The position numbers and the translations under genes are program-made. From Nocardia goodfellowii (GTDB lineage: Bacteria > Actinomycetota > Actinomycetes > Mycobacteriales > Mycobacteriaceae): DNA of 64,000 nucleotides. Shown here one piece after another: positions 1 through 64,000 of the stretch. Below the pieces are notes generated by a model. The model was not told where the DNA came from, ran no database searches, and saw only the letters and a list, made by a program, of their open reading frames with translations. The DNA lies in NCBI RefSeq assembly GCF_017875645.1, contig NZ_JAGGMR010000001.1, forward strand, positions 6,634,001-6,698,000, given 5' to 3'. Every line of letters begins with the position of its first letter. Position 1 is the first letter of the stretch.

Positions 1-1007
1 CGCTGGACGCCGGGCTGGGTGTCGGCGTGCCCGGTTCACAGGTGGATCGGCGCTGCGGCTCGGGACTCCAGGCCGTTCTGCAAGCGTGCATGCAGGTAGC
101 CACTGGCGGTAGCGAACTGGTGCTCGCGGGCGGTGTGGAGTCGATGAGTCAGGCCGAGTTCTACGCGACCGGGATGCGCTGGGGCGTCAAGGGTGACGGC
201 GTCGCGCTCACCGACCGGCTGGCGCGCGCCCGGGTGAGCGCGGGCGGCGCGCACTTCCCGGTCCCCGGCGGCATGATCGAGACCGCGGAGAACCTGCGCG
301 CCGAATTCTCCATCGGCCGCGCCGACCAGGACGCGCTCGCGGCGCAGTCGCATCAGCGCGCGGTCGCCGCGCAGACCTCCGGTCGTTTCGCCGCCGAAAT
401 CGTGGGAGTGCCGGTCCCGCAACGGAAGTCCGACCCGATCCGCATCGACACCGATGAGCACCCGCGCGCCGACACCAGCGTGGAGTCTTTGTCGAAATTG
501 CGCCCCATCCGCGCCGCGGTCGATCCGGAATCCACGGTCACCGCGGGCAATGCCAGCGGCCAGAACGACGGCGCGGCGCTGTGTGTCGTCACCACGCCCG
601 AACGCGCCCGCGCCCTCGGCCTGCGCCCGCTCGCGCGGCTGGCCTCCTGGGCCGTGGCGGGCGTACCACCGCGCACCATGGGCATCGGACCGGTGCCCGC
701 GACCGAAAAGGCTTTGGCACGATTGGATCTCACGATCGACGACATGGGCGTGATCGAACTCAACGAGGCCTTCGCGGCACAGACCCTCGCGGTGTTGCGC
801 ACGTGGAAGCTCGAACCCGACGATCCCCGGCTCAACCCCAACGGCTCGGGCATCTCGCTCGGTCACCCGGTCGGCGCGACCGGCGCCCGCATCCTGGCGA
901 CGCTGCTGCGTGAGATGGACCGGCGCGAGGCGCGCTACGGGCTGGAGACGATGTGCATCGGCGGCGGGCAGGGCCTGGCCGCCGTCTTCGAACGTCTGCC
1001 GCGGTAG
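1..1007 (+). CDS. thiolase (acetyl-CoA C-acyltransferase, PcaF-like), 5' truncated by window edge
   Basis: The reading frame is already open at base 3, so the N-terminal part (about 75 residues in this family) lies upstream of the window. Visible thiolase hallmarks are the nucleophilic Cys in DRRCGSGLQ, the ELNEAFAAQ segment, the catalytic His in SLGHPVGATGAR and the C-terminal Cys in MCIGGGQG. The enzyme cleaves or forms beta-ketoacyl-CoA in the cytoplasm. The segment GIGPVPATEKAL and the aromatic-catabolism neighbours (pobA, van genes) favour beta-ketoadipyl-CoA thiolase, the last step of the beta-ketoadipate pathway. A fatty-acid thiolase cannot be excluded. It precedes the IclR gene on the same strand by 97 bp. 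Confidence 0.88.
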   Translation, partial: LDAGLGVGVPGSQVDRRCGSGLQAVLQACMQVATGGSELVLAGGVESMSQAEFYATGMRWGVKGDGVALTDRLARARVSAGGAHFPVPGGMIETAENLRAEFSIGRADQDALAAQSHQRAVAAQTSGRFAAEIVGVPVPQRKSDPIRIDTDEHPRADTSVESLSKLRPIRAAVDPESTVTAGNASGQNDGAALCVVTTPERARALGLRPLARLASWAVAGVPPRTMGIGPVPATEKALARLDLTIDDMGVIELNEAFAAQTLAVLRTWKLEPDDPRLNPNGSGISLGHPVGATGARILATLLREMDRREARYGLETMCIGGGQGLAAVFERLPR

Positions 1008-1014
1008 AAATCGG

Positions 1015-1031
1015 CTTCCACTCTGTGGAAG
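1015..1031. promoter_or_regulatory. perfect 17-bp palindrome, probable operator for the IclR regulator
   Basis: CTTCCAC-TCT-GTGGAAG has two perfect 7-bp arms around a 3-bp centre. It lies just after the thiolase stop and about 75 bp before the IclR start. No T-run follows, so it does not look like an intrinsic terminator. IclR proteins commonly bind palindromes in their own promoter regions. Binding here is inferred. Confidence 0.5.
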
Positions 1032-1104
1032 TCCCGCAGCGGCGCGGTTGTGCCGCCAGTCACACTTGAAGTCGTTCCCGTCCCCGAGCACCGGAGTCCG
1101 CACC

Positions 1105-1878
1105 ATGTCAGCCCCTCGCCCCGCCGCCACCGTGGCCGCTGCCGATCGCAGCGTGCTCGGCCGGGCGTTCGAGCTGCTGCGCGCCTTCGACGCGCACCGC
1201 ACCGAGTTGACGTTGTCGGAGCTGAGCAGGCGCACGGGCATGCCGCTGGCGACGGTGCACCGGCTCTGCCAGCAACTCATCGATCTCGGTGCGCTCGAAC
1301 GTGACCCGTCCGGGTGTTTCCAGATCGGGGCGGGCCTGTGGGAGATCGGGTCGCTCGCACCGCGGGCGCACGGCCTGCGCGCTGTCGCACTGCCGTATCT
1401 CGAGGACCTGTACGAGGCCACGCACCAGAATGTCCAACTGATCGTGCTCGACGGCACCGAAGCCCTCTATATCGAACGGCTCTCGGGGCATCAGTCGATT
1501 CCGCTGCTCGGCCGGGCCGGTGGACGCCTGCCGCTGCACGCTTCCAGCGGCGGTCTGATCCTGCTGGCACATGCCGGACCAGACCTGCTCGCCCAGGTGC
1601 TGGCAGGCGGCTTGGCGGCGTTCACTCCCGACACCATCACCACCGAGCACCGGCTCCGGTCGACGCTGGCCGATATCCGGCGCACCAATGTGGTGGTCTG
1701 CCGCCGCCACATCGACCCTCGATCGGTCGCCGTCGCCGCACCGGTGCGGCACGGCTCGGGTGCGGTGGTCGCCGCCGTCTCCGTGGTGCTGAACGCCACC
1801 GAGGACCCCGCGCATCTCATTCCGGCGCTGCACACCGCCTGCCGGGGCATCTCACGTGGGCTCCGTCCCACCGGCTGA
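1105..1878 (+). CDS. IclR-family transcriptional regulator (PobR/PcaR-like)
   Basis: The product is 257 residues. The N-terminal winged helix-turn-helix (about residues 15-75, with LTLSELSRRTGMPLATVHRL as recognition region) is followed by the IclR effector domain (about 80-250, with LPLHASSGG and APVRHGSG). I placed the start at the ATG giving MSAPRP, because upstream in-frame codons read back through the thiolase gene. It sits between the thiolase and pobA, so it probably senses 4-hydroxybenzoate or a beta-ketoadipate intermediate and controls pobA and the adjacent transporter. A perfect palindrome upstream (1015-1031) suggests autoregulation. The ligand is inferred from context only. Confidence 0.9.
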   Translation: MSAPRPAATVAAADRSVLGRAFELLRAFDAHRTELTLSELSRRTGMPLATVHRLCQQLIDLGALERDPSGCFQIGAGLWEIGSLAPRAHGLRAVALPYLEDLYEATHQNVQLIVLDGTEALYIERLSGHQSIPLLGRAGGRLPLHASSGGLILLAHAGPDLLAQVLAGGLAAFTPDTITTEHRLRSTLADIRRTNVVVCRRHIDPRSVAVAAPVRHGSGAVVAAVSVVLNATEDPAHLIPALHTACRGISRGLRPTG

Positions 1879-1952
1879 ATCACTTGCCCGGCCCCGGCCG
1901 GACAGCGCCACCCACACTCGCACCGCGAGCACCCTTCCCGAGGAGAACACCC

Positions 1953-3128
1953 ATGCGTACCCAAGTCGGCATCATCGGCGCCGGACCAGCCGGTCTGCTG
2001 CTCGCGCACCTGCTGCACCTGCGCGGAATCGAATCCGTGGTGCTGGAGACGCGCAGCCGCGAGGACGTCGAGGGCACCATTCGCGCGGGTGTGCTGGAAC
2101 AAGGCACCGTCGACCTGCTCACCGACACCGGTGTGGGTGCGCGCCTGCACCGAGAAGGCCACCAGCACAACGGCATCGAGCTGCGTTTCGACGGGCGGGG
2201 GCACCGGATCGATTTCGCGGAACTGACCGGCCGGGCCGTCACGGTCTACCCGCAGCACGAGGTGCTCAAGGACCTGATCGCGCGGCGCCTGGCGGATGGC
2301 GGCGAAATCCGTTTCGGCGCAACGGTTACCGCTGTAGAAGGCATCACCACCGAGACCCCGGTCATTCGCTTCACCGACGCCGACGGCACTTCCGGCCTAC
2401 TGCGCTGCGAGCTGATTCTCGGCGGCGACGGCTCCCGCACCGTGACTCGCGCCCTGATCCCGGAAGCCACGGTGCGCACCGATCACTTCCGGCAGTATCC
2501 CTTCGCCTGGTTCGGCATTCTGGCCGAGGCTCCGCCGTCCTCCGACGAGCTGATCTACGCCAACCACGCCAACGGATTCGCGCTGATCAGTACCCGCACG
2601 CCCACCGTGCAGCGACACTATCTGCAAGTCGATCCGTCCGACACCGTCGAGGACTGGTCCGACGACCGGATCTGGCACGAGCTGCACACCCGGGTCGACG
2701 GCGAGGGCGCCGAAATCAAGGACGGGACCATCTTCGCCAAGACCGTCCTCGGTTTCCGTAGTTTCGTGTGCGAGCCCATGCAGTACGGGCGACTGTTCCT
2801 GGCCGGCGACGCCGCCCACACGGTGCCGCCCACCGGCGCGAAAGGGCTCAACCTCGCTGTCGCCGACGTCTACGTGCTGGCCCAGGCGATGGAGCGCTAC
2901 TTCCGCACCGGCGCGACCGACGGCCTGGACGCCTACACCGCGACCGCGTTGCCGAGAGTCTGGCGGGCACAGCACTTTTCGTGGTGGATGACCTCGATGC
3001 TGCACCGCATGCCCGACGCCACCGGGTTCGACCACAAACGCCAGCTCGCCGAGCTGGACACGGTGACCAGGTCGGCCGCCGGTCGCGCCCTGCTCGCCGA
3101 GAACTACGTGGGCGCCCCGCTCTACTGA
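1953..3128 (+). CDS. pobA: 4-hydroxybenzoate 3-monooxygenase
   Basis: This 391-residue class A flavoprotein monooxygenase matches the usual PobA length (about 390). It has the N-terminal dinucleotide motif GIIGAGPAGLLLAHLL, the ILGGDGSRT (DG) motif near residue 160 and the FAD-ribityl motif LAGDAAHTVPPTGAKG near 285. It hydroxylates 4-hydroxybenzoate to protocatechuate using NAD(P)H and O2 and feeds the beta-ketoadipate pathway. An AGGAG Shine-Dalgarno 8 bp before the ATG supports this start. The gene lies 74 bp after the IclR regulator and 39 bp before a transporter gene, consistent with one uptake-and-hydroxylation unit. Confidence 0.95.
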   Translation: MRTQVGIIGAGPAGLLLAHLLHLRGIESVVLETRSREDVEGTIRAGVLEQGTVDLLTDTGVGARLHREGHQHNGIELRFDGRGHRIDFAELTGRAVTVYPQHEVLKDLIARRLADGGEIRFGATVTAVEGITTETPVIRFTDADGTSGLLRCELILGGDGSRTVTRALIPEATVRTDHFRQYPFAWFGILAEAPPSSDELIYANHANGFALISTRTPTVQRHYLQVDPSDTVEDWSDDRIWHELHTRVDGEGAEIKDGTIFAKTVLGFRSFVCEPMQYGRLFLAGDAAHTVPPTGAKGLNLAVADVYVLAQAMERYFRTGATDGLDAYTATALPRVWRAQHFSWWMTSMLHRMPDATGFDHKRQLAELDTVTRSAAGRALLAENYVGAPLY

Positions 3129-3167
3129 GCGCCGGACCCCGAAATAACCACCGAGAGTGAGTGATTC

Positions 3168-4454
3168 GTGAACACAACAAAGCAGGGCACCGAGACCGGA
3201 GCGGGCGTGTCCGCCGCAAGCTGGGTAGCCGCACTGTGCTGGACGGCGGTGCTGCTGGACGGCTTCGATCTGGTCGTCCTCGGCGCGGTCATCCCGTCCC
3301 TGCTGGACTACCAGCCATGGGGGCTGAACGCCGGCACCATGTCGGTCATCTCCACCACCGGCTTGATCGGGATGACGATCGGCGCGCTGACCGTCGGGAC
3401 GATGACCGACCTGCTCGGGCGGCGCAAGTCGCTGATCGGCGCGGTCATCCTGTTCTCGGTGCTGACCGCGCTGTGCGCGGTCGCGCCGAACCCGTGGGTA
3501 TTCGGCGCGTTGCGTTTCCTGGCCGGGCTCGGCCTGGGCGGCTGCCTGCCGACCGCCATCGCCATGGTCACCGAGTTCGCCCGTGGACACCGCGGCGGCA
3601 CCGCCACCACCACGGTGATGACCGGCTATCACGTGGGAGCCGTCGCCACCGCCGCCCTGGCCATCGTGGTGATCGAACCGTTCGGCTGGCGCACCATGTT
3701 CGTGATCGGCGCGGTGCCCGCACTTGTCTTGGTGCCGTTGATGATTCGCTATCTGCCCGAATCCCCCGACTACTTGATCTCGCGCGGGCGGCACGCGGAG
3801 GCCCAGGCCATCGCCGACGCCGCAGGCCTGACCCGCCGTGCACCCGCGCAACCCACCGACAACCCGCCCGCCGCCGTGAATCCCGTGCGGCGCTTGTTCT
3901 CCCGCGAATTCCTGCGTACCAGTCTGGCGATCTGGGTCACCTCCTTCATGGGCCTGCTGCTGGTCTACGGCCTCAACACCTGGCTGCCCACGATCATGCG
4001 GGAGGCGGGCTACAACCTCGGCGCGGCGCTGTCGTTCCTGCTGCTGCTCAATGCCGGGGCGATCGCGGGCCTGCTCGTCGCCGGCCGCGTCGCCGACCGT
4101 ATCGGTGCCCGCCGCGCCGCCATCATCTGGTTCACCGGCGCGGCCCTGTTCCTGGCGCTGCTCAGCATCAAGGTCTCCTTCGGCGTCTATGTGCTGGTCT
4201 TCCTCGCCGGTTGCTTCGTCTTCAGCGCCCAAGTGCTCGTGTACGCCTTCACCAGCGCGCACTATCCCGCCGAGATCCGCGCCACCGCGCTGGGCTGGTC
4301 CGCCGGTGTCGGCCGGGTCGGTGCGATCTGCGGACCGACCCTGGGCGGCGCCCTCTTGTCCGCGGGCCTCGCGGTCCCGTGGGGCTTCTACGCCTTCGCC
4401 CTCGTGGGTTTCGCGGGTGCCGTGGCGATTTCGATGACGCGGAGCCAGGCCTAG
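3168..4454 (+). CDS. MFS aromatic acid:H+ symporter (AAHS family, PcaK-like)
   Basis: The product is 428 residues with about 12 hydrophobic segments. The AAHS signature DGFDLVVLG is in the first helix, the MFS loop motif DLLGRRK lies between helices 2 and 3, and LPESPDYL occurs in the central loop. It starts at GTG with a purine-rich ribosome site a few bases upstream. The family imports aromatic acids such as 4-hydroxybenzoate or protocatechuate with protons across the inner membrane. Its position directly after pobA makes 4-hydroxybenzoate the best guess. It converges with the vanK-like gene, and the two reading frames overlap by 4 bp. Confidence 0.9.
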   Translation: MNTTKQGTETGAGVSAASWVAALCWTAVLLDGFDLVVLGAVIPSLLDYQPWGLNAGTMSVISTTGLIGMTIGALTVGTMTDLLGRRKSLIGAVILFSVLTALCAVAPNPWVFGALRFLAGLGLGGCLPTAIAMVTEFARGHRGGTATTTVMTGYHVGAVATAALAIVVIEPFGWRTMFVIGAVPALVLVPLMIRYLPESPDYLISRGRHAEAQAIADAAGLTRRAPAQPTDNPPAAVNPVRRLFSREFLRTSLAIWVTSFMGLLLVYGLNTWLPTIMREAGYNLGAALSFLLLLNAGAIAGLLVAGRVADRIGARRAAIIWFTGAALFLALLSIKVSFGVYVLVFLAGCFVFSAQVLVYAFTSAHYPAEIRATALGWSAGVGRVGAICGPTLGGALLSAGLAVPWGFYAFALVGFAGAVAISMTRSQA

Positions 4455-5800
4455 GAGTTCACCGGCGCGGCGACCGCAGGGGTGACATCGAGCACCGGGC
4501 CGCGCCGCTTCGGCGAGCGCAGGAAGAGCAGGGCTACCGCGGCCAGCAGCACCACGCCCGCGACCGCGACATACAGCTGCCCGGCCGACCAGCCGGCGTC
4601 GAGCAGACGGCCGGCCGCAGTCGGAGCGAGAATGGCGCCGGCCCGGCCCACGCCGATCGCCCAACCGACCCCGGTGCTGCGCATACGCGTCTCGTACAGC
4701 GACGGACTCAACGTGTACAGACCGGCGATACAGCCGTTGGCGAGGCCACCGACCACCACACCCAGTGCGAAGGCCACACCGATGATCGACGTACTGGAAA
4801 TGAAGACGACCATCGCGGCAGCGGTGAGAACGGTGAAGATGAGCAGTACGCCGCGCGCGGTCCAGCGGGTGGCGAGCCCACCGAAGATGACCGAGCCGAG
4901 CGTGCCGCCCAGCGCGATCATCATTCCCGCCGTCGCGCTCTGGTCCTTGCTCATACCCGCCGTCTCGAGCAGCGCCGGCGTCCAGGAGTTGATGAAGTAA
5001 TAGCCGAACATGGTCGCGAAGAACGCGGTCCACAGCAGAACTGTCGGACGGGTATTGCCGCCCGCGAACAAATCCGCGACCCGGCCCGCGCGCGGCGGAC
5101 CGGAGGCGGGCACGACGGGAAGTTCGCGCAGCGGTTCCTGCCGGATACGCCGGGCGATGCGATTGACCCGGCCGAGCACGTCGCGCCGCCCGCGGGTGAG
5201 CAGGTAGTCCACCGACTCGGGCAACAGCACCGCCAGCAGCACCAGCGCCAGACCCGTGAGAACGGCGCCGCAGACGAACACCGCCCGCCAGCCGTACTCA
5301 TCGCGCAGGAACACCGCGGCCAGGCCGCCGAGTGTCGCGCCCAGGCCGTAGCCCGAGGTGTAGAGGCCGATGGACAGCCCGCGCCAGCGCTTCGAGGAGT
5401 ACTCGCTGGCGATCACGTTGGTGCAGGCCAGGATTCCGCCGACACCGAGCCCGGTGAGCACACGCCACACACCGAGCTGGACCGGTGATCCGGCGGTCGC
5501 GGACAGCGCCATGCCCGCCGTGGCCATGGCGACGGCGGACAGGATCAGCGGCCGGCGGCCCAGCTTGTCGGCGAGCGGCGCGAGCACGAGCGCGCCGATG
5601 GCCATGCCGACCAGGCCCGCACTGAGCAGCACACCGGTTTGCGCGCTGGAGAGACCGAATTCATTGCCGATGCTCTTGGCGGTGAAGGCCAGAGCCATCA
5701 CGTCGTAGCCGTCGAGCATATTGAGTACGACGCACAGTCCGACGATCAGCCACTGGTAGGGGCTCATCGGTGCCGCGTCTATGCGGGCGCGCAGGTCCAT
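4451..5800 (-). CDS. vanK: MFS transporter, probable vanillate permease
   Basis: The 449-residue AAHS-type MFS carrier has about 12 membrane helices, DGYDVMAL in helix 1, the loop motif LADKLGRRP and LLPESVDYLL in the central loop. It is the last gene of a leftward vanA-vanB-transporter set, 55 bp after vanB. This matches the vanABK organisation known from Corynebacterium glutamicum, so vanillate or a related methoxy-aromatic acid is the probable substrate. It is paralogous to the convergent PcaK-like carrier but clearly different in sequence. Assignment of VanK rests on gene order more than on diagnostic residues. Confidence 0.85.
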   Translation of the reverse strand: MDLRARIDAAPMSPYQWLIVGLCVVLNMLDGYDVMALAFTAKSIGNEFGLSSAQTGVLLSAGLVGMAIGALVLAPLADKLGRRPLILSAVAMATAGMALSATAGSPVQLGVWRVLTGLGVGGILACTNVIASEYSSKRWRGLSIGLYTSGYGLGATLGGLAAVFLRDEYGWRAVFVCGAVLTGLALVLLAVLLPESVDYLLTRGRRDVLGRVNRIARRIRQEPLRELPVVPASGPPRAGRVADLFAGGNTRPTVLLWTAFFATMFGYYFINSWTPALLETAGMSKDQSATAGMMIALGGTLGSVIFGGLATRWTARGVLLIFTVLTAAAMVVFISSTSIIGVAFALGVVVGGLANGCIAGLYTLSPSLYETRMRSTGVGWAIGVGRAGAILAPTAAGRLLDAGWSAGQLYVAVAGVVLLAAVALLFLRSPKRRGPVLDVTPAVAAPVNS

Positions 5801-5855
5801 CTGAATGTCTTTCTCGAGGGTGAGCGGATAGCTCGGGAACGAATATGACTGGCGC

Positions 5856-6827
5856 TCAAGGGATGTCGAGCGTCAGCACGCCGGGGCCGGAATCGGCGCG
5901 AGCGCGCACCACCCGGGAGACGCACGCGCAGAGCGTGTTCGCGCGCGCCTTCTGCGTATCGCTGAAGAACACGTCACGGTGATCGACGGCGCCGCGCAGA
6001 TCGAGGATGCCGACCGTGCACAGACCGCACTCACCCTTGCGACAGTCCGACATCACTTCCGCGCCGGCCCGTTCGAGGGCTTCCAGCAGGGAATCGCCGG
6101 TGCGGACGGCGGTTTCGATACCCAGGCGCGGCACCCGGACGGTAAATTCCTCGGTGTCGAACCAGCCGCTGTTACCGAAGGTTTCGTAACGCAGGTTCGG
6201 CAGCGGCAGTTCCGCGGCCAGCCAGGCGCGGCGCACCGCGTCCATCAGCCGGATGGGGCCGCACATGTACAGCTCCACGTCCGGATCGGCGTCGGCGACG
6301 AGTGTGCCGACATCGAGGGGCGTGCCCTCGTCGTCGATGTGCACGCGCAACCGATCACCGTGCCGCGCGGTCAATTCCGGCAGGAAGGCCATGGCCGGAC
6401 GACTGCGGCCGACATAGACGAGGGTGTAGTCCGCGCCCAGGCGCGCCAGCACCCGGGCCATGCCCGCGATGGCGGTGATCCCGATGCCGCCCGCGAGCAG
6501 GAGGTACCGTCGCGCCCCGATCCGGAGCGGGAAGTCCTGTAGCGGGGCGGTGATGTCGATCGCCGACCCGGGGGCCAAGGTATGCATGAAGGCCGACCCG
6601 CCGCGGGACGTCGGCGACAGGCGAACACCGAGAGTCACACTGGCGCCGTCGGATTCGACGATCGAGTACGACCGCACGAGACCGGGGCCGATCCGCACGT
6701 CGACGTGGGAGCCGGGGTCCTCGCGCACGGGACGTTCGGTCCGCACGTCGATGCGGGCGATTCCGTCGGCGGCGCGCGTGCTGGCGGTGACGACGCCCCG
6801 TTGCCAGGTGGTCTGATTGCCGGTCAT
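5856..6827 (-). CDS. vanB: vanillate O-demethylase reductase subunit
   Basis: The product is 323 residues with the domain order of phthalate-dioxygenase-type reductases: flavin domain (about 1-100, RSYSIV), NAD-binding domain (about 105-215, LLAGGIGITAIAGM and YMCGP) and C-terminal plant-type [2Fe-2S] ferredoxin (about 235-323, Cys ligands in CRKGECGLC plus a later Cys in LCACVSR). It passes electrons from NADH to the Rieske oxygenase VanA. The ATG was chosen because it overlaps the vanA stop by one base (TGATG), implying translational coupling. The longer open frame upstream is only a shadow of vanA. Confidence 0.93.
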   Translation of the reverse strand: MTGNQTTWQRGVVTASTRAADGIARIDVRTERPVREDPGSHVDVRIGPGLVRSYSIVESDGASVTLGVRLSPTSRGGSAFMHTLAPGSAIDITAPLQDFPLRIGARRYLLLAGGIGITAIAGMARVLARLGADYTLVYVGRSRPAMAFLPELTARHGDRLRVHIDDEGTPLDVGTLVADADPDVELYMCGPIRLMDAVRRAWLAAELPLPNLRYETFGNSGWFDTEEFTVRVPRLGIETAVRTGDSLLEALERAGAEVMSDCRKGECGLCTVGILDLRGAVDHRDVFFSDTQKARANTLCACVSRVVRARADSGPGVLTLDIP

Positions 6828-7924
6828 CAGCGCACCACCGTCGCGGCGAGCTGTTCGGCGTCGATCATGCGCTGGATGAGCCTGCGCATCCACATACCAC
6901 CGGCGTCGATATTGAGGTTGTAGAACTCGTGATCGGGATGGGCGTCGATTCCGCGCTGCTGAGCGGCGAGCATGGCCTCGTCCTCGGCGAAGACGCCGTG
7001 CACCGCCTCCCGCAATTGCGTGGTGATGAGCTGGCTTTCGAGCCGGTAGTTCCGCATGAACGCCCAGAAATAGTGGGCACTGCGATCGGTCGCGGGTGTG
7101 ATCGTGTTCATCACGAACCCGTTGACGCCCTGACTGCGGTCGCCTTCCGGGGCTCCGGTGCCGGCCTTGGCGACACCCACGTCGATGCGGATGGTCGAAG
7201 GGGCCTGGAATTCGATGATCTGCCACCGGTCGACCCGGCCGTCGAAATCGGGGAACTTGTCGCGCATGTTCTTGCGCCAGAACGGCGGTGGTTCGATGTC
7301 GAGCATCCAGCGCGTGACGGTGACGGTGTGGTCGTCGTGGGACACCGTGAAGTCGGATTCGCTGAGCTCCTCCTGACCGATGGTGGAGGAGTGCACGAAT
7401 TCCTCATGGGTCAGGTCCATGAGATTGTCGAGCACCAGCGTGTAGTTGGTATCGACCGCGATGGTGCGGCCGTCACCGGCCCACTCCGGCGAATCCATCT
7501 GGAACATATCGGGAATCAGGGCCGGATCGGCGTTCAGCGGATCTCCGGTCCAGACCCAGACGAAGCGATGCCGTTCCACCACCGGATACGACCGCACCAT
7601 GGCACTGGGGTTGATGGTCTGCTGGGCCGGCATGAAGGTGCAGCGACCCGCGGAGTTGTATCGCAGTCCGTGATAAGGGCATTGGATTTCGTCCGTGCCC
7701 ACGAGCTTGCCCATCGACAAGGGCGCGAGCCGGTGCCAGCACGCGTCCGCCAGTGCGACCGGACGGCCCGATTCGGTGCGATAGAGCGCCAGCGATCGGT
7801 CCGCGACGGTCCGGGCGAGGATCGACTTCGCGGTGATCTCGTGGTCCCACGCCGCCGCGTACCAGGCGTTACGCGGGAAGCCGAGGGATTTCGCGGTCGC
7901 ACCGGATGGGCTGGGATTGGTCAT
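6827..7924 (-). CDS. vanA: vanillate O-demethylase oxygenase subunit (Rieske)
   Basis: The 365-residue Rieske non-heme iron oxygenase has its Rieske ligands in ACWH and, further on, CPYHG (about residues 45-70). The facial triad lies in DLTHEEFVH. With VanB it demethylates vanillate to protocatechuate, linking lignin monomers to the beta-ketoadipate pathway. The ATG giving MTNPSP has an AAAGG ribosome site at good spacing, so the 20 extra upstream in-frame residues are unlikely to be translated. It is the first gene of the leftward vanABK operon and is divergent from a PadR regulator. The two palindromes between them are the likely control region. Confidence 0.93.
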   Translation of the reverse strand: MTNPSPSGATAKSLGFPRNAWYAAAWDHEITAKSILARTVADRSLALYRTESGRPVALADACWHRLAPLSMGKLVGTDEIQCPYHGLRYNSAGRCTFMPAQQTINPSAMVRSYPVVERHRFVWVWTGDPLNADPALIPDMFQMDSPEWAGDGRTIAVDTNYTLVLDNLMDLTHEEFVHSSTIGQEELSESDFTVSHDDHTVTVTRWMLDIEPPPFWRKNMRDKFPDFDGRVDRWQIIEFQAPSTIRIDVGVAKAGTGAPEGDRSQGVNGFVMNTITPATDRSAHYFWAFMRNYRLESQLITTQLREAVHGVFAEDEAMLAAQQRGIDAHPDHEFYNLNIDAGGMWMRRLIQRMIDAEQLAATVVR

Positions 7925-7946
7925 GAGCGGAACCTTTCGCAAAACC

Positions 7947-8000
7947 ACTATCGACATAGTTATTGAGTGGTGTGGGACACACACTAACTATCGATATAGT
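7947..8000. promoter_or_regulatory. twin PadR-type operators between vanA and the PadR gene
   Basis: ACTATCGACATAGT (7947-7960) and ACTATCGATATAGT (7987-8000) differ at one base. Each has 5-bp inverted arms, ACTAT and ATAGT. Their centres are 40 bp apart, about four helical turns, inside the 109-bp divergent vanA/PadR promoter region. PadR repressors typically bind such AT-rich palindromes. Repression of both vanABK and the regulator, relieved by vanillate, is inferred from the C. glutamicum VanR model. Confidence 0.75.
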
Positions 8001-8033
8001 GATTGGCAACACTCGATTGCCCGAGAGGACGTC

Positions 8034-8627
8034 ATGAGCCTGCGGTACGCCCTGCTGGCCCTGCTCACCGCCGAACCGCTGACCGGCTACGACGTGGCCA
8101 AGCACTTCAACGCCTCGGTCGGCCATGTCTGGCACGCGCCCGATTCGCAGATCTATCCGGAGCTGCGCCGGATGGAGAAAGAGGGACTACTCGAAGGCGA
8201 GGACGTGCGCTGGGGGCCCAACAGCACCAAGAAGCGCTACCGCGTCACCGGTGACGGACTCGCCGCGCTGCGCGAATGGATGGACGCCCCCCTCGATTAC
8301 GCCCCGGGCCGGGACGCGCCGCACATGCGCGCCGCCTACCTGGAGTGGGCCGAACCCGATCGCGCCCGCGACCACATGCGCCGTCATATCGACCACTACC
8401 GCGACCAACTCGAGCAATGGACAGCGACCCGCGCCGCGATCCTGGACCGCAGCAACGCGACCATCGCCAAACGCCTCCAGCGCTATCCCGAGGCGGACCA
8501 CGAGCGCATCATCGCCTTCAAGGCGTTCGCCTACGATGGCTTGATCGCCCGCGCGGAAGCCGAAATCGCTTGGGCTGAACACGGTCTGGAGTTGATCGAC
8601 AAGCTCTCGCCCGGATCGGAGGAGTGA
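8034..8627 (+). CDS. vanR: PadR-family regulator, VanR-like repressor
   Basis: The 197-residue PadR protein has an N-terminal winged helix (LRYALLALLTAEPLTGYDVAKHF, then DSQIYPELRRMEKEGLL) and a C-terminal helical Vir-type domain (about 95-190) for dimerisation. A GAGAGG ribosome site precedes the ATG by 5 bp; upstream in-frame codons are non-coding. It is divergent from vanA with two operator palindromes between them. In Corynebacterium a PadR-type VanR represses vanABK and releases DNA on binding vanillate, and the identical layout supports the same role here. The effector is inferred. Confidence 0.88.
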   Translation: MSLRYALLALLTAEPLTGYDVAKHFNASVGHVWHAPDSQIYPELRRMEKEGLLEGEDVRWGPNSTKKRYRVTGDGLAALREWMDAPLDYAPGRDAPHMRAAYLEWAEPDRARDHMRRHIDHYRDQLEQWTATRAAILDRSNATIAKRLQRYPEADHERIIAFKAFAYDGLIARAEAEIAWAEHGLELIDKLSPGSEE

Positions 8628-8690
8628 GCCGGTATCACCGCGGGATGAGCACCCACGTCGTCACCGCGTCGACCAGGCGCGGTTCCCGGA

Positions 8691-9764
8691 TCACCGGCCC
8701 GCGCCCCGTTCCGGCGGCGGACCGACCACCTCGAGATCGAGTTCGGCGCGCGCACGGGCGAAGCCCTCGACGGGAAAACGCATATCCCCGCCCTCGACGT
8801 GCACGTGCGCCTCGGTCGGGGTGTTCATGTACTCGAAGAACTTCTCGAACACATCGGTGGTCAGCAGGCCGAGCATCTGGGTGCTGTGACTGTCGAAGGC
8901 GAAGCTGTGAATGGTGCCCGCCGGCGCGTGCAGGAAGTCACCCTTGGTGAGCAGGATCTCTTTCCCGTTCGCGTGCAACAGGATTCGGCCTTCGAGGCAG
9001 AGGAAGTTCTCGGTGTGCTGCCGATGGAAGTGCCGCGGGATGTAGGCGCTCTTCCCGCCGCTGGTGTGCATCGCGAAATAGGTTCCGCCGGTATTGCGGG
9101 ACCGTGCCAGATAGGAATTGAGTTGGTCCATGCTCGCCCACCGGTCGCCCGCACCAGCCTCGAGGACGTAGGGCGATTCGTCCATCGGCAGCGCCGCACC
9201 GGTGCGCGGCGGCAGCTCATGCTTCTCCAGATCGTGGATCACGACGCCGAACTGTGCCGCCAGCTCCGATTGCCGCCCCGGCGAAACCGGCTGGGCCGCG
9301 GTGATATCGAAGACATGCGCGGACGTCTCGCGACCGGCGGCCTGCGCGAACCGGTGCCCGTCACCGAGGGTGAGCCAGCTCAGGAACCGCGTGCGATGCG
9401 CGAGCATGCGGTACGCGTAGGGCGTCCCGGGCGGTATCGCGACGGACCCGCCGGGCGCCAAGACCTGCGTTTCCCCCGGCAGCCACACCTGCAACTGGCC
9501 ATCGGTGACATAGAGGAATCGATGCTCGCCCTCGTGCGAGAGGAACGGTGTCTCGATGCCCTTGCCGCCGTAGATATACGCGGCGCCGAACTGCCCGCCG
9601 GTGTCCTCCGGGTGAGCGATGACCGTCAGCAACTGACCGCCGAGCTCATACCGCTCCCCTTCACCAGCGGCCAGGTAATACGGAACGCAACGGCCGGGCA
9701 GCGTGTCGATCGCCGGAGCCACGGCATGCACTTCGTCGATAGCGGGAATGTCGAAGTCCGTCAT
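8691..9764 (-). CDS. quercetin 2,3-dioxygenase-like bicupin protein
   Basis: The product is 357 residues with two cupin domains: N-terminal (about 45-150, metal-ligand region SHEGEHRFLYV) and C-terminal (about 225-320, PRHFHRQHTENFLCLEG). Length and dual His-rich motifs fit the actinobacterial/Bacillus quercetinase group. These metal-dependent dioxygenases open the flavonol ring and release CO. The start ATG shares ATGA with the stop of the upstream alpha/beta hydrolase gene, so the pair is co-translated. The natural substrate may be another enolic compound; the flavonol assignment is by family resemblance. Confidence 0.75.
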   Translation of the reverse strand: MTDFDIPAIDEVHAVAPAIDTLPGRCVPYYLAAGEGERYELGGQLLTVIAHPEDTGGQFGAAYIYGGKGIETPFLSHEGEHRFLYVTDGQLQVWLPGETQVLAPGGSVAIPPGTPYAYRMLAHRTRFLSWLTLGDGHRFAQAAGRETSAHVFDITAAQPVSPGRQSELAAQFGVVIHDLEKHELPPRTGAALPMDESPYVLEAGAGDRWASMDQLNSYLARSRNTGGTYFAMHTSGGKSAYIPRHFHRQHTENFLCLEGRILLHANGKEILLTKGDFLHAPAGTIHSFAFDSHSTQMLGLLTTDVFEKFFEYMNTPTEAHVHVEGGDMRFPVEGFARARAELDLEVVGPPPERGAGR

Positions 9765-10702
9765 GATCGTTGCCGACCTTTCAGTGTGCGCGCGAAGAAG
9801 TCCGCGATGGCGGGGAAGCAGGCGTGCGGATGCCGTTCGGCGAAGGCCGCGCCCGCCGGAGTGGAGGCATGGATCCGTGCGAGCGCCGAGGGTTCGCGTT
9901 CGAGCCGACCCTGGTCGAGAAGCAGGCCGGGACCGAGCTCGAACACCGCACCGGGGTTGAAGAATCCGTGCCCGAAACCTTCGATGAGGTAAAGGATTAC
10001 GTCGTTGCCGTGGGCCACCAACGCGGTGTACAGCGCCATACTCTGGTCGTGCCGCACCAGGGTGTCGGCGAGTCCGTGCATGAGGAGAAACGGCGGCGTA
10101 GCGCCGCTTACCTGCAATGCGGGGCTCGCTGAGACCGCCGCGCCGAGATTGTCCCGAATGGGTCCGCCCAGCAGATCCGCCTCCGGCGCAACGGATTCCC
10201 CCGGCGCCCGCTCCCCCGCGAGGTCGATCATGCTCGGCAGGTCGGCGGGCCCATAGCCATCGACCACTGCCGCGACCGCGCTGCTGACCGACGACACTTC
10301 CTCGCCGGGCAAACACGCCACAGCAGAATGCACACCGGCGAGCGCTGCCAGATGACCGCCCGCCGAGGAGCCCCACAACCCGATCCGGCCCGGATCGATG
10401 CCGTGGTCAGCGCCATTGGCACGCAGCCAGCGCACCGCGCGGCGAACATCGAAAAGCTGACCGGGATGCGTCGTCGCCGGAGCCAGCCGATAATCCAGGC
10501 TCACCATGACGAAATCCTGGGATGCGAAGTGCCGCAACAAATCCGGGCAGGCCGTACGGTCTTGCAGCCGCCATCCACCACCGTGCAGCCACATGATCGC
10601 GGGCAGTGGCCGCGACATAGGCAGAGGCCGCACGACATCGAGCAGTAACCCCGGCGCGTACTCGAGTGTGGAACGACGGACAACGGTCGAAGCCGTGTCC
10701 AA
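9761..10702 (-). CDS. alpha/beta hydrolase (carboxylesterase/BD-FAE-like)
   Basis: The 313-residue alpha/beta hydrolase has an oxyanion-hole HGGGW near residue 40, the nucleophile elbow GSSAGG near 115 and the catalytic His in GFGHGFF near 260. I chose a TTG start (reading DTASTVV next) because GGAG lies 8 bp upstream; the upstream frame has no better start. Its stop overlaps the quercetinase start by 4 bp, so it could hydrolyse the ester (depside) product of flavonol cleavage or a glycoside or acyl ester. This coupling is an inference from context. Confidence 0.82.
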   Translation of the reverse strand: MDTASTVVRRSTLEYAPGLLLDVVRPLPMSRPLPAIMWLHGGGWRLQDRTACPDLLRHFASQDFVMVSLDYRLAPATTHPGQLFDVRRAVRWLRANGADHGIDPGRIGLWGSSAGGHLAALAGVHSAVACLPGEEVSSVSSAVAAVVDGYGPADLPSMIDLAGERAPGESVAPEADLLGGPIRDNLGAAVSASPALQVSGATPPFLLMHGLADTLVRHDQSMALYTALVAHGNDVILYLIEGFGHGFFNPGAVFELGPGLLLDQGRLEREPSALARIHASTPAGAAFAERHPHACFPAIADFFARTLKGRQRS

Positions 10703-10745
10703 GGGAAGAACTCCTTCGAACGCAGAACCCGGGCCTGGGTCGCCG

Positions 10746-10772
10746 CAACCGCGGTTGTAAGGCCTCACCTTA
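10746..10772. promoter_or_regulatory. possible operator: two adjacent palindromes upstream of the hydrolase/quercetinase operon
   Basis: CAACCGCGGTTG (10746-10757) is a perfect 12-bp palindrome. It is followed directly by TAAGG-CCTCA-CCTTA (10758-10772). Both lie 44-70 bp upstream of the TTG start in the divergent region shared with the F420-type gene. No regulator gene is adjacent, so the binding protein is unknown. Confidence 0.4.
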
Positions 10773-10888
10773 GGTCTCTGCCTGCGTCGGACTGTAACAG
10801 CCCACCCACCACACTCGCCAGCCTTGGGGGCCGTCGCGATCGAAGACGAAAGACCATACATTGGACTTGAAGTGTACGGTCATCTTTT

Positions 10889-11401
10889 ATGGCAACTCCG
10901 ATCGAACCCGGCGCACAACACCCACCCAGGCCCCGTCAGCTGGACTCGCCGCTGATACCGAAGATCCTCAAATATGCGGGCAAGGCACAGGTCTGGATCT
11001 ACCGACGCACCGGCGGCCGCATCGGCGGCACATGGCGAATCGGTGCGGGGTTCCGGAAACCGGTGCCCACGCTGTTGCTCGAACATCGCGGCCGCACCAC
11101 CGGCACGATCTACACCGTGCCGCTGCTCTACCTCGCCGACGGCGCCGACATAGTCGTGGTCGCCTCGCAGGGCGGGCTGCCGAAACACCCGCAGTGGTAC
11201 CACAACCTGCGCGCGCACCCCGATACCCACATCCAGATCGGCCGGGAACGCCGAGCCGTCCACGCGACCGTCGCCGATCCGGTGCAGCGAGCCCGCCTAT
11301 GGCCTCGGCTGACCGACCTCTACGCGGACTTCGCCACCTATCAATCCTGGACCGACCGCGAGATCCCGGTCATCATCCTCAGCGACCAGCGAGCCGTTTG
11401 A
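10889..11401 (+). CDS. F420-type nitroreductase-family protein (Ddn/DUF385)
   Basis: The 170-residue product carries the Ddn-like signature: TLLLEHRGRTTGTIYTVPLLYL (split-barrel core), then VVASQGGLPKHPQWYHNL and HPDTHIQIG. These proteins are deazaflavin (F420)-dependent reductases of mycobacteria and nocardiae that reduce quinones or nitro compounds. Here only the family is secure, not the substrate. Its 3' end overlaps the convergent acyl-CoA-binding protein gene by 23 bp. Confidence 0.88.
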   Translation: MATPIEPGAQHPPRPRQLDSPLIPKILKYAGKAQVWIYRRTGGRIGGTWRIGAGFRKPVPTLLLEHRGRTTGTIYTVPLLYLADGADIVVVASQGGLPKHPQWYHNLRAHPDTHIQIGRERRAVHATVADPVQRARLWPRLTDLYADFATYQSWTDREIPVIILSDQRAV

Positions 11402-11651
11402 GGTTTTCCACCAACGCGATGTATTCCGACCGAGCCTCCTGGCGACTCATCCCCTTCATCCCGGCCCAGAGGTTCCATTTCGCCCTGGCGTCGCTGTCGT
11501 CGTCGGCGGGTGGCTCGGTGGTGTTGTCCCCGACGACGGCCTGTTGGAAATAGGCATACAACTGGAGCGCGACGCCTTGGGACGGCGGGGGCGTCAAACC
11601 TCGCACATCGGCGTGGGCGGCCTCGAAGGCGTCCTGGGAATCCGTCACCAT
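11379..11651 (-). CDS. acyl-CoA-binding protein (ACBP family)
   Basis: The 90-residue product has the classic ACBP signature KWNLWAGMKGMSRQEARSEY near residues 60-80 and DAFEAAHADVRGL at the N-terminus. Total length matches ACBPs (about 86-90). It is a cytosolic four-helix carrier that sequesters long-chain acyl-CoA, plausible in a mycolate-making organism with heavy acyl-CoA traffic. GGAAGGA sits 6-7 bp before the chosen ATG. ACBPs are common in eukaryotes and sporadic in bacteria. The reading frame overlaps the convergent upstream gene by 23 bp. Confidence 0.85.
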   Translation of the reverse strand: MVTDSQDAFEAAHADVRGLTPPPSQGVALQLYAYFQQAVVGDNTTEPPADDDSDARAKWNLWAGMKGMSRQEARSEYIALVENLKRLAGR

Positions 11652-11753
11652 GATGTCCTTCCACGAATAGAACCGGGGCGGCTCCCCGGTCGATAGATCG
11701 GATAGCCATCTCGCGCCGGATCTATCACGGAACCCCGGCACGACCGCCGGCGG

Positions 11754-12746
11754 TCATCGCAGCGCTTGCTCGAACATCGGCCAGGATTTGTGCAGATCGT
11801 CCTGCCAATAGCCCCAGGCATGGGTGCCGTTCGGTCGGAGATCGAAGATCGCGGGCACACCCGCTGAGCGCAGACGCTCCTGTAACTGACGGGTGCACAT
11901 GTTCGCGATCACCTCCATCGGCGCACCGAACATCAGTTGATAGAGCAGCTGCGTGATGTCGCCACCCGCACCTTCGAGGCTTTCCCTCGGTCCCGGCAGG
12001 CCGGTACCGGTCGCGACATAGACGGCCGTACCGCGCAACTTGTCCGCTTGCAGGTAGGGGTCGTTCGCCCGCCAGGCCGGATCGCCGGGTGGCCCCCACA
12101 TATTGGCGGCGGTGCCGCGCTGCGTGGTGACCACGGCCTGGACGATGGCCTGGCCCGCCGGATCGCTGGTGCGCACACACCCGCTGTAGGAGCCGATCGC
12201 CCGATAGAAACCCGGTGCGGCGAGCGCGAGCTGAAACACCGAGGTTCCCGCCATCGACACCCCGGCGATGGCATTCGCCCCGGTGCCGTGGAATTCGCCG
12301 TCCACGATCGGCGGCAGTTCCTCGGTCAAAAAGGTGGCCCAGCGCTGCTTGCCCAGCACCGGATCATCCGCGCGCCAATCGGTGAAATAGCTCCCCGCGC
12401 CGTCCAGCAGCACCATCACGTTCACCTGCTTGTCGGCGAAGAAATCGGCGATATCGGTGCGATCGATCCAGTTCCCATCCGAACCCCCGCTGGATCCGTT
12501 GAGCAGATACAGCGTAGGTGCCGGGGTTTCCGGATCGGCGGCACGCAGCAGCGTCATCCGCACGGCTCGGTCCATCGCCGCCGAATACACCTCGAGCTGT
12601 GTCTGCCTACCAGGTCCCGGGCGTTGCTCCACAATCCGCGAAGTGTCGGCCGGCACGGGATCAGCATGGGCGGTCGCACCCACACAGGCGAGAAAGAGCG
12701 AAGCGGCAAGCAGCACCGTGCCCGTTCGCCGCGATCGGTTCGGCAT
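11754..12746 (-). CDS. secreted mycolyltransferase-like esterase (antigen 85 family)
   Basis: The 330-residue product has a Sec signal peptide (RRTGTVLLAASLFLACVGATAHA, cleavage about residue 28) and an antigen-85-type alpha/beta hydrolase fold. Visible elements are the nucleophile motif GVSMAGTS near 163, FFADKQVNVMV, GNWIDRTD and the C-terminal catalytic His in NGTHAWGYWQDDL. Ag85 proteins transfer mycolates between trehalose mycolates and arabinogalactan in the envelope. A paralogue at 34937-35908 shares the same motifs. Confidence 0.88.
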   Translation of the reverse strand: MPNRSRRTGTVLLAASLFLACVGATAHADPVPADTSRIVEQRPGPGRQTQLEVYSAAMDRAVRMTLLRAADPETPAPTLYLLNGSSGGSDGNWIDRTDIADFFADKQVNVMVLLDGAGSYFTDWRADDPVLGKQRWATFLTEELPPIVDGEFHGTGANAIAGVSMAGTSVFQLALAAPGFYRAIGSYSGCVRTSDPAGQAIVQAVVTTQRGTAANMWGPPGDPAWRANDPYLQADKLRGTAVYVATGTGLPGPRESLEGAGGDITQLLYQLMFGAPMEVIANMCTRQLQERLRSAGVPAIFDLRPNGTHAWGYWQDDLHKSWPMFEQALR

Positions 12747-13060
12747 GTCGACTCCTGCCCGCTGAGACGGCTCCGATTCGCAGTCAAGAGCATTCGCGTG
12801 CGGACCCGCGCGCTATTCGCGCAACCTTGTGGGCGTTACCAATCGACGGGAGTTTCTATCGAGGTCGCTCCCAAGCGGCCGCGCCCGAACTCATGGCCGG
12901 ACGGGACCCGCCATGATGACCGCGAGCGCTTCGGCTCGGGTGGTGATCTCCGGCAGGGCGGTCAGCCACCGGGTAGGTCCGGCCCCTGATTCTCCGCGAA
13001 CCCGCCTCGCGCGCCCCGGCCCGAACACCCCGCTGAGCCATGTCCGGGACCGGCGAACGG
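12747..13060. other. intergenic region, no supported gene
   Basis: These 314 bp lie upstream of the mycolyltransferase-like gene. They contain short open frames on both strands, none with a convincing start site, domain or codon pattern. The part next to 12746 presumably holds that gene's promoter. Confidence 0.5.
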
Positions 13061-13573
13061 TCAGAAGGTTATGGCTGTGAAGATTTCGTTGACCAACCCC
13101 AGCGTGGCATCCCGGTCTTCACCTGCCGCCATAACCTGCTCGTAGAAGCGACCGTCGCTGATCGGCAGGTGGAGTATGGACAAACGCATTGTGCCGCGGT
13201 TTCCGGCGACTTCGGCGTCGTTGGTGATGACATCGGAAAAGGCGCTCTGATGCAGCACCTGCGCGATATTGGCTTTGTGTTCCGCGATGGTCGGGGGATG
13301 CGCGGGGCCGAGCTGCATCTGTCGCGTATTGCAGAACAGGAACGCCATCGGTACTCCAGCCGTCTGGGGACGAGGATAGATCAGCAACTTTACGCCGCGG
13401 CCCCCGAAGACGGCGCCGAACACCCCGGTAGCGGGCAGCGATGTTCGGACCCCCGGATCGCGCGATCGCCGTGCCCACGCGAGCGTTTCGAACGATCCCG
13501 CCCGACCGTGGACCGTCCAAGAACTCAGCACGACGGTCGGAGCATCCAGACATGTCTTCGCGCAACGCTTCAC
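13061..13573 (-). CDS. hypothetical protein, start uncertain
   Basis: The frame keeps a plausible amino-acid composition and GC-rich third codon positions to the stop (ending with VNEIFTAITF), so it looks coding, but I do not recognise the family. Segments include VVLSSWTVHG, a Gly/Val-rich stretch GVFGAVFGGRG and VITNDAEVAG. I set the start at a GTG (13573); a second GTG at 13531 would give 156 residues instead of 170. No strong ribosome site decides between them. The frame stays open back into the epoxide hydrolase gene, where it is only a shadow. It could also be a degenerate gene. Confidence 0.5.
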   Translation of the reverse strand: MKRCAKTCLDAPTVVLSSWTVHGRAGSFETLAWARRSRDPGVRTSLPATGVFGAVFGGRGVKLLIYPRPQTAGVPMAFLFCNTRQMQLGPAHPPTIAEHKANIAQVLHQSAFSDVITNDAEVAGNRGTMRLSILHLPISDGRFYEQVMAAGEDRDATLGLVNEIFTAITF

Positions 13574-13667
13574 CGCCCTCGTCGGCCAGTCACCGATGGC
13601 CTGTCCGGCCGGGTAGCGACTGAATATTGCGGTACGCCTGCCGCGGCCCTCCCCCGGGGTTCGATTG

Positions 13668-14909
13668 TCAGCGACGTCCTCGAAAGGTGCGACGTAAGTC
13701 GTCGGTCCATTGCTCGGGGATCTCCCAGGGGATGAAGTGGCCGCCGCGGTCGTGGACGGTGAGATTGACGTGGTTGTACCACTGGGCGCGGTCGCCGGCA
13801 CAGAAGTGTTCGACGCGTTGGGCGGTACTGACACCGGGCGGGTTCTCGTAGCCGACGAAAGTGATGCCGGTGGGGGCCTGCACGACCGGGAGGCGGTCGT
13901 GCGACGGCGTCCAGGGATAGCGATTGTTGTTGGCGTAGAGGCGAATCGAGGTGCCGATGGTGTTGGTGGCCCAGTAGATCGTGGCGTGGGTGAGCAGATC
14001 ATCCTTGCTGAACACCGTTTCGATGTCGCCGCCGTTGTCGCTCCATTTGCACCAACGTTCCAGAATCCAGGCGAGCATGCCCGCCGGAGAATCCGACAGC
14101 GCGTGGGCCAGGGTGCTGGGAGCGAGCATATGTGCGGCCAGGTGGACGGCGAAACGCCTGTCCAACTCCACGATTCGCGCGCGGTCCGCCGCGGGCAGGC
14201 CGTCGGGAATCGGCTGCCCGCCACCGAGATCCCAGGCCCGGTCGCCGTTGAACAGGGTGAGTTTCAGTCCGGATCCGATGTGAATGGCATACAGCTCGTC
14301 GGCGTATTTGTGCCCGAGCTGAGCGGTGACCAGCGCACCCACGTCGCAGCCCGCGGCACCGTATTTCCGGTAACCCAGAACATCGGTCATCAGCGTGTGC
14401 CAGAGGTCGGCGACCTTCCAGAAGTTGAGATCCGGACGGTCCGTCAGCGGGCTGGAGAACCCGAAGCCGGGAAACGACGGCACGATCACCTCGAACGCGT
14501 CGGCCGGGTCGCCCCCGTGCGCACCCGGATCGGCCAGCAGGTCGGCGACCTTGGACCAGTGCCAGAACGTCCAGGGCCAGCCGTGGGTCAGGATCAGCGG
14601 CGCCGGATTCGGTCCGACGCCGGGCCTGCGCATGAAATGCACTGGCACTCCGTCGATTTCGACGTGGTAATGCTGGTATGTGTTGATCTTCGCTTCGGCG
14701 GCGCGCCAGTCGTATCCGCCGCGCCAGTAGTCCACCAGTTCCTGGAGATAGTCGCGGGGCACGCCGTAATACCAGTCTTCATTGCCGACAGCGTCGGGTA
14801 GCCGGGTCAGCTCCAGGCGTTGCCGCAGATCGGTGAGCACCTGGTCGGGAACGTGAATCTTGGTCGGCGACAAGGGAAATGGCCGCGTTTCGTGGGTGCT
14901 GTAGCTCAT
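13668..14909 (-). CDS. epoxide hydrolase (EHN-type, microsomal EH-like)
   Basis: The 413-residue product has the N-terminal EHN lid region (about 10-115, FPLSPTKIHVPDQVLTDL), the oxyanion motif LILTHGWPWTFWHW near 110, the nucleophile Asp in GAAGCDVGA near 190 and the C-terminal His in HDRGGHFIPWE. It hydrolyses epoxides to diols via an Asp-ester intermediate. It is divergent from a MarR regulator with a palindrome between them, suggesting control by a hydrophobic or phenolic inducer. Confidence 0.9.
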   Translation of the reverse strand: MSYSTHETRPFPLSPTKIHVPDQVLTDLRQRLELTRLPDAVGNEDWYYGVPRDYLQELVDYWRGGYDWRAAEAKINTYQHYHVEIDGVPVHFMRRPGVGPNPAPLILTHGWPWTFWHWSKVADLLADPGAHGGDPADAFEVIVPSFPGFGFSSPLTDRPDLNFWKVADLWHTLMTDVLGYRKYGAAGCDVGALVTAQLGHKYADELYAIHIGSGLKLTLFNGDRAWDLGGGQPIPDGLPAADRARIVELDRRFAVHLAAHMLAPSTLAHALSDSPAGMLAWILERWCKWSDNGGDIETVFSKDDLLTHATIYWATNTIGTSIRLYANNNRYPWTPSHDRLPVVQAPTGITFVGYENPPGVSTAQRVEHFCAGDRAQWYNHVNLTVHDRGGHFIPWEIPEQWTDDLRRTFRGRR

Positions 14910-14942
14910 CTGACCTCCTACGCCGGTTGCACCTCACTTTAC

Positions 14943-14955
14943 ATAAGCAGCTTAT
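14943..14955. promoter_or_regulatory. MarR operator candidate
   Basis: ATAAGC-A-GCTTAT is a perfect 13-bp palindrome in the AT-rich 84-bp gap between the divergent epoxide hydrolase and MarR genes. Position and symmetry fit a MarR dimer site that could repress both promoters. A related half-site (CTATAAG) occurs about 20 bp further right. Confidence 0.6.
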
Positions 14956-14993
14956 TTAATCAACTTCTATAAGCCCCGGATATAGTTGTCGGC

Positions 14994-15431
14994 GTGGACG
15001 ACATCGACGATTTCGACGTGGCCGCCTTCACCACGGCGATCGAGGACTTCAACCGCTGCTACATCCGCATCCCGGTGCGGGAAAAGCTGCCGTTCACCAC
15101 CCTGTCGGTGCTCGACACCCTCGCCACCCGAGGGCCGACGCGCCTGACCGATCTGACCGTGACCGAGCAGCTGACCCAGCCCGGTATCACCCAACTCGTC
15201 ACCCGTCTGGAACGCGACGGACTGGTGTTGCGCCGCCGCGATCCCGCAGACGGGCGGGCCGTGCTCGTGCACCTCACCGACGCGGGCCGACAGGTGCGAG
15301 ACAACCGTCGCGACGACCGCGTCCGGCACCTCACCCCGATGGTTTCCGAGCTGAGCCCCGCACACCGTCGAGCACTCGCCGCAGCGCTGCCCGCCCTCAC
15401 CCGGCTCGCGGAGCTCGGACGTGCGCGCTGA
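14994..15431 (+). CDS. MarR-family regulator
   Basis: The 145-residue product has a MarR winged helix: recognition region LTDLTVTEQLTQPGITQLVTRLERDGLV followed by the wing RRRDPADGRAVLVHLTDAG. It uses a GTG start 84 bp from the divergent epoxide hydrolase gene, with a perfect palindrome between them. It probably represses itself and the hydrolase until an aromatic or lipophilic ligand binds. The ligand is unknown. Confidence 0.88.
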   Translation: MDDIDDFDVAAFTTAIEDFNRCYIRIPVREKLPFTTLSVLDTLATRGPTRLTDLTVTEQLTQPGITQLVTRLERDGLVLRRRDPADGRAVLVHLTDAGRQVRDNRRDDRVRHLTPMVSELSPAHRRALAAALPALTRLAELGRAR

Positions 15432-15450
15432 GAAAGCGCGCGAAACAGCG

Positions 15451-15900
15451 TCACCCCGCGTTTCGCGGGTCGAACGCCTGGGCAACGGACAGGCTGTCTT
15501 CGTAGACGTGGTGGCGAGTGATCAGATCGTTCTCGACGGTGAGGTGCAGCGCGAAACGGGCGCTATAGGCGCGGCCGGTGGGCCGGGCGGTCTGGCGAAT
15601 CTCCCCCAGCACCACCGCATCCGGGCCGTCGACCAGAATGCGTTCTACCACCGTGCCGACTCGATCGGGCACGTGGTGCCGGGCGATTTCGCGATAGTGC
15701 TCAGCCGCGTCGGCGCGGGTGGCACGGTGCCGAATCCAGGGCGTCTCGTTCCGGCCGTGCTCGTGCTCGGGCCAATCCAATTTCCAGTCGCTGACCGGGG
15801 CGTACAGCGCGGCGGTTGCTTCCGGGTCGCCCGACCCGATCCGACGAAGTAGTTCTTCGACGACGGTACGAGTGGCGGTTGTCGCCGCGAGGTCGCTCAT
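15451..15900 (-). CDS. SnoaL-like / NTF2-fold protein
   Basis: The product is about 149 residues with an NTF2-like layout: N-terminal helix VVEELLRRIGSGDPEATAALYA, then a cone-shaped beta-sheet region with AVVLGEIRQTARPTGRAYSARFALHLTVENDLITRHHVYED. The family includes polyketide cyclases, hydratases and ligand-binding proteins, so no reaction can be assigned. I prefer the ATG giving MSDLAATT (15900); an ATG six codons upstream (15918) is also possible. It lies tail-to-tail with the MarR gene. Confidence 0.75.
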   Translation of the reverse strand: MSDLAATTATRTVVEELLRRIGSGDPEATAALYAPVSDWKLDWPEHEHGRNETPWIRHRATRADAAEHYREIARHHVPDRVGTVVERILVDGPDAVVLGEIRQTARPTGRAYSARFALHLTVENDLITRHHVYEDSLSVAQAFDPRNAG

Positions 15901-16117
15901 GACTGCCACCATGCCCAAGCCGGAGGGCGCTGTCGATTACCTCCGAGGTAATGGTGGTCTATCCCGCCGATGGTGTGAGCACGATTCTGCCGAACAAGGT
16001 CACCACCATCTTTTGCTGCACCAGGAGGACCGTCCCTCGTCCGACCGGCTACCGCCGGTCCCGCGACTGGCACCGGCTTCGGCGTCCCTGGACATGGGGC
16101 CCAGCGCGGTTCGGGTG

Positions 16118-16123
16118 TAACCT
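16118..16123 (+). promoter_or_regulatory. -10 element (TAACCT) for a leaderless leader-peptide transcript
   Basis: TAACCT fits the actinobacterial TANNNT -10 pattern and ends 7 bp before the ATG at 16131. Transcription would then begin at or next to that ATG and the leader peptide would be read from a leaderless mRNA. No Shine-Dalgarno precedes the ATG, which agrees. No clear -35 was found at 16-19 bp spacing. Confidence 0.5.
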
Positions 16124-16130
16124 GCCGACC

Positions 16131-16181
16131 ATGCAGCGCGCTCGATTCACTACGACGCCGGACGACGTCCCGGCGCGCTGA
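16131..16181 (+). CDS. threonine leader peptide (16 residues, Thr-Thr-Thr) of a putative attenuator
   Basis: The short ORF reads MQRARFTTTPDDVPAR and stops at 16179-16181. Codons 7-9 (16149-16157) are three consecutive Thr codons, ACT ACG ACG. The ORF ends 15 bp before an intrinsic terminator, which itself lies 38 bp before a threonyl-tRNA synthetase gene. This matches ribosome-mediated attenuation: scarcity of charged tRNA-Thr stalls the ribosome on the Thr run and changes which hairpin forms downstream. The arrangement is read directly from sequence; the function is inferred. The larger in-frame open stretch upstream of the ATG is not supported. Confidence 0.75.
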   Translation: MQRARFTTTPDDVPAR

Positions 16182-16206
16182 ACACTGTTCTGATCAAGCC
16201 CCGGGC
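16156..16206 (+). promoter_or_regulatory. attenuator leader: protector and antiterminator segments
   Basis: Segment 1 CGCCGGAC (16156-16163) overlaps the last Thr codon and can pair with segment 2 GTCCCGGCG (16167-16175) with one bulged C. The CCCGG of segment 2 (16169-16173) can alternatively pair with CCGGG (16201-16205) in the 5' arm of the terminator, a 5-bp antiterminator. A ribosome stalled on Thr codons would cover segment 1 and free segment 2. One at the stop codon would cover segment 2 and let the terminator form. The short antiterminator helix is the weakest part of the model. Confidence 0.55.
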
Positions 16207-16224
16207 GGATGCCCGGGGCTTTTT
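16197..16224 (+). terminator. intrinsic terminator (attenuator hairpin) upstream of thrS2
   Basis: AGCCCCGGGC (16197-16206), loop GGAT, GCCCGGGGCT (16211-16220), then a T-run to 16224: a perfect 10-bp GC-rich stem followed by T residues. It lies between the Thr-rich leader peptide and the synthetase start, so it must be read through for synthetase expression. Confidence 0.85.
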
Positions 16225-16262
16225 CCGTGTGCTGATCCGCCCATACCTGGGAGGAGACCCAC

Positions 16263-17504
16263 GTGCACGACCACCGGAAATTGGGCCGAGAACTCGGCTT
16301 GTTCGACAGCGACCCGCTGATGGGGGCCGGGCTGCCGTATTGGTTGCCGGACGGCGCGATCGTGCGCCACAGCCTCGAGGAGTACATCCGCGCCGCGGAA
16401 CGGCAGGCGGGCTATCAGCACGTGTATTCGCCGGTGCTGGGAAAACGCGAACTGTACGAAATCTCTGGGCACTGGGCGCATTACCGCGATGACATGTACC
16501 CCGCGATGGACCTCGGTGGCGAGCAGGTGGTGCTGCGCCCCAGTTTGTGCCCCCATCACGCTTTGATCTACCGGTCCCGCTCGCACAGCTACCGGGAGCT
16601 TCCATTGCGAATGGCGGAGCTCGGCGCGATGTACCGTTCCGAATTATCCGGCGTGCTCGGTGGTTTGACCCGCGTGCGCTGTATCCAACTCAATGACGCG
16701 CACATCTTCTGCACTCTCGACCAGGTAGCCGACGAAGCCGCGGGCGCGCTCGCGATGATCGGCTCCGCCTACCGTGCGATGGGGATCAGCACCGAGCGCT
16801 ACCGGTTGTCACTGCCCGGTGCGGGCGGCAAATACGTTGCGGCACCGGACATGTGGCGGCACGCCAGCAAAATTCTGCGCGAGGTACTCGACCGATCCGG
16901 CGTGCGGTACGAAGCCGTCGAGGGCGAAGCCGCGTTCTACGGCCCGAAAATCGATGTCCAGGTGCGTGATCACGCCGGCCGCGAGTCCACCCTGTCCACC
17001 GTCCAGGTCGACTTCTATCAGCCCGAACAGTTCGGGCTGCACTACACCGGTGCCGACGGCGCCAAACACCGCCCGGTCATGGTGCACCGCAGCATAATCG
17101 GCAGCGTCGAGCGTGCGGTCGCCCACCTGATCGAACAGCACGGCGGCGCCTTCCCCGCTTGGCTGGCCCCGGTGCAGGCAGTGCTATTGCCGATATCCGC
17201 AGCCGAAGCGGCCGCGGCCGCCGCACTTCGTGACCGATTCCTCGAAGCCGGTGTGCGCGTGCGAATGATGGACGCGGAAGCGGGCAGCCTGGCCGCACGC
17301 GTACGGGAAACCCGCCTCGTGCCCTACCAGCTCATCCTCGGCCCCGCCGAAACCGCGAACGACGAAGTAGCCATCCGGCTGCGCGACGGACGCCGCATAC
17401 CCGCCCAACCGGCGCACGACGCGCTGGCACGTATCCGTGCGACTATCGAAAACCGCGACACCGCTCTGTGGCCGGAGTTACGGCCGCGCTCTCGAATACT
17501 TTGA
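16263..17504 (+). CDS. short threonyl-tRNA synthetase lacking TGS and editing domains
   Basis: The 413-residue class II synthetase starts at the catalytic core (DHRKLGRELGLF, GLPYWLPDGAIVR, ISGHWAHYRDDMYP) and ends with an anticodon-binding domain (about 300-400). Bacterial ThrRS is normally about 640-690 residues with N-terminal TGS and editing domains; both are absent. The zinc ligands are present as Cys96 (LCPHH), His147 (DAHIF) and His275 (MVHRS). The 51-residue Cys-His spacing equals that of E. coli ThrRS, so activity is likely. It has a GTG start with a strong GGGAGGAG site. Upstream lies a Thr leader peptide plus terminator. It is probably a second, inducible ThrRS, perhaps tolerant of a ThrRS inhibitor; that role is inference. 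Confidence 0.88.
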   Translation: MHDHRKLGRELGLFDSDPLMGAGLPYWLPDGAIVRHSLEEYIRAAERQAGYQHVYSPVLGKRELYEISGHWAHYRDDMYPAMDLGGEQVVLRPSLCPHHALIYRSRSHSYRELPLRMAELGAMYRSELSGVLGGLTRVRCIQLNDAHIFCTLDQVADEAAGALAMIGSAYRAMGISTERYRLSLPGAGGKYVAAPDMWRHASKILREVLDRSGVRYEAVEGEAAFYGPKIDVQVRDHAGRESTLSTVQVDFYQPEQFGLHYTGADGAKHRPVMVHRSIIGSVERAVAHLIEQHGGAFPAWLAPVQAVLLPISAAEAAAAAALRDRFLEAGVRVRMMDAEAGSLAARVRETRLVPYQLILGPAETANDEVAIRLRDGRRIPAQPAHDALARIRATIENRDTALWPELRPRSRIL

Positions 17505-17555
17505 GCGACAACCGCTTTGGAGCGCAACCCCGACTCGTCCCACCCGCCTGGCCCG

Positions 17556-17783
17556 TCAGGCGGCGAAGACGGCGCGTACGACGGACTCGTCTCCGTCGAT
17601 CTCGACCAGTCCCAGGGTCCGGGCGTCGCTCAAGGTGAGGGCGCCCGCGGCGGGGGCGAGGACGTAGGAGGGGTCGGCGCGGACGGTGGCGTCCAGGGCG
17701 CGGCCGTCATGCGGGCCGACTTCGAAACCGGAGCTGGTCGCGTGGAGGTGGAAAGGGCGGTCGCCGAGGTCGAGGCGGGCCTG
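17556..17783 (-). pseudogene. C-terminal remnant with SCP2-like sterol-carrier domain (HxlR-type regulator tail?)
   Basis: About 75 residues from QARLDLGDRPFHLHATSSG to ESVVRAVFAA resemble the SCP2-like C-terminal domain attached to many actinobacterial HxlR regulators (dyad of ATVRADPSYVLAPAAGALTL and EIDGDE). Upstream of about 17783 the frame is non-homologous and instead antisense to a hydrolase fragment. The N-terminal half, including any DNA-binding domain, is missing. Confidence 0.6.
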
Positions 17784-17789
17784 CCCGAC

Positions 17790-17979
17790 GTCGCCGATCT
17801 GCCGACGCTGATCGTGTGGGGCGACGCCGACATCGCCTTCCGCCGTGAGGAACGCGAGCGCCTGGAAGCGACGTTCACCGATCACAAGACCGTAATCGTC
17901 GAGGGCGCCGGGGACATACGTGGAATCCGACGAGCCCGAGGAGTTTGTCGCCGCTATCCGCGAGTGGACAGCGTCGTAG
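17790..17979 (+). pseudogene. C-terminal remnant of an alpha/beta hydrolase, frameshifted
   Basis: VADLPTLIVWGDADIAFRRE and ATFTDHKTVIVEGAG are the standard C-terminal strands of an alpha/beta hydrolase around the acid residue. After GAG the frame is broken; shifting by one base restores VESDEPEEFVAAIREWTAS and a TAG at 17977. The first about 200 residues are absent, and the fragment abuts the oppositely oriented SCP2 remnant at about 17785. Confidence 0.65.
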
Positions 17980-18112
17980 TCGAGATGCGACTCGTGGCCG
18001 CCAGACATGCCGATGGGCACCGCGGCGAAAAGGGAGTGCGGGATCGGTGGGGCCTTCCGTAGGCTGACGCCACCAGCCTTCGTGGGGAGGCTTTCTCGGG
18101 GGAGGAGAAATC

Positions 18113-18391
18113 ATGGTGTTCATCACGATCATCGGGGTGATCAGTGTTTTCGGTGCGGTCGTCGGCTTCGCGAGTGGGGATTGGGGCTTCGGATTCAGCT
18201 GCCTCGGGTTCGCGGTTGTCACGGTGATCATCGCCGGTGCTGTGCGTGACACCGGCAGCGGGCGTGCCCGCACGCGGGGGCGTTCCGGATCCTGGCGTGC
18301 GGGTAGCGGCATCCTCGGCAGCTCCGGCGGCGATAGCGATTCCGGGAGTGACGGCGGCGGTTGTGGTGGCGGTTGTGGCGGTGGCGGCTGA
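18113..18391 (+). CDS. small membrane protein with Gly/Cys-rich tail
   Basis: The 92-residue product has two hydrophobic segments (about 2-22 and 27-45), a basic Arg/Gly linker and a C-terminal tail GGGCGGGCGGGG preceded by Ser/Asp/Gly. GGAGGAG precedes the ATG by 6 bp. The two evenly spaced Cys in poly-Gly could be lipidated, metal-binding or disulfide-forming. The family is not recognised. Similar Gly/Cys tails occur in small actinobacterial membrane proteins of unknown role. Confidence 0.72.
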   Translation: MVFITIIGVISVFGAVVGFASGDWGFGFSCLGFAVVTVIIAGAVRDTGSGRARTRGRSGSWRAGSGILGSSGGDSDSGSDGGGCGGGCGGGG

Positions 18392-18458
18392 GTAACGCGA
18401 CATTCGCGTTTGGCAGAGTGGGCACCGAGACCGTGGAGATGGCGACAAGGAGCAGAAC

Positions 18459-19106
18459 GTGATCGATATTCCCTGTAGAGCGGTACTTTTCGATTGCGAT
18501 GGCGTCCTGGTCGATTCGGTCGACAGCGGTGAACGCGCCTGGCGGCAGTGGTCGGGTGAGTACGGCCTGGACTCGGCGCTGGTCCTCGACGGCATCCACG
18601 GCCGCCGCTCAGCGGACACGGTAGCCCTGTTCCTGCCGCCTGAACTGCGCCACGACGCCCTCGCGAGAATCGAGACCATCGAGATCGACCAAGCCGTCGA
18701 TACCCGGCCGATCTCCGGCGCACGGCAGTTGCTCGACCAGCTCACACCGCACTGGGCCGTGGTCACCTCGGCCTCCGCACCGTTGCTGACGGCCCGGTTG
18801 ACCGCGACCGGCTTGCCGACCCCGCCGATCGTGATCACCGCCGGCGAGGTTCAGGTGGGCAAGCCGGCTCCCGAGGGCTACCTGTTGGCGGCGGACAAAC
18901 TCGGCGTACCGATCCAGAACTGCGTCATCGTGGAAGACAGTGCGACCGGTATCCGAGCCGCTGCCGCGGCCGGCCCCGCTCGCATTATCGGAGTCGGGGA
19001 GGCCGCGAAGGACAGCGCGGCCCACCTCGTGGTCCGCGATCTGACCGGCATCAGCCGGACGTCCACCGGACTGCGCATCGACGCCCGGGTGATATTGCGT
19101 GGCTGA
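18459..19106 (+). CDS. HAD-superfamily phosphatase (beta-phosphoglucomutase/GPP-like)
   Basis: The 215-residue product shows all HAD motifs: FDCDGVLVDS (motif I, nucleophile Asp), VVTSAS (motif II), K in VGKPAPEGY (motif III) and VEDSATGI (motif IV). The cap lies between motifs I and II. Such enzymes dephosphorylate small sugar or polyol phosphates; the substrate is unknown. A GTG start with AAGGAG at good spacing was chosen. Confidence 0.9.
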   Translation: MIDIPCRAVLFDCDGVLVDSVDSGERAWRQWSGEYGLDSALVLDGIHGRRSADTVALFLPPELRHDALARIETIEIDQAVDTRPISGARQLLDQLTPHWAVVTSASAPLLTARLTATGLPTPPIVITAGEVQVGKPAPEGYLLAADKLGVPIQNCVIVEDSATGIRAAAAAGPARIIGVGEAAKDSAAHLVVRDLTGISRTSTGLRIDARVILRG

Positions 19107-19143
19107 AAGGCGATGAGCCGCAACCCAACTGAGCGCAGGCTGG

Positions 19144-19776
19144 TCAGTACATGCTGGAATGGCCGTAGACGGCGAACGTGTCTTCATCCCGTCTGACGAT
19201 CCGATAGGGCCGCCATCCCGTGGCCAGTGCTGGATTGAGCAAGTTGAGCTGCACGCGCGGTGGGTTCCGGCTGCCGCCCCAATCGCGTTGCAGCTCGGTG
19301 TATCCGGCGGCGACGTTGTCCGCGAGCATGGTGGCGATCCAGCGAGGGAGGTCGTCGTCGCTGATGTCGAGGACCTCTCGCGCGCCCCAGGCCTCCGATA
19401 TCTCGAGGAAGTCGCGTTGGATGGCCGCGCCGTCGGCAGTCGGTAGCCGTCGCGCGTCGCTCATGATCAGGTTCGCTCGCCCGGACGCTCGCGAAGCGGA
19501 TATCTCGTCATCGCGGACGACCGCACCCGTTCGCCTCGATGTTTGCCGCACCCGAACCACATGGTCGTCCTGTAGCACCAGGTCGGTGTCGACGCCGCGT
19601 GGTTTGTTGCGGTAACTCCAGAAGCGTTGCCGTGGCGGCTTTCCACCGCTCACGGAGCTGTAACTCGACGACAAGTCCTCGGCACCGGTTTCGCTTTTCG
19701 GGCTGCCCAGCAAGGCGACAACCTGAGCGGCGCTCATTCCAGGGGCGATCTGGTCACGGGTTTTCCGGCCGAACAC
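19144..19776 (-). CDS. hypothetical protein with BamE/SmpA-like GMSxxQVxxLLGxP motif
   Basis: The product is about 210 residues. The N-terminus carries RDQIAPGMSAAQVVALLGSPKS, a motif typical of SmpA/BamE-like small domains, followed by a beta-rich segment (RFWSYRNKPRGVDTDLVLQDDHVVRV). The C-terminal half (about 100-210) is unrecognised. AGGAGG ends only 1 bp before an ATG at 19782 but 7 bp before the in-frame GTG at 19776, so I prefer the GTG. No signal peptide is visible, so it is probably cytoplasmic. Confidence 0.7.
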   Translation of the reverse strand: MFGRKTRDQIAPGMSAAQVVALLGSPKSETGAEDLSSSYSSVSGGKPPRQRFWSYRNKPRGVDTDLVLQDDHVVRVRQTSRRTGAVVRDDEISASRASGRANLIMSDARRLPTADGAAIQRDFLEISEAWGAREVLDISDDDLPRWIATMLADNVAAGYTELQRDWGGSRNPPRVQLNLLNPALATGWRPYRIVRRDEDTFAVYGHSSMY

Positions 19777-19914
19777 GTCCATACCTCCTGGTCGAGGGGA
19801 TCGTCGATTCGACCATACAGGCGAGCGCGCTGGGGTTTTCGCGGTTGACGAATTGTGTGGACGTTCGCTCAGCGGATAGGGCGCGGTGGTTGTCACTCTT
19901 GCCTCGTCGGCCGC

Positions 19915-21003
19915 CTAGGCGGATGCGAACCGACCCGCCAACCCACGCAGCGGCAGGTCCGCGCTGGTGAGGATGCCCGGGGGTGCGGCCACCACCGATC
20001 GGATCGCGTTGAGGGCGGGCAGTCCGGTGACGGTCATGCCGATGGCGGCGAAGGAATCCGGATCGGACAGGTCGATACCGGGTTTCGGGAAGATCATGTG
20101 TTTGCTGTAGATACACGGGTCGCCCGTTATCTTGGTGACATAGCAGCCCTTCACGTCCCATTTCGGGGCCGTATGGGGGGTCATCTGCCATTCCAGATGG
20201 GATTCGATCCGCGGTACGCCGTCGACGATGCCCTGATATTTGATGTAGTTGGCGCCGAGTGAACCTTCGGGCAGGGTGTACCAGCCGAGGTCGACATCCC
20301 TTGTGCACGCGCCGAGTTCGTAACTGAAGGTGACATCGTCCAGCTCGAGACCGAAACAGTCGGCCATCAGATATACCGAGTCGGCGAAGACCCGGGTGAA
20401 TTTCTCGAGCGAGGCAGGGATCGTGGGGTCGTCGACAGGCCGGCCGTAGCCGACTTCGATCCAGGTCCGCACGGAATGGTGGCAGGACACGTCGACCGAT
20501 TCGATGACGGTGACGTTTTCGATCTCGGCCACGTCGCAGGAGTGGGCGACCCCGAGGATCTGGCACAGGCCGGGATTCATGCCGGTGCCGTAGAACGTGG
20601 AACCCCCGCGTTCGCAGGCGGCCCGCAGTACCTCGGTGACCGGCTTACCCGAGGGGTGCGGATGGTTCCGGTCACGATGGTGGCCGGTGATCCAGTCGGC
20701 CGTGGTCACGATATCGATGCCCGCCTCGAGGACGCGTTCGTAGAGAGCCTCGTCGGGGAACACGCCGTGGAAGGTCACGACATCCGGTCGGGCCGCGATG
20801 ATTTCCTCGACCGTGCCGGTGGCGCGCACGCCGATCGGCGGCAGACCGGCGAGTTCCCCGGCATCGCGGCCGATCTTCTCCGGTGTGTAGCAGTGCAGTC
20901 CGATCAACTCCAGATCCGGATGTCTGCCGATACGTTTGATCATTTCGGTGCCGACATTGCCTGTGGCGACCTGGAATACGCGGATCTGCTGCTGGGTGCT
21001 CAT
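19915..21003 (-). CDS. DapB-fold NAD(P)-dependent dehydrogenase (2,4-diaminopentanoate dehydrogenase-like)
   Basis: The 362-residue product has an N-terminal Rossmann domain (FQVATGNVGTEMIKRI, then DVVTFHGVFPDEALYERVLEAGIDIVTTADWI) and a dihydrodipicolinate-reductase-like C-terminal domain, longer than true DapB (about 250). Related enzymes oxidise or reduce amine or imine substrates. It starts 18 bp after the Rieske oxygenase stop on the same strand, so the two probably act on one substrate. The substrate cannot be told from sequence. Confidence 0.82.
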   Translation of the reverse strand: MSTQQQIRVFQVATGNVGTEMIKRIGRHPDLELIGLHCYTPEKIGRDAGELAGLPPIGVRATGTVEEIIAARPDVVTFHGVFPDEALYERVLEAGIDIVTTADWITGHHRDRNHPHPSGKPVTEVLRAACERGGSTFYGTGMNPGLCQILGVAHSCDVAEIENVTVIESVDVSCHHSVRTWIEVGYGRPVDDPTIPASLEKFTRVFADSVYLMADCFGLELDDVTFSYELGACTRDVDLGWYTLPEGSLGANYIKYQGIVDGVPRIESHLEWQMTPHTAPKWDVKGCYVTKITGDPCIYSKHMIFPKPGIDLSDPDSFAAIGMTVTGLPALNAIRSVVAAPPGILTSADLPLRGLAGRFASA

Positions 21004-21021
21004 GGGGGACAGTGCCTTCCG

Positions 21022-22005
21022 TCATCGAGTCGCGGGATAGAACTGCGCGGCCCAGTGCCGGAGCGCTTTGAATCCCTCGAATTCCTTCTGGGACAACCCG
21101 GGTGGGTCGGAGTAGCGCTGGTGCGCCCAGATGTGGATGTCGGCTTCGAATTGCGCGATAACGGCCTGGGCGAGCTGCTGCGCCTTGGCCGCCGCGTCGG
21201 TTCGTTGCGCACCGGACGGCCGCCCGATCCAGACCGAGAAACGCACGTCGGAGGTTTCGTCGTCGACCGGGGTGACCGCCGACAGCGTGCGATTGTCGAT
21301 CATGCCCCAGCTCTTGGTGACCGCCGCGCCGAGTCCGGCGTTGATCGCCTGCACGCCGCTGTTGATCTCGCCGGCCGCGGTGTCGTCGAAGGCGATCGTG
21401 AAATCCACGTAGGCGACCGGCTTGTCGAAATTCTGGCGGGTGAACGTCGGGATGATCGGGACCTTGTGCACATACTTGAAATGCGCGAAGTCCACCCCGT
21501 TCTCCATGATGTATTGCGGGTGCAGCTCGAGCCGTTCCCGGTACAGCGTGGAGTGCGGATACGCCGGGAAGTAGTCCGCGGCACTTTTCCCGTCGTCGAA
21601 TCCGGTGAATACATCAGGTATTTCGAAGTGCGGGGGACGTCCATCGACGTCGTGCCAGATCCAGATCGATTCGTTGCGCTCCACCACCGGGTAGCTGCGG
21701 ATGCGCCTGCCCTTGTTGGGGTGGTTCTCGTACGGAACACGGACATTTCGGCCTTCGCGATTCCATTCCCAGCCGTGAAAAGGGCATACGATGCGGTCGC
21801 CTTCGACGTGCCCGCCGAACCCGAGGTGCGCGCCGAGGTGTTCACAGTAGGCGTCCATCACCGCGACCTCACCCGCTTCCGACCGCCACGCGATCAGGTC
21901 GCGCCCGAAGTAGGTCATCCGGTGCACCGCACCGACACCGACCTCGGCCGACCATGCGACCTGAAACCACCCGGTCGGCCGCATCGATAGTGGGGGTTTT
22001 GCCAT
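21022..22005 (-). CDS. Rieske [2Fe-2S] non-heme iron oxygenase
   Basis: The 327-residue product has Rieske ligands in YCEHLGAHLGFGG and VCPFHGWEW (about 53-80) and the mononuclear-iron triad in NGVDFAHFKYVH (about 170-181). GGAGG precedes the ATG by 7 bp. It would hydroxylate or desaturate a bulky hydrophobic ring. The DFAHFKYVH region recalls steroid-type (KshA/Daf36-like) oxygenases, but I cannot assign a substrate. A reductase partner is not encoded nearby. It is divergent from a TetR gene with a perfect operator between them and is followed by a DapB-like dehydrogenase. Confidence 0.88.
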   Translation of the reverse strand: MAKPPLSMRPTGWFQVAWSAEVGVGAVHRMTYFGRDLIAWRSEAGEVAVMDAYCEHLGAHLGFGGHVEGDRIVCPFHGWEWNREGRNVRVPYENHPNKGRRIRSYPVVERNESIWIWHDVDGRPPHFEIPDVFTGFDDGKSAADYFPAYPHSTLYRERLELHPQYIMENGVDFAHFKYVHKVPIIPTFTRQNFDKPVAYVDFTIAFDDTAAGEINSGVQAINAGLGAAVTKSWGMIDNRTLSAVTPVDDETSDVRFSVWIGRPSGAQRTDAAAKAQQLAQAVIAQFEADIHIWAHQRYSDPPGLSQKEFEGFKALRHWAAQFYPATR

Positions 22006-22040
22006 GGTCTTGTCCTCCGTCGTGCGGGAGCGCCTTGATC

Positions 22041-22077
22041 GTAGAACCCTCTTCGATACTATGCAAGAGGGTTCTAC
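22041..22077. promoter_or_regulatory. TetR operator: 13-bp perfect inverted repeat
   Basis: GTAGAACCCTCTT (22041-22053) and AAGAGGGTTCTAC (22065-22077) are perfect inverted arms separated by 11 bp (CGATACTATGC). The element lies between the divergent Rieske oxygenase and TetR genes, and its centre contains a TACTAT -10-like hexamer. It is long enough for one or two TetR dimers. Confidence 0.8.
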
Positions 22078-22141
22078 GAAAATGGAAAGGCACCTGCCCC
22101 AGGAGATTTCAGCAGTCCCGGAGCTGGCTAGGATGCACGCG

Positions 22142-22759
22142 ATGACCGATCCGGGAACGACAGGCAGGCGCAGCAACAAACGCGGTATCGCCACGCGCGA
22201 GAACATGCTCGAAGCCGCCCTGCGGGCACTGGCCACCGGCGACCCGGCGGCGGCCTCGGGCAACCGGATAGCCAAGGAGATCGGCGCCACCTGGGGTGTC
22301 GTGAAGTACCAGTTCGGTGACGTCGACGGGCTATGGGCCGCGGTGCTGCGCCGCACGGCCGAACGCCGCGGCGACCTCCCCGTCCGCGTCGACCCCACCG
22401 CATCCCTGCGCGAACGCGTCACGGGCATCATCGAATTGATGTACACCGGCCTCAGCTCACCCGACTCCCGCGCCATCGAAACGCTGCGGGCCGCTCTCCC
22501 CCGCGATCCGGCCGAACTGGAACGTCTCTATCCGCGCACCGCCGCGGAACTCGCGTCGTGGAAGCCGCTCTGGCACGACGCCTGCCAGAAAGCCTTCGCC
22601 GACTTGGACATCGACCCGCGGCGCATCCGCGAGATGGCGGCCCTGATCCCCGGCGCGATGCGCGGCCTCGTCTCCGAGAAGCAACTCGGCACCTACGCCG
22701 ATCTGGACGAGGCGCGCCGCGGCCTGATCAACGCCATCGTCGCCTACCTGGAGCCCTAG
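22142..22759 (+). CDS. TetR-family regulator
   Basis: The product is about 205 residues with an N-terminal TetR helix-turn-helix (TRENMLEAALRALA, then GNRIAKEIGATWGVVKYQFGDVDGLWAAVL) and a helical ligand domain (about 75-200). The ATG giving MTDPGTTG is chosen; in-frame ATGs at 22133 and 22082 are alternatives, and the last would place the ribosome site inside the operator arm. It probably represses the divergent Rieske/DapB-like operon through the 22041-22077 inverted repeat. Confidence 0.87.
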   Translation: MTDPGTTGRRSNKRGIATRENMLEAALRALATGDPAAASGNRIAKEIGATWGVVKYQFGDVDGLWAAVLRRTAERRGDLPVRVDPTASLRERVTGIIELMYTGLSSPDSRAIETLRAALPRDPAELERLYPRTAAELASWKPLWHDACQKAFADLDIDPRRIREMAALIPGAMRGLVSEKQLGTYADLDEARRGLINAIVAYLEP

Positions 22760-22928
22760 CCAGGGCTCATCACAGCGCCGAAAGCGAGTCCGGTCAGCTT
22801 GGGCGCTGTCCCCTGAATCCGGCGGGTCGTCCGGGGCGAGACCGACGGATCCACCCAGTAGCCGATCGGGGGCATACTGGTCTGGGTCGGTAGTTCCCGA
22901 GCAAGACTCCACACCAGGAGGTATCTCG

Positions 22929-23204
22929 ATGGAGCGTCACCAAGATCTCTCGCAGGATGCGCGGCGTAAGGCCGGCGACGAGAGCGCCGCGGCCCAGCGC
23001 GCCGAACGCCACGACCAGATGACGGACATGAACCTCATCCGCGCCGAGTCCGGCGGCGACTACGAGCCGCCGACCCGCGCGGACATGGAAGGCCGGATCG
23101 ACCGCGAGCGCAAGACCACGCCGCGCGAAGACCGCCATGCCGCCAAGTCCTCGACCCATGACGCGACCCGGGTCGCCAACACCGACCTCGACGAAGGCTC
23201 CTGA
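22929..23204 (+). CDS. small highly charged hypothetical protein
   Basis: The 91-residue product has no hydrophobic segment and is rich in Arg, Asp, Glu, Ala and Thr (for example RKAGDESAAAQRAERHDQM). It is probably intrinsically disordered. AGGAGG precedes the ATG by 7 bp, and codon use matches the neighbours, so I accept it as a gene. The family is not recognised; a stress-associated or nucleic-acid-associated role would be guesswork. Confidence 0.65.
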   Translation: MERHQDLSQDARRKAGDESAAAQRAERHDQMTDMNLIRAESGGDYEPPTRADMEGRIDRERKTTPREDRHAAKSSTHDATRVANTDLDEGS

Positions 23205-23340
23205 GCGCGGACGCCCAGCCTGATCAGGCGAGGTGCCGGTTCGCGCACCGCAGATAGCCAAAAATCGCCGTTGACCAGGGAAAGTCGGGCTTCTCACTTT
23301 CATGTGCGAGCGCGGCTCCCGACTCCCTACCGTCGGTGGC

Positions 23341-24039
23341 ATGACAGAGAAGACGATCCCCAGATTGATGGCCCGGTCGATCGACCCGGTAGCCGATTTC
23401 TATACCGCGCTGGGGTTCGAGACCACGTTCCGCCAGCGGGCCCCCTACCAGTTCTTGAGCGTGCGGCGGCATGGTATCGAACTGAACTTCTACGGCGACA
23501 AGAACTTCGATCCGGCATCGTCCACGCATGGCTGCCTGATCGACACCGATGACGTCGACTACCTGTACGCGGTATTCACCGAAGGGTTGCGCAACGCTTA
23601 CGGGTCGGTCCCCACCCAGGGGTGCCCGCGGGTGGGCACGTTGAAGGACGTGAGCTATGGCATGCGGCAGTTCCTGGTGATCGATCCCGGTGGGAACACC
23701 CTCCAGATCGCGCAGCCGATCAGCGAGAACCAGGAACACCGGCCATTGCCGAAGGGGACGTTCGACCGGGCCATCCACATGGGCGCGTTGTTCGCGGATT
23801 CGAAGCAGGACTTGGCGCTGGCGGTGCGGGTGCTCGATCGGGCGCTGCACCGGACCGACGAGGAGCCGACCGCGGTCCAGTTGGTGAAGCTGCTGGTGCT
23901 GCGGGCCGACGTGGCGGTCCGGCAAGACGAGCCGGAATTGGCGCGGCAGTTGCTTGCCCGTGTCATCTCCGCGGAGGTCAGCGGGCCGGAACTAGCTGAT
24001 GATCTCCGGCGGGCCGCGGAGCTTCGAGCCGGGCTGTGA
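23341..24039 (+). CDS. VOC (glyoxalase/bleomycin-resistance fold) protein with helical C-terminal extension
   Basis: The 232-residue product has an N-terminal VOC domain (about 5-125; RSIDPVADFYTALGFETTFRQ, FLVIDPGGNTLQIAQP). The C-terminal region (about 130-232) is predicted helical and TPR-like (LALAVRVLDRAL, VKLLVLRADVAVRQDEPELARQLL). A stand-alone VOC protein is about 120-150 residues, so this is an extended form. It may bind or detoxify a small hydrophobic compound. The substrate is unknown. Confidence 0.82.
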   Translation: MTEKTIPRLMARSIDPVADFYTALGFETTFRQRAPYQFLSVRRHGIELNFYGDKNFDPASSTHGCLIDTDDVDYLYAVFTEGLRNAYGSVPTQGCPRVGTLKDVSYGMRQFLVIDPGGNTLQIAQPISENQEHRPLPKGTFDRAIHMGALFADSKQDLALAVRVLDRALHRTDEEPTAVQLVKLLVLRADVAVRQDEPELARQLLARVISAEVSGPELADDLRRAAELRAGL

Positions 24040-24118
24040 CATCGACCCAGCGCCGGACAGCAGCATCGGTATTACCGTATGTTCCGCGGCGCTGGGTTCA
24101 GTTTGTGCCGAGCGCGAC

Positions 24119-24436
24119 CTACGCCTGGATAACTTCGACTTTCACCAGTGCGTTCAGCGAATCGCAACTCGCCCACGACTGGTTCTGCCCGTATTGCACC
24201 GGGCCGTACTTCCAATAGGTGAACGGGACAGGCCACGCAACGCAGGTGAGCTTCACCTGATGCCAGGTCGGCAACTCGCAATTGGCCATTCCGCCGGTGT
24301 TGAAGATGTTGTAAACGTGACAATTGGCTTGCCACACCGGTACGTCCGCCTGGGCCATGCCGCCACCGGCGAGTACAGTGGCCGCAGCCGCGCTGGCCAC
24401 GGCGGCACCGGCAACTAGCCGCTTCGCAGATAGCAT
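24119..24436 (-). CDS. small secreted protein with four Cys
   Basis: The 105-residue product has an Ala-rich Sec signal peptide (KRLVAGAAVASAAAATVLAGG, cleavage after about AQA) and a mature domain of about 73 residues with four Cys and many aromatic residues (VWQANCHVYNIF, VAWPVPFTYWKYGP). AGGAGG lies 6-7 bp before the ATG, clearly deciding the start over the longer frame. Two disulfides are plausible. The family is not recognised. Confidence 0.78.
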   Translation of the reverse strand: MLSAKRLVAGAAVASAAAATVLAGGGMAQADVPVWQANCHVYNIFNTGGMANCELPTWHQVKLTCVAWPVPFTYWKYGPVQYGQNQSWASCDSLNALVKVEVIQA

Positions 24437-24660
24437 TTCGAACCTCCTGAATTGATGTTGTCTGAAACACATCGCGAACGGTTGATACTTGTTACTCCAA
24501 CCTGCCGTGACGTGCACCGATCCATTCCGGCATCCGCGTAGCTATTGATGCGAATACCCGGTGGAAACGCTTTCCGCTAGCCCTCTGCGGGGCATATCGA
24601 CGGCGACGGTTGAGTGCCGCAGTGTCGTGCTTCGGCCTGCCCACCGGGCTGTGCACGCGG

Positions 24661-25548
24661 TTATCCGCGGCGGAAGTGTTCTACCAGCCGGGAGTAGCTG
24701 TCATGGCCATGACCAGCGTCCAGTGCTGCGGCGACAAGCTTTCTGGTGTAGGTGGGCAGATCGACGTCGATACCCCGGACCCGGCTCTCGGCGATCAAGT
24801 CGTCGAGAGAAGGCAGATGATGCACCAGCGCACCATAGGGGGTAGCGAATTCGGCGCGGTCGATTTCGCCGGCGAGCATCGGGAACAGCGATGACAGCGC
24901 CGTCAAGGACGGCTGCGCCACCTGCTGGAAATCGCCGACCCGAATGCCCGCATTGCCGAGAAGTGCCGCGGCGTGCAGGAAACCGTTCAGCAGACCCCAC
25001 ATGATGTCGTGAACGGCCATGCCGTACAGCACGGCTACACCCGGGTCGTCGGAGACGTGGGTGGCACGGCCGCCGAGGGACCGGAGCAGGGCTTCGTGCC
25101 GGTCGAAGACGTCGCGGAGACCACCGTAGAAGACCACCGCGTCCGGCGAGCCGACAGCCGGCGCGATGGTCATGATCTGCCCGTGTAGATAGTCCGCACC
25201 GTGCGTGGTCACCAATTGACCGGTCGCCCTGGACTGTTCGGAGGATCCGTCGGTCAAGTCGACCACGGTGCGCCCCGGTAGCGCAGACGCCGCCGTGCGC
25301 AACACCTCCGCCGCCACCGCGCCGCCTTTGACGTTGACGATCACCACCTCGGCGGCGGCTACGGCCGCCTCCGGCGTCGCTGCCGGGCGCGCACCCTTTG
25401 CCACCAACTGGTGCACCTTGTCCTCCGACCGGTTCCAAACGGTCACCGGATAACCGGCGTCCAAGAGCGCGACGGCCAACGCCGACCCCATCTCGCCCAG
25501 GCCCAGAACCGCGACCGCCACTGCTTGTTCGTTCTCATGCACACTCAC
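24661..25548 (-). CDS. imine-reductase-like NAD(P)-dependent oxidoreductase
   Basis: The 295-residue product has an N-terminal Rossmann fold of the 6-phosphogluconate/beta-hydroxyacid dehydrogenase type (AVLGLGEMGSALAVALLDAGYPVTVWNRS, with Arg following for NADPH) and a helical C-terminal dimerisation domain. GQIMTIAPAVGSPDAVVFYGG and the absence of the usual catalytic Lys match the actinobacterial imine reductase (IRED) family. It reduces cyclic imines in vitro; the natural substrate is unknown. It is transcribed alone. Confidence 0.83.
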   Translation of the reverse strand: MSVHENEQAVAVAVLGLGEMGSALAVALLDAGYPVTVWNRSEDKVHQLVAKGARPAATPEAAVAAAEVVIVNVKGGAVAAEVLRTAASALPGRTVVDLTDGSSEQSRATGQLVTTHGADYLHGQIMTIAPAVGSPDAVVFYGGLRDVFDRHEALLRSLGGRATHVSDDPGVAVLYGMAVHDIMWGLLNGFLHAAALLGNAGIRVGDFQQVAQPSLTALSSLFPMLAGEIDRAEFATPYGALVHHLPSLDDLIAESRVRGIDVDLPTYTRKLVAAALDAGHGHDSYSRLVEHFRRG

Positions 25549-25932
25549 AGAACGGACCCTAGAAGCTCAACTCTTGTTGAGGTCAAGCTCGGCTGCGCAA
25601 CCCACCTTCCGTTCCGTCGTCGGCATCGCAGCTGGCGAAAACCGCTGGGATGCTGCGACTTTGGTAATCCGGGCAATAACAGACCGCTACCCGCACAGTG
25701 CGATGTATGCTGACCGGGACAGCAGTGCCTGTGACAGGCCTGGTCTGCGGCGTGACGTCGGTCCGCCTTCTCACCCTCCGTGCAATCCGTACGACGAGTG
25801 GATCGAACGTTCCCTTCCCCCGGTCGTCCCTGACGCCGAATCTTTGCCCTTCGCCCGAGTCGAGCGGCGCCCTGCCGTTCGACCCCGACACACCAAACCT
25901 CGGTCCCCACAACAGAAATGGAGTGAATGCCC
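25549..25932. other. 384-bp intergenic region, no supported gene
   Basis: The region lies between divergent genes (IRED-like leftwards, DinB-like rightwards), so it should contain both promoters. Overlapping open frames on both strands lack domains and start sites. No clear palindrome or hairpin was noticed. Confidence 0.5.
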
Positions 25933-26421
25933 ATGAGTACCAACCCAATTACCAACGGCACCGAACGAGCGATCATCGAGGACATCCTCGACCGCAACCG
26001 CGAAGCGCTCATCGAAACCGTCCGCGGCCTGTCCGACACCGACGCCCGCCGACGACTCGTCGCGTCCCTGACGACGCCGATCTCGGTGATCAAGCACGCC
26101 GCCGCCGCGGAACGCATTTGGTTCCAACGGTTCTGGGCCGAACTCGACGAATCCGAATGCGATGGTTATTCACGCCGCGACGAAGGCACCTTCGCCGTCG
26201 CCGACGACGAGACGCTGGCCGACGTCATCGCCGAATTCGAACGCGCGAGCCGACGTTCCCGCGAGATCGCGTCCCGTTTCGATCTCGACGACACCAAGGA
26301 CAATCCCCGCGAGGGCACCGTCAGCATGCGCTGGACACTGCTCGCCATGATCCAGGAATTCGCCCGGCACGCAGGTCACGGTGACATCTTGCGCGAACAG
26401 ATCGACAAACCCCTGCTGTGA
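25933..26421 (+). CDS. DinB-like four-helix protein (DUF664)
   Basis: The product is about 162 residues. The four-helix DinB/maleylpyruvate-isomerase fold shows in LTTPISVIKHAAAAERIWFQRFW (first metal-ligand His) and QEFARHAGHGDILREQIDG-type C-terminus (here MIQEFARHAGHGDILREQID). The three His positions needed for metal are present. Such proteins are thiol (mycothiol)-dependent transferases in actinobacteria. I chose the second ATG (25933) because GGAG is better spaced from it than from 25927. Confidence 0.87.
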   Translation: MSTNPITNGTERAIIEDILDRNREALIETVRGLSDTDARRRLVASLTTPISVIKHAAAAERIWFQRFWAELDESECDGYSRRDEGTFAVADDETLADVIAEFERASRRSREIASRFDLDDTKDNPREGTVSMRWTLLAMIQEFARHAGHGDILREQIDKPLL

Positions 26422-26520
26422 GACTTTGAGCGTGACGATCTACGGGCCGGACCGACGGTGAGTGAGTTGCCCAGGACGGCACGCGGCTGATAGAACCGAG
26501 CGAATCGATGGGGGAATTCA

Positions 26521-27249
26521 GTGTCTAATCCAGGGCCGGGCCAGTATCACTACCCTGAGCAGCCGTATCCCGCACCGGCATATGGACCGGGGCCCCACGG
26601 CGGCCGGTCGGCGCCCGGTCGCCCACCACGGAGCAACGCGCCCTTGATCATCGGCGTGGCCGTGGGCCTCGGTGTGGTGTTGTTGATCGTAGTCGCGATA
26701 GTGCGCATAGGCGGTTCCGCGTCGTCGCCGTCGGCCGCTGGTGATTACACCCTGGCCGGGCTGCGCGACGGCTGTGACGTGGTCGACCCGAGTCCGCTCG
26801 AGCAGTGGGCTGTGGTGCGTAGCGGCATCGACCAGACCGACAGCCCGCCCAGCACGTCGCACGGCGGTCACTTCCGCTGCACGATCCGAAACCAGGATCA
26901 CAATGTGGCCGAAGTACGGGTGCAGGCGAGCATCAACGCCCCGGGCGGCGAACCCTCGTACTTCGAGAACAAGAACTCGCGGAAGCAGTTCCTGGGCACC
27001 GGCGGGGTGATGACGGATGTGTCGGGTGTGGGTGAGCAAGCCTTCGAAACCGTTGACGCGGTCGACTGTTTCATGCAGTTCGCCGGTGGCTGTCTTACCT
27101 ACGAACTCGGTCTGCTGGACAGCAACTTGTCGCTGCTGGTCCGGGTGAAGATCGAACTCGGCACCGAGGGTGATCGAATCGACAAGGACGCCGTCGCCGG
27201 TGCCACGCGGATGATTGCGCAGCAGGTGATGGGGGAACTCCGGCGTTAG
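26521..27249 (+). CDS. single-pass membrane protein with N-terminal Pro/Gly/Tyr-rich region
   Basis: The 242-residue product starts at GTG with GGGGGA just upstream. Residues 1-40 are Pro/Gly/Tyr-rich and cytoplasmic, residues 42-63 form one membrane segment (LIIGVAVGLGVVLLIVVAIV) and the rest is extracytoplasmic with four Cys (DGCDVV, FRCTIR, DCFMQ, GGCLTY) likely in two disulfides. The layout resembles DUF3558-type or sensor-like proteins of nocardiae. Function unknown. Confidence 0.78.
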   Translation: MSNPGPGQYHYPEQPYPAPAYGPGPHGGRSAPGRPPRSNAPLIIGVAVGLGVVLLIVVAIVRIGGSASSPSAAGDYTLAGLRDGCDVVDPSPLEQWAVVRSGIDQTDSPPSTSHGGHFRCTIRNQDHNVAEVRVQASINAPGGEPSYFENKNSRKQFLGTGGVMTDVSGVGEQAFETVDAVDCFMQFAGGCLTYELGLLDSNLSLLVRVKIELGTEGDRIDKDAVAGATRMIAQQVMGELRR

Positions 27250-27467
27250 GGTTCGGCCGATAGGCCCGCCGACCGGCAGCGCGTCCGACCCGGGTGTGCG
27301 ACGATACCGTCGCCGGTACGGCAGAACACGGGTTGCCCCGGCGCACAGTCGATCCCGCGTTGCTCCGATCCGGACTGTCGCGGACTCCCCGTATCCCTCG
27401 GTCGTCACCCGGCGGAACATGGTGCTGGGTACGTAGATTCGGAGGGGTAGGTCATGAAGGAGGGCCC

Positions 27468-27782
27468 ATGGTGAATTCGTTGTCCGACAATCAGGTCCAG
27501 CAGATCGCTGCCGCGATAGAAGCGGGACGACGACCGCGTGTGTACTTCACCGCCGACGCTGTCGGGATGGAGGAGGGCCGGTCCGGTGTGGTGGTCGAGG
27601 TCGCCTCGCCCGCCGAGCCCGACTACCTGCATGTGCGGCCGACCGGATCGAGAGACACACTCGCGTTCTCTCCCACCGAGTTGACCCTCTCCAGACCGGC
27701 GCGCCGCCGCTCCGCTCCGCAACGGCCGCGCGCCGACGACGAAAGCCCTTCCCTGTTCGAGAATGTCGGCAGTCGGCCGTAA
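27468..27782 (+). CDS. hypothetical protein (about 104 residues)
   Basis: The product starts MVNSLSDNQVQQIAAAIEAG. It has a beta-rich middle (RVYFTADAVGMEEGRSGVVVEVA) and an Arg/Pro-rich tail. AAGGAGG lies 3-4 bp before the ATG and 6-7 bp before the following GTG; either could be the start. It converges with ilvD. Codon use is normal for the window. The family is not recognised. Confidence 0.7.
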   Translation: MVNSLSDNQVQQIAAAIEAGRRPRVYFTADAVGMEEGRSGVVVEVASPAEPDYLHVRPTGSRDTLAFSPTELTLSRPARRRSAPQRPRADDESPSLFENVGSRP

Positions 27783-27818
27783 TGCCCACCGGCCGAGCGG
27801 ATAACGGCCCGCGAGGTA

Positions 27819-29510
27819 TCAGCCCGTGACAGCTCCGTGCGCGGCCGAGCTGACGAGCTTGCGGTACTTGGCGAGCACGCCCGAGGTGTACTTGGGCGCG
27901 AGCGGTTCCCAGCCGGCCTTGCGGTCGGCGAGTTCGCTGTCGTCGATCTCCACGTCGAGGCGACGGTTGGCGACGTCGAGAACAATCGGGTCACCGTCGC
28001 GGACGAAGGCGATCGGGCCGCCGTCCACGGCTTCGGGAGCGACATGCCCGACACACAAACCCGTTGTGCCACCGGAGAATCGGCCGTCGGTGAGCAGCAG
28101 CACATCCTTGCCGAGACCAGCGCCCTTGATCGCACCGGTGATGGCGAGCATCTCCCGCATACCCGGGCCGCCCTTCGGGCCCTCGTAGCGAATGACCACC
28201 ACATCGCCCGCCGCGATCGTGCCGTCCTCGAGCGCGTCCATCGCGGCACGCTCCCCGTCGAACACCCGGGCCGTCCCGCGGAAGACATCGGAATCGAAGC
28301 CGGCGCTCTTCACCACGGCGCCCTCGGGTGCGAGTGAGCCGTGCAGGATGGTGAGTCCGCCCGTCTTGTGGATCGGCTGATCGAGCGAACGGATGACATC
28401 GCCATCGAGACCGAGTTCGATGTCGGCCAAGTTCTCCGCCATGGTCTTCCCGGTGACGGTCATGACGTCTCCGTGCATGAGGCCCGCGTCGAGCAGCGCC
28501 TTCATCACGACCGGGATACCGCCGACCTTGTCCACATCGTTCATGACATAGCGGCCGAACGGCTTGAGATCGCCCAGGTGCGGCACCTTGTCGCCGACCC
28601 GGTTGAAGTCGGCGAGGGTCAGGCTGACGCCCGCCTCGCGGGCGATGGCCAGCAGATGCAGCACGGCGTTGGTGGACCCGCCGAGGGCCATCACGACAGT
28701 GATGGCGTTCTCGAACGCCTCCAAGGTCATGATGTCGCGCGCGGTGATGCCCCGGCGCAGCAGTTCGACGACCGCCTCCCCGGACTTCACGGCGTAGTCG
28801 TCGCGGCGGCGGTCGGGGGCGGGCGGAGCCGCCGAGCCGGGCAGACTCATCCCGAGCGCCTCGGCGGCGGAGGCCATGGTGTTGGCGGTGTACATGCCGC
28901 CGCACGCGCCTTCGCCCGGGCAGATCGCCCGTTCGATGCGGTCGACCTCTTCGCGGGTGATCAGGCCTTTGATGCAGGCGCCGACCGCTTCGAAGGCGTC
29001 GATGATCGTGACGTCCTTGCCGTCGACGTTGCCGGGCAGCGTCGAGCCCGCGTACAGGAAGACGCTGGACAGGTCCAGCCGCGCCGCCGCCATCAGCATG
29101 CCCGGCAGGCTCTTGTCGCAGCCGGCCAGCAGCACCGAGCCGTCCAGGCGCTCGGCCATCATGACGGTCTCCACGGAGTCGGCGATGATCTCACGGCTGA
29201 CCAGGGAGAAGTGCATCCCCTCGTGCCCCATCGAGATACCGTCGGACACCGAGATGGTGCCGAATTCGAGTGGATACCCGCCGCCGGCGTGGACGCCGCG
29301 TTTGACCGCCTTCGCGAGCCGATCGAGCGACAGATTACACGGAGTGATCTCGTTCCAGCTGGACGCGACGCCGATCTGCGGCTTGGCCCAATCCTCGTCA
29401 CCCATACCGACCGCTCGGAGCATGCCGCGGGCGGCGGTCTTCTCCAGGCCATCGGTGACGTCGCGGGAGCGGGGCTTGATGTCGAACGACTTGCCGGACT
29501 CGGGTGCCAT
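27819..29510 (-). CDS. ilvD: dihydroxy-acid dehydratase
   Basis: The 563-residue product matches the IlvD/Edd family throughout. Fe-S cluster Cys occur in [22 protein letters not shown] and [27 protein letters not shown] and [19 protein letters not shown] are also conserved. It dehydrates 2,3-dihydroxy-isovalerate and -methylvalerate in valine, isoleucine, leucine and pantothenate biosynthesis. It is a stand-alone gene, as is usual in actinobacteria, and no leader-peptide attenuator was seen upstream. Confidence 0.96.
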
Positions 29511-29696
29511 TGCGCAAGTCTACGACCCGGGAAACCCGGTGTTATCCGCGCCGCCTCGGCTCTCCCCCGTCCGGGTGGTGCGGCCCCGGCACCACGGCCG
29601 CCGGACGATTACCCTGGGTGACACCCGCCCGGAGTTTGGGCGGTCGACGGTGTTCCACATCGGGATCGACGAACCAACTCAACGTCAGGACGGCCG

Positions 29697-30872
29697 ATGT
29701 TCACTCAGTCCGACCTATTCACCCTCGTCAACGCCACACCCGGACGCGGTGTGTCCTTCTACCTGCCCACCCACACCGGCGGACCGCAGACCAGGCAGGA
29801 TCCGATCCGCTTCAAGAATCTGATCGCCGAAGCGCACGGCAAACTGGTCGCCGAAGGCCTGCGCAATCACGAAGCCGACGCGCTCCTGGCCCCGGCGAAC
29901 GCCCTCGTCGACGACGATCCCTTCTGGCAACGCCAGAGCCAGGGGCTGGCGCTGTTCCTCGGCGCGGACGGCACCGAGTACCGGTACACCGTGCCGCTGG
30001 CTTTCACCGAGCAGGTGCACATCGAGCCGGGCTTCTATGTGAAGCCATTGCTGCCGCTGCTGGCCACCGACGGGGAATTCGCCGTGCTCACCATGACGGC
30101 CGATGGCGCACACCTCTACAACGCCACCAAATACACCATGACCGAGGATCGCGGTGCGGAGCTTCCGGGCACCGCGACCGACAATCTGGACGACGACAAC
30201 GAGACCCGCGTGCAGGGCGGTCCCGCCGCACGCCCGCACACCGGCGGCTACGCCAGCTCGACCACCCAGGCCTACGGGGACACCCCGGCGGACTGGCGCA
30301 AGACCGTGCTCGACGAATGGGTGGGCAAGGTCGCCTCCGCCGTCGACCGCCACCTGGCCGACCGGTCGATTCCGCTGGTATTGGTCGCGGGCCCGGAATT
30401 GGCCGGCCAATTCAAGAAGCGGACCACCCTCGGTTCGCTGCTGGCCGGAGCGGTCGACACCAACCCCGCGGCCCTCGATACCGAGCGGCTGCACGCCGCC
30501 GCCTACGCGGTGGTGCAGCCGGAGTTCGAAGCCGAACAGCACGCCGCTCTCCAGCGCGCCGCGGAGTTGCTGGCGGACAGCCCGACAAAGGTCGCGGTCA
30601 CGATCGGCGAGGTCGTCCGGGCGGCGTTCCAGGGCCGCGTCGATACCCTGCTGCTGACCGCCGGCGCGGAGGAGCCGGGCCGATTCGACGAAATGAACGA
30701 CGCCGTCGAAACCAATTCGGCGCCGGGCACTTCGGTGGTGGACCTCACCGAGTACGCCACCGTGCGGACCTTGGAGAACAAGGGCGCCGTCCATATTCTG
30801 CCGCCCGAGGAGATCGCCGGACTCTTCGAAAGTCCCGCGGCGCCCACCTCCATAGCGATACTGCGCTACTGA
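29697..30872 (+). CDS. archaeo-eukaryotic release-factor-fold protein (baeRF family)
   Basis: The product is 391 residues. The segments PLLPLLATDGEFAVLTMTADGAHLYNATKYTM, the acidic/Gly linker with HTGGYASSTTQAYGD and the eRF1-like C-terminal region (VSEVVRAAFQGRVDTLLLTAGAEE) fit the bacterial eRF1-like (baeRF) families. Those families are proposed to act on ribosomes or in stress defence and some are linked to hibernation and toxins. It is not adjacent to any translation gene here. Start ATG at 29697; the function is only predicted for the family. Confidence 0.75.
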   Translation: MFTQSDLFTLVNATPGRGVSFYLPTHTGGPQTRQDPIRFKNLIAEAHGKLVAEGLRNHEADALLAPANALVDDDPFWQRQSQGLALFLGADGTEYRYTVPLAFTEQVHIEPGFYVKPLLPLLATDGEFAVLTMTADGAHLYNATKYTMTEDRGAELPGTATDNLDDDNETRVQGGPAARPHTGGYASSTTQAYGDTPADWRKTVLDEWVGKVASAVDRHLADRSIPLVLVAGPELAGQFKKRTTLGSLLAGAVDTNPAALDTERLHAAAYAVVQPEFEAEQHAALQRAAELLADSPTKVAVTIGEVVRAAFQGRVDTLLLTAGAEEPGRFDEMNDAVETNSAPGTSVVDLTEYATVRTLENKGAVHILPPEEIAGLFESPAAPTSIAILRY

Positions 30873-30983
30873 CGGGCGCTCGCACTCGCCGTTCACCCCT
30901 GGGATAACGATGACCGCTCGCTGTGTGCCGTAAGTTTGCCCACAGCGTTTCGCCATGGAACTGCCTGGTGCCCAGGAGGCGTG

Positions 30984-33900
30984 TTGACGGTTGTCCCCGA
31001 AGCTGCTGTGTGCCCGAGCTATCCGCTGTCGCAGGCGCAGTGGGCCTGGTGGCTCGCTCAGAAACTGCATCCGGGAGTTCCGGTCACGGTCGCGATGTAC
31101 CTGGACCTGGCCGGGCCGATCGACGTCGAACTGATCGAGAACTGCGCTACCCGCGCCGGGCAGGAGCTCGGGGCCTCGCAGCTGCGGTTCCGGCTCGTCG
31201 ACGGAACGCCGCGCCAATACATCGACAGCGCCGCGCGTTTGCGTTTCGATCGCGTGGATCTGACCACGGTGCGGGACCCGGTCGCGACGGCGCTGGATCG
31301 GATGGAACGCGACTACAGCACACCACTCGATCCCCTGGCCGACGAACTGACCGTGGCCATGGTCTTCGCGGTGGCTCCGCAACGGCATCTGCTGTATCTG
31401 CGCAGCCATCACATCGTCCTCGACGGCGTCGGCGCGGCCGCCGTGCTGCGCCGGACCGCCGAGCTGTACCGAGCTCAGGTCGGCGCCGACTCGGCGGGCG
31501 AGGGCGTCCCGGCGTGCGGAGCGCTGTCGGTGGCCGAGATTCTGGAAGATGAACGGGCATACCGGGAATCGGCGCGAGCCAGGGACGACCGGGACTATTG
31601 GCGAGACCAGCTCGCCGGGTGGGGCGACTCGATCAGCCTGGCCGGGCGCGCGGCACCGCCGACGGTGCGACCGCACCAGGTGACCGCCACCTTGGACACC
31701 GCGACGGCGCGACTGCTCGCCGCGGCCAAGGCGCGGCACGGCGCGACCTTTCCGGAATTGGCGATCGCCGCCTTCGCCTGCTATCTGGCGCGCCTGACGG
31801 GCAGCCCGGAAGCAATGCTCACCCTGCCGGTTCCGGCCCGCTCCACCGCGGCGCTGCGGCGCTCCGGCGGCTCGATGTCAAATGTGGTGCCGCTGCGGAT
31901 GACCGGTCTCGACGCGAGCACCGTCGGCGCTGTCATCGCGCAGGTGCGTTCGACGGTGATCGGCGCGCTACGACATCAGCGCTACCGGCACGAGGACATG
32001 CGGCGTATGCACGAGGCGGCCCTCAGCGGATTCGGGCCCGTGGTGAATCTGCTGGGTCTGGTGGAGCCGTTGCGCCTCGGTCCGATCATCGGGCACGCCC
32101 GGCTGCTCGCGCTCGGGCCGGTCGCCGATCTCCAGGTGAACGGCTACCAGGCGGGACCGGACGAGACGTCGGTCAACATCGACTTCCAGGCGAATCCGGC
32201 ACGCTATCGCTACGAGACGGTGGTGTGGCGGCACCGCATGTTCCTGGACTATTTCGCCCGCTTCCTGGCTGCCGAACCGGACAGTCCGGTCATGGCGGTG
32301 GATCGCACACCGGCGGCGCCCACGATGCGGCCGCCGCTGGGACCGGTGCGGACGATGCCGGAGCTGCTGTGCGCGAGCATGATGCCCGACGCGGTCGCCG
32401 TGCGATGCGATACCCGCACCCTGACCTACCGCGAACTGGACGAGGCGTCCTCGCGCTGGGCCCGGGTTCTGCTGGCAGGCGGCGCCGGGCCCGGGAATTT
32501 CGTGGTTGTGGCGATCGCGAGGTCGTTGGAGTCCGTGCTGGCGCTGTGGGCGGTCGCGAAGACCGGCGCGTGCTTCGTTCCGCTCGACCCCGCCGATCCG
32601 CCCGCGCGGCTCACCGCTGTGTTGACCTCTTCCCCTGCGCGACAAGGGCTTACCGTCCGCTCGGTGTATGCGGAGCTGCCGGATGTCGGACGCACCGGCA
32701 TCGACTGGCTGGTGCTCGACGACCCCGAAACCGACGTGGAACACTATTCCGCCGCCCCCGTCGACGACGCGGAACGACCACGGCCGCTGCGCCCGGGACA
32801 CCCCGCCTATGTGATCTACACCTCCGGCACCACCGGTGTTCCGAAGGGTGTGGTGGTCAGCCATCGCGGTCTGGGATCCCTGACCGGCTACCTGATCGAA
32901 CACTATGGCATCGAACGAGATTCGGTGCTGCTGCACTCCCACACCTCGACCTTCGACGCCCATCTGCTCGAACTGCTGCCCACCTTCGCGGCGGGCGCGC
33001 AGGTGGTGGTGGCGCCACCGTCGGTGATCGCCGGTGACAAGCTGGCCCGGCTCATCCTGGACAGCGGCTGCACGATTCTGCAGACCGCCCCCGCCGTGCT
33101 GTCCACGCTGTCACCCGCACAGGTTCCGGCATTGACGGTGGTGGCGATCGGTGGGGAGGCATGCCCGGCGAAACTGGTGGCGGAGTGGGCCCCGCACGTG
33201 CGGCTGTTCAACGGTTACGGCCCGACCGAGGCGACGGTGATGACCACGGAGACCGCGGCGATGTCCGCCGAGGATCCGGTGACCATCGGCGTCGCGCTGC
33301 CGGGAGCCCTTGCGGTCGTGTTGGATTCGCGATTGCGGCGCGTGCCCGACGGAGCCAGGGGCGAGCTTTATCTCGGCGGGCTCGGCCTCGCCGACTACTA
33401 CCTGGGCAGTCCGGCCGCCACGGCGACTCGTTTCCTCGCCGACCCTTTCGGTTCCGGCGGGCGGCTCTACCGCACCGGCGACCAGGTGGGCGTCGGGCCC
33501 GGCGGCGCGTTCGAGTTCTACGGCCGGCTCGACGGCCAGGTCCAGTTGCACGGTCGCCGTATCGAGCCCGCCGAGATCGAGGCCGCGTTGCTGGCCGAAC
33601 CCGAGATCACCTATGCCGTGGTGACGGTCGCCGACCCGGGACGGCCCGAAGCACGCCTGGTGGGTTACGTGGTCGCCGCCGCACGGATAGACACGGCGGC
33701 GACGTTGCGGCGGCTGCGCGCCGAATTGCCTTCGGCCCTGGTGCCTTCGGCGTTGGTCCAGCTCGATCGATTACCGGTGGCGGGCAATGGAAAGGTCGAT
33801 CGGGCCGCCCTGACGCCGCCGGTCGTGACGCCGCGCCCCTACCGGGCTCCACAAACCGAACTGGAGCGCCTGGTCGCCGACCGCTTCGCCGCCACCTTGG

Positions 33901-34904
33901 CGCTGACCGCCGTCGGCCTGGACGACGACTTCTTCGAACTCGGCGGCAATTCCCTACTGGGCGTGGGTGTTTCGGCCGACCTGGAGCTTTCCGCCGGTGT
34001 GCCCGTGACGGTGCGCTGGCTCTATACCAGTCCGACGGTGCGGCTGCTGGCCGACGCGATCGCGAACTACGACGCCACCGATACCGCCGACGACGCGCTC
34101 GGCGCACTACTCGCCCTGCGCCGCGGCGGCACCCGGCCGCCGCTGTTCTGCGTGCACTCGGCCGTACCGCTGGCGTGGTGCTACGCCGGGCTGGCCCGCT
34201 ACGTCACCGACCGCCCGATCTACGGGCTGCAAGCGCCGGTCCTCGCCGCCGGCGGGGACATACCCGCCACGATCGACGGACTCGTGGACAGCTACATCGA
34301 AACGATGCTCGGCGTGCAGCCGCAGGGCCCCTACCATCTACTCGGCTGGTCGCTCGGCGGCCAGATCGCGCACGCCATCGCCGTACGCCTGCGCGCTCGC
34401 GGCGCCGTGGTGGCCGTGCTGGCGATGCTGGACAGCGTCGTCATTCCCGCCGAAGCCGAGCCCCCGCCGGCCCCGCGCATGCGAGATCTGTTGACGCACC
34501 TGCTCGGTGACGAACCCGAGGACGCCGACGACGCCCCGGACATCACCGCCGCCGAAGCCGCCGCCGAACTGGCGATCGCGGGCGCGTCCTTCGGCACCGG
34601 ACTGTCGGCGGGCCAGCTGGAGCGGCTGCATCGCGGGTATGTCGCGGGCGTCATGCTCGCGCACAACTACCGGCCGGACGTCTATGACGGTGACCTGCTC
34701 TACTTTTCGGCGACGCGTGGCATCACCGAGATGTTCGACGCGCGGATGTGGCGGCCGTATGTCACCGGAGAGCTGATCGAGCACCCGGTCCTCGCGACCC
34801 ACGCCCAGATGACCAACTCGGAGGTGGTCGCCGTCATCGGGCCGATTCTCGACCGCCATCTGGCGCGGGTCGAAGGGCCGATGGTGGCACCCGACGGGCC
34901 GTGA
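30984..34904 (+). CDS. stand-alone non-ribosomal peptide synthetase, C-A-PCP-TE
   Basis: The product is about 1306 residues with four domains in order. Condensation (about 10-430) has the active motif SHHIVLDG. Adenylation (about 460-965) has YVIYTSGTTGVPKG, NGYGPTEATV, YRTGD, GRLDGQVQLHGRRIEPAEIE and GNGKVDR. The carrier (about 975-1050) has its phosphopantetheine Ser in ELGGNSLLG. The thioesterase (about 1060-1306) has GWSLGG, LDSVV and a late His. My hand alignment gives a binding-pocket code of D-A-L-Q-V-I-G-V-M-K; I cannot assign a residue. AGGAGG lies 4 bp before the chosen TTG; GTG at 30981 is the alternative. No partner NRPS or PKS is nearby, so the acyl donor must come in trans. Confidence 0.93.
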   Translation: MTVVPEAAVCPSYPLSQAQWAWWLAQKLHPGVPVTVAMYLDLAGPIDVELIENCATRAGQELGASQLRFRLVDGTPRQYIDSAARLRFDRVDLTTVRDPVATALDRMERDYSTPLDPLADELTVAMVFAVAPQRHLLYLRSHHIVLDGVGAAAVLRRTAELYRAQVGADSAGEGVPACGALSVAEILEDERAYRESARARDDRDYWRDQLAGWGDSISLAGRAAPPTVRPHQVTATLDTATARLLAAAKARHGATFPELAIAAFACYLARLTGSPEAMLTLPVPARSTAALRRSGGSMSNVVPLRMTGLDASTVGAVIAQVRSTVIGALRHQRYRHEDMRRMHEAALSGFGPVVNLLGLVEPLRLGPIIGHARLLALGPVADLQVNGYQAGPDETSVNIDFQANPARYRYETVVWRHRMFLDYFARFLAAEPDSPVMAVDRTPAAPTMRPPLGPVRTMPELLCASMMPDAVAVRCDTRTLTYRELDEASSRWARVLLAGGAGPGNFVVVAIARSLESVLALWAVAKTGACFVPLDPADPPARLTAVLTSSPARQGLTVRSVYAELPDVGRTGIDWLVLDDPETDVEHYSAAPVDDAERPRPLRPGHPAYVIYTSGTTGVPKGVVVSHRGLGSLTGYLIEHYGIERDSVLLHSHTSTFDAHLLELLPTFAAGAQVVVAPPSVIAGDKLARLILDSGCTILQTAPAVLSTLSPAQVPALTVVAIGGEACPAKLVAEWAPHVRLFNGYGPTEATVMTTETAAMSAEDPVTIGVALPGALAVVLDSRLRRVPDGARGELYLGGLGLADYYLGSPAATATRFLADPFGSGGRLYRTGDQVGVGPGGAFEFYGRLDGQVQLHGRRIEPAEIEAALLAEPEITYAVVTVADPGRPEARLVGYVVAAARIDTAATLRRLRAELPSALVPSALVQLDRLPVAGNGKVDRAALTPPVVTPRPYRAPQTELERLVADRFAATLALTAVGLDDDFFELGGNSLLGVGVSADLELSAGVPVTVRWLYTSPTVRLLADAIANYDATDTADDALGALLALRRGGTRPPLFCVHSAVPLAWCYAGLARYVTDRPIYGLQAPVLAAGGDIPATIDGLVDSYIETMLGVQPQGPYHLLGWSLGGQIAHAIAVRLRARGAVVAVLAMLDSVVIPAEAEPPPAPRMRDLLTHLLGDEPEDADDAPDITAAEAAAELAIAGASFGTGLSAGQLERLHRGYVAGVMLAHNYRPDVYDGDLLYFSATRGITEMFDARMWRPYVTGELIEHPVLATHAQMTNSEVVAVIGPILDRHLARVEGPMVAPDGP

Positions 34905-34936
34905 GATCGACTCGTGGTTCCGCGGGTGGTGGTCGG

Positions 34937-35908
34937 CTAGACCCCGAGGGCGGCGGCGAACACCGGCCACGAGTCGTGCAGATCGTCCTCCCAGTACGGC
35001 CAGGCGTGGGTGCCGTGGCGGAAGGCCACCGTGGCCGGAATACCGAGTTCGGCGAGTCGATCGGTCAGCGCCGTGGCGCAATTGCGTACGAACGACTCCA
35101 TACCGCCGCCCACCAGCATGCGATCGGCCAGTCGACCGGCGTCACCAGCGATGGACGGGGCGGCGAGGGTGTCGTGTTTACCCGCGGTCCCGTCGCCGGC
35201 CGAGATGTACAGCGCCACACCACGCAACTTGTCGGCGTTGAGCACCGGATCGTGCGCGGCCCAGGCCGGATGGTCCATGCCGCCCCACATATTGGCGGGA
35301 TTCGCCCCCCACAGGCTCAGCTGGGAATACACATACGCGCGGCCCATCGAATCATGGGTGCGCGGGCAGCCGCTGTAGGCGCCCACCGCCTGGTATCGGC
35401 CGGGCGCCTCGATCGCGAGATTCAGTGCCGAGGTCGCCGACATCGATGTCCCGGCAACGGCATTGCGGCCCGTCATGCCGAAATGGCTCTCCAACAGCGG
35501 CGGCAACTCGTCGATCAGGAAGGTGGACCAGCGGACCCGACCCAGCGCCGGATCGTCGGCCAGCCAGTCGGTGTAGTAGGAGGCGTGACCGCCGATGGGC
35601 TGGATGACGTTGACGGGTTTGTCGGCGAAGAAGTGCGCGGCATCGGTGCGATTGGTCCACGGCCCACCGGACTCACCGCCGTCCACCGCGTTGAGCAGAT
35701 ACAGCGCGGGCGCCGGGCCGCCCGGGTGCGAGACCCACACGGGAATCGTCCGGCCCATCGCCGCCGAATAGACGACGACCGCGAATTGGCGGCCGCCCAA
35801 CGGACGGACCTCGAGTATCCCGGACCCTGGATCAGCCGTCGCCGGCAGCGGAAACAGCACAGCGGTCGCGGCGATCAGTACAACCAGGCAACGCAGTAGC
35901 CGGCGCAT
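34937..35908 (-). CDS. secreted mycolyltransferase-like esterase (antigen 85 family), second copy
   Basis: The 323-residue product has a signal peptide (RRLLRCLVVLIAATAVLFPLP, cleavage about ATA) and the same architecture as the 11754-12746 protein: YLLNAVDGGESGGPW, FFADKPVNVIQP, nucleophile Ser in GTSMSATS, GGMDHPAW, KLRGVALYISAGDG and the C-terminal HGTHAWPYWEDDL. The nucleophile context SMSAT differs from the usual SMAG. It converges with the NRPS gene (32 bp). The ATG at 35908 has GGGGGA 9 bp upstream. Confidence 0.87.
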   Translation of the reverse strand: MRRLLRCLVVLIAATAVLFPLPATADPGSGILEVRPLGGRQFAVVVYSAAMGRTIPVWVSHPGGPAPALYLLNAVDGGESGGPWTNRTDAAHFFADKPVNVIQPIGGHASYYTDWLADDPALGRVRWSTFLIDELPPLLESHFGMTGRNAVAGTSMSATSALNLAIEAPGRYQAVGAYSGCPRTHDSMGRAYVYSQLSLWGANPANMWGGMDHPAWAAHDPVLNADKLRGVALYISAGDGTAGKHDTLAAPSIAGDAGRLADRMLVGGGMESFVRNCATALTDRLAELGIPATVAFRHGTHAWPYWEDDLHDSWPVFAAALGV

Positions 35909-35987
35909 CGTTGGAGTATCCCCCGGCGACCGCCGATTCCCGGTGATCAACGGACGCGCGTTTCGTCGTTCCGTGCATACTGATGTT

Positions 35988-36006
35988 AGGTGTACGGCAT
36001 ACGCCT
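35988..36006. promoter_or_regulatory. imperfect 19-bp palindrome in the SARP/mycolyltransferase divergent region
   Basis: AGGTGTACGGCATACGCCT matches its own reverse complement at 14 of 19 positions, with the pattern AGG-N-GTA-N-G-N-C-N-TAC-N-CCT. It lies 24-42 bp before the AfsR-like start and about 80 bp from the divergent mycolyltransferase-like start. The binding protein is unknown. Confidence 0.4.
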
Positions 36007-36029
36007 ACGGTTGAAGGGAATTCCGATAG

Positions 36030-39000
36030 ATGTCACGCTCCGCAGGCTCGAATCATCCGGTGGCCGCGCCGGACGTGCGCATCAGAATTCTCGGGCCGCT
36101 CGCCGTCCACCGCGGCTCACAGAGCGAACCCTTGGGCGGAGCGCGATTGCGAACGCTGCTGATTCGGCTCGCACTCGACGTCGGCCGTCCAGTGTCGTCC
36201 ACCTCGCTCGCCGAGACGTTGTGGCCCGGCGACGGACCGTTCGACCGCACCAACGCCCTGCACTCCGCGGTCTCTCGCCTGCGTCGATTCCTGCCGGACG
36301 CCTGCCTGCGTTCGCTACCCGGCGGCTATGTCCTCGATCTGCGACCCGAGACTGTGGACGCGTACCGGTTCGAACAAGCGGCGGCGGCGGGTCGAGCGGC
36401 CCTGAAGCACGGTGAGCATGAGCGCGCGGGCCGGGTACTGACCGAGGCGCTCGCCTGCTGGAGCGGTGAATTATCCAGTGAGGTACCCGATTTCGCACGT
36501 GACCGGCTGGAAGAGCTGCGCTTGTCCGTGCTGGAGGATCGCGCCGAAGCTGTCCTGTCCCTCGGCGTGCGCGACGGCCTCGCGGAGCAGCTCGCGTCAC
36601 TCGCGAAGACGCATGTGTACCGAGAACGGTTGCAAGCCTTATACCTGCGTGCATTACATGCCGAGGGCCGACAGGCCGAAGCGCTCGGCGCCTACGAACG
36701 CATCCGTGCCCGACTCGCCGAAGAACTCGGCGCTGATCCAGGTCCGGAAATGCAGTCCGCGCACTTGACCATCCTCCGGGCTGAAACCGGCCGACGTCCA
36801 CGCGGCAATCTCCCCGCACCGCACACCAGTTTCCTCGGCCGCGAGTGGGAATGCGCCCGCGTGCGCGACCTCCTTCAAGTCAACCGGCTCGTCACTGTGA
36901 CCGGACCCGGCGGGGTCGGCAAGACTCGCTTGGCACTGGAGGTGGCGAGCGCGATGACCGACCGAGCGTGGATCGTCGACCTGGCCCCGGTGGCAGACCC
37001 GAATGCTGTCGTGCACGTTGCGGCCGCGATGCTCGGCAGCGGATCGGCCGGGCTGCTGGAACCACCTCGGGATGCCCTTGTGCGGATAGCCGAATCTCTT
37101 CCCTCCGCGGCGACGGTGCTGGTCCTGGACAGCTGCGAGCACGTCCTCGACGAGGTCGCCCGGCTGGCCGAAAAGTTGCTCGGTCGCTGCCCCGAACTGC
37201 GCATCATCGCCACCAGCCGTGAACCGCTGGGGCTCGCGGGTGAGCACGTGTTCGCGGTGCCTCCGCTGTCGATCGATGCGGCGGTCCGGCTGTTCATGGA
37301 CCGGATGAGTGACATGCCTCCGGTGCCCCGATTCGACAGTACGTCAGCGTTTCTCGTGAAAACTGTGTGCCTGCGCCTGGATCGGTTGCCGCTGGCCATC
37401 GAGCTGGCCGCTGCCCGTGCGAGATCGATCCCCTTGGCGGAGCTGGGTATTCGTCTCGATACCGGTACGGAACCTTTGGCAGTGGCCCGGCGGGCCGCCC
37501 AGCCGCGGCACCGCACACTGCGTGCCGTCGTCGCATGGAGCTGGGATCTACTGGACCCGGACGAGCAGGCGCTGGCCCGCCGCCTGGCGGTCTTCCCGGG
37601 CCCGATCGGGATCGACAGCGCCGTGACCGTAGCCGGCGCCTCGCTGGATGGCCTCGCCGCTCTCACCGACAAGTCGCTATTGCAGTTCGACGGACACCAC
37701 TACCGCATGTTGGCCACCATTCGCGACTACGCGCTCAAAAAGCTCTGGGAGACCGAGGAACTCGATACAGTCCGGGCCGAACACGCCCAGTTCTTTCGTA
37801 CCTTGGCCGAACAAGCGGAACCGCGGCTGCGCGCAGCCGAGCAGGTGCGGTGGCTGACCCGGTTGGATCTCGAACGCGACAATCTGCTGGCCGCACTGCG
37901 CTACGCCCACGAGGCGGGAGACGCGAACACGGCCGTACGCCTGTGCGCCGCGCTGGGCATGTACTGGTTGCTGCGAGGCGATCGGCAGGCCATGGTCGAC
38001 GGGACGCGATTGGCGCTGGCGACACCCGGGTCGGCACCGGCGGATGCCGCGGCAGCCACCTCGGCGTTGCACGTGCTTGCCACCGAGCTCTGGTCCGATC
38101 GCGAGGTCGACGCGGCCGTACTCGCCGAACTGAGTACCGCGGAACACCCGCTCGTCGTTCTGATCGAGCCGTTCGTTGCGACCGCCTGTCATGGCCCTGC
38201 GCGAGGTCTAACGGTATTGCACCGCCGGACACCACATCCGGACCCCTGGACCGCTGCGGTGCTGCAACTACTGCATGGGGTTTTGCCGGGTGCGGGCGGT
38301 GATCCCCGAACAGCCATGAGCGCGGTGGAGACCGCGATTGCCAAATTTCGGACGATAGGTGACCGCATCGGACTTTCGTGGGCGCTGACCGTACGGGCCG
38401 ATTCGCACGCGACGATCGGCGAATACGCCTCTGCGATAGCGGATCTCACCGATGTCATCGGATTGGCGCGCGAACTCGATCCCAGCGACAACTGCCTGCT
38501 GCAACGCGCGCGGATAGCGGAACTGCGCGGGCAGCTAGGTGACATAGCAAAGGCCAGACAAGAAATGGAGCACGCACTCACCAGCGTGGGTGCCACCGCG
38601 GGTTATGCCGCCATCGCACAGTTGACGCTCGCTGACCTGGCGCGACGCGACGCAGATCCCGGCGAGGCCGAGCTGCGGCTGCGCCTCGCGGATGCGCACA
38701 CTATCGAGTTCCCTTGCGTAGAACCGCTTTTCCGCGTGCGGCTGGCTTGCGTCCGAGCGGACCTCATGATGGATTCGGGTGACTTCACGACGGCCTTGCC
38801 CCATCTGGCTTCGGCCTGCGCTGCCGCCGCGACAGCGTCCGACCCGGCGCTGAGCGCCAGAGTCACCACTCGTCTCGCCCGCTGGCACCTGCTCGACGGC
38901 CACCCCGTCCGTGCTGTCGAACTGGTTGCCATCACCCACGCCCTGCTCGGCACACCGGAGCCCGGCGATCCCGATCTGGCCGCTGTCACAGGCGATCTGC

Positions 39001-39176
39001 GCACCACGCTCGGCGAACGCCGCTATCTCGAGGCCTATGCCCGGGGCTCGCGCCGCGATACCGCACTCGACAGTATCGCGGCCCGATTCGGTCTGTCGCC
39101 CGCGGGTCGGGGCGCTACCGAACGAACACCAGCATCAAACCGGCGCTCCCGGCCAGCGCTGCCAGCGTCACTGTGA
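36030..39176 (+). CDS. AfsR/SARP-type regulator (BTAD-NB-ATPase)
   Basis: The 1048-residue product has an OmpR-like winged helix (about 15-105), a bacterial transcriptional activation domain (about 110-255; EELGADPGPEMQ), an NB-type ATPase (about 265-560; Walker A GPGGVGKT at 292-299, Walker B VLVLDSCEH) and a C-terminal TPR-like helical region (about 590-1000). Such proteins activate secondary-metabolite or physiology genes after nucleotide-dependent signalling. Its nearest metabolic gene is the stand-alone NRPS about 2 kb to the left. The target is unproven. The last 62 bp overlap the convergent PGPGW-family gene. Confidence 0.92.
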   Translation: MSRSAGSNHPVAAPDVRIRILGPLAVHRGSQSEPLGGARLRTLLIRLALDVGRPVSSTSLAETLWPGDGPFDRTNALHSAVSRLRRFLPDACLRSLPGGYVLDLRPETVDAYRFEQAAAAGRAALKHGEHERAGRVLTEALACWSGELSSEVPDFARDRLEELRLSVLEDRAEAVLSLGVRDGLAEQLASLAKTHVYRERLQALYLRALHAEGRQAEALGAYERIRARLAEELGADPGPEMQSAHLTILRAETGRRPRGNLPAPHTSFLGREWECARVRDLLQVNRLVTVTGPGGVGKTRLALEVASAMTDRAWIVDLAPVADPNAVVHVAAAMLGSGSAGLLEPPRDALVRIAESLPSAATVLVLDSCEHVLDEVARLAEKLLGRCPELRIIATSREPLGLAGEHVFAVPPLSIDAAVRLFMDRMSDMPPVPRFDSTSAFLVKTVCLRLDRLPLAIELAAARARSIPLAELGIRLDTGTEPLAVARRAAQPRHRTLRAVVAWSWDLLDPDEQALARRLAVFPGPIGIDSAVTVAGASLDGLAALTDKSLLQFDGHHYRMLATIRDYALKKLWETEELDTVRAEHAQFFRTLAEQAEPRLRAAEQVRWLTRLDLERDNLLAALRYAHEAGDANTAVRLCAALGMYWLLRGDRQAMVDGTRLALATPGSAPADAAAATSALHVLATELWSDREVDAAVLAELSTAEHPLVVLIEPFVATACHGPARGLTVLHRRTPHPDPWTAAVLQLLHGVLPGAGGDPRTAMSAVETAIAKFRTIGDRIGLSWALTVRADSHATIGEYASAIADLTDVIGLARELDPSDNCLLQRARIAELRGQLGDIAKARQEMEHALTSVGATAGYAAIAQLTLADLARRDADPGEAELRLRLADAHTIEFPCVEPLFRVRLACVRADLMMDSGDFTTALPHLASACAAAATASDPALSARVTTRLARWHLLDGHPVRAVELVAITHALLGTPEPGDPDLAAVTGDLRTTLGERRYLEAYARGSRRDTALDSIAARFGLSPAGRGATERTPASNRRSRPALPASL

Positions 39177-39510
39177 TTTTCGCGCCAGTCGACCACCCGG
39201 CGACCCAGTGCCGCGTCCTCGCATAGTGCCGCTCGAGCCACGCCTGCGCCGAGGTGGCCCACTCGAATTCGAGTGCGAGCAGCCGCAAACCGAGGAGCAC
39301 GGCGGGGATCCCCAATTCCGGAATCAGCAGCAGTGGAATCCCGGTCGCACCCAGAACGATGCCCGCGGTGGCGACGGGCACCCGGACGAACAACGACCGC
39401 CTGCGATGGCGCTCGCGCCGTGCGATCACCCGCGGCATGGCATGGAAAGCCTTCTGCCGCTTGGTTATCGGGGCACCCGCCGTGCTCGCCGAGGGCTCCG
39501 GGGCCGTCAC
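39115..39510 (-). CDS. PGPGW-family transmembrane protein (TIGR02611-like)
   Basis: The product is about 131 residues with three hydrophobic segments (about 50-70, 70-88, 110-130) and the family motif LGLRLLALEFEWATSAQAW. The starting GTG at 39510 overlaps the upstream remnant's stop as GTGTGA, so reading is coupled to that remnant; a longer TTG-started form (39540) is less likely. The N-terminus is basic (PRVIARRERHRRR). Function unknown. It overlaps the convergent SARP gene by 62 bp. Confidence 0.75.
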   Translation of the reverse strand: MTAPEPSASTAGAPITKRQKAFHAMPRVIARRERHRRRSLFVRVPVATAGIVLGATGIPLLLIPELGIPAVLLGLRLLALEFEWATSAQAWLERHYARTRHWVAGWSTGAKITVTLAALAGSAGLMLVFVR

Positions 39511-39758
39511 ACTCCGGGCCAGGTTGCCGCGAACTGCCAAGCCGGGCCCCGCAGGCGAACCGCGCCATCGATTTCATACGGCAGCAATGCTTCTACCACT
39601 GCCCGCCGCGCGGCGTCGACCGCCGCAGGTTCGGTATCGCGCAGCCAGAAGCGGATCGGCCCGAAGCCGAAAATGAAGGCGGCCGCGTCCTCAGCGTCGC
39701 GTCCCATGACCGATATCGAATACACCGAACCGGGTCTGGCGGCGGCATGCGCGGGTTA
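39507..39758 (-). pseudogene. C-terminal remnant of a SAM-dependent methyltransferase
   Basis: About 70 residues (VYSISVMGRD, DAAAFIFGFGPIRFWLRD, AVVEALLPYEIDGAVRLRG, AWQFAATW) resemble the last third of actinobacterial class I methyltransferases. The frame is closed upstream by TAA at about 39756 and the SAM-binding part is gone. A GTG at 39725 could still start a 72-residue peptide, and GC-rich third positions persist. It abuts and overlaps a fragment on the other strand. Confidence 0.5.
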
Positions 39759-39840
39759 CGGCAGCCGGTTCAGCATCGTGCTCCGCGACGTGGAGGTATC
39801 CGCCCCGGGCGATCCGGGCTACGTCCGCAAGACTTGCTGA
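39706..39840 (+). pseudogene. C-terminal remnant of an unidentified protein
   Basis: The frame TDIEYTEPGLAAACAGYG to PGDPGYVRKTC has strongly coding-like GC-rich third positions and ends cleanly at TGA, but upstream of about 39706 the frame runs through antisense methyltransferase sequence. It therefore looks like the tail of a gene whose start was lost. I cannot name the family. An ATG at 39706 could give a 44-residue peptide. Confidence 0.4.
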
Positions 39841-39933
39841 AACCACCGTTTCGTCACCGAGCCGCACGAGCGGTTGACCTAACGCTGGCCAGTTCGAGCA
39901 GACGCAGGAGTTCGCTACCGAAACTCTGGGCGG

Positions 39934-40128
39934 TCAGAAAAGTGCGCGGCCCAGTCCGACTCGTTCGATCAGGTGCGCCGCCACCAGCGTCGTGGCGAGC
40001 ACGGCGGCGAAGGTCCGTCCTCGAAAACGGACGCGGCAGGTGATCAGAGTGCGGCGGGCAGGGCGGCCGGGCCAGTTGGGCGCTACCGCGATGAGCGGAC
40101 CAGTGACAGTGCGCGCGCTGGGCACCAT
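39934..40128 (-). CDS. possible small membrane protein, low confidence
   Basis: A 64-residue frame with GC-rich third positions and a hydrophobic stretch TFAAVLATTLVAAHLIERVGLG. It overlaps the end of the upstream hypothetical gene by 46 bp, so it could be a separate gene or the continuation of that gene after a frameshift. No ribosome site decides this. Confidence 0.3.
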   Translation of the reverse strand: MVPSARTVTGPLIAVAPNWPGRPARRTLITCRVRFRGRTFAAVLATTLVAAHLIERVGLGRALF

Positions 40129-40499
40129 TGCCGGGTTTCGACTCGGCCACGACCGTTCCCGGTGGGAATCGCGAATCCGGCCAGTCCGATCCAGGCTCCG
40201 TCTGTGCAGCGGGCCCAGGCGTACAGCAGACCGGGAACCTTTCCTGCGGCCAAGTGCAGGCCACCGGCTTTGACCCGCATGGACACCGCGTCGCGGCGGA
40301 AGGCTCCGGCGGACGGGAGCGCGATCGTCAGGTCGACGAGTACTGGTTGCGGCGGGTCCACTACTCGCCGCAGTGGACGCGTGAAGTCGTCGCTCCAGTA
40401 CTCGAACATAGGTTCGATAGTCTCATACCGCGCGGTCCGTTTGACGGAGAGACCGTTGCCCATCAGGGGACGGTGGGCTGCTTCGGTGCGGCTTTCCAT
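40083..40499 (-). CDS. hypothetical protein (about 138 residues)
   Basis: The frame has coding-like codon use and contains RTARYETIEPMFEYWSDDFT, VLVDLTIALPSAGAFRRDAV and GLLYAWARCTDGAWIGLAGF. The start may be the first ATG (40499) or the one 12 codons later (40463); neither has a good ribosome site. The composition suggests a soluble beta-rich protein. The family is not recognised. Confidence 0.5.
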   Translation of the reverse strand: MESRTEAAHRPLMGNGLSVKRTARYETIEPMFEYWSDDFTRPLRRVVDPPQPVLVDLTIALPSAGAFRRDAVSMRVKAGGLHLAAGKVPGLLYAWARCTDGAWIGLAGFAIPTGNGRGRVETRQWCPARALSLVRSSR

Positions 40500-40733
40500 C
40501 GTGTCCGTAATGGCGTGTTACCGAGTTCGCTTCTGGCCGTGAGGGTCTCGGCATAGAAGACGAGGTCAGCGGTAGCACTCGGCGATCGACATAAAGCGCA
40601 GGATTGCCAGACAAGCCACCCCGGGGAGTGGCGGCTGCGTGCAACCACCGTCGCGGTGGTTACGCAGCGTGTGACGAAGAGCGCGCCCATCGACCGGACG
40701 CGCTTCGAGCGCGCAGGGAACGCAGTCGAATAG

Positions 40734-41495
40734 TCAGTGTTGCCAGGCGGTTTCGCGGGCCGAGGCGGTGGCCTGGTCGATCAGGCGCGCGATGGCCGTG
40801 CGGAGGTGCTCGGCGGTGCTGGGGACAGCTTCGATGCGTTCGTTCTCGCGGATCAGGTAGCGGCCGTCGTCGCGATAATCGATGACGTAGAGCTGGGTGC
40901 CGCCCTCCTGCCAGCCGTTGAGGGAGGGACCGGCGGCTACCCGGAATTCGGCGTAGGTGCCGAAGGGGCGTTTGAGTTGGCGGACCGCGTGTTCCGAGGG
41001 CGAAAGACGGTAGGAGTTGATGCGGGTCGGGCGATGGAGTTCATCCCGATGGATGTTGATACTCGGACCCTTACCCGGGGCGGTGTCGGGGAGAACGGTG
41101 AGCAGGCGCGATACCACCGCCTGCGGGGGACGCAGATCGATGCGGATATTGCCGCCGGTGCCGAACGTCGCACCCGGTAGTTGCGCGGCGACCGCGCCGT
41201 TGCCGGATTCGATCGCGGCACAGGCGCGGACCATCCGATCGCGACCGTCGTGGCGGTAACCGAACAGCTCGACCCGGACATCGGCGTGCGCGAGAGCGTG
41301 CAGGGCGTGATAGAGCGAATCGTCGTTGCCGATAACGCGCATCAACGATTCCGCCGCCGCCTTACGCTGGATGTCGAACTCGACCTGGGTCTCCACCTCC
41401 GCGGCGAAAGTGAGCGGAAAAGGCATGCGGTCACGGCCGAGCGCTTCCCACGCAACCCAGAATTCGATCGGAGCCAACTCCCAGGTGCCGGTCAC
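40734..41495 (-). CDS. ESX secretion-associated chaperone EspG
   Basis: The 253-residue product matches the EspG family: N-terminal ELAPIEFWVAWEALGRDRMPFPL, LHALAHADVRVELFGYRHDGRDRMVRACAA and a late ARLIDQATA helix. EspG chaperones bind the tip of cognate PE-PPE pairs in the cytosol and hand them to the type VII (ESX) machine. Its start shares ATGA with the stop of the PPE-like gene, so stoichiometric co-synthesis with its likely client is expected. Confidence 0.9.
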   Translation of the reverse strand: MTGTWELAPIEFWVAWEALGRDRMPFPLTFAAEVETQVEFDIQRKAAAESLMRVIGNDDSLYHALHALAHADVRVELFGYRHDGRDRMVRACAAIESGNGAVAAQLPGATFGTGGNIRIDLRPPQAVVSRLLTVLPDTAPGKGPSINIHRDELHRPTRINSYRLSPSEHAVRQLKRPFGTYAEFRVAAGPSLNGWQEGGTQLYVIDYRDDGRYLIRENERIEAVPSTAEHLRTAIARLIDQATASARETAWQH

Positions 41496-42829
41496 GCTTC
41501 TCCGCCGATCACCGGCGGGACGGCCTTCCGATCGGGGCCGAGGAGTTCCTCGTGCACGCCGTAGAGGTAGTCGGGGGCCTTGTGCTCGGACTCGTCATCC
41601 TGGCCGTTCTGGCCGCCGCGGCCCGGCATACCCATGCCGGGCATTCCGGAGCGAGCGGCCGAGTTCGCCTTGCCGGAGTTGGCGGCGGCGGCAGCGGCGG
41701 CCGGGTTTCCGGCACCGGTGCCGGGAACGCTGGTGCCTTTGCCCGGTGTGCCCGAGGATGGGGTGCCGGTTCCGGTGCGGGGAGTGCCCGTGCCGAGTCG
41801 GCTCGGGTTGGTGCCGACCGGGGCGGTGCCCGCGGGGTTGGTGCTCGCCGGATTGGTGCTGGCCGGGTTGGTACTCGCCGGATTCGTGCTTGCCGGGTTG
41901 GTACTCGCCGGGTTCGTGCTCGCGGGATCGGTACTCGTCGGGTTGGTGGTCGCCGGTTCTGTGCTGGCCGGATCGGTCTCCGTCGGATTCTGCGAACCCG
42001 GCGTCGACGGGTTGCCATTCCCGTTTCCGTTCCCATTGCCATTTCCATCGCCCTTTTGGGGGATGTCGGCGCCGGGCTGCGCGGCCGGAGTGGTCGGCGT
42101 CGGAATCTTCGGGACCTGCGCGTCGGCCTGCAGCGCGACCGGCTTGTACACGGTGCGCATCACCTCGTTCGCCAAGTCCTCGGCGTTCTTCTTGCGGCCC
42201 GCGTCGTTGCCGGTGATCATCCCGGAGACCTGGCCGTCGCCCAGCAAGGCGTCACCGATCGAGCCGACCACGCTGGCGAGTTTTCCGCCCTCGCGTCCTT
42301 CGGATGGTTGCGGCACCTGGTATTTCACCTGACTGAACCCAGTGAAGGCCTCCTCCATTTTATTCGCGATCAAGTTGGCTGCCTGCTCCACCTTTTGCAC
42401 GTCACCCAAATAGGCCTTTACGCTGGCCAGGGCGCTCGTAGCAGCTGAACCTGACCAGCCGCTGTCCATTTTCACCTTGGTAGCGTTGTAAAAGGTGTCA
42501 CCATTGGTCTTCGTCGCTGTCGCGAGGTCCTTCCAAGCTTCCACACTCTGCCACATCCGACCTAAGTCGACCCCATCAACGAATTCCATAATTCGGGAAT
42601 GCGACATACCGACGAAGACTTCCATCTTCGGCGGGACTACCGTATCGGCGTACTCGCCGTTGAACCCTGTAGAAAGAGCCCGATTCTCAGCATAGATGCG
42701 ATCGCGGTCGGAATTTCCCGCGGACTGCGCGTCCTCTTCCGCCTTTACCGGTGAAACGCCGTCGTTAAAGAGATCGGTGACGCGGCCAGCCACATTCGCC
42801 ACAGCACCCTGGAACATATTGAAAGTCAT
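41492..42829 (-). CDS. PPE-like ESX substrate with ASTNP repeats
   Basis: The product is 445 residues. The N-terminal helical hairpin (about 1-175) contains the turn motif GWSGSAATSAL at 124-134. A Pro/Thr/Asn-rich region follows, with Gly-Asn repeats (about 260-273) and tandem ASTNP pentapeptides (about 286-342), then Thr/Gly/Pro and Ala-rich segments. Near the C-terminus YGVHE (423-427) fits the YxxxD/E type VII export signal. It is encoded directly after a PE-like partner and before EspG. It is probably secreted or surface-exposed. Confidence 0.82.
   Translation of the reverse strand: MTFNMFQGAVANVAGRVTDLFNDGVSPVKAEEDAQSAGNSDRDRIYAENRALSTGFNGEYADTVVPPKMEVFVGMSHSRIMEFVDGVDLGRMWQSVEAWKDLATATKTNGDTFYNATKVKMDSGWSGSAATSALASVKAYLGDVQKVEQAANLIANKMEEAFTGFSQVKYQVPQPSEGREGGKLASVVGSIGDALLGDGQVSGMITGNDAGRKKNAEDLANEVMRTVYKPVALQADAQVPKIPTPTTPAAQPGADIPQKGDGNGNGNGNGNGNPSTPGSQNPTETDPASTEPATTNPTSTDPASTNPASTNPASTNPASTNPASTNPASTNPAGTAPVGTNPSRLGTGTPRTGTGTPSSGTPGKGTSVPGTGAGNPAAAAAAANSGKANSAARSGMPGMGMPGRGGQNGQDDESEHKAPDYLYGVHEELLGPDRKAVPPVIGGEA
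41804..41974 (-). repeat. tandem ASTNP-coding repeats
   Basis: About 171 bp within the PPE-like gene encodes about eleven pentapeptides of the type (A/G)(S/T)TNP, with the central six nearly identical (PASTN). The 15-bp unit makes copy-number change by slippage likely. Unit identity at DNA level is imperfect, with alternating Gly/Ala-codon variants. Confidence 0.85.
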
Positions 42830-42847
42830 ACTCTTCCCCCCGGTGTG

Positions 42848-43243
42848 TTACCAGTCCAGCTTGTGGGTCTGCGCTTTGATTTTAGCCTGAGTCTCCGCAT
42901 CGGCAGCCTCGAATGCGGCACCGGCCTTGGTGTACATATCCGCCAACGCCTCAAGGATCTTGATATGTTCAGTGATCGCAGCTGTATAGGAACCGGTACC
43001 ACTACCGCCCGTGGCAAGCTCGCTGAACTTCTCGCCGAGAGCCCGGGATGACTCGAAGTTGCTAAAAGAATCCACGACTACGATATTTTCCGCCCGCCCC
43101 GCCAAGGTACGCAATTCAGTTATGTAATTTTTGCAATAATTGACCAGGTCCCTGGCCGCGCCTACTTCGATGTAGAAATTTCCGGCCTGCGCCTCGCCTG
43201 CCAACCGTTGAAATTCCTTGATCTGCGCCTCGGGAGTTGCCAT
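42848..43243 (-). CDS. PE-like/WXG100-size ESX partner protein
   Basis: The 131-residue, mostly helical product (EFQRLAGEAQAGNFYIEVGAARDLVNYCKNYITEL, then ITEHIKILEALADMYTKAGAAFEAAD) lacks a signal peptide and membrane segment. Size, two long helices and position directly before the PPE-like gene indicate the small partner of an ESX heterodimer. The C-terminal MYTKAGAAF resembles the Y..D/E-type tail of EspC-like proteins. I see no WXG motif, so the subfamily is uncertain. Confidence 0.7.
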   Translation of the reverse strand: MATPEAQIKEFQRLAGEAQAGNFYIEVGAARDLVNYCKNYITELRTLAGRAENIVVVDSFSNFESSRALGEKFSELATGGSGTGSYTAAITEHIKILEALADMYTKAGAAFEAADAETQAKIKAQTHKLDW

Positions 43244-43272
43244 CGCCCACCCCGCCTTTCCATATATCGTCG

Positions 43273-43830
43273 TCAGCGGGGGATGGAGCCAACTACCTGC
43301 TCAACCGCCGGGACCGCCAACGCACAAGGATCAGTCGATGTCTCGCTATCGACAAATTTCGCGATCTTGACCATAACGACCCCCTTGCTGGTTTCCGACG
43401 CAAGCGCACATTCTGTGGGCGGCTTACGAGTTCCGATATAGAACTGCATGGCGTCTCGATCCCCGACCTTCACGTCACTGAAATCGTGGAAGTATGTATT
43501 CTTACGGAATTCGTCCAGCGTTCTGGTGGTGGACGCAACCAGCATGAAATGGCCCCAACGTCCGTCCGTTCCGTCCGCGCGCCAGCTGCACAGTTTCCAA
43601 TCGCCGCGCTCGCCGAAGGCCGGATCGGTGTCCTTGGTCGACGGGTCCGCCCCGGTAGCGGTGATCACCGAATCCGGCAGACTGCACGGATCCCACAACT
43701 GCTCTTTGCTCAACTTCGCACTACTCGGCGCCTGACTCGTCCCCGTTCCCCCCGTCCCCCCATCCGTACCCGAGCACCCCGCCCCGACAAGCACTGCGCA
43801 CATCCCCGCCACAGCCGCCATTACTCGCAT
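43273..43830 (-). CDS. DUF3558-family lipoprotein
   Basis: The 185-residue product has a lipoprotein signal peptide with lipobox VGAGC (Cys19), a Gly/Thr/Ser linker and the DUF3558 domain: LWDPCSLPDSVITATG, WKLCSWRA, TECALAS and DPCALAVPAVEQVVGSI with paired Cys. DUF3558 proteins are nocardial and mycobacterial envelope lipoproteins of unknown function that often precede PE/PPE-like genes, as here. It is the first gene of the ESX-type operon. Confidence 0.85.
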   Translation of the reverse strand: MRVMAAVAGMCAVLVGAGCSGTDGGTGGTGTSQAPSSAKLSKEQLWDPCSLPDSVITATGADPSTKDTDPAFGERGDWKLCSWRADGTDGRWGHFMLVASTTRTLDEFRKNTYFHDFSDVKVGDRDAMQFYIGTRKPPTECALASETSKGVVMVKIAKFVDSETSTDPCALAVPAVEQVVGSIPR

Positions 43831-43923
43831 GCAACCCCCGGCCCTCGTATGGAATCTTCCCCGCGACCCTAGCAGGTGACCACGGCCCTGCTTCGGGAGA
43901 GATCATCTGGGTATTGACCTCGC

Positions 43924-45399
43924 ATGGCTGTCGTGTTGAAGCGAGCGGTGACCACCCCGTTGCTGTATTTCTTCATCCTCGGGGACGTGCTCGGGGCGGG
44001 TGTGTATGTGTTGGTGGGGGCGGTGGCGGGGAAGTCGGGCGGGGCGGTTTGGCTGCCGCTGGCGCTTGCTTTGGGGTTGGCCACGCTGACGGCCGGGTCG
44101 TATGCCGAGCTGGCGACGAAGTATCCGCGGGCGGGTGGTTCGGCCCATTACGTGAACACCGCGTTCGGTCCGGCGGCCGGTTCGTTCATCGGTTTCTGCA
44201 TGCTCGCCGCGGGTGTGGTGTCGGTGGGTGCGCTGGCCAGGGGTTTCGCGGGGGACTATCTGCAGGCGCTGGTTTCGTTGCCGACGTTGGCGGTCATCGT
44301 GGTCTTTCTGGTGTTGCTTGCCGCGCTCAATATTCGGGGGATCAAGGAGTCGCTCGGCGCGAATGTGGCGGCGACGCTGGTCGAACTGAGTGGGCTGCTC
44401 CTGATCATCGGTCTGGGCGCCTGGGTGATTTTGCGGGGCGACGCGGATCTGAGCCGGCTCACCCAGGTCGGCACCGCGGACCACGGGCCGTTCGGCGCGG
44501 TCCTGGCCGGTACGGTGCTGGCGTTCTATTCCTTCGTCGGGTTCGAGACGTCGGTGAATTTGGCCGAGGAGGTCAAGGATCCACGGCGGTCCTATCCCAC
44601 GGCACTGTTCGGGGCGTTGCTCACCGCCGGGGTGGTGTACGTGTTGATCGGTGTGGTCGCCAGCGCTGCCGTCGCCACCGATCAGTTGACCCAGTCCAGC
44701 GGGCCGCTGCTGGAAGTGGTTCGTATCGCCGGCGGTGTGCCCGATTGGCTGTTCAGCGTGATCGCCTTGGTCGCCGTGGCGAATGGCGCGCTGCTCACCG
44801 GCATCATGTCTTCGCGGCTGGCGTACGGGATGGCCAAGGACGGCCTGCTGCCGCCGGTGCTCAGCCGTGTCCTGCCGAACCGGCGCACACCGTGGGTGGC
44901 GATTCTGGCGACCTCGGCGGTGTCGCTGATTCTCGCGCTGACCGGCGAAGTCGATTCGCTGGCAGCCACATTGGTGCTGCTGCTGTTGTTCGTTTTCAGC
45001 AGCGTCAACGCGGCGGTGCTGGTGCTGCGCCGCGAGGAGGGCGAGCCCGATCACTTCCGGATCCCGACCATCGTGCCCTGGCTGGGTTTGGCGTCTTGCC
45101 TGTTCTTGTTCACGCGGATCGAAGGTGAGGTCTGGGTGCGCGGCCTCATCCTGGTCGCCTTGGGCCTGGTGCTCGCGGTGATCAACGCGGTCCGATCGAA
45201 ACGGTCCGAAATGGGTACAGCGGAGCGACAAAGGAGGATTCCCATGGCAGAGAAGAAGGACATCGACGACGAGGAGACCCGCGAGCCGAAGGGCGGTCGG
45301 CCCGGTCCCAGTGATGAGGGCCGCGACGGCGGCATGGCGACTCGCGAACTCGCCCCGGAACTGACCGAAACGGAAGGGGCGCAAGAACCGCCCGATTGA
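43924..45399 (+). CDS. APC-family amino-acid permease with unusual C-terminal extension
   Basis: The product is 491 residues. About 12 membrane segments fill residues 10-430, with the APC motif GAGVYVLVGAVAGKSGGA in helix 1 and FVGFETSVNLAEEVKDPRRSYP in the helix 6 region. It probably imports or exchanges an amino acid. Residues about 440-491 form a charged tail (EKKDIDDEETREPKGG) not expected in the family. A perfect AAGGAGG site and in-frame ATG lie inside this tail (see 45244-45399). Confidence 0.88.
   Translation: MAVVLKRAVTTPLLYFFILGDVLGAGVYVLVGAVAGKSGGAVWLPLALALGLATLTAGSYAELATKYPRAGGSAHYVNTAFGPAAGSFIGFCMLAAGVVSVGALARGFAGDYLQALVSLPTLAVIVVFLVLLAALNIRGIKESLGANVAATLVELSGLLLIIGLGAWVILRGDADLSRLTQVGTADHGPFGAVLAGTVLAFYSFVGFETSVNLAEEVKDPRRSYPTALFGALLTAGVVYVLIGVVASAAVATDQLTQSSGPLLEVVRIAGGVPDWLFSVIALVAVANGALLTGIMSSRLAYGMAKDGLLPPVLSRVLPNRRTPWVAILATSAVSLILALTGEVDSLAATLVLLLLFVFSSVNAAVLVLRREEGEPDHFRIPTIVPWLGLASCLFLFTRIEGEVWVRGLILVALGLVLAVINAVRSKRSEMGTAERQRRIPMAEKKDIDDEETREPKGGRPGPSDEGRDGGMATRELAPELTETEGAQEPPD
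45244..45399 (+). CDS. possible internal in-frame small ORF (51 residues)
   Basis: AAGGAGG (45231-45237) sits 6 bp before an ATG that is in frame with the permease. Translation from it would give a separate 51-residue hydrophilic, acidic peptide (MAEKKDIDDEETREP onward). This looks like a formerly separate small gene joined to the permease by loss of the permease stop codon, or a site allowing both products. Confidence 0.45.
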   Translation: MAEKKDIDDEETREPKGGRPGPSDEGRDGGMATRELAPELTETEGAQEPPD

Positions 45400-45506
45400 T
45401 TGCTGAGATGCCCTACCCACCGGGCGGCCGGATTGTGATGTGTCCCGTATCTGCGGGCTGACTACCCGTTCTGCCACCCGCACCGCTTACCGTCGCCAAG
45501 GCACGA

Positions 45507-47087
45507 TTGTTTGCAGGGAAGGTGGCGGCGAAAGTGGTTGGGACCCGGGCGAAGCTGGACGAGCTGGAAAAGATCCTGGCGATCGCCTCGGAACCGGCAG
45601 GTGAAGCCGGTGTCGCCAAGCGGGCGAAGAAGGGCATCCCGAGTGTCCGCGAGCGGGTGAATATGCTGCTCGATCGCGGGACTTTCCTGGAGACGGGCGC
45701 GCTGGCGCGGCAGCCCGGTCTGCCGGACGCACTCTACGGTGACGGGCTGGTCACCGGTCGCGGGTTGATCGGTGGCCGTCCGGTGGTGGTGATCGCCCAT
45801 GATCAGACCGTGTACGGCGGTTCGGTCGGCATCACGTCCGCGCGCAAGTTCATGCGGGCACTACAGCTCGCGTTCGACAATGCCTGCCCGGTGGTGACGA
45901 TCAACGATTCCGGCGGTGCGCGGATCCAGGACGCGGTGGGTTCGATCGCGTCGTTCGGCGATATCTCGCGGGTGCTGGAGAAGCTGTCCGGGTATGTGCC
46001 GCAGGTCTCGATCATTCTCGGAAAGTGCGCGGCCGGTTCGGTTTACGGGCCGATCAACACCGATGTGCTCATCGGCACGCCGGATTCGTACATGTTCGTC
46101 ACCGGGCCGGAGGTGATCAAGGCGGTCAACGGTGAGGACATTTCGGCGGAGGCGCTCGGTGGGGCCGAGGTCCAGGCGAAGCGGGGCACGCTGCACCATG
46201 TGGCCGAGTCCGAGCAGGCGGCTTACGACTGGGCGCGGCAATATCTGAGCTACATGCCGACGAGCTGTCTCGAGCAGCCGCCGGTGGTGAATCCGGGGCT
46301 GGAGCCGGAGATCACCGCCTACGACCGCGAACTGGAAAAGATCATCCCGGATTCCGATCGCACCGGGTACGACATGCACGAGATCCTGCTGCGGATTTTC
46401 GACGACGGTGAATTCCACGAGGTCCGTGCGGCTTTCGCGCCGAACCTGATCACCGGATTCGCCCGGGTGGACGGATATCCGGTCGGCGTGATCGCGAATC
46501 AGCCGCTGGTGCTGGGCGGTTCGACCGACGCCGCCTGCTCGGACAAGTCGACCTACTTCATCCGGCTCTGCGATGCGTTCAATATTCCCCTGGTCTTCGT
46601 CGTCGACACTCCGGGCGTGCTGCCGGGTCTGGAGCAGGAGGCCAACGGCGTCATCATTCGCGGCGGCCGGGTGCCGCGCGCGATCATCGAGGCCACGGTG
46701 CCGATCATCAACCTGGTGGTGCGCAAGTCCTATGGCGGCGCCTACGGCATGATGGCGGCCCGGCAGGTCGGCGCGGATATCAGTTTCGCGTGGCCGACGG
46801 CCCGGATCGCGGTGATCGGCGCGGAAAGCGCGGTCGACCTCATCGGCAAACGACAGTTGGCGGCGGTGCCGGAGGAGCATCGGGCGGCGGCGCGCGAGTT
46901 CATGGTCAACCAGTACAACGAGACCATCGCGACACCGTGGATCGCCGCCGAACGCGGCTACATCGACGCGGTCATCGAACCGGCGCGCACCCGGCTGGAG
47001 ATCCGGCACGCCTTGCGCCTGTTGCGGGACAAGCAGCCGACCAAACCGGAGTTCAACCCGCGCAAGCATCCGGTGTATCCCATGTAG
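45507..47087 (+). CDS. acyl-CoA (propionyl-CoA type) carboxylase beta subunit
   Basis: The 526-residue carboxyltransferase has two crotonase-like halves. Key segments are GDGLVTGRGLIGGRPVVVIAHD, NDSGGARIQDAVGS and CAAGSVYGP (N-half, biotin/CoA region), then FVVDTPGVLPGLEQE, KSYGGAYGMMA and FAWPTARIAVIGAESAV (C-half). It carboxylates acyl-CoA with a separate biotin-carrying alpha subunit, feeding methylmalonyl-CoA or mycolate synthesis. A TTG start (45507) with AAGG upstream is chosen; in-frame GTGs at 45522 and 45534 are alternatives. Confidence 0.92.
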   Translation: MFAGKVAAKVVGTRAKLDELEKILAIASEPAGEAGVAKRAKKGIPSVRERVNMLLDRGTFLETGALARQPGLPDALYGDGLVTGRGLIGGRPVVVIAHDQTVYGGSVGITSARKFMRALQLAFDNACPVVTINDSGGARIQDAVGSIASFGDISRVLEKLSGYVPQVSIILGKCAAGSVYGPINTDVLIGTPDSYMFVTGPEVIKAVNGEDISAEALGGAEVQAKRGTLHHVAESEQAAYDWARQYLSYMPTSCLEQPPVVNPGLEPEITAYDRELEKIIPDSDRTGYDMHEILLRIFDDGEFHEVRAAFAPNLITGFARVDGYPVGVIANQPLVLGGSTDAACSDKSTYFIRLCDAFNIPLVFVVDTPGVLPGLEQEANGVIIRGGRVPRAIIEATVPIINLVVRKSYGGAYGMMAARQVGADISFAWPTARIAVIGAESAVDLIGKRQLAAVPEEHRAAAREFMVNQYNETIATPWIAAERGYIDAVIEPARTRLEIRHALRLLRDKQPTKPEFNPRKHPVYPM

Positions 47088-47095
47088 GCATGGCT

Positions 47096-47127
47096 GCATC
47101 GTTTATGCATCAATAGGCGGGTAGGCT
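47096..47127 (+). promoter_or_regulatory. photolyase promoter with possible LitR-type motif
   Basis: GCATCGTTTAT (47096-47106) overlaps GTTTATGCATCAA (47101-47113). It is followed by TAGGCT (47122-47127, TANNNT -10 type) 6 bp before the photolyase ATG, implying a leaderless mRNA. A closely related motif occurs upstream of the lipocalin gene. The sharing suggests a common operator. Confidence 0.45.
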
Positions 47128-47133
47128 GGAGGC

Positions 47134-48459
47134 ATGCCGGCCTCCATCGCGCTGTTCACCCGTGACCTGCGCCTGCGGGACAATCCCGTGCTCACCGCCG
47201 CCGCCCGCGAAGCAACCGAGGTGGTGCCCCTGTTCGTCCTCGACGAGGAAATCGTGCGACGGACACGGCACGCGCCGAATCGACTGCGGTTTCTCCTGGC
47301 GGCGCTGTCCGAACTCGACGACGAACTACGCGCCCGGGGCGGTCGGCTGGTGCTGCGCCGCGGGCGGACGGTGGATGTCGTCGCGCAGGTCGCGGCCGAG
47401 GTCGGCGCGTCCGCCGTGCACGTCGCCGAGGATGTCAGCCGGTACAGCCAGGGCCGGGAAAACGCACTGTGGGAACGTCTTTCGCCTACCGGCTGCCGGG
47501 TGCGGACGCACGCGGCGTCGATCACGGCCGTCGATCCGGCCGAGGTGAAGCCGGATACCGGCCGCGGCCACTACGCGATCTTCACCCCATACTTCCGCCG
47601 CTGGATCGAGACGCCCATGCGGCGGCCGCTGCCCGCCCCGGACCGGCTCGTCGTGCCTGCGATCGCGAGTGATCCGATCCCCGAACTCGGCGATCTCTGC
47701 GCGGACCCCGCGTCGCCGGGCCTGTCTGTCGGCGGTGAGGTCACCGGGCGAAAACTGCTGGCGCACTGGCTTTCCGGGCCCGTCTACTACTACGCCGAGC
47801 GGAAGGACGCACTCGCGTTCGAGGGCACTTCGCGGCTGTCCCCCTATCTGCATTTCGGCTGTCTGTCACCTGCCGAGGTGGTGCACCGCACCGACGCCGC
47901 GACCAGCGGCGGGCACGCCTTCGTGCGGCAGGTGGCCTGGCGGGACTTCCACCATCAGGTGCTCGCCGACCGGCCGGAGGTCGCCACGCGGGATTACCGC
48001 TCGGAGAGCCGGTCCTGGGTGCACGAACCGGACGGCTTGGCGGCCTGGCAGGCCGGGCGGACCGGATATCCGGTGGTCGACGCGGCGATGCGGCAGTTGC
48101 TGGCGCAGGGCTGGATGCCCGGCCGGGCGCGCTTGATCGCGGCCAGCTTCCTGAGCAAGACGCTGAAGGTGGACTGGCGGCTGGGCGCCGAACATTTCGA
48201 ACGCTGGCTCGTCGACGCCGACCTGGCGAACAACCGGATGAACTGGCAGTGGGTCGCCGGGACCGGCACCGACACCCGATCCAGTCGCGTGCTGAACCCG
48301 CTGCGCCAGGCCGATCGTTATGACCCCGACGGCGTGTACGCGCGACGCTGGCTGCCCGAGCTCGCACACTTGCCCGGCGCGGATGTGCACCGCCCGTGGC
48401 GCGCCGGGGTGCCCGCCTCGACGTATCCGCCGCCGATCGTCGAATTCCGTGGCATGTGA
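47134..48459 (+). CDS. phr: deoxyribodipyrimidine photolyase
   Basis: The 441-residue product has an N-terminal antenna-type alpha/beta domain (about 1-130; SIALFTRDLRLRDNPVL) and a C-terminal FAD domain (about 200-435; TSRLSPYLHFGCLSP, FVRQVAWRDFHHQVL, GYPVVDAAMRQLLAQGWMPGRARLIAASFLSK, WRLGAEHF, NNRMNWQWVAGTGTD). It repairs UV-induced cyclobutane pyrimidine dimers with blue light. It is the first gene of a light-response cluster with lipocalin and a LitR/CarH-type regulator, and likely light-induced. Confidence 0.94.
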   Translation: MPASIALFTRDLRLRDNPVLTAAAREATEVVPLFVLDEEIVRRTRHAPNRLRFLLAALSELDDELRARGGRLVLRRGRTVDVVAQVAAEVGASAVHVAEDVSRYSQGRENALWERLSPTGCRVRTHAASITAVDPAEVKPDTGRGHYAIFTPYFRRWIETPMRRPLPAPDRLVVPAIASDPIPELGDLCADPASPGLSVGGEVTGRKLLAHWLSGPVYYYAERKDALAFEGTSRLSPYLHFGCLSPAEVVHRTDAATSGGHAFVRQVAWRDFHHQVLADRPEVATRDYRSESRSWVHEPDGLAAWQAGRTGYPVVDAAMRQLLAQGWMPGRARLIAASFLSKTLKVDWRLGAEHFERWLVDADLANNRMNWQWVAGTGTDTRSSRVLNPLRQADRYDPDGVYARRWLPELAHLPGADVHRPWRAGVPASTYPPPIVEFRGM

Positions 48460-48463
48460 CGCC

Positions 48464-48489
48464 GTTTGCATCAAAATCGCATCGTTTGT
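48464..48489 (+). promoter_or_regulatory. second copy of the photolyase-promoter motif, upstream of lipocalin
   Basis: GTTTGCATCAA (48464-48474) and GCATCGTTTGT (48479-48489) repeat the two overlapping motifs seen before the photolyase gene, in the 90-bp gap between photolyase and lipocalin. The order of the two motifs is swapped relative to the photolyase copy. Confidence 0.4.
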
Positions 48490-48549
48490 CGGGCAGTACT
48501 CCGGGTATGTCGTCCGTCGATCGCATACAGACGTCAGGTGGAGGAACGC

Positions 48550-49131
48550 ATGAACAGCAATCGCGCCCTGCGGGCGGCATCGGTCATGGCCGGTTTGGGC
48601 ATCGCGCTCGCGACCGCCCCCGCGTCCGCCCAGGCCGAGCCGGTGACACCGATACCACGGTTGGAGGTCGAGCGGTACCTCGGCGACTGGCGGCAGCTGG
48701 CGGCGATCCCGCAGCCGTTCAACCTCGTCTGCGCGCGCGACACCCGGGCGAACTACAGCTTGACGCCGAACGGCGACATCGCCGTCCGGAACTCCTGTAC
48801 CACCTGGTGGGGCGGCGGCAACGAGATCGCCGGAGTGGCGAGGGTGACCGATCCGGCGACTCAGGCGCAGTTGGCGGTCAGCTTCCGCGACGAGAGCGAT
48901 CCGCGCACGAATTACGTTGTCACCGCGATTGATCCGGATTACTCGTGGGCCCTCGTGGTCAATCCGGAACGCACGGCCGGTTTCGTGCTCGCGCGCGCGG
49001 CCGCGCTCAGCGCCGGCCAGTGGACCGATGTCCGAGCGGCGATCGCGGCGGCCGGCGTGGACTCCTGCCTGTTCCTCACTTCACCCACCACCGGCGGCGC
49101 CGCGGAGATCGCGCCGTTGTGCACGCGCTGA
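48550..49131 (+). CDS. secreted lipocalin (Blc-like)
   Basis: The 193-residue product has a signal peptide (RALRAASVMAGLGIALATAPASAQA, cleavage about residue 30) and the lipocalin/Blc fold: RYLGDWRQLAAIPQPFNLVCARDTRANYSL (GDW motif) and NYVVTAIDPDYSWALV. Two further Cys could pair. Blc proteins bind membrane-derived lipids. In light-inducible clusters elsewhere, a lipocalin accompanies photolyase, perhaps to handle oxidised lipids. A GGAGGAACGC site precedes the ATG. Confidence 0.88.
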   Translation: MNSNRALRAASVMAGLGIALATAPASAQAEPVTPIPRLEVERYLGDWRQLAAIPQPFNLVCARDTRANYSLTPNGDIAVRNSCTTWWGGGNEIAGVARVTDPATQAQLAVSFRDESDPRTNYVVTAIDPDYSWALVVNPERTAGFVLARAAALSAGQWTDVRAAIAAAGVDSCLFLTSPTTGGAAEIAPLCTR

Positions 49132-49136
49132 CCCGT

Positions 49137-49979
49137 TCAGCGCAGCCGTTCCACCGCCTCGGTGAGACTCGCGATCGGGGTGACCTCGCCGGGGAGAATC
49201 AACGTGTCCCACCCGGGACCACCCACATAGACGGTCGCGCCCACCTCGAGACAGGCGCGCAAGGCCGAGGTGAGCGCGGTTGCCTCCTGCTGCGACCACA
49301 GCAGCACCGTGGCCGGGCCCGGAAGCCGGGCCAGGGTGTCGCTCAACGCGGCGGTCGGCACATCCGGGCCGAGCATGTGCGCGCCGACCCCGCGCTCGGC
49401 GAGCGCGGCGCGCAGGACTTCCATTGGCAGCGAATGGTTTTCGCCGCTGGTGCAGGCCAGCACCAGGGGTCTGGGTGGCGTCCCGGGCGGCGGCGCGGCG
49501 CGGTGCAGTGTGGCGATGATGCACCAGGACAACAGATGTTCCACGTCGACGCAGCCCTCGCCATCGAGTTGCCGGTCCACGATGTCCGCGAATGCCGGGC
49601 GGCACAATCGATCCCAGGTCTCGATCACGCCGTAGTCACGCAGATGCGTCTCCAGCAGCGCGCAGACCGACCAGCTCTCCAGAGCGAACGCGGCAGTCAG
49701 CAGCGCGGCCTTGTCGCCGAGCGGCAGCGCGGGGCCGCGGACCGTCGCGGCGGCTCCCGCGGCGGTCGCGCCGGCCTTGATGAGATCCACCATGCGGGTC
49801 AGCACCGCGATATCGGCCTCGGTGTAGAGGCGGTGCTGCCCGGGTCGGTCCTGCTGCGGACCGATCCGGTAACGCCGGTTCCAGCTCCGCAGCGTGGCGG
49901 TCGGAATCCCGAGCCGTTCGGCCACCGCGCGTACCGAATAGCCGGCGTGCTCGGATGTGAGTTTCGGACCGTCTGGCAT
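49137..49979 (-). CDS. MerR-family regulator with B12-binding domain (LitR/CarH-type photoreceptor)
   Basis: The product is 280 residues: MerR helix-turn-helix (about 13-70; GYSVRAVAERLGIPTATLRSWNRRY), four-helix cap (about 85-160) and B12-binding Rossmann domain (about 170-275). The lower-ligand motif ExHxxG appears as ENHSLP (His182 retained) and the cap EH as Glu147-His148. The Trp ten residues before that Glu in CarH is Gln137 here. CarH/LitR binds adenosylcobalamin in the dark, represses as a tetramer, and releases DNA in light. It is 5 bp tail-to-tail with lipocalin and divergent from the SDR/DUF2867 gene. Confidence 0.85.
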   Translation of the reverse strand: MPDGPKLTSEHAGYSVRAVAERLGIPTATLRSWNRRYRIGPQQDRPGQHRLYTEADIAVLTRMVDLIKAGATAAGAAATVRGPALPLGDKAALLTAAFALESWSVCALLETHLRDYGVIETWDRLCRPAFADIVDRQLDGEGCVDVEHLLSWCIIATLHRAAPPPGTPPRPLVLACTSGENHSLPMEVLRAALAERGVGAHMLGPDVPTAALSDTLARLPGPATVLLWSQQEATALTSALRACLEVGATVYVGGPGWDTLILPGEVTPIASLTEAVERLR

Positions 49980-50098
49980 GTCCTGATTGTGCCTGGCGTG
50001 CCGCAGCGGCCGCCGGTATGGCTATGGTCGAGTCGCGTGCTGCTCGACCGCGCCGACGGCAACCTGCCCGCCGGCACCGAACGGGAGAGGTGATCCGC

Positions 50099-51559
50099 GT
50101 GCATTGTGTCGTCTTCGGCGCTACCGGGTACATCGGTGGCCGCCTGGTTCCGGAGTTGCTGAGCGCGGGCCATTCGGTCCGGGTGCTGGCTCGCGATCCG
50201 CGCAAGTTGCAAGAGGTCCCCTGGCGCGAGCAGGTCGAGGTCGTGCGCGGGGACGTCACTCGCGAAGCGGACGTTCGCGCGGCCCTGGCGGGGCAAGACG
50301 TCTTGTACTACCTGGTGCATTCGCTGACCCGGGCCGACTTCGACAGCGTGGATCGCGACGCGGCCCGGATCGTCGCCGCCGAAGCGGATCGGGCGGGACT
50401 GGCCCGACTGGTGTATCTGGGCGGAATCACGCCGGAGGGCCAGACGCTGTCCCGGCACCTGGCCTCGCGAGCGGAGGTCGGCGAGATCCTGCTCGAGGCG
50501 CGGACACCGGCCGCGGTGCTGCGGGCGGCGGTGATCATCGGATCCGGCTCGGCCAGCTTCGAAATGCTGCGCTATCTCACCGAACGACTGCCGGTCATGG
50601 TGACACCGCGCTGGGTGCGCAATCGCATCCAGCCGATCGCGGTGCGGGACGTGCTGTATTACCTGGTACGGGCGGCCGAACTCCCGGCCGAGGTCGACGG
50701 CGCGTTCGATATCGGTGGCCCCGACGTGCTGACCTACCTGAGCATGATGCGCGACTACGCCTCCGTGGCCGGACTACCGCGCCGGGTGATCGTGCCCGTT
50801 CCGGTGCTGACCCCGTGGTTGTCGGCCCAGTGGGTGAACCTGGTGACCCCGGTACCGCGGGCCATCGCGGTGCCGCTCATGGAATCGCTCGTCAACGACG
50901 TCGTCTGCGCCGACCACCGCATCGCGGACCACATTCCGGACCCGGCCGGTGGGCTCACCACCTACCGGCGGGCAGTCGAGTTGGCGCTCAACAAGATTCG
51001 CGATCTCGACATTCCCACCCGATGGTCGGACGCCGATCTCGTCGGCGCTCCGTCCGACCCGCTGCCCACCGACCCGGACTGGGCCGGCGGTTCCCTGTAT
51101 TCCGATGTGCGCGAAGGCGTAACCAGCGCCGATCCCGCCACACTGTGGGCTGTTCTGGAAGCCATCGGCGGCGAGAACGGCTGGTATTCCTTCCCGCTGG
51201 CGTGGTCGCTGCGCGGATGGATCGACCGGCTGGCGGGCGGAGCCGGGCTGCGGCGCGGACGCCGCGACCCGCATCGCCTGCGCGAAGGCGAGGCGCTGGA
51301 CTGGTGGCGAGTGGAACACCTCGACCGCCCGAACCTGCTGCGGCTGCGCGCCGAGATGAAGGTTCCCGGGCGGGCTTGGCTGGAGCTCTCTGTCACCACC
51401 GGCCCGGACGGCCGCACCCGCTACCACCAGCGCGCGCTCTTCGAACCCCACGGACTCGCGGGTCACCTGTACTGGAAAGCCATTTCACCGTTCCACGCCG
51501 TCATCTTCGGCGGCATGGTGCGCAACATCACCGGCGCCGCCGAGCGGGCGGTGAGCTGA
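50099..51559 (+). CDS. NAD(P)-binding SDR / DUF2867 protein
   Basis: The 486-residue product has an atypical extended SDR domain (about 1-300; FGATGYIGGRLVPELLSAGHSVRVLARDP, then LVYLGGITP) and a DUF2867 C-terminal domain (about 320-480; SDVREGVTSADPATLWAVLEAIGGENGWYSFPLAWSLRGWIDRLAGG). Genes of this type recur beside photolyase and LitR in diverse bacteria, so a role in light or photo-oxidative stress is likely though its reaction is unknown. The second GTG (50099) is chosen because GGGAGAGG lies 8 bp upstream; GTG at 50090 is the alternative. Confidence 0.85.
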   Translation: MHCVVFGATGYIGGRLVPELLSAGHSVRVLARDPRKLQEVPWREQVEVVRGDVTREADVRAALAGQDVLYYLVHSLTRADFDSVDRDAARIVAAEADRAGLARLVYLGGITPEGQTLSRHLASRAEVGEILLEARTPAAVLRAAVIIGSGSASFEMLRYLTERLPVMVTPRWVRNRIQPIAVRDVLYYLVRAAELPAEVDGAFDIGGPDVLTYLSMMRDYASVAGLPRRVIVPVPVLTPWLSAQWVNLVTPVPRAIAVPLMESLVNDVVCADHRIADHIPDPAGGLTTYRRAVELALNKIRDLDIPTRWSDADLVGAPSDPLPTDPDWAGGSLYSDVREGVTSADPATLWAVLEAIGGENGWYSFPLAWSLRGWIDRLAGGAGLRRGRRDPHRLREGEALDWWRVEHLDRPNLLRLRAEMKVPGRAWLELSVTTGPDGRTRYHQRALFEPHGLAGHLYWKAISPFHAVIFGGMVRNITGAAERAVS

Positions 51560-51566
51560 GGCGTGC

Positions 51567-52658
51567 TCACTTCGCCGTGATGGCGGTGATCAGGGTGCGG
51601 TCGCCGACGCGGGCGGTGGTGATGGTCTGCCCATACTTCTGCGGTTCCCGGTCGCCAGGCCACTTCTCGTGCAGCTCGACGTTCCAGACATTGCCGTCTT
51701 TGTCCGCTTGCGTCAGATACACGCAGTATTGGGTTCCGTTGGGCTGCTTGTCGATGCCCTTCTGAATCGTCTCGGCGGAGGGCAGTTTGGCGTCGGGAGT
51801 GGTGTAGGAGCGGGCTTTGGCGGCGCTGCGGTCGACGTAGTACGCCCACTCGAAGCCGAAGATGACGTCGACCGGGTCCGTGGTGGAGCCGGGCTCGGCC
51901 CCGACCGCCGCGCCCGGCGTGCGGGTTTTGGTGCAGCCGGTGGTGGCGTGACCCCACGGTGACGACGGGACGGACGAGACGGGCGCTCCGGTGGTGGTGC
52001 TGACCGGGCCGGTCGCTACGGGTGGCTGCTCGGTGCGCGTGTTGGCCGTGATCACCAGCACCACCACGCCGATCACCGCCACCCACACCAGCACTCCGAT
52101 CAGAATGCTGACCGCCTTCGAGGCGCCGCTGCGCGCCGACCATGCGCTGCGGTTGCGGTCGGCTGCCGCGCGCAGGATGCCGCCGCCACCGGAGCGGTCC
52201 CGAAAAGCCGCGCGGGCGGCGCTGCCGTTGTCGGAGTAGTCGGTGGTGTCGTCGTAGTCGTCGGGGATGTCCCAGTCCGGCTCGTCGGCGTCGAAATCAT
52301 CGGCGGGAAGATCGATTTCGGCTGCTTCGGATTCCGGGGCCTTATGAGCGGGATCGCTCATCCAGTCTTCCCATTCACCGGCCCAGCTGGCGTCACCGTT
52401 TTCCGGCGGCAGTGGGGGCGGCGGGGTGGAGTGGTTCCATTGCTCGGCGAATTTCTCCGGGTCGAACGGCTCCTCGAATTCGCGCTCCGAGCGGCGGCGG
52501 CGCTTCGCCGCGCGCTTCAACGTTCCGGAGCCGGGCCTTTTCAGGCCCGGGAACGCGGGCAGGCCCGGCAGGACGAACGGATTGTCCGACGCCGGTGGCG
52601 TGACCGCGGGTGGAGGCTGGCGGCGGATCTTCCGGCGCCGGGAGGTTGGACGGGCCAT
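51567..52658 (-). CDS. single-pass membrane protein, ESX-locus associated
   Basis: The product is about 363 residues. The basic, Pro-rich N-terminus (RPTSRRRKIRRQPPP), an acidic Asp/Glu-rich stretch (about 100-150) and one membrane helix (about 185-206, SILIGVLVWVAVIGVVVLVI) are followed by a Thr/Pro/Ser linker and an extracytoplasmic domain with a conserved-looking DVIFGFEWAYYVDRSAAKARS segment. It is the third gene in an operon with an EspC-like and a coiled-coil ESX-associated protein (8-bp spacing). It may anchor or receive ESX substrates. The family is not recognised. Confidence 0.72.
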   Translation of the reverse strand: MARPTSRRRKIRRQPPPAVTPPASDNPFVLPGLPAFPGLKRPGSGTLKRAAKRRRRSEREFEEPFDPEKFAEQWNHSTPPPPLPPENGDASWAGEWEDWMSDPAHKAPESEAAEIDLPADDFDADEPDWDIPDDYDDTTDYSDNGSAARAAFRDRSGGGGILRAAADRNRSAWSARSGASKAVSILIGVLVWVAVIGVVVLVITANTRTEQPPVATGPVSTTTGAPVSSVPSSPWGHATTGCTKTRTPGAAVGAEPGSTTDPVDVIFGFEWAYYVDRSAAKARSYTTPDAKLPSAETIQKGIDKQPNGTQYCVYLTQADKDGNVWNVELHEKWPGDREPQKYGQTITTARVGDRTLITAITAK

Positions 52659-52665
52659 CCTCACC

Positions 52666-53826
52666 TCACGACGGTTGCGGGGTGACGCCGAGCTGACCGG
52701 TGCGCGGCCTCGGCTGTTCCTGGTCCTGGCCTTGCGCGGGCGGCTTCGCGAGGGGCGGCACCACAACACCCTGTCCCGGCGCGGGATTGGCCGGGGCGGG
52801 AGCCGCCGGGGCCGGAGCCGGCTTGTCCTGGTCGGGCGCGATGACCGGGGCGTGTGTGGTCGGTCTGGGTTGCGTCGACGGGGTGGTGTCGGCGGGCTTC
52901 TGGGAGCCGTTGCTGTTGAGCGCGAACGGGCCTTGGCCGCCGTTGCCGTTGGTGCTCGGACTGGTGCTGGTAGACGGATTGGTGGTGGCCGGGTTGGCGT
53001 TGTTCGGGTTGGCGGTGTCGGGGAACATCGCTTGCTGCGCGGTGGTCGCGGCGTGGTCCATCGCCCTCTCCCCCAGGCCCGCCGCCTTGTCGATGGCCTC
53101 GGTGCCCAGTGACACCAGCGCGTCGATGATCTCGGTGCCCAGGGTGACCCCGGCGCTGATCACCTCTTTGCCCAGCGTCACGCCGGCGCTGATCAGCGCC
53201 TTCTGCAGCGCGGTCTGCGCGTCGGAGACGTCGTCCTCGTTCTGGCCGTCGTCGAAATCGTCACCGCCGATACCGCTGCGCGACAGGTAGTTCCGCAGGG
53301 TCGAGGTGTCCTGGGTGTTGTTGTTGGTGAGCGCGTTGGCCTGGCGCTGCAGCGCGGACATCTCCGCACGAGCGGTGTCGACGACGCTGATGCCGTCGGC
53401 GATGTAGTCGCGGGCCAGCCGGATGATCTTGTCGACATCGGCTTGCGACTGCGCCGATTTCGCCATCGGATTGGCCTTGGCGCGGAACGCGGCGATCAGC
53501 TCGTCCAGCTTGCTCGCCGCCGTCGCGCGGGTGTCGTAGGCCTTGGTGAGCAGCGTTCGCAGCTGCGTGGTGCTGGCGCCCAGCGTGGACACCTGCGACC
53601 CGGTCTTCTTCACCGTCGGCAGCACCACTTCGGCGCTCTCGGTCGACTCCAGCTGGTAAATGCCTGTGCGCACCGGGGATTCGGTGGACTCGGCCGCTTC
53701 GGCGGCGGCGACCAGGGCCGCGGTGGTTTCCGCGCTCGGTTCGCTACCGTCGCCCACCGCGTCCCGTAGTTGTAACAGCGGCGCGATCAAGGCCTGCACC
53801 GTGGCATGGTCGTTGCTCTTGGCCAT
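52666..53826 (-). CDS. ESX-associated coiled-coil protein (DUF4226-like)
   Basis: The 386-residue product has N-terminal helical coiled-coil character (about 1-190; QLRTLLTKAYDTRATAASKLDELIAAF, LARDYIADGISVVDTARAEMSALQRQANAL), an amphipathic repeat with repeated AGVTLG (about 215-235), then a disordered Asn/Thr/Pro/Gln-rich tail. The N-terminal half recalls DUF4226/EspB-type ESX substrates. It starts 4 bp after the EspC-like gene on the same strand. Export is plausible but no clear YxxxD/E tail was found. Confidence 0.7.
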   Translation of the reverse strand: MAKSNDHATVQALIAPLLQLRDAVGDGSEPSAETTAALVAAAEAAESTESPVRTGIYQLESTESAEVVLPTVKKTGSQVSTLGASTTQLRTLLTKAYDTRATAASKLDELIAAFRAKANPMAKSAQSQADVDKIIRLARDYIADGISVVDTARAEMSALQRQANALTNNNTQDTSTLRNYLSRSGIGGDDFDDGQNEDDVSDAQTALQKALISAGVTLGKEVISAGVTLGTEIIDALVSLGTEAIDKAAGLGERAMDHAATTAQQAMFPDTANPNNANPATTNPSTSTSPSTNGNGGQGPFALNSNGSQKPADTTPSTQPRPTTHAPVIAPDQDKPAPAPAAPAPANPAPGQGVVVPPLAKPPAQGQDQEQPRPRTGQLGVTPQPS

Positions 53827-53829
53827 CGC

Positions 53830-54147
53830 TCAGCTCTCCTGGTCGGTGAGCCGCGCCACCGCCGCGGCCGTGGCGGCATCGATACCCTGCACCCGGTCGG
53901 CGAAGGCACTGATCAGCGTGGCGTGCGCGTCGATGAGCGCCGCGGCCGTGCGCACCGTATCGGCGTGCGACTGGGCCGCACCCGTCCACGCCTGCGCGAA
54001 ATCGGCGCCGAGCAGGCCGAGCCCGGACAGATCCGCACCCGCGGCGGTATCGGTATTACTGGCCGTAGTCCCCAGCAGCCCCGAAACCTCGGCGGCCGCG
54101 GCGGCATAGGTGGCAACGGCCTCAGGGTCGACATTCAACTCAGACAT
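53830..54147 (-). CDS. EspC-like ESX target protein
   Basis: The 105-residue helical product begins MSELNVDPEAVATYAAAAAEVS and contains GADFAQAWTGAAQSHADTVRTAAALIDAHATLISAFADRV and IDAATAAAVARL, matching the type VII target family PF10824 (EspC). AGGGGGG lies 3 bp before the ATG, a somewhat close ribosome site. It is the first gene of a three-gene ESX-type operon (51567-54147) with no membrane ESX components in the window. Confidence 0.78.
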   Translation of the reverse strand: MSELNVDPEAVATYAAAAAEVSGLLGTTASNTDTAAGADLSGLGLLGADFAQAWTGAAQSHADTVRTAAALIDAHATLISAFADRVQGIDAATAAAVARLTDQES

Positions 54148-54330
54148 GAACCCCCCTGAAAGCATCAATCAACAGGACGTGAGCTACCACCTTACTGCTC
54201 CCTCCGCCGGGCGGAATCTCGGAAACCTGGCGAGCGAGATCCGGTGAGGCCCAGAATATCCTGCCCCGCCGACAACCGAGCACCGACTGCACCATGTTCC
54301 AGTGGATCAGTCCGCACTTTCCGGCGAAGC

Positions 54331-55370
54331 ATGCCACCCTCGATCTTCGTGAACGGGGATCATGTTGCCGAGATTCGAAAGTTGGCCGGGTTGGCCACGC
54401 CGATGGCGTTGCGGGTTGCGGTGACCTTGGGACTGCCGGATCGACTGCGTGGAGAGGGCGCCGCTGTCGAGGAAGTCGCGGGGGAATTGAACGTTTCCGT
54501 GGTGGGGCTCAGGGTGCTTGTGGGACACCTCGAGACGCTGGGGATCGTTCGGCGGGAAGCCGCAAGGTATTCGACTACCGAGTTCGGCGCGGAGCTGTGT
54601 AGCGATGCCGGCAACGGGCTGGTCAACTTGTTGCACCTGGGTATGGCCGGTGGGCGTGCCGAGTTGGCGTTCGTAGAGCTACCGCACAGCGTCGGCACGG
54701 GCGAAGCGGGCTACGCACGCCGGTATGGGCAGGACTTCTGGGCGGATCTCGCTGCATTTCCCCAGCTGCGAACGTCTTTCGATCAGCAGATGCGGGATCG
54801 GCTTCGTGAGCAGGTGCCGCAGATCGTCGCGGGCTTCGATTGGGATCGCTTCGCCGGCATTGTCGATGTCGGTGGTGGTCGCGGTGATCTGCTGGCCGCG
54901 ATTCTCGCCGGTCATTCGCGCGTCCGCGGGCACCTTGTCGATCTCGATCCCACGGCGACCGAGGCCCGGGCCACCCTTGCCGAGTACCGGGTCGCCGATC
55001 GAGCCGAGGTAACCGCACAGAGCTTCTTCGATCCGCTGCCGCGCGGCGCACAAGCCTATTTGCTGTGCGACATCCTGCACGACTGGGACGATGAACACGC
55101 GCATCGGATCCTCGAGCGCTGTGTGGAAGCCGCGGATCCGAGCAGCCGCATCCTGGTGATCGAACCTGTGGGTGGCCGCCGCGCCGGTACCGAATTCGAT
55201 CTCGCGATGCTGGTCATCTTCGGGGGCGCGAGCGTCGGATCGACGAATTCCGCGCGCTCGCCGCAGCGCACGGCTTGGGTCTCGAATCCGTCGTCGACTT
55301 GACCGATCAGCGCTGCCTGCTGGAGTTTCGCCTGCTCGAATCGCCAGGCCGCCATCAGAGTCCAGGCTGA
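54331..55370 (+). pseudogene. O-methyltransferase (methyltransf_2 type), frameshifted near the 3' end
   Basis: An N-terminal dimerisation/winged-helix part (about 15-100; LRVAVTLGLPDRLRG, GLRVLVGHLETLGIV) is followed by a SAM domain (GIVDVGGGRGDLLAAIL, VDLDPTATEARATL, AYLLCDILHDWDDEHA). Frame 54331-55302 ends in non-homologous sequence after FDLAMLVIFGG. A +1 shift at GGGGG (55222-55226) restores RERRIDEFRALAAAHGLGLES and continues to TGA at 55370. One missing G would explain it. This may be a true inactivating mutation, a phase-variable run or a sequencing error. The start is one of several choices. Confidence 0.75.
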
Positions 55371-55413
55371 ACCGCCGGCGACGCGCGAATACGCGGGTCG
55401 CCGGCGCACGGGG

Positions 55414-55914
55414 TCAGTAGTCGATGCGGTCGGTCTTGGCCAGCCAGGCGTCGAAGGGGGCGTTGCGGTTCGGGAGGTCCAGTTGCTCGACGCGGGTCGG
55501 CCAGTTCGACTTCGGCTTCAACTCGAACAGGTCGTAGAACTTGAGGTCGTCGAACCCGGCGACGGCGGCGTCGTGCCGGTCGGCGGCGTAGACGATGCGG
55601 TCGACGCGCGCCCACAGCGCCGAGGACAGGCACATCGGGCACGGCTCGCAGGAGGTGATCAGCACGCAGCCTTCGAGAGAGAAGGTGTTCAGCTCCTTGC
55701 AGGCGGCGCGCATCGCGCTGACCTCGCCGTGCGCGGTCGGGTCCAGGGTGGAGGTGACCTGATTGTGGCCGATCGCGACAACCTCGGCGCCCTTGGCGAC
55801 CAGCGCGCCGAACGGGCCGCCGCCGTTGGCCACGCTGGTGGTGGCCAACCTGATCGCCTCATCCATCCAGGCGCGTTCGAGCTCCTGGATGTTCATTTCC
55901 TGCGTCGCGGTCAC
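55414..55914 (-). CDS. guaD: guanine deaminase / nucleoside deaminase (CDA fold)
   Basis: The product is about 166 residues with the cytidine-deaminase zinc motifs TAHGEVSAM (HxE) and SCEPCPMC (PCxxC), flanked by VANGGGPFGALVAKG. Residue NxxF/GFDDLKFYD at the C-terminal end recalls the Bacillus GuaD group. It deaminates guanine to xanthine, the substrate of the xanthine dehydrogenase encoded next door in divergent orientation. The GTG at 55914 has GGAG at 5 bp; the ATG at 55896 is an alternative. Confidence 0.85.
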   Translation of the reverse strand: MTATQEMNIQELERAWMDEAIRLATTSVANGGGPFGALVAKGAEVVAIGHNQVTSTLDPTAHGEVSAMRAACKELNTFSLEGCVLITSCEPCPMCLSSALWARVDRIVYAADRHDAAVAGFDDLKFYDLFELKPKSNWPTRVEQLDLPNRNAPFDAWLAKTDRIDY

Positions 55915-56546
55915 GGTCACTCCATTCGGATCGGTGGGGCCGTCGCGTCCAACGCTTCCGCCCGCATCCCTTGCTTGTTGCAACTGGTGTGAAGGAGTAC
56001 ACAGTCAAGCGAGTGAAGTCAGCTAGGGGTGGAAGACATGAAGACGTCCACGGGCGGACACCGCCTTTTCGTAGTCTTTGACAAGAGCCTATCCGCGTAG
56101 CCCGCCAGAAACATTCCCGTCATATCCATTCGTAGGAAAATCCAAGCCATTCAACCGCCGATGATCACCGCGTCGGAGTTTCCGCCAAACCTTGCGGGCA
56201 TACGCACGTCGGCTTGACCTATGGCCTGCGTCACCCGTAGTTTCGAGCTGACCGACCCGTGAGCTGCCGGAAGGAGGCGTAGCCGGATGTCCACCATATC
56301 TGACCTGCGTCGCCACGCTCACCGAACCGTTTGGGTTCCGGGTCGGGTAGCACACGGCTGCTGAGCGGCCCACTTCCCGGCGTGCCCGATCGCGGCCCCG
56401 GCACTTTCCGATCTCTGTCACCGCCCCGCGGCACGTTCGCGCGCCGATTTGCGCTCCGGATTCTCGGGTTGCGTCACCGAAACAGAAAGCTCTGAAATGG
56501 CGACTAGGATTATCGTATCGACCGCGCACCGAAATGAGGTTGTGCC
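55915..56546. other. 632-bp divergent region between guaD and xdhA
   Basis: Both promoters must lie here. One possible 25-codon ORF (56287-56364, MSTISDLRRHAHRTVWVPG onward) has GGAAGGAGG 9 bp upstream but no other support. No clear purine-riboswitch or operator was recognised by eye. Confidence 0.45.
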
Positions 56547-58016
56547 ATGGTAGCGGCGCGGATCACGGTCAATGGGAAGGCCGAACCGATTTCCCCGGCG
56601 GCCCCCCACACAACGGTCTTGGATTTCCTGCGGGAGCGTGGCTTCACCGGGAGCAAGGAAGGCTGCGCCGAGGGCGAATGCGGCGCCTGTTCGATCATGG
56701 TGGCCCGCCCGGGTGTGGATCAGCCCACCGACTGGGTCGCGGTCAACGCTTGCCTGGTTCCGGTCGCTGCCCTCGACGGCCAGGAGATCGTCACCGCCGA
56801 AGGCCTGGGCACCATGGACGCCACCGGCACGCCGACCGAGCTGCATCCGGTGCAGCAGGAGATGGCGGTGCGCGGCGGCTCGCAATGTGGTTACTGCACA
56901 CCGGGTTTCGTATGCAGTATGGCCTCCGAGTACTACCGTCCGGGCCGTTGCCCGGCCGAGCAGGCGACCGAAGCCGACGCCCATGACCACGAGCACGGCC
57001 CCAACGGTTTCGACCTGCACTCGCTGAGCGGAAACCTCTGCCGCTGCACGGGTTACCGGCCGATCCGGGACGCCGCGTACGCCCTCGGCGCGCCGAGCGC
57101 CGATGATCCGCTCGCGCTGCGACGGGAGCAGCCCGCACCCGCGCCGGTCGCCACCGAATACACCCGCGACGATCGCACGTTCCGTCGTCCGGAAACCCTG
57201 GCCGAAGCGGTCCGGCTGTTGCGTGAACGCCCGGACGCGGTGCTCGTTGCCGGCTCCACCGACTGGGGCGTGGAGGTGAACATTCGCGCCCGCCGCGCGG
57301 ACTACGTGATCGGCATCGACCGTCTCCCCGAATTGCGGGAGCTGCGCGTCGAATCCGATCACATCGAAATCGGTGCGGCCGTGCCGCTCACCGAGATCGA
57401 ACGTCGCCTCGACGGCAGCGTGCCGCTGCTCGCCCAGTTGTTCCCGCAGTTCGCCTCCCGGCTGATCCGCAATACCGCCACCTTCGGCGGCAACCTCGGT
57501 ACCGGTTCGCCCATCGGTGACAGCCCGCCCGCGCTGCTCGCGCTGGGTGCGTCGGTGGTGCTGGCCTCCGCCGACGGTGAGCGGGTGGTCGATCTGGCCG
57601 ATTACTTCACCGGTTACCGGCAGAGCGTGCGGCTACCGGATGAACTGATCCGCGCGGTGCGCATCCCGCTGCCGCTGGCGCCGGTGACCGCGTTCCACAA
57701 GATTGCCAAGCGCCGCTTCGACGACATCTCCAGCGTGGCAGTGGCTTTCGCGCTCGACATCGAGGACGGCATCGTGCGCTCGGCGCGGATCGGCCTGGGC
57801 GGCGTCGCCGCCACGCCGATTCGGGCGCGGGATACCGAGGCTGCCCTGGTGGGCAAGCCGTGGTCGCCCGAGGTCGTGGCGGAGGCCGCCCGGGTGCTGC
57901 GGTCCGAGGGCACCCCGATGAGCGATCACCGCGCCAGTTCCGAATACCGCTCGGCGATGCTGGGCCGGAGTCTCGAGAAGTTGTTCGCCGAAACCACCGA
58001 GGCGGTGCTGTCATGA
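56547..58016 (+). CDS. xdhA: xanthine dehydrogenase small subunit (Fe-S/FAD)
   Basis: The 489-residue product has a ferredoxin [2Fe-2S] domain (about 1-80; EGCAEGECGACS), a second [2Fe-2S] helical domain (CGYCTPGFV, then NLCRCTGYRPI near 150-175) and a FAD domain (about 200-480; VAGSTDWGVEVN, FASRLIRNTATFGGNLGTGSPIGDSPP). It accepts electrons from the molybdenum subunit during hypoxanthine/xanthine oxidation to urate. It starts at ATG 56547. Its stop overlaps the start of a short inserted element. Confidence 0.94.
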   Translation: MVAARITVNGKAEPISPAAPHTTVLDFLRERGFTGSKEGCAEGECGACSIMVARPGVDQPTDWVAVNACLVPVAALDGQEIVTAEGLGTMDATGTPTELHPVQQEMAVRGGSQCGYCTPGFVCSMASEYYRPGRCPAEQATEADAHDHEHGPNGFDLHSLSGNLCRCTGYRPIRDAAYALGAPSADDPLALRREQPAPAPVATEYTRDDRTFRRPETLAEAVRLLRERPDAVLVAGSTDWGVEVNIRARRADYVIGIDRLPELRELRVESDHIEIGAAVPLTEIERRLDGSVPLLAQLFPQFASRLIRNTATFGGNLGTGSPIGDSPPALLALGASVVLASADGERVVDLADYFTGYRQSVRLPDELIRAVRIPLPLAPVTAFHKIAKRRFDDISSVAVAFALDIEDGIVRSARIGLGGVAATPIRARDTEAALVGKPWSPEVVAEAARVLRSEGTPMSDHRASSEYRSAMLGRSLEKLFAETTEAVLS

Positions 58017-58089
58017 GCGAGCGTGCGAGCGAATCGAATATCCAGCGTTCTCGGCTCGTGACGGAGCCGAGCGTCAGCGAGGCGGAGTC

Positions 58090-58093
<4 letters not shown>
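58013..58093 (+). repeat. MIRU-like short insertion at the xdhA/xdhB junction, encoding a 26-residue ORF
   Basis: The 8-bp sequence GTCATGAG occurs at 58010-58017 and again at 58087-58094, so xdhA TGA/ATG and xdhB ATG/TGA are both formed from ATGA. The 77 bp between them encode MSERASESNIQRSRLVTEPS and further, read from ATG 58013 to TGA 58093, linking the two genes by 4-bp overlaps. It contains a hairpin TCGGCTC-GTGACG-GAGCCGA. This is the layout of mycobacterial MIRU elements, which sit at such overlaps. Confidence 0.6.
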
Positions 58094-60546
<2,453 letters not shown>

Positions 60547-60547
60547 C

Positions 60548-61363
60548 ATGATGAGCTGGGTCGCCGCGGTCGCGCGGTTGCGAGCACGCCGGGAACCCGG
60601 CGTACTGGTGACCGTCGCGACCGTGCGCGGCCACGCGCCGCGCAAGCCGGGCGCGAAACTCGTTGTGGGACAGACCGAAGCGTGGGGTTCGGTCGGCGGC
60701 GGCAATATCGAGGCCGTCGCGATCGATCGGGCTCGCGAATTGATCGATACCCCGGTCGCGGAGCCGGAACTGATGGAGTTCGCGCTCAACGACAAGGTCA
60801 CCAATCAGCACGGGGTGCAGTGCTGCGGCGGGGTGGTGACCGTGCTGCTCGAACCGCTGCCGGTGTTCCCCGCGGTGGCGATTTTCGGGGTCGGGCACGT
60901 CGGACTGGAGCTGGCTCGGATCCTGGCCCGGCACAACCTCGATCTGCACCTGATCGACACCCGTCCCGAGCAGCTCACCGACGAACGACTCGCCGTACTC
61001 GCGGATTCCGAGGCGCAGATCACCGTACACCGCACCCTGCTGTTGCCGGAGGAGGTGCTCGCGGACCTGCCGCGCGGCACGCACGTACTGATCATGACCC
61101 ACGACCACGCGGAGGACGCGGCCCTGTGCGACACCGCGCTGCGGACCGACGGTCTCGGCTCGATCGGGCTGATCGGTTCCGCCGCCAAGTGGGCCCGCTT
61201 CAAGCAGCGCCTGGCCGCCGAGGGCGGTCACGACGAAGCCGCCATCAGCCGGATCAAGACTCCGATCGGCCTGGCCGACATCACCGGCAAGGAGCCCGCC
61301 ACCATCGCGGTGAGCGTCGCGGCCGAGCTGCTGCTGGCCTTCCAGAAGGACGTCGACAACTGA
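60548..61363 (+). CDS. xdhC: XdhC-family molybdenum cofactor insertion protein
   Basis: The product is about 271 residues. An N-terminal XdhC/CoxI domain (about 1-110; VTVATVRGHAPRKPGAKLVV, GSVGGGNIEAVAIDRAREL, QCCGGVVTVLLEP) is followed by a Rossmann-like C-domain (AIFGVGHVGLELARIL, then THDHAEDAALCDTALR and SIGLIGSAAKWARFKQRL). It binds Moco and delivers the sulfurated cofactor to XDH. Starts at 60548 (ATG) or 60539 (GTG, overlapping xdhB by 8 bp); translational coupling is likely either way. Confidence 0.9.
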   Translation: MMSWVAAVARLRARREPGVLVTVATVRGHAPRKPGAKLVVGQTEAWGSVGGGNIEAVAIDRARELIDTPVAEPELMEFALNDKVTNQHGVQCCGGVVTVLLEPLPVFPAVAIFGVGHVGLELARILARHNLDLHLIDTRPEQLTDERLAVLADSEAQITVHRTLLLPEEVLADLPRGTHVLIMTHDHAEDAALCDTALRTDGLGSIGLIGSAAKWARFKQRLAAEGGHDEAAISRIKTPIGLADITGKEPATIAVSVAAELLLAFQKDVDN

Positions 61364-61435
61364 CTGGTCGATGAGTTTCGCCGGCGCCCCTCGTCTATAC
61401 GGGTAGACCCGATCACCGCACGCGAGGAGCACACC

Positions 61436-62014
61436 ATGGCCGCTCTCTACACGTTCGACGTCTTTTCCAGCCTCGACGGCTTCGGCGCCGCCGGGGGCGA
61501 CTGGTCCGGCTACTGGGGCAAACAAGGTCCCGAATTGCTCGGCCATCGGCTCGAGCTGTATCGCCAGGACCAGCGAATGGTGCTCGGAGCCAACACCTAT
61601 CGAGCGTTCGCGCAAATGCTGGCCGACAGCAACGAGGACTCCGACGTGCGTGACCCGTGGGTCACGCGGATGCGGAACCTGCCGACGACGGTGGTGTCGA
61701 CGACGCTGGCGGAACCGCTCGACTGGCCCGACGGGACCGTCGAGCGCGGCGATGCCGTCGATGTGGTCGCCCGGCTCAAAGCCGAGTCGCCCGTACCCTT
61801 GCGCTCGCACGGCAGTTTGTCGATGAACCGGGCGCTGATGGCGACCGGACTGGTAGACCGCGTTCAAGTGACGCTGTTTCCGGTGATCACCGGCAGGAGC
61901 GGCTTGGAGCCCATCTTCGAGGGTGCGGCCGACTTCGATCTCGAGCTGATCGAGCACCGGACACTCGACGGCGACATCCAAGAATTGGTCTATCGGCCCA
62001 CCCTGCACGGCTGA
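61436..62014 (+). CDS. dihydrofolate reductase-fold protein (RibD C-terminal type)
   Basis: The 192-residue product begins TFDVFSSLDGFGAAGGDWSGYWG (substrate/NADPH region), then RMVLGANTYRAFAQML and PTTVVSTTLAEPLDWP and RVQVTLFPVITGRSG. These are DHFR/RibD-C-fold signatures. Such actinobacterial paralogues reduce pteridine- or pyrimidine-type substrates and are not the main FolA. GAGGAG precedes the ATG by 6 bp. Confidence 0.88.
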   Translation: MAALYTFDVFSSLDGFGAAGGDWSGYWGKQGPELLGHRLELYRQDQRMVLGANTYRAFAQMLADSNEDSDVRDPWVTRMRNLPTTVVSTTLAEPLDWPDGTVERGDAVDVVARLKAESPVPLRSHGSLSMNRALMATGLVDRVQVTLFPVITGRSGLEPIFEGAADFDLELIEHRTLDGDIQELVYRPTLHG

Positions 62015-62102
62015 AGCACGTCGAATTGCGCACTGCGCGAGCCCGACCGGGGTCCGCGCCCGATCCTGCGGCGTGTTCTCGGCTGCCCTAGAGTTGGCGA
62101 CG

Positions 62103-62933
62103 ATGCAACCGGACCATGCCGCCGCGCACGCGGCAGTTCAGATCGCCGCGGTCCAACAAGAGCCGAATCGCCGGCTGACCGTGGCCGCGGATTTCTATCC
62201 GGCGCACATGCGGGACTACCGGCGCGCCGAGCTGTATTTCCTGCGGTGGGAACTGGCGCGCGGGGTGTTGCATCCGGAGTCCGGCAGCGGCTGGTGGCGC
62301 GCGATCAATGATCGGCTACTGCGGGACAAGCTGGCCGCGCGCGTGCTGTGGGATGCGGGCAGCGCGGACGCGGAGTCGCCGGGTGTGCGGCTGTGGCTGG
62401 AGTTCCTCGCCGGCCCCTCCCCCGCATCCTGGTATCGGGCACACAATCGGAGCATCGTCAGCGGATATCTGGACCATGTGCCGCTGGCGGAAACCGAGCT
62501 TGCGCCAGAGCGATTCATGATGAACGTGACGCTTTCGCGCGTGCTGTTCACCCACGCCCTCATCGAACGTCCCACGCTGGCGCTGGGCCGATGGGGCGCG
62601 CTCGGGCGGCGGATCGGAGATCCACGCGGGCACGCGGTGCGCGTCTTCCTGGACCTGCGCAACGTCTTCCCGGAGCTGTATCCCCTGCACGGGGTGACGG
62701 TCGAGCAGATTCTGGCCGAGGAGGGCCGTGCCGCCCGGATCATCGACTACGGATTGATTCTGCCCAGATTGCCTGAGCTCTACGCCTTCGCCGCGGACAG
62801 CCTGGACGAACCTCGACTACCCGCGCTGCTCGATGACGGCATGTTCAGCTACGGCGACCACAGCGTCGGGCGGGACGCGTTGCGACCGGATGTGCTGAGC
62901 CGGATCGCGACCGCCATCACCCGGACGCGCTGA
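62103..62933 (+). CDS. hypothetical protein (about 276 residues), possibly metal-independent hydrolase-like
   Basis: The product is mostly helical with aromatic and Arg-rich segments (HMRDYRRAELYFLRWELARGV, SGWWRAINDRLLRDKLAARVLW, LGRRIGDPRGHAVRVFLDLRNVFPELYPLHG). It has no membrane segment or signal peptide. The ATG at 62103 is chosen; GTG 62073 would add 10 residues. Codon use is normal. I do not recognise the family. The title word hydrolase-like would be guesswork, so treat it as unknown. Confidence 0.68.
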   Translation: MQPDHAAAHAAVQIAAVQQEPNRRLTVAADFYPAHMRDYRRAELYFLRWELARGVLHPESGSGWWRAINDRLLRDKLAARVLWDAGSADAESPGVRLWLEFLAGPSPASWYRAHNRSIVSGYLDHVPLAETELAPERFMMNVTLSRVLFTHALIERPTLALGRWGALGRRIGDPRGHAVRVFLDLRNVFPELYPLHGVTVEQILAEEGRAARIIDYGLILPRLPELYAFAADSLDEPRLPALLDDGMFSYGDHSVGRDALRPDVLSRIATAITRTR

Positions 62934-62950
62934 GACCCCGGCGCCGTCGA

Positions 62951-64000
62951 TCAGCTGTGCGCGCCGTCGAAGCCCACCAGGAACCGTTTGAGCACCTTCC
63001 CGGTCTCCCCGCGCGGCAGGTGACTGAGGAACGCCACGTCCCGCGGCACCGATACCCGGCCGAGCCGGTTGCGGATGTAGTTACGCACCATCTCCGGATC
63101 CAGGCCCACCCCTTCGCGTTTCACCACAAACGCGGCGAGCCGCTGCCCGAAGTCGCGATCCGGGACACCGACCACCGCGACTTCACTGACCTGCGGTAGC
63201 AGGGCCAGCGCCTCCTCGACCGGGCGCGGGAAGACGTTCTCGCCACCGGAGATGATCATTTCGTCGTCGCGCCCCGCGATGTAGAGCCGGCCCGCGGCGT
63301 CCAGGTAGCCGACGTCGCCGGTGTCGAGCAGCCCCTTGACCTCCTCCGGCGGCGCGGCGCTGACGTAGCCGTCGAACAGCATGTGGTTGCCGACGAAGAT
63401 CCGGCCCACCGCGCCGATCGGCACCGGCCGTCGATCCTCGCCCAGCACAGCGACTTTCGTGCCCAGCGGCGGGCGGCCCGCCGTCATCGGCGACAGGCGC
63501 ATATCCGCGGGCGTGGCGATGGTCGCCCACGACACCTCGGTGGAACCGTAGACGTTGTACAGCAGGTCGCCGAAGGTATCGAAGAAGCGCAGCACGGTCG
63601 CGGCCGCCAGCGGCGCACCACAGCTCGCGACTACCCGCAGGCTCGACACGTCGTAGCGGGCGCGCACCGCGGGCGGTAGGTCGAGGATGCGTTCCACCAT
63701 GGTCGGCACCACCAGCAGGCTGGTGACCTGGTGCTCGGCGATCAGGCGCAGCGTGTCCTCGGCGTCGAACTGTTCCGGCAGCACCGTGGTGGCCCGCAAC
63801 GCCGTACTGATCTGCAAACCGGCCAGCCCCCAGGTGTGGAACAGCGGGGCCGGGATCAGCATGATCTCGTGCATGCGCAACGGGATTCGCGACAGCAGTG
63901 CGGCGATGGTGCCGAAACCGCGCGGGTGCGGACGGCGCGCACCCTTCGGGGTGCCGCTGGTTCCGGAGGTCAGCACCACCAGCCGGCCCGGCTGGGACGG
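62951..64000 (-). CDS. acyl-CoA synthetase (AMP-binding, FadD-like), 5' truncated by window edge
   Basis: The frame is open to the window end, so the N-terminal about 170 residues are outside. Visible ANL motifs are VLTSGTSGTPKGARRPH (P-loop), LLYNVYGSTEVSWATIATP, LDTGDVGYLDAAGRLYIAGRDDEMIISGGENVFP and the C-terminal Lys in PRGETGKVLKRFL. It activates a carboxylic acid to its CoA ester via an adenylate. GENVFPRPVEEAL suggests a fatty or aromatic acid ligase. The substrate is not predicted. Confidence 0.92.
   Translation of the reverse strand, partial: PSQPGRLVVLTSGTSGTPKGARRPHPRGFGTIAALLSRIPLRMHEIMLIPAPLFHTWGLAGLQISTALRATTVLPEQFDAEDTLRLIAEHQVTSLLVVPTMVERILDLPPAVRARYDVSSLRVVASCGAPLAAATVLRFFDTFGDLLYNVYGSTEVSWATIATPADMRLSPMTAGRPPLGTKVAVLGEDRRPVPIGAVGRIFVGNHMLFDGYVSAAPPEEVKGLLDTGDVGYLDAAGRLYIAGRDDEMIISGGENVFPRPVEEALALLPQVSEVAVVGVPDRDFGQRLAAFVVKREGVGLDPEMVRNYIRNRLGRVSVPRDVAFLSHLPRGETGKVLKRFLVGFDGAHS

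Follow-up and report, generated by a model that had tools for sequence, protein, structure and literature searches.

A threonine leader peptide and a conserved RNA fold upstream of a second threonyl-tRNA synthetase gene in actinobacteria

In many soil actinobacteria, a short leader ORF carrying a run of threonine codons, together with a conserved RNA fold, probably switches on a second threonyl-tRNA synthetase (ThrRS2, gene thrS2) when charged tRNA-Thr is scarce, as judged from sequence comparison. The example followed up here lies in a stretch of 64,000 nucleotides of Nocardia goodfellowii, called the window below, to which all coordinates refer. That the leader senses Thr-tRNA by ribosome-mediated attenuation as such appears very likely from the comparison; the whole scheme, in which this attenuator of an auxiliary, editing-less ThrRS is combined with a second, translational gate taken from fold models, seems to us slightly more probable than improbable. 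At the DNA level, the window locus contains the following elements.

16118..16123, + strand: −10-like box TAACCT (TANNNT), 7 nt 5′ of the leader ATG, giving a leaderless start (sequence, conserved spacing)
16131..16181, + strand: leader ORF of 16 codons, MQRARFTTTPDDVPAR followed by a stop (read directly, kept in relatives)
16149..16157, + strand: Thr codon triplet ACT-ACG-ACG (read directly)
16249..16255, + strand: thrS2 Shine-Dalgarno sequence GGGAGGA (read directly)
16263..17504, + strand: thrS2, start codon GTG, a short ThrRS of 413 aa with catalytic core and anticodon-binding domain only (Pfam)

The 16-codon ORF with three tandem Thr codons and, behind it, a ribosome site and a second ThrRS gene lie exactly where the original prediction had placed them. 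The leaderless start that it proposed is likewise supported by the TANNNT box at 7 nt and by the lack of a Shine-Dalgarno sequence upstream of the leader ORF. A mechanical scan of the leader region returned no sigma-70 promoter and no −35 match. On the 5′ side of the leader lie genes for a MarR-family regulator (window 14994-15431, + strand) and a SnoaL-like protein (window 15451-15918, − strand); of the upstream genes that family search recognizes, the nearest has minus-strand orientation.

The leader is linked to ThrRS2. At a strict cutoff, ThrRS2 is patchy in Nocardia, being found in 45 of 118 genomes, surveyed by protein search after a permissive sequence pattern had been dropped as too noisy; across the class, 62 of 394 genomes have it (17 of 137 sampled genera). 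Both surveys combined, with two places common to them, give 105 distinct ThrRS2 places, and in 99 of these a leader ORF encoding Thr-Thr-Pro starts 5 to 8 nt after a TANNNT box. Six places were not counted: two failed the rule (L078, L111), one had no protein anchor (L108), and three had short upstream sequence (L130, L156, L169). The leaders of L108 and L111 are nonetheless visible in their sequence, and L008, the twin of L078, reads ATTP. The leader core was absent from all 30 housekeeping thrS loci. A search of 396 genomes of the phylum with the leader pattern hit five, each time before this ThrRS. Among 27 loci on genome contigs, the 21 actinobacterial ones (Nocardia, Streptomyces, Crossiella, Microbispora, Streptosporangiaceae, Nocardiopsis) all have the leader 5′ of the match, in a degenerate form in L021; the other six belong to other phyla, and there the 260 nt 5′ of the match resemble, by eye, the rest of a full-length ThrRS.

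The 128 leader ids reduce to 107 distinct leaders, seven having been missed by the rule (L008, L021, L078, L130, L156, L169, L054) and the rest being identical copies. Their typical peptide reads MxRA-x(n)-TTTP-[DE]xxVPAR-stop, with an N-terminal part that differs in length among relatives. Aligning the orthologous leaders, as had been suggested for checking the Thr run, shows it to be conserved, with three codons in a row in 103 of 107 and two in the other four. ITTP replaces TTTP in N. vulneris and N. brasiliensis (L006, L010, L025) and ATTP does so in N. altamirensis (L008), leaving only two Thr in the run. The divergent members L166, L167, and L168 (52 to 56% protein identity) keep TTTP, while the remainder of the peptide has drifted.

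The choice of Thr codon is also unusual. ACG makes up 299 of 346 Thr codons in the leaders, compared with 69 of 762 in the ThrRS coding stretches of the same set (n=87), where ACC is the usual Thr codon (665 of 762). Since the second and third Thr codons belong to a conserved stem, the bias is partly structural; yet of the 103 triple runs, 83 also begin with ACG, although the first codon lies outside that stem. Use of this less common codon suggests that one tRNA-Thr isoacceptor serves as the sensor.

Within the leader RNA, the alignment and folds point to the following elements.

16134..16141, + strand: S1, CAGCGCGC, pairable with 16173-16180 (pairing in alignment)
16173..16180, + strand: 3′ partner of S1, GCGCGCTG, overlapping the stop codon (pairing in alignment)
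16156..16161, + strand: 5′ arm of the protector stem P2, CGCCGG, pairing with 16170-16175 (fold, RNAalifold)
16170..16175, + strand: 3′ arm of P2, CCGGCG (fold, RNAalifold)
16166..16173, + strand: S3, CGTCCCGG, predicted 5′ strand of the antiterminator, pairing with 16201-16207 (prediction only)
16196..16221, + strand: H4, a terminator-like hairpin followed by a T-run ending at 16224 (sequence, fold)

The leader of the window folds more stably than its shuffles (z = −3.79). Pairing between S1 and its partner, which joins the start of the ORF to its stop, holds in 97.9% of cells over 7 pairs in an alignment of 82 of the 107 leaders (20 removed as more than 94% alike; L112, L154, L166, L167, and L168 left out), and slid controls reach at most 58%. 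Covariation says little about S1 because its columns hardly vary, and the protector stem P2, whose fold agrees with the hairpin first proposed, is nearly invariant across the alignment as well. In the window's own fold, S1 pairs instead with 16227-16234 (GTGTGCTG), located 3′ of H4, enclosing the whole leader; most relatives carry GGTC where this segment has GCTG.

H4 had been described as a 10-bp GC stem with a T-run. The hairpin and five T residues (16220-16224) are there, but the GC core is 9 bp (16198-16206 with 16211-16219), or 11 bp counting A-T pairs. A mechanical scan reported no terminator at H4, in our view probably because it counted the A-T pairs as stem and was left with too few T. 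The antiterminator is predicted once the 5′ half of the leader is covered, and is slightly longer than first drawn (about 16166-16173 with 16201-16207): with the 3′ arm of H4 cut off as well, it folds at −13.7 to −22.8 kcal/mol in all 12 leaders tried (window, −16.8). In the 12 stalled full-length folds, which include that arm, H4 still prevails at equilibrium every time; thus, the choice between terminator and antiterminator would have to be kinetic, made during transcription.

No Rfam family, T-box included, reached its gathering score in the window, so that a T-box or other catalogued RNA family can be rejected. When 16080-16300 was scanned permissively, every match stayed below threshold (best Leu_leader, 26 bits, where the gathering score is 50; E = 0.0013) and none was a T-box, in line with the absence of a T-box noted originally.

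H4 was found by rule in all but 4 of the 107 leaders (L018, L073, L104, L131), and what follows it differs among lineages. At least three U follow 26 of the 40 Nocardia hairpins (five in the window), whereas outside Nocardia the run of consecutive U is no longer than two in 58 of 63 hairpins. Relatives that lack a U-run may therefore have no intrinsic terminator, which suggests the need for a gate at translation. In this respect, the sequence 3′ of the hairpin contains a further helix, S4b:S6, that did not appear in the original prediction, and a predicted hairpin over the thrS2 ribosome site.

16203..16210, + strand: S4b, GGGCGGAT, upper 5′ arm and loop of H4, pairing with S6 (covariation, RNAalifold)
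16235..16242, + strand: S6, ATCCGCCC, partner of S4b and predicted partner of the Shine-Dalgarno sequence (covariation, masking)
16236..16255, + strand: predicted hairpin burying the Shine-Dalgarno sequence (folds, accessibility)

S6 is located 24 nt downstream of S4b, and RNAalifold gives the helix between them unprompted. Over 82 sequences, 93.9% of its cells are paired, compared with 31 to 54% in slid versions, and 50 cells show double changes against 14.9 in shuffles; over the same sequences, neither the pairs with a double change nor the further pair types exceed shuffles. In 96 of 100 sequences (L146, L167, and L168 were dropped besides the four without H4), a leader's own S6 beats the mean of swapped partners, a swapped S6 being equally good in 16% on average, and the S4b loop types (GGAU, GAGU, GAGC, GGGU, AAGU, GAAC, and others) are mostly matched by S6. 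On a tree of 53 of the 65 distinct ThrRS2 proteins, only two to three supported independent changes can be counted for each column pair of the helix; these are concordant wherever both sides differ, with none opposite, but too few for significance. The original prediction had proposed to look for covarying hairpins in the leader; S4b:S6 does covary, while the S1 and P2 columns are near invariant. S4b:S6 and the upper half of H4 compete with each other, and the helix arises past the termination point, so that it could not by itself keep transcription from ending.

S6 may also bury the Shine-Dalgarno sequence of thrS2, which would imply a translational gate. In folds of the 100 sequences, mean accessibility of this site is 0.25 and rises to 0.50 when S6 is masked, compared with 0.32 when other windows are masked and 0.33 with the upstream part shuffled; for the N. 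goodfellowii leader it rises from 0.17 to 0.64, although masking S6 gains more than 0.3 in only 39 of the 100. The region 3′ of H4 is more stable than dinucleotide shuffles in Nocardia and elsewhere alike (mean z = −1.68 for 40 Nocardia and −1.67 for 60 others; window, −2.06). Pairing in the Shine-Dalgarno columns (77.4%) exceeds slid versions (42 to 50%) but hardly the shuffles (76.4%), and with covariation this small we rejected these columns as proof of a translational gate, which therefore rests on the fold calculations. Burial was no stronger in members without a U-run than in the others among the 100 sequences, which gives no help to the idea that these rely on it more.

From comparison, covariation, codon bias, and gene linkage we infer stalling, termination, antitermination, release of the Shine-Dalgarno sequence, and the signal itself, in the following order. 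RNA polymerase would start at or beside the leader AUG, and a ribosome would load without a Shine-Dalgarno sequence. When Thr-tRNA is plentiful, the ribosome would reach the stop codon and either cover S3 or release it into the protector stem; H4 would then form, ending transcription if the hairpin is followed by a U-run, as it is in the window, while S6 would bury the thrS2 Shine-Dalgarno sequence of read-through transcripts. When the Thr-tRNA that reads ACG is short, the ribosome would stall on TTT and mask S1 and the 5′ arm of P2, so that the freed S3 could pair with the 5′ arm of H4 and transcription would continue; S4b would then pair with S6, exposing the Shine-Dalgarno sequence. Relatives whose hairpin lacks a U-run would be controlled mostly through the translational gate.

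How much of this scheme is needed depends on the alternatives. Control might be by transcription attenuation only, in the manner of trp or pheST, with H4 acting as an intrinsic terminator, U-poor or factor-assisted, and with S4b:S6 and the Shine-Dalgarno pairing being secondary or serving RNA stability. The T5 after H4 in the window, the U-runs of most Nocardia hairpins, the predictable antiterminator, and the weak Shine-Dalgarno covariation would all fit, but U-runs are missing from most hairpins outside Nocardia and S4b:S6 is nevertheless kept with compensating changes; we consider this reading possible but doubtful. What emerges is that the leaderless Thr attenuator of a second ThrRS proposed originally is strongly supported by comparison, but that plain intrinsic termination is too narrow an account, given the U-poor hairpins, the covarying downstream helix, and a possible partner that buries the Shine-Dalgarno sequence. 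It is improbable, though worth weighing, that the leader ORF answers slow translation in general, as caused by ribosome-targeting drugs, within a WblC/WhiB7 response, instead of Thr-tRNA. Of the 107 leaders, 30 carry the GAAAWY box of WblC-dependent promoters (PMC7157823, consulted in part) 44 to 47 nt 5′ of their start, compared with a mean of 0.19 and a maximum of 2 in shuffles (the search range of 38 to 50 nt was fixed only after the box had been noticed by eye in some leaders), and thrS2 of Streptomyces coelicolor is among the WblC-activated genes in the portion of that paper used here; we assume that it belongs to the same gene family as ThrRS2. However, the conserved run is of Thr and stands before a ThrRS, the window's own leader promoter (the WhiB7-type box was looked for there) has no GAAAWY, and promoter control can add to attenuation instead of replacing it.

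Could the short ORF encode a functional peptide, next to a hairpin that is ordinary structure? The peptide does preserve TTTP and, frequently, VPAR, but its N-terminal length varies, and in L150 and L151 the frame shifts at the peptide end (VPAR) while the RNA letters stay unchanged, so that there the RNA and not the peptide is conserved. A conserved function of VPAR is disfavoured by these two leaders, and we regard a functional peptide as very unlikely. Chance, finally, could place a short ORF and another gene's terminator side by side, both short ORFs and hairpins being abundant in GC-rich genomes; but the recognized upstream gene is on the minus strand, so that there is nothing upstream to terminate, and linkage to ThrRS2 at nearly all of its places argues that the leader is not chance, making this reading next to negligible. 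Attenuation in response to Thr-tRNA remains the preferred account.

The enzyme under this leader is a reduced one. The thrS2 product scores 441 bits against the thrS model and shares 43% identity over the common part with the housekeeping ThrRS (ThrRS1) of the same genome, and Pfam matches in ThrRS2 comprise the catalytic core and the anticodon-binding domain and nothing else, the editing domain being absent. A housekeeping ThrRS is present in the window genome and in 30 of 30 ThrRS2-bearing genomes searched (of 105). The human residues M411, Q460, L567, and A592 interact with borrelidin according to the part of PMC4389257 drawn on here. At the corresponding positions, 65 distinct ThrRS2 proteins have S (64), L (65), Q (65), and S (63), and 30 ThrRS1 proteins have M (30), Q (30), L (23; Q in 6), and A (30). 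The same part of that source states that the borrelidin Ki goes up when the Escherichia coli residue corresponding to L567 is changed, and that archaeal, borrelidin-resistant ThrRS carry serine at A592 (PMC4389257). It is tempting to predict from these residues that ThrRS2 tolerates ThrRS inhibitors such as borrelidin. Against this count that ThrRS1 itself is unlike the human enzyme at two positions, having W at H391 in 24 of 30 proteins and N at Q566 in 26 of 30, and that Staphylococcus aureus ThrRS, the best PDB match, likewise has L at Q460. We rejected ThrRS2 as a zinc-sparing enzyme, the three zinc ligands being kept in 65 of 65, and an obafluorin-type glycine change, Gly being present in 65 of 65. 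Some ThrRS2 (L119, L157, L159, L160, L162, L163) are, by eye, extended near the N terminus, between the start codon and the DHRK motif, by a segment with abundant His and Pro or Asp, which is repetitive in L119 and possibly binds metal. One genome (G859) has three ThrRS matches: the housekeeping enzyme, ThrRS2, and one with a 681-aa open frame.

The suggestion that such an attenuator may be undescribed does not hold: RNA-seq reannotation of Streptomyces lividans TK24 placed a leaderless thrL, MKRVRPFLETTPGFVPAR followed by a stop, before thrS, as given in the part of PMC8079986 used here, which also lists leaders before trpS, leuS, and alaS. Like the window leader, thrL is a leaderless Thr peptide before thrS, and the window peptide, closing with TTTPDDVPAR-stop, shares its TTPxxVPAR-stop ending; unlike it, the S. 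lividans hairpin is given there without a uridine-rich run, whereas the window has T5 and three Thr. The portion of PMC8079986 consulted treats thrL in one species, without alternative structures, a downstream helix, a Shine-Dalgarno gate, or a cross-genus comparison. It also lists a metL leader before metNIQ as methionine-dependent, and this contains TTTPG, like L166 to L168. Predicted attenuators of Streptomyces trpS and leuS share with thrS2 a leader peptide with cognate codons before an actinobacterial synthetase; in the part of PMC1262725 used here, no downstream helix comparable to S4b:S6 is mentioned for them, and no conserved structure is reported upstream of threonine operons. In our view, the sequences make the window leader in substance of the S. 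lividans thrL type and a member of the same family.

Elements of the scheme recur in other systems. The E. coli pheST attenuator is like the thrS2 leader in that a leader peptide with cognate codons controls synthetase genes, and unlike it in having a Shine-Dalgarno sequence and in controlling the only PheRS; it ends in a U-run. Mycobacterial attenuators with a leaderless poly-cysteine ORF resemble it in the short leaderless ORF with a codon run, in their case of Cys, and regulate a gene that is not a synthetase. An auxiliary, antibiotic-resistant TrpRS of S. coelicolor, studied by Vecchione and Sello in 2010, is reportedly under ribosome-mediated transcriptional attenuation: it too is a second synthetase behind an attenuating leader, for Trp and not Thr, and its inhibitor resistance is said to have been shown, whereas that of ThrRS2 is predicted. 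A second ThrRS beside a housekeeping editing enzyme is also found in Anabaena, where, according to the part of PMC4787780 used here, T2 of the T1/T2 pair is inducible and editing-defective; T2 is controlled by Zur and zinc and keeps a degenerate editing domain, whereas ThrRS2 has none. We found no other account of a Thr leader before ThrRS2 in the open-access literature, outside of which most subscription papers lie. What the present comparison adds is the S4b:S6 helix and a possible Shine-Dalgarno gate, together with the lack of U-runs outside Nocardia, the preference for ACG, and the changes at borrelidin-contact positions.

Joining the two halves of the analysis, we can envisage, tentatively and on the basis of models, a two-gate switch in which the H4 loop and the Shine-Dalgarno sequence compete for S6 and uncharged tRNA-Thr turns on a borrelidin-tolerant ThrRS2, although we think it rather less probable than not. 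If true, poisoning of the housekeeping ThrRS would be read out as uncharged tRNA-Thr, and lineages without a U-run would keep the translational gate only. Taken together, a widespread leader that, in the literature we searched, has been briefly noted in one species is given an explicit, testable mechanism with a covarying helix, and the results suggest that translation may be the step controlled by actinobacterial leaders that lack a U-run. They also connect this shortened second synthetase with how the cell senses threonine charging and, possibly, with naturally occurring ThrRS inhibitors.
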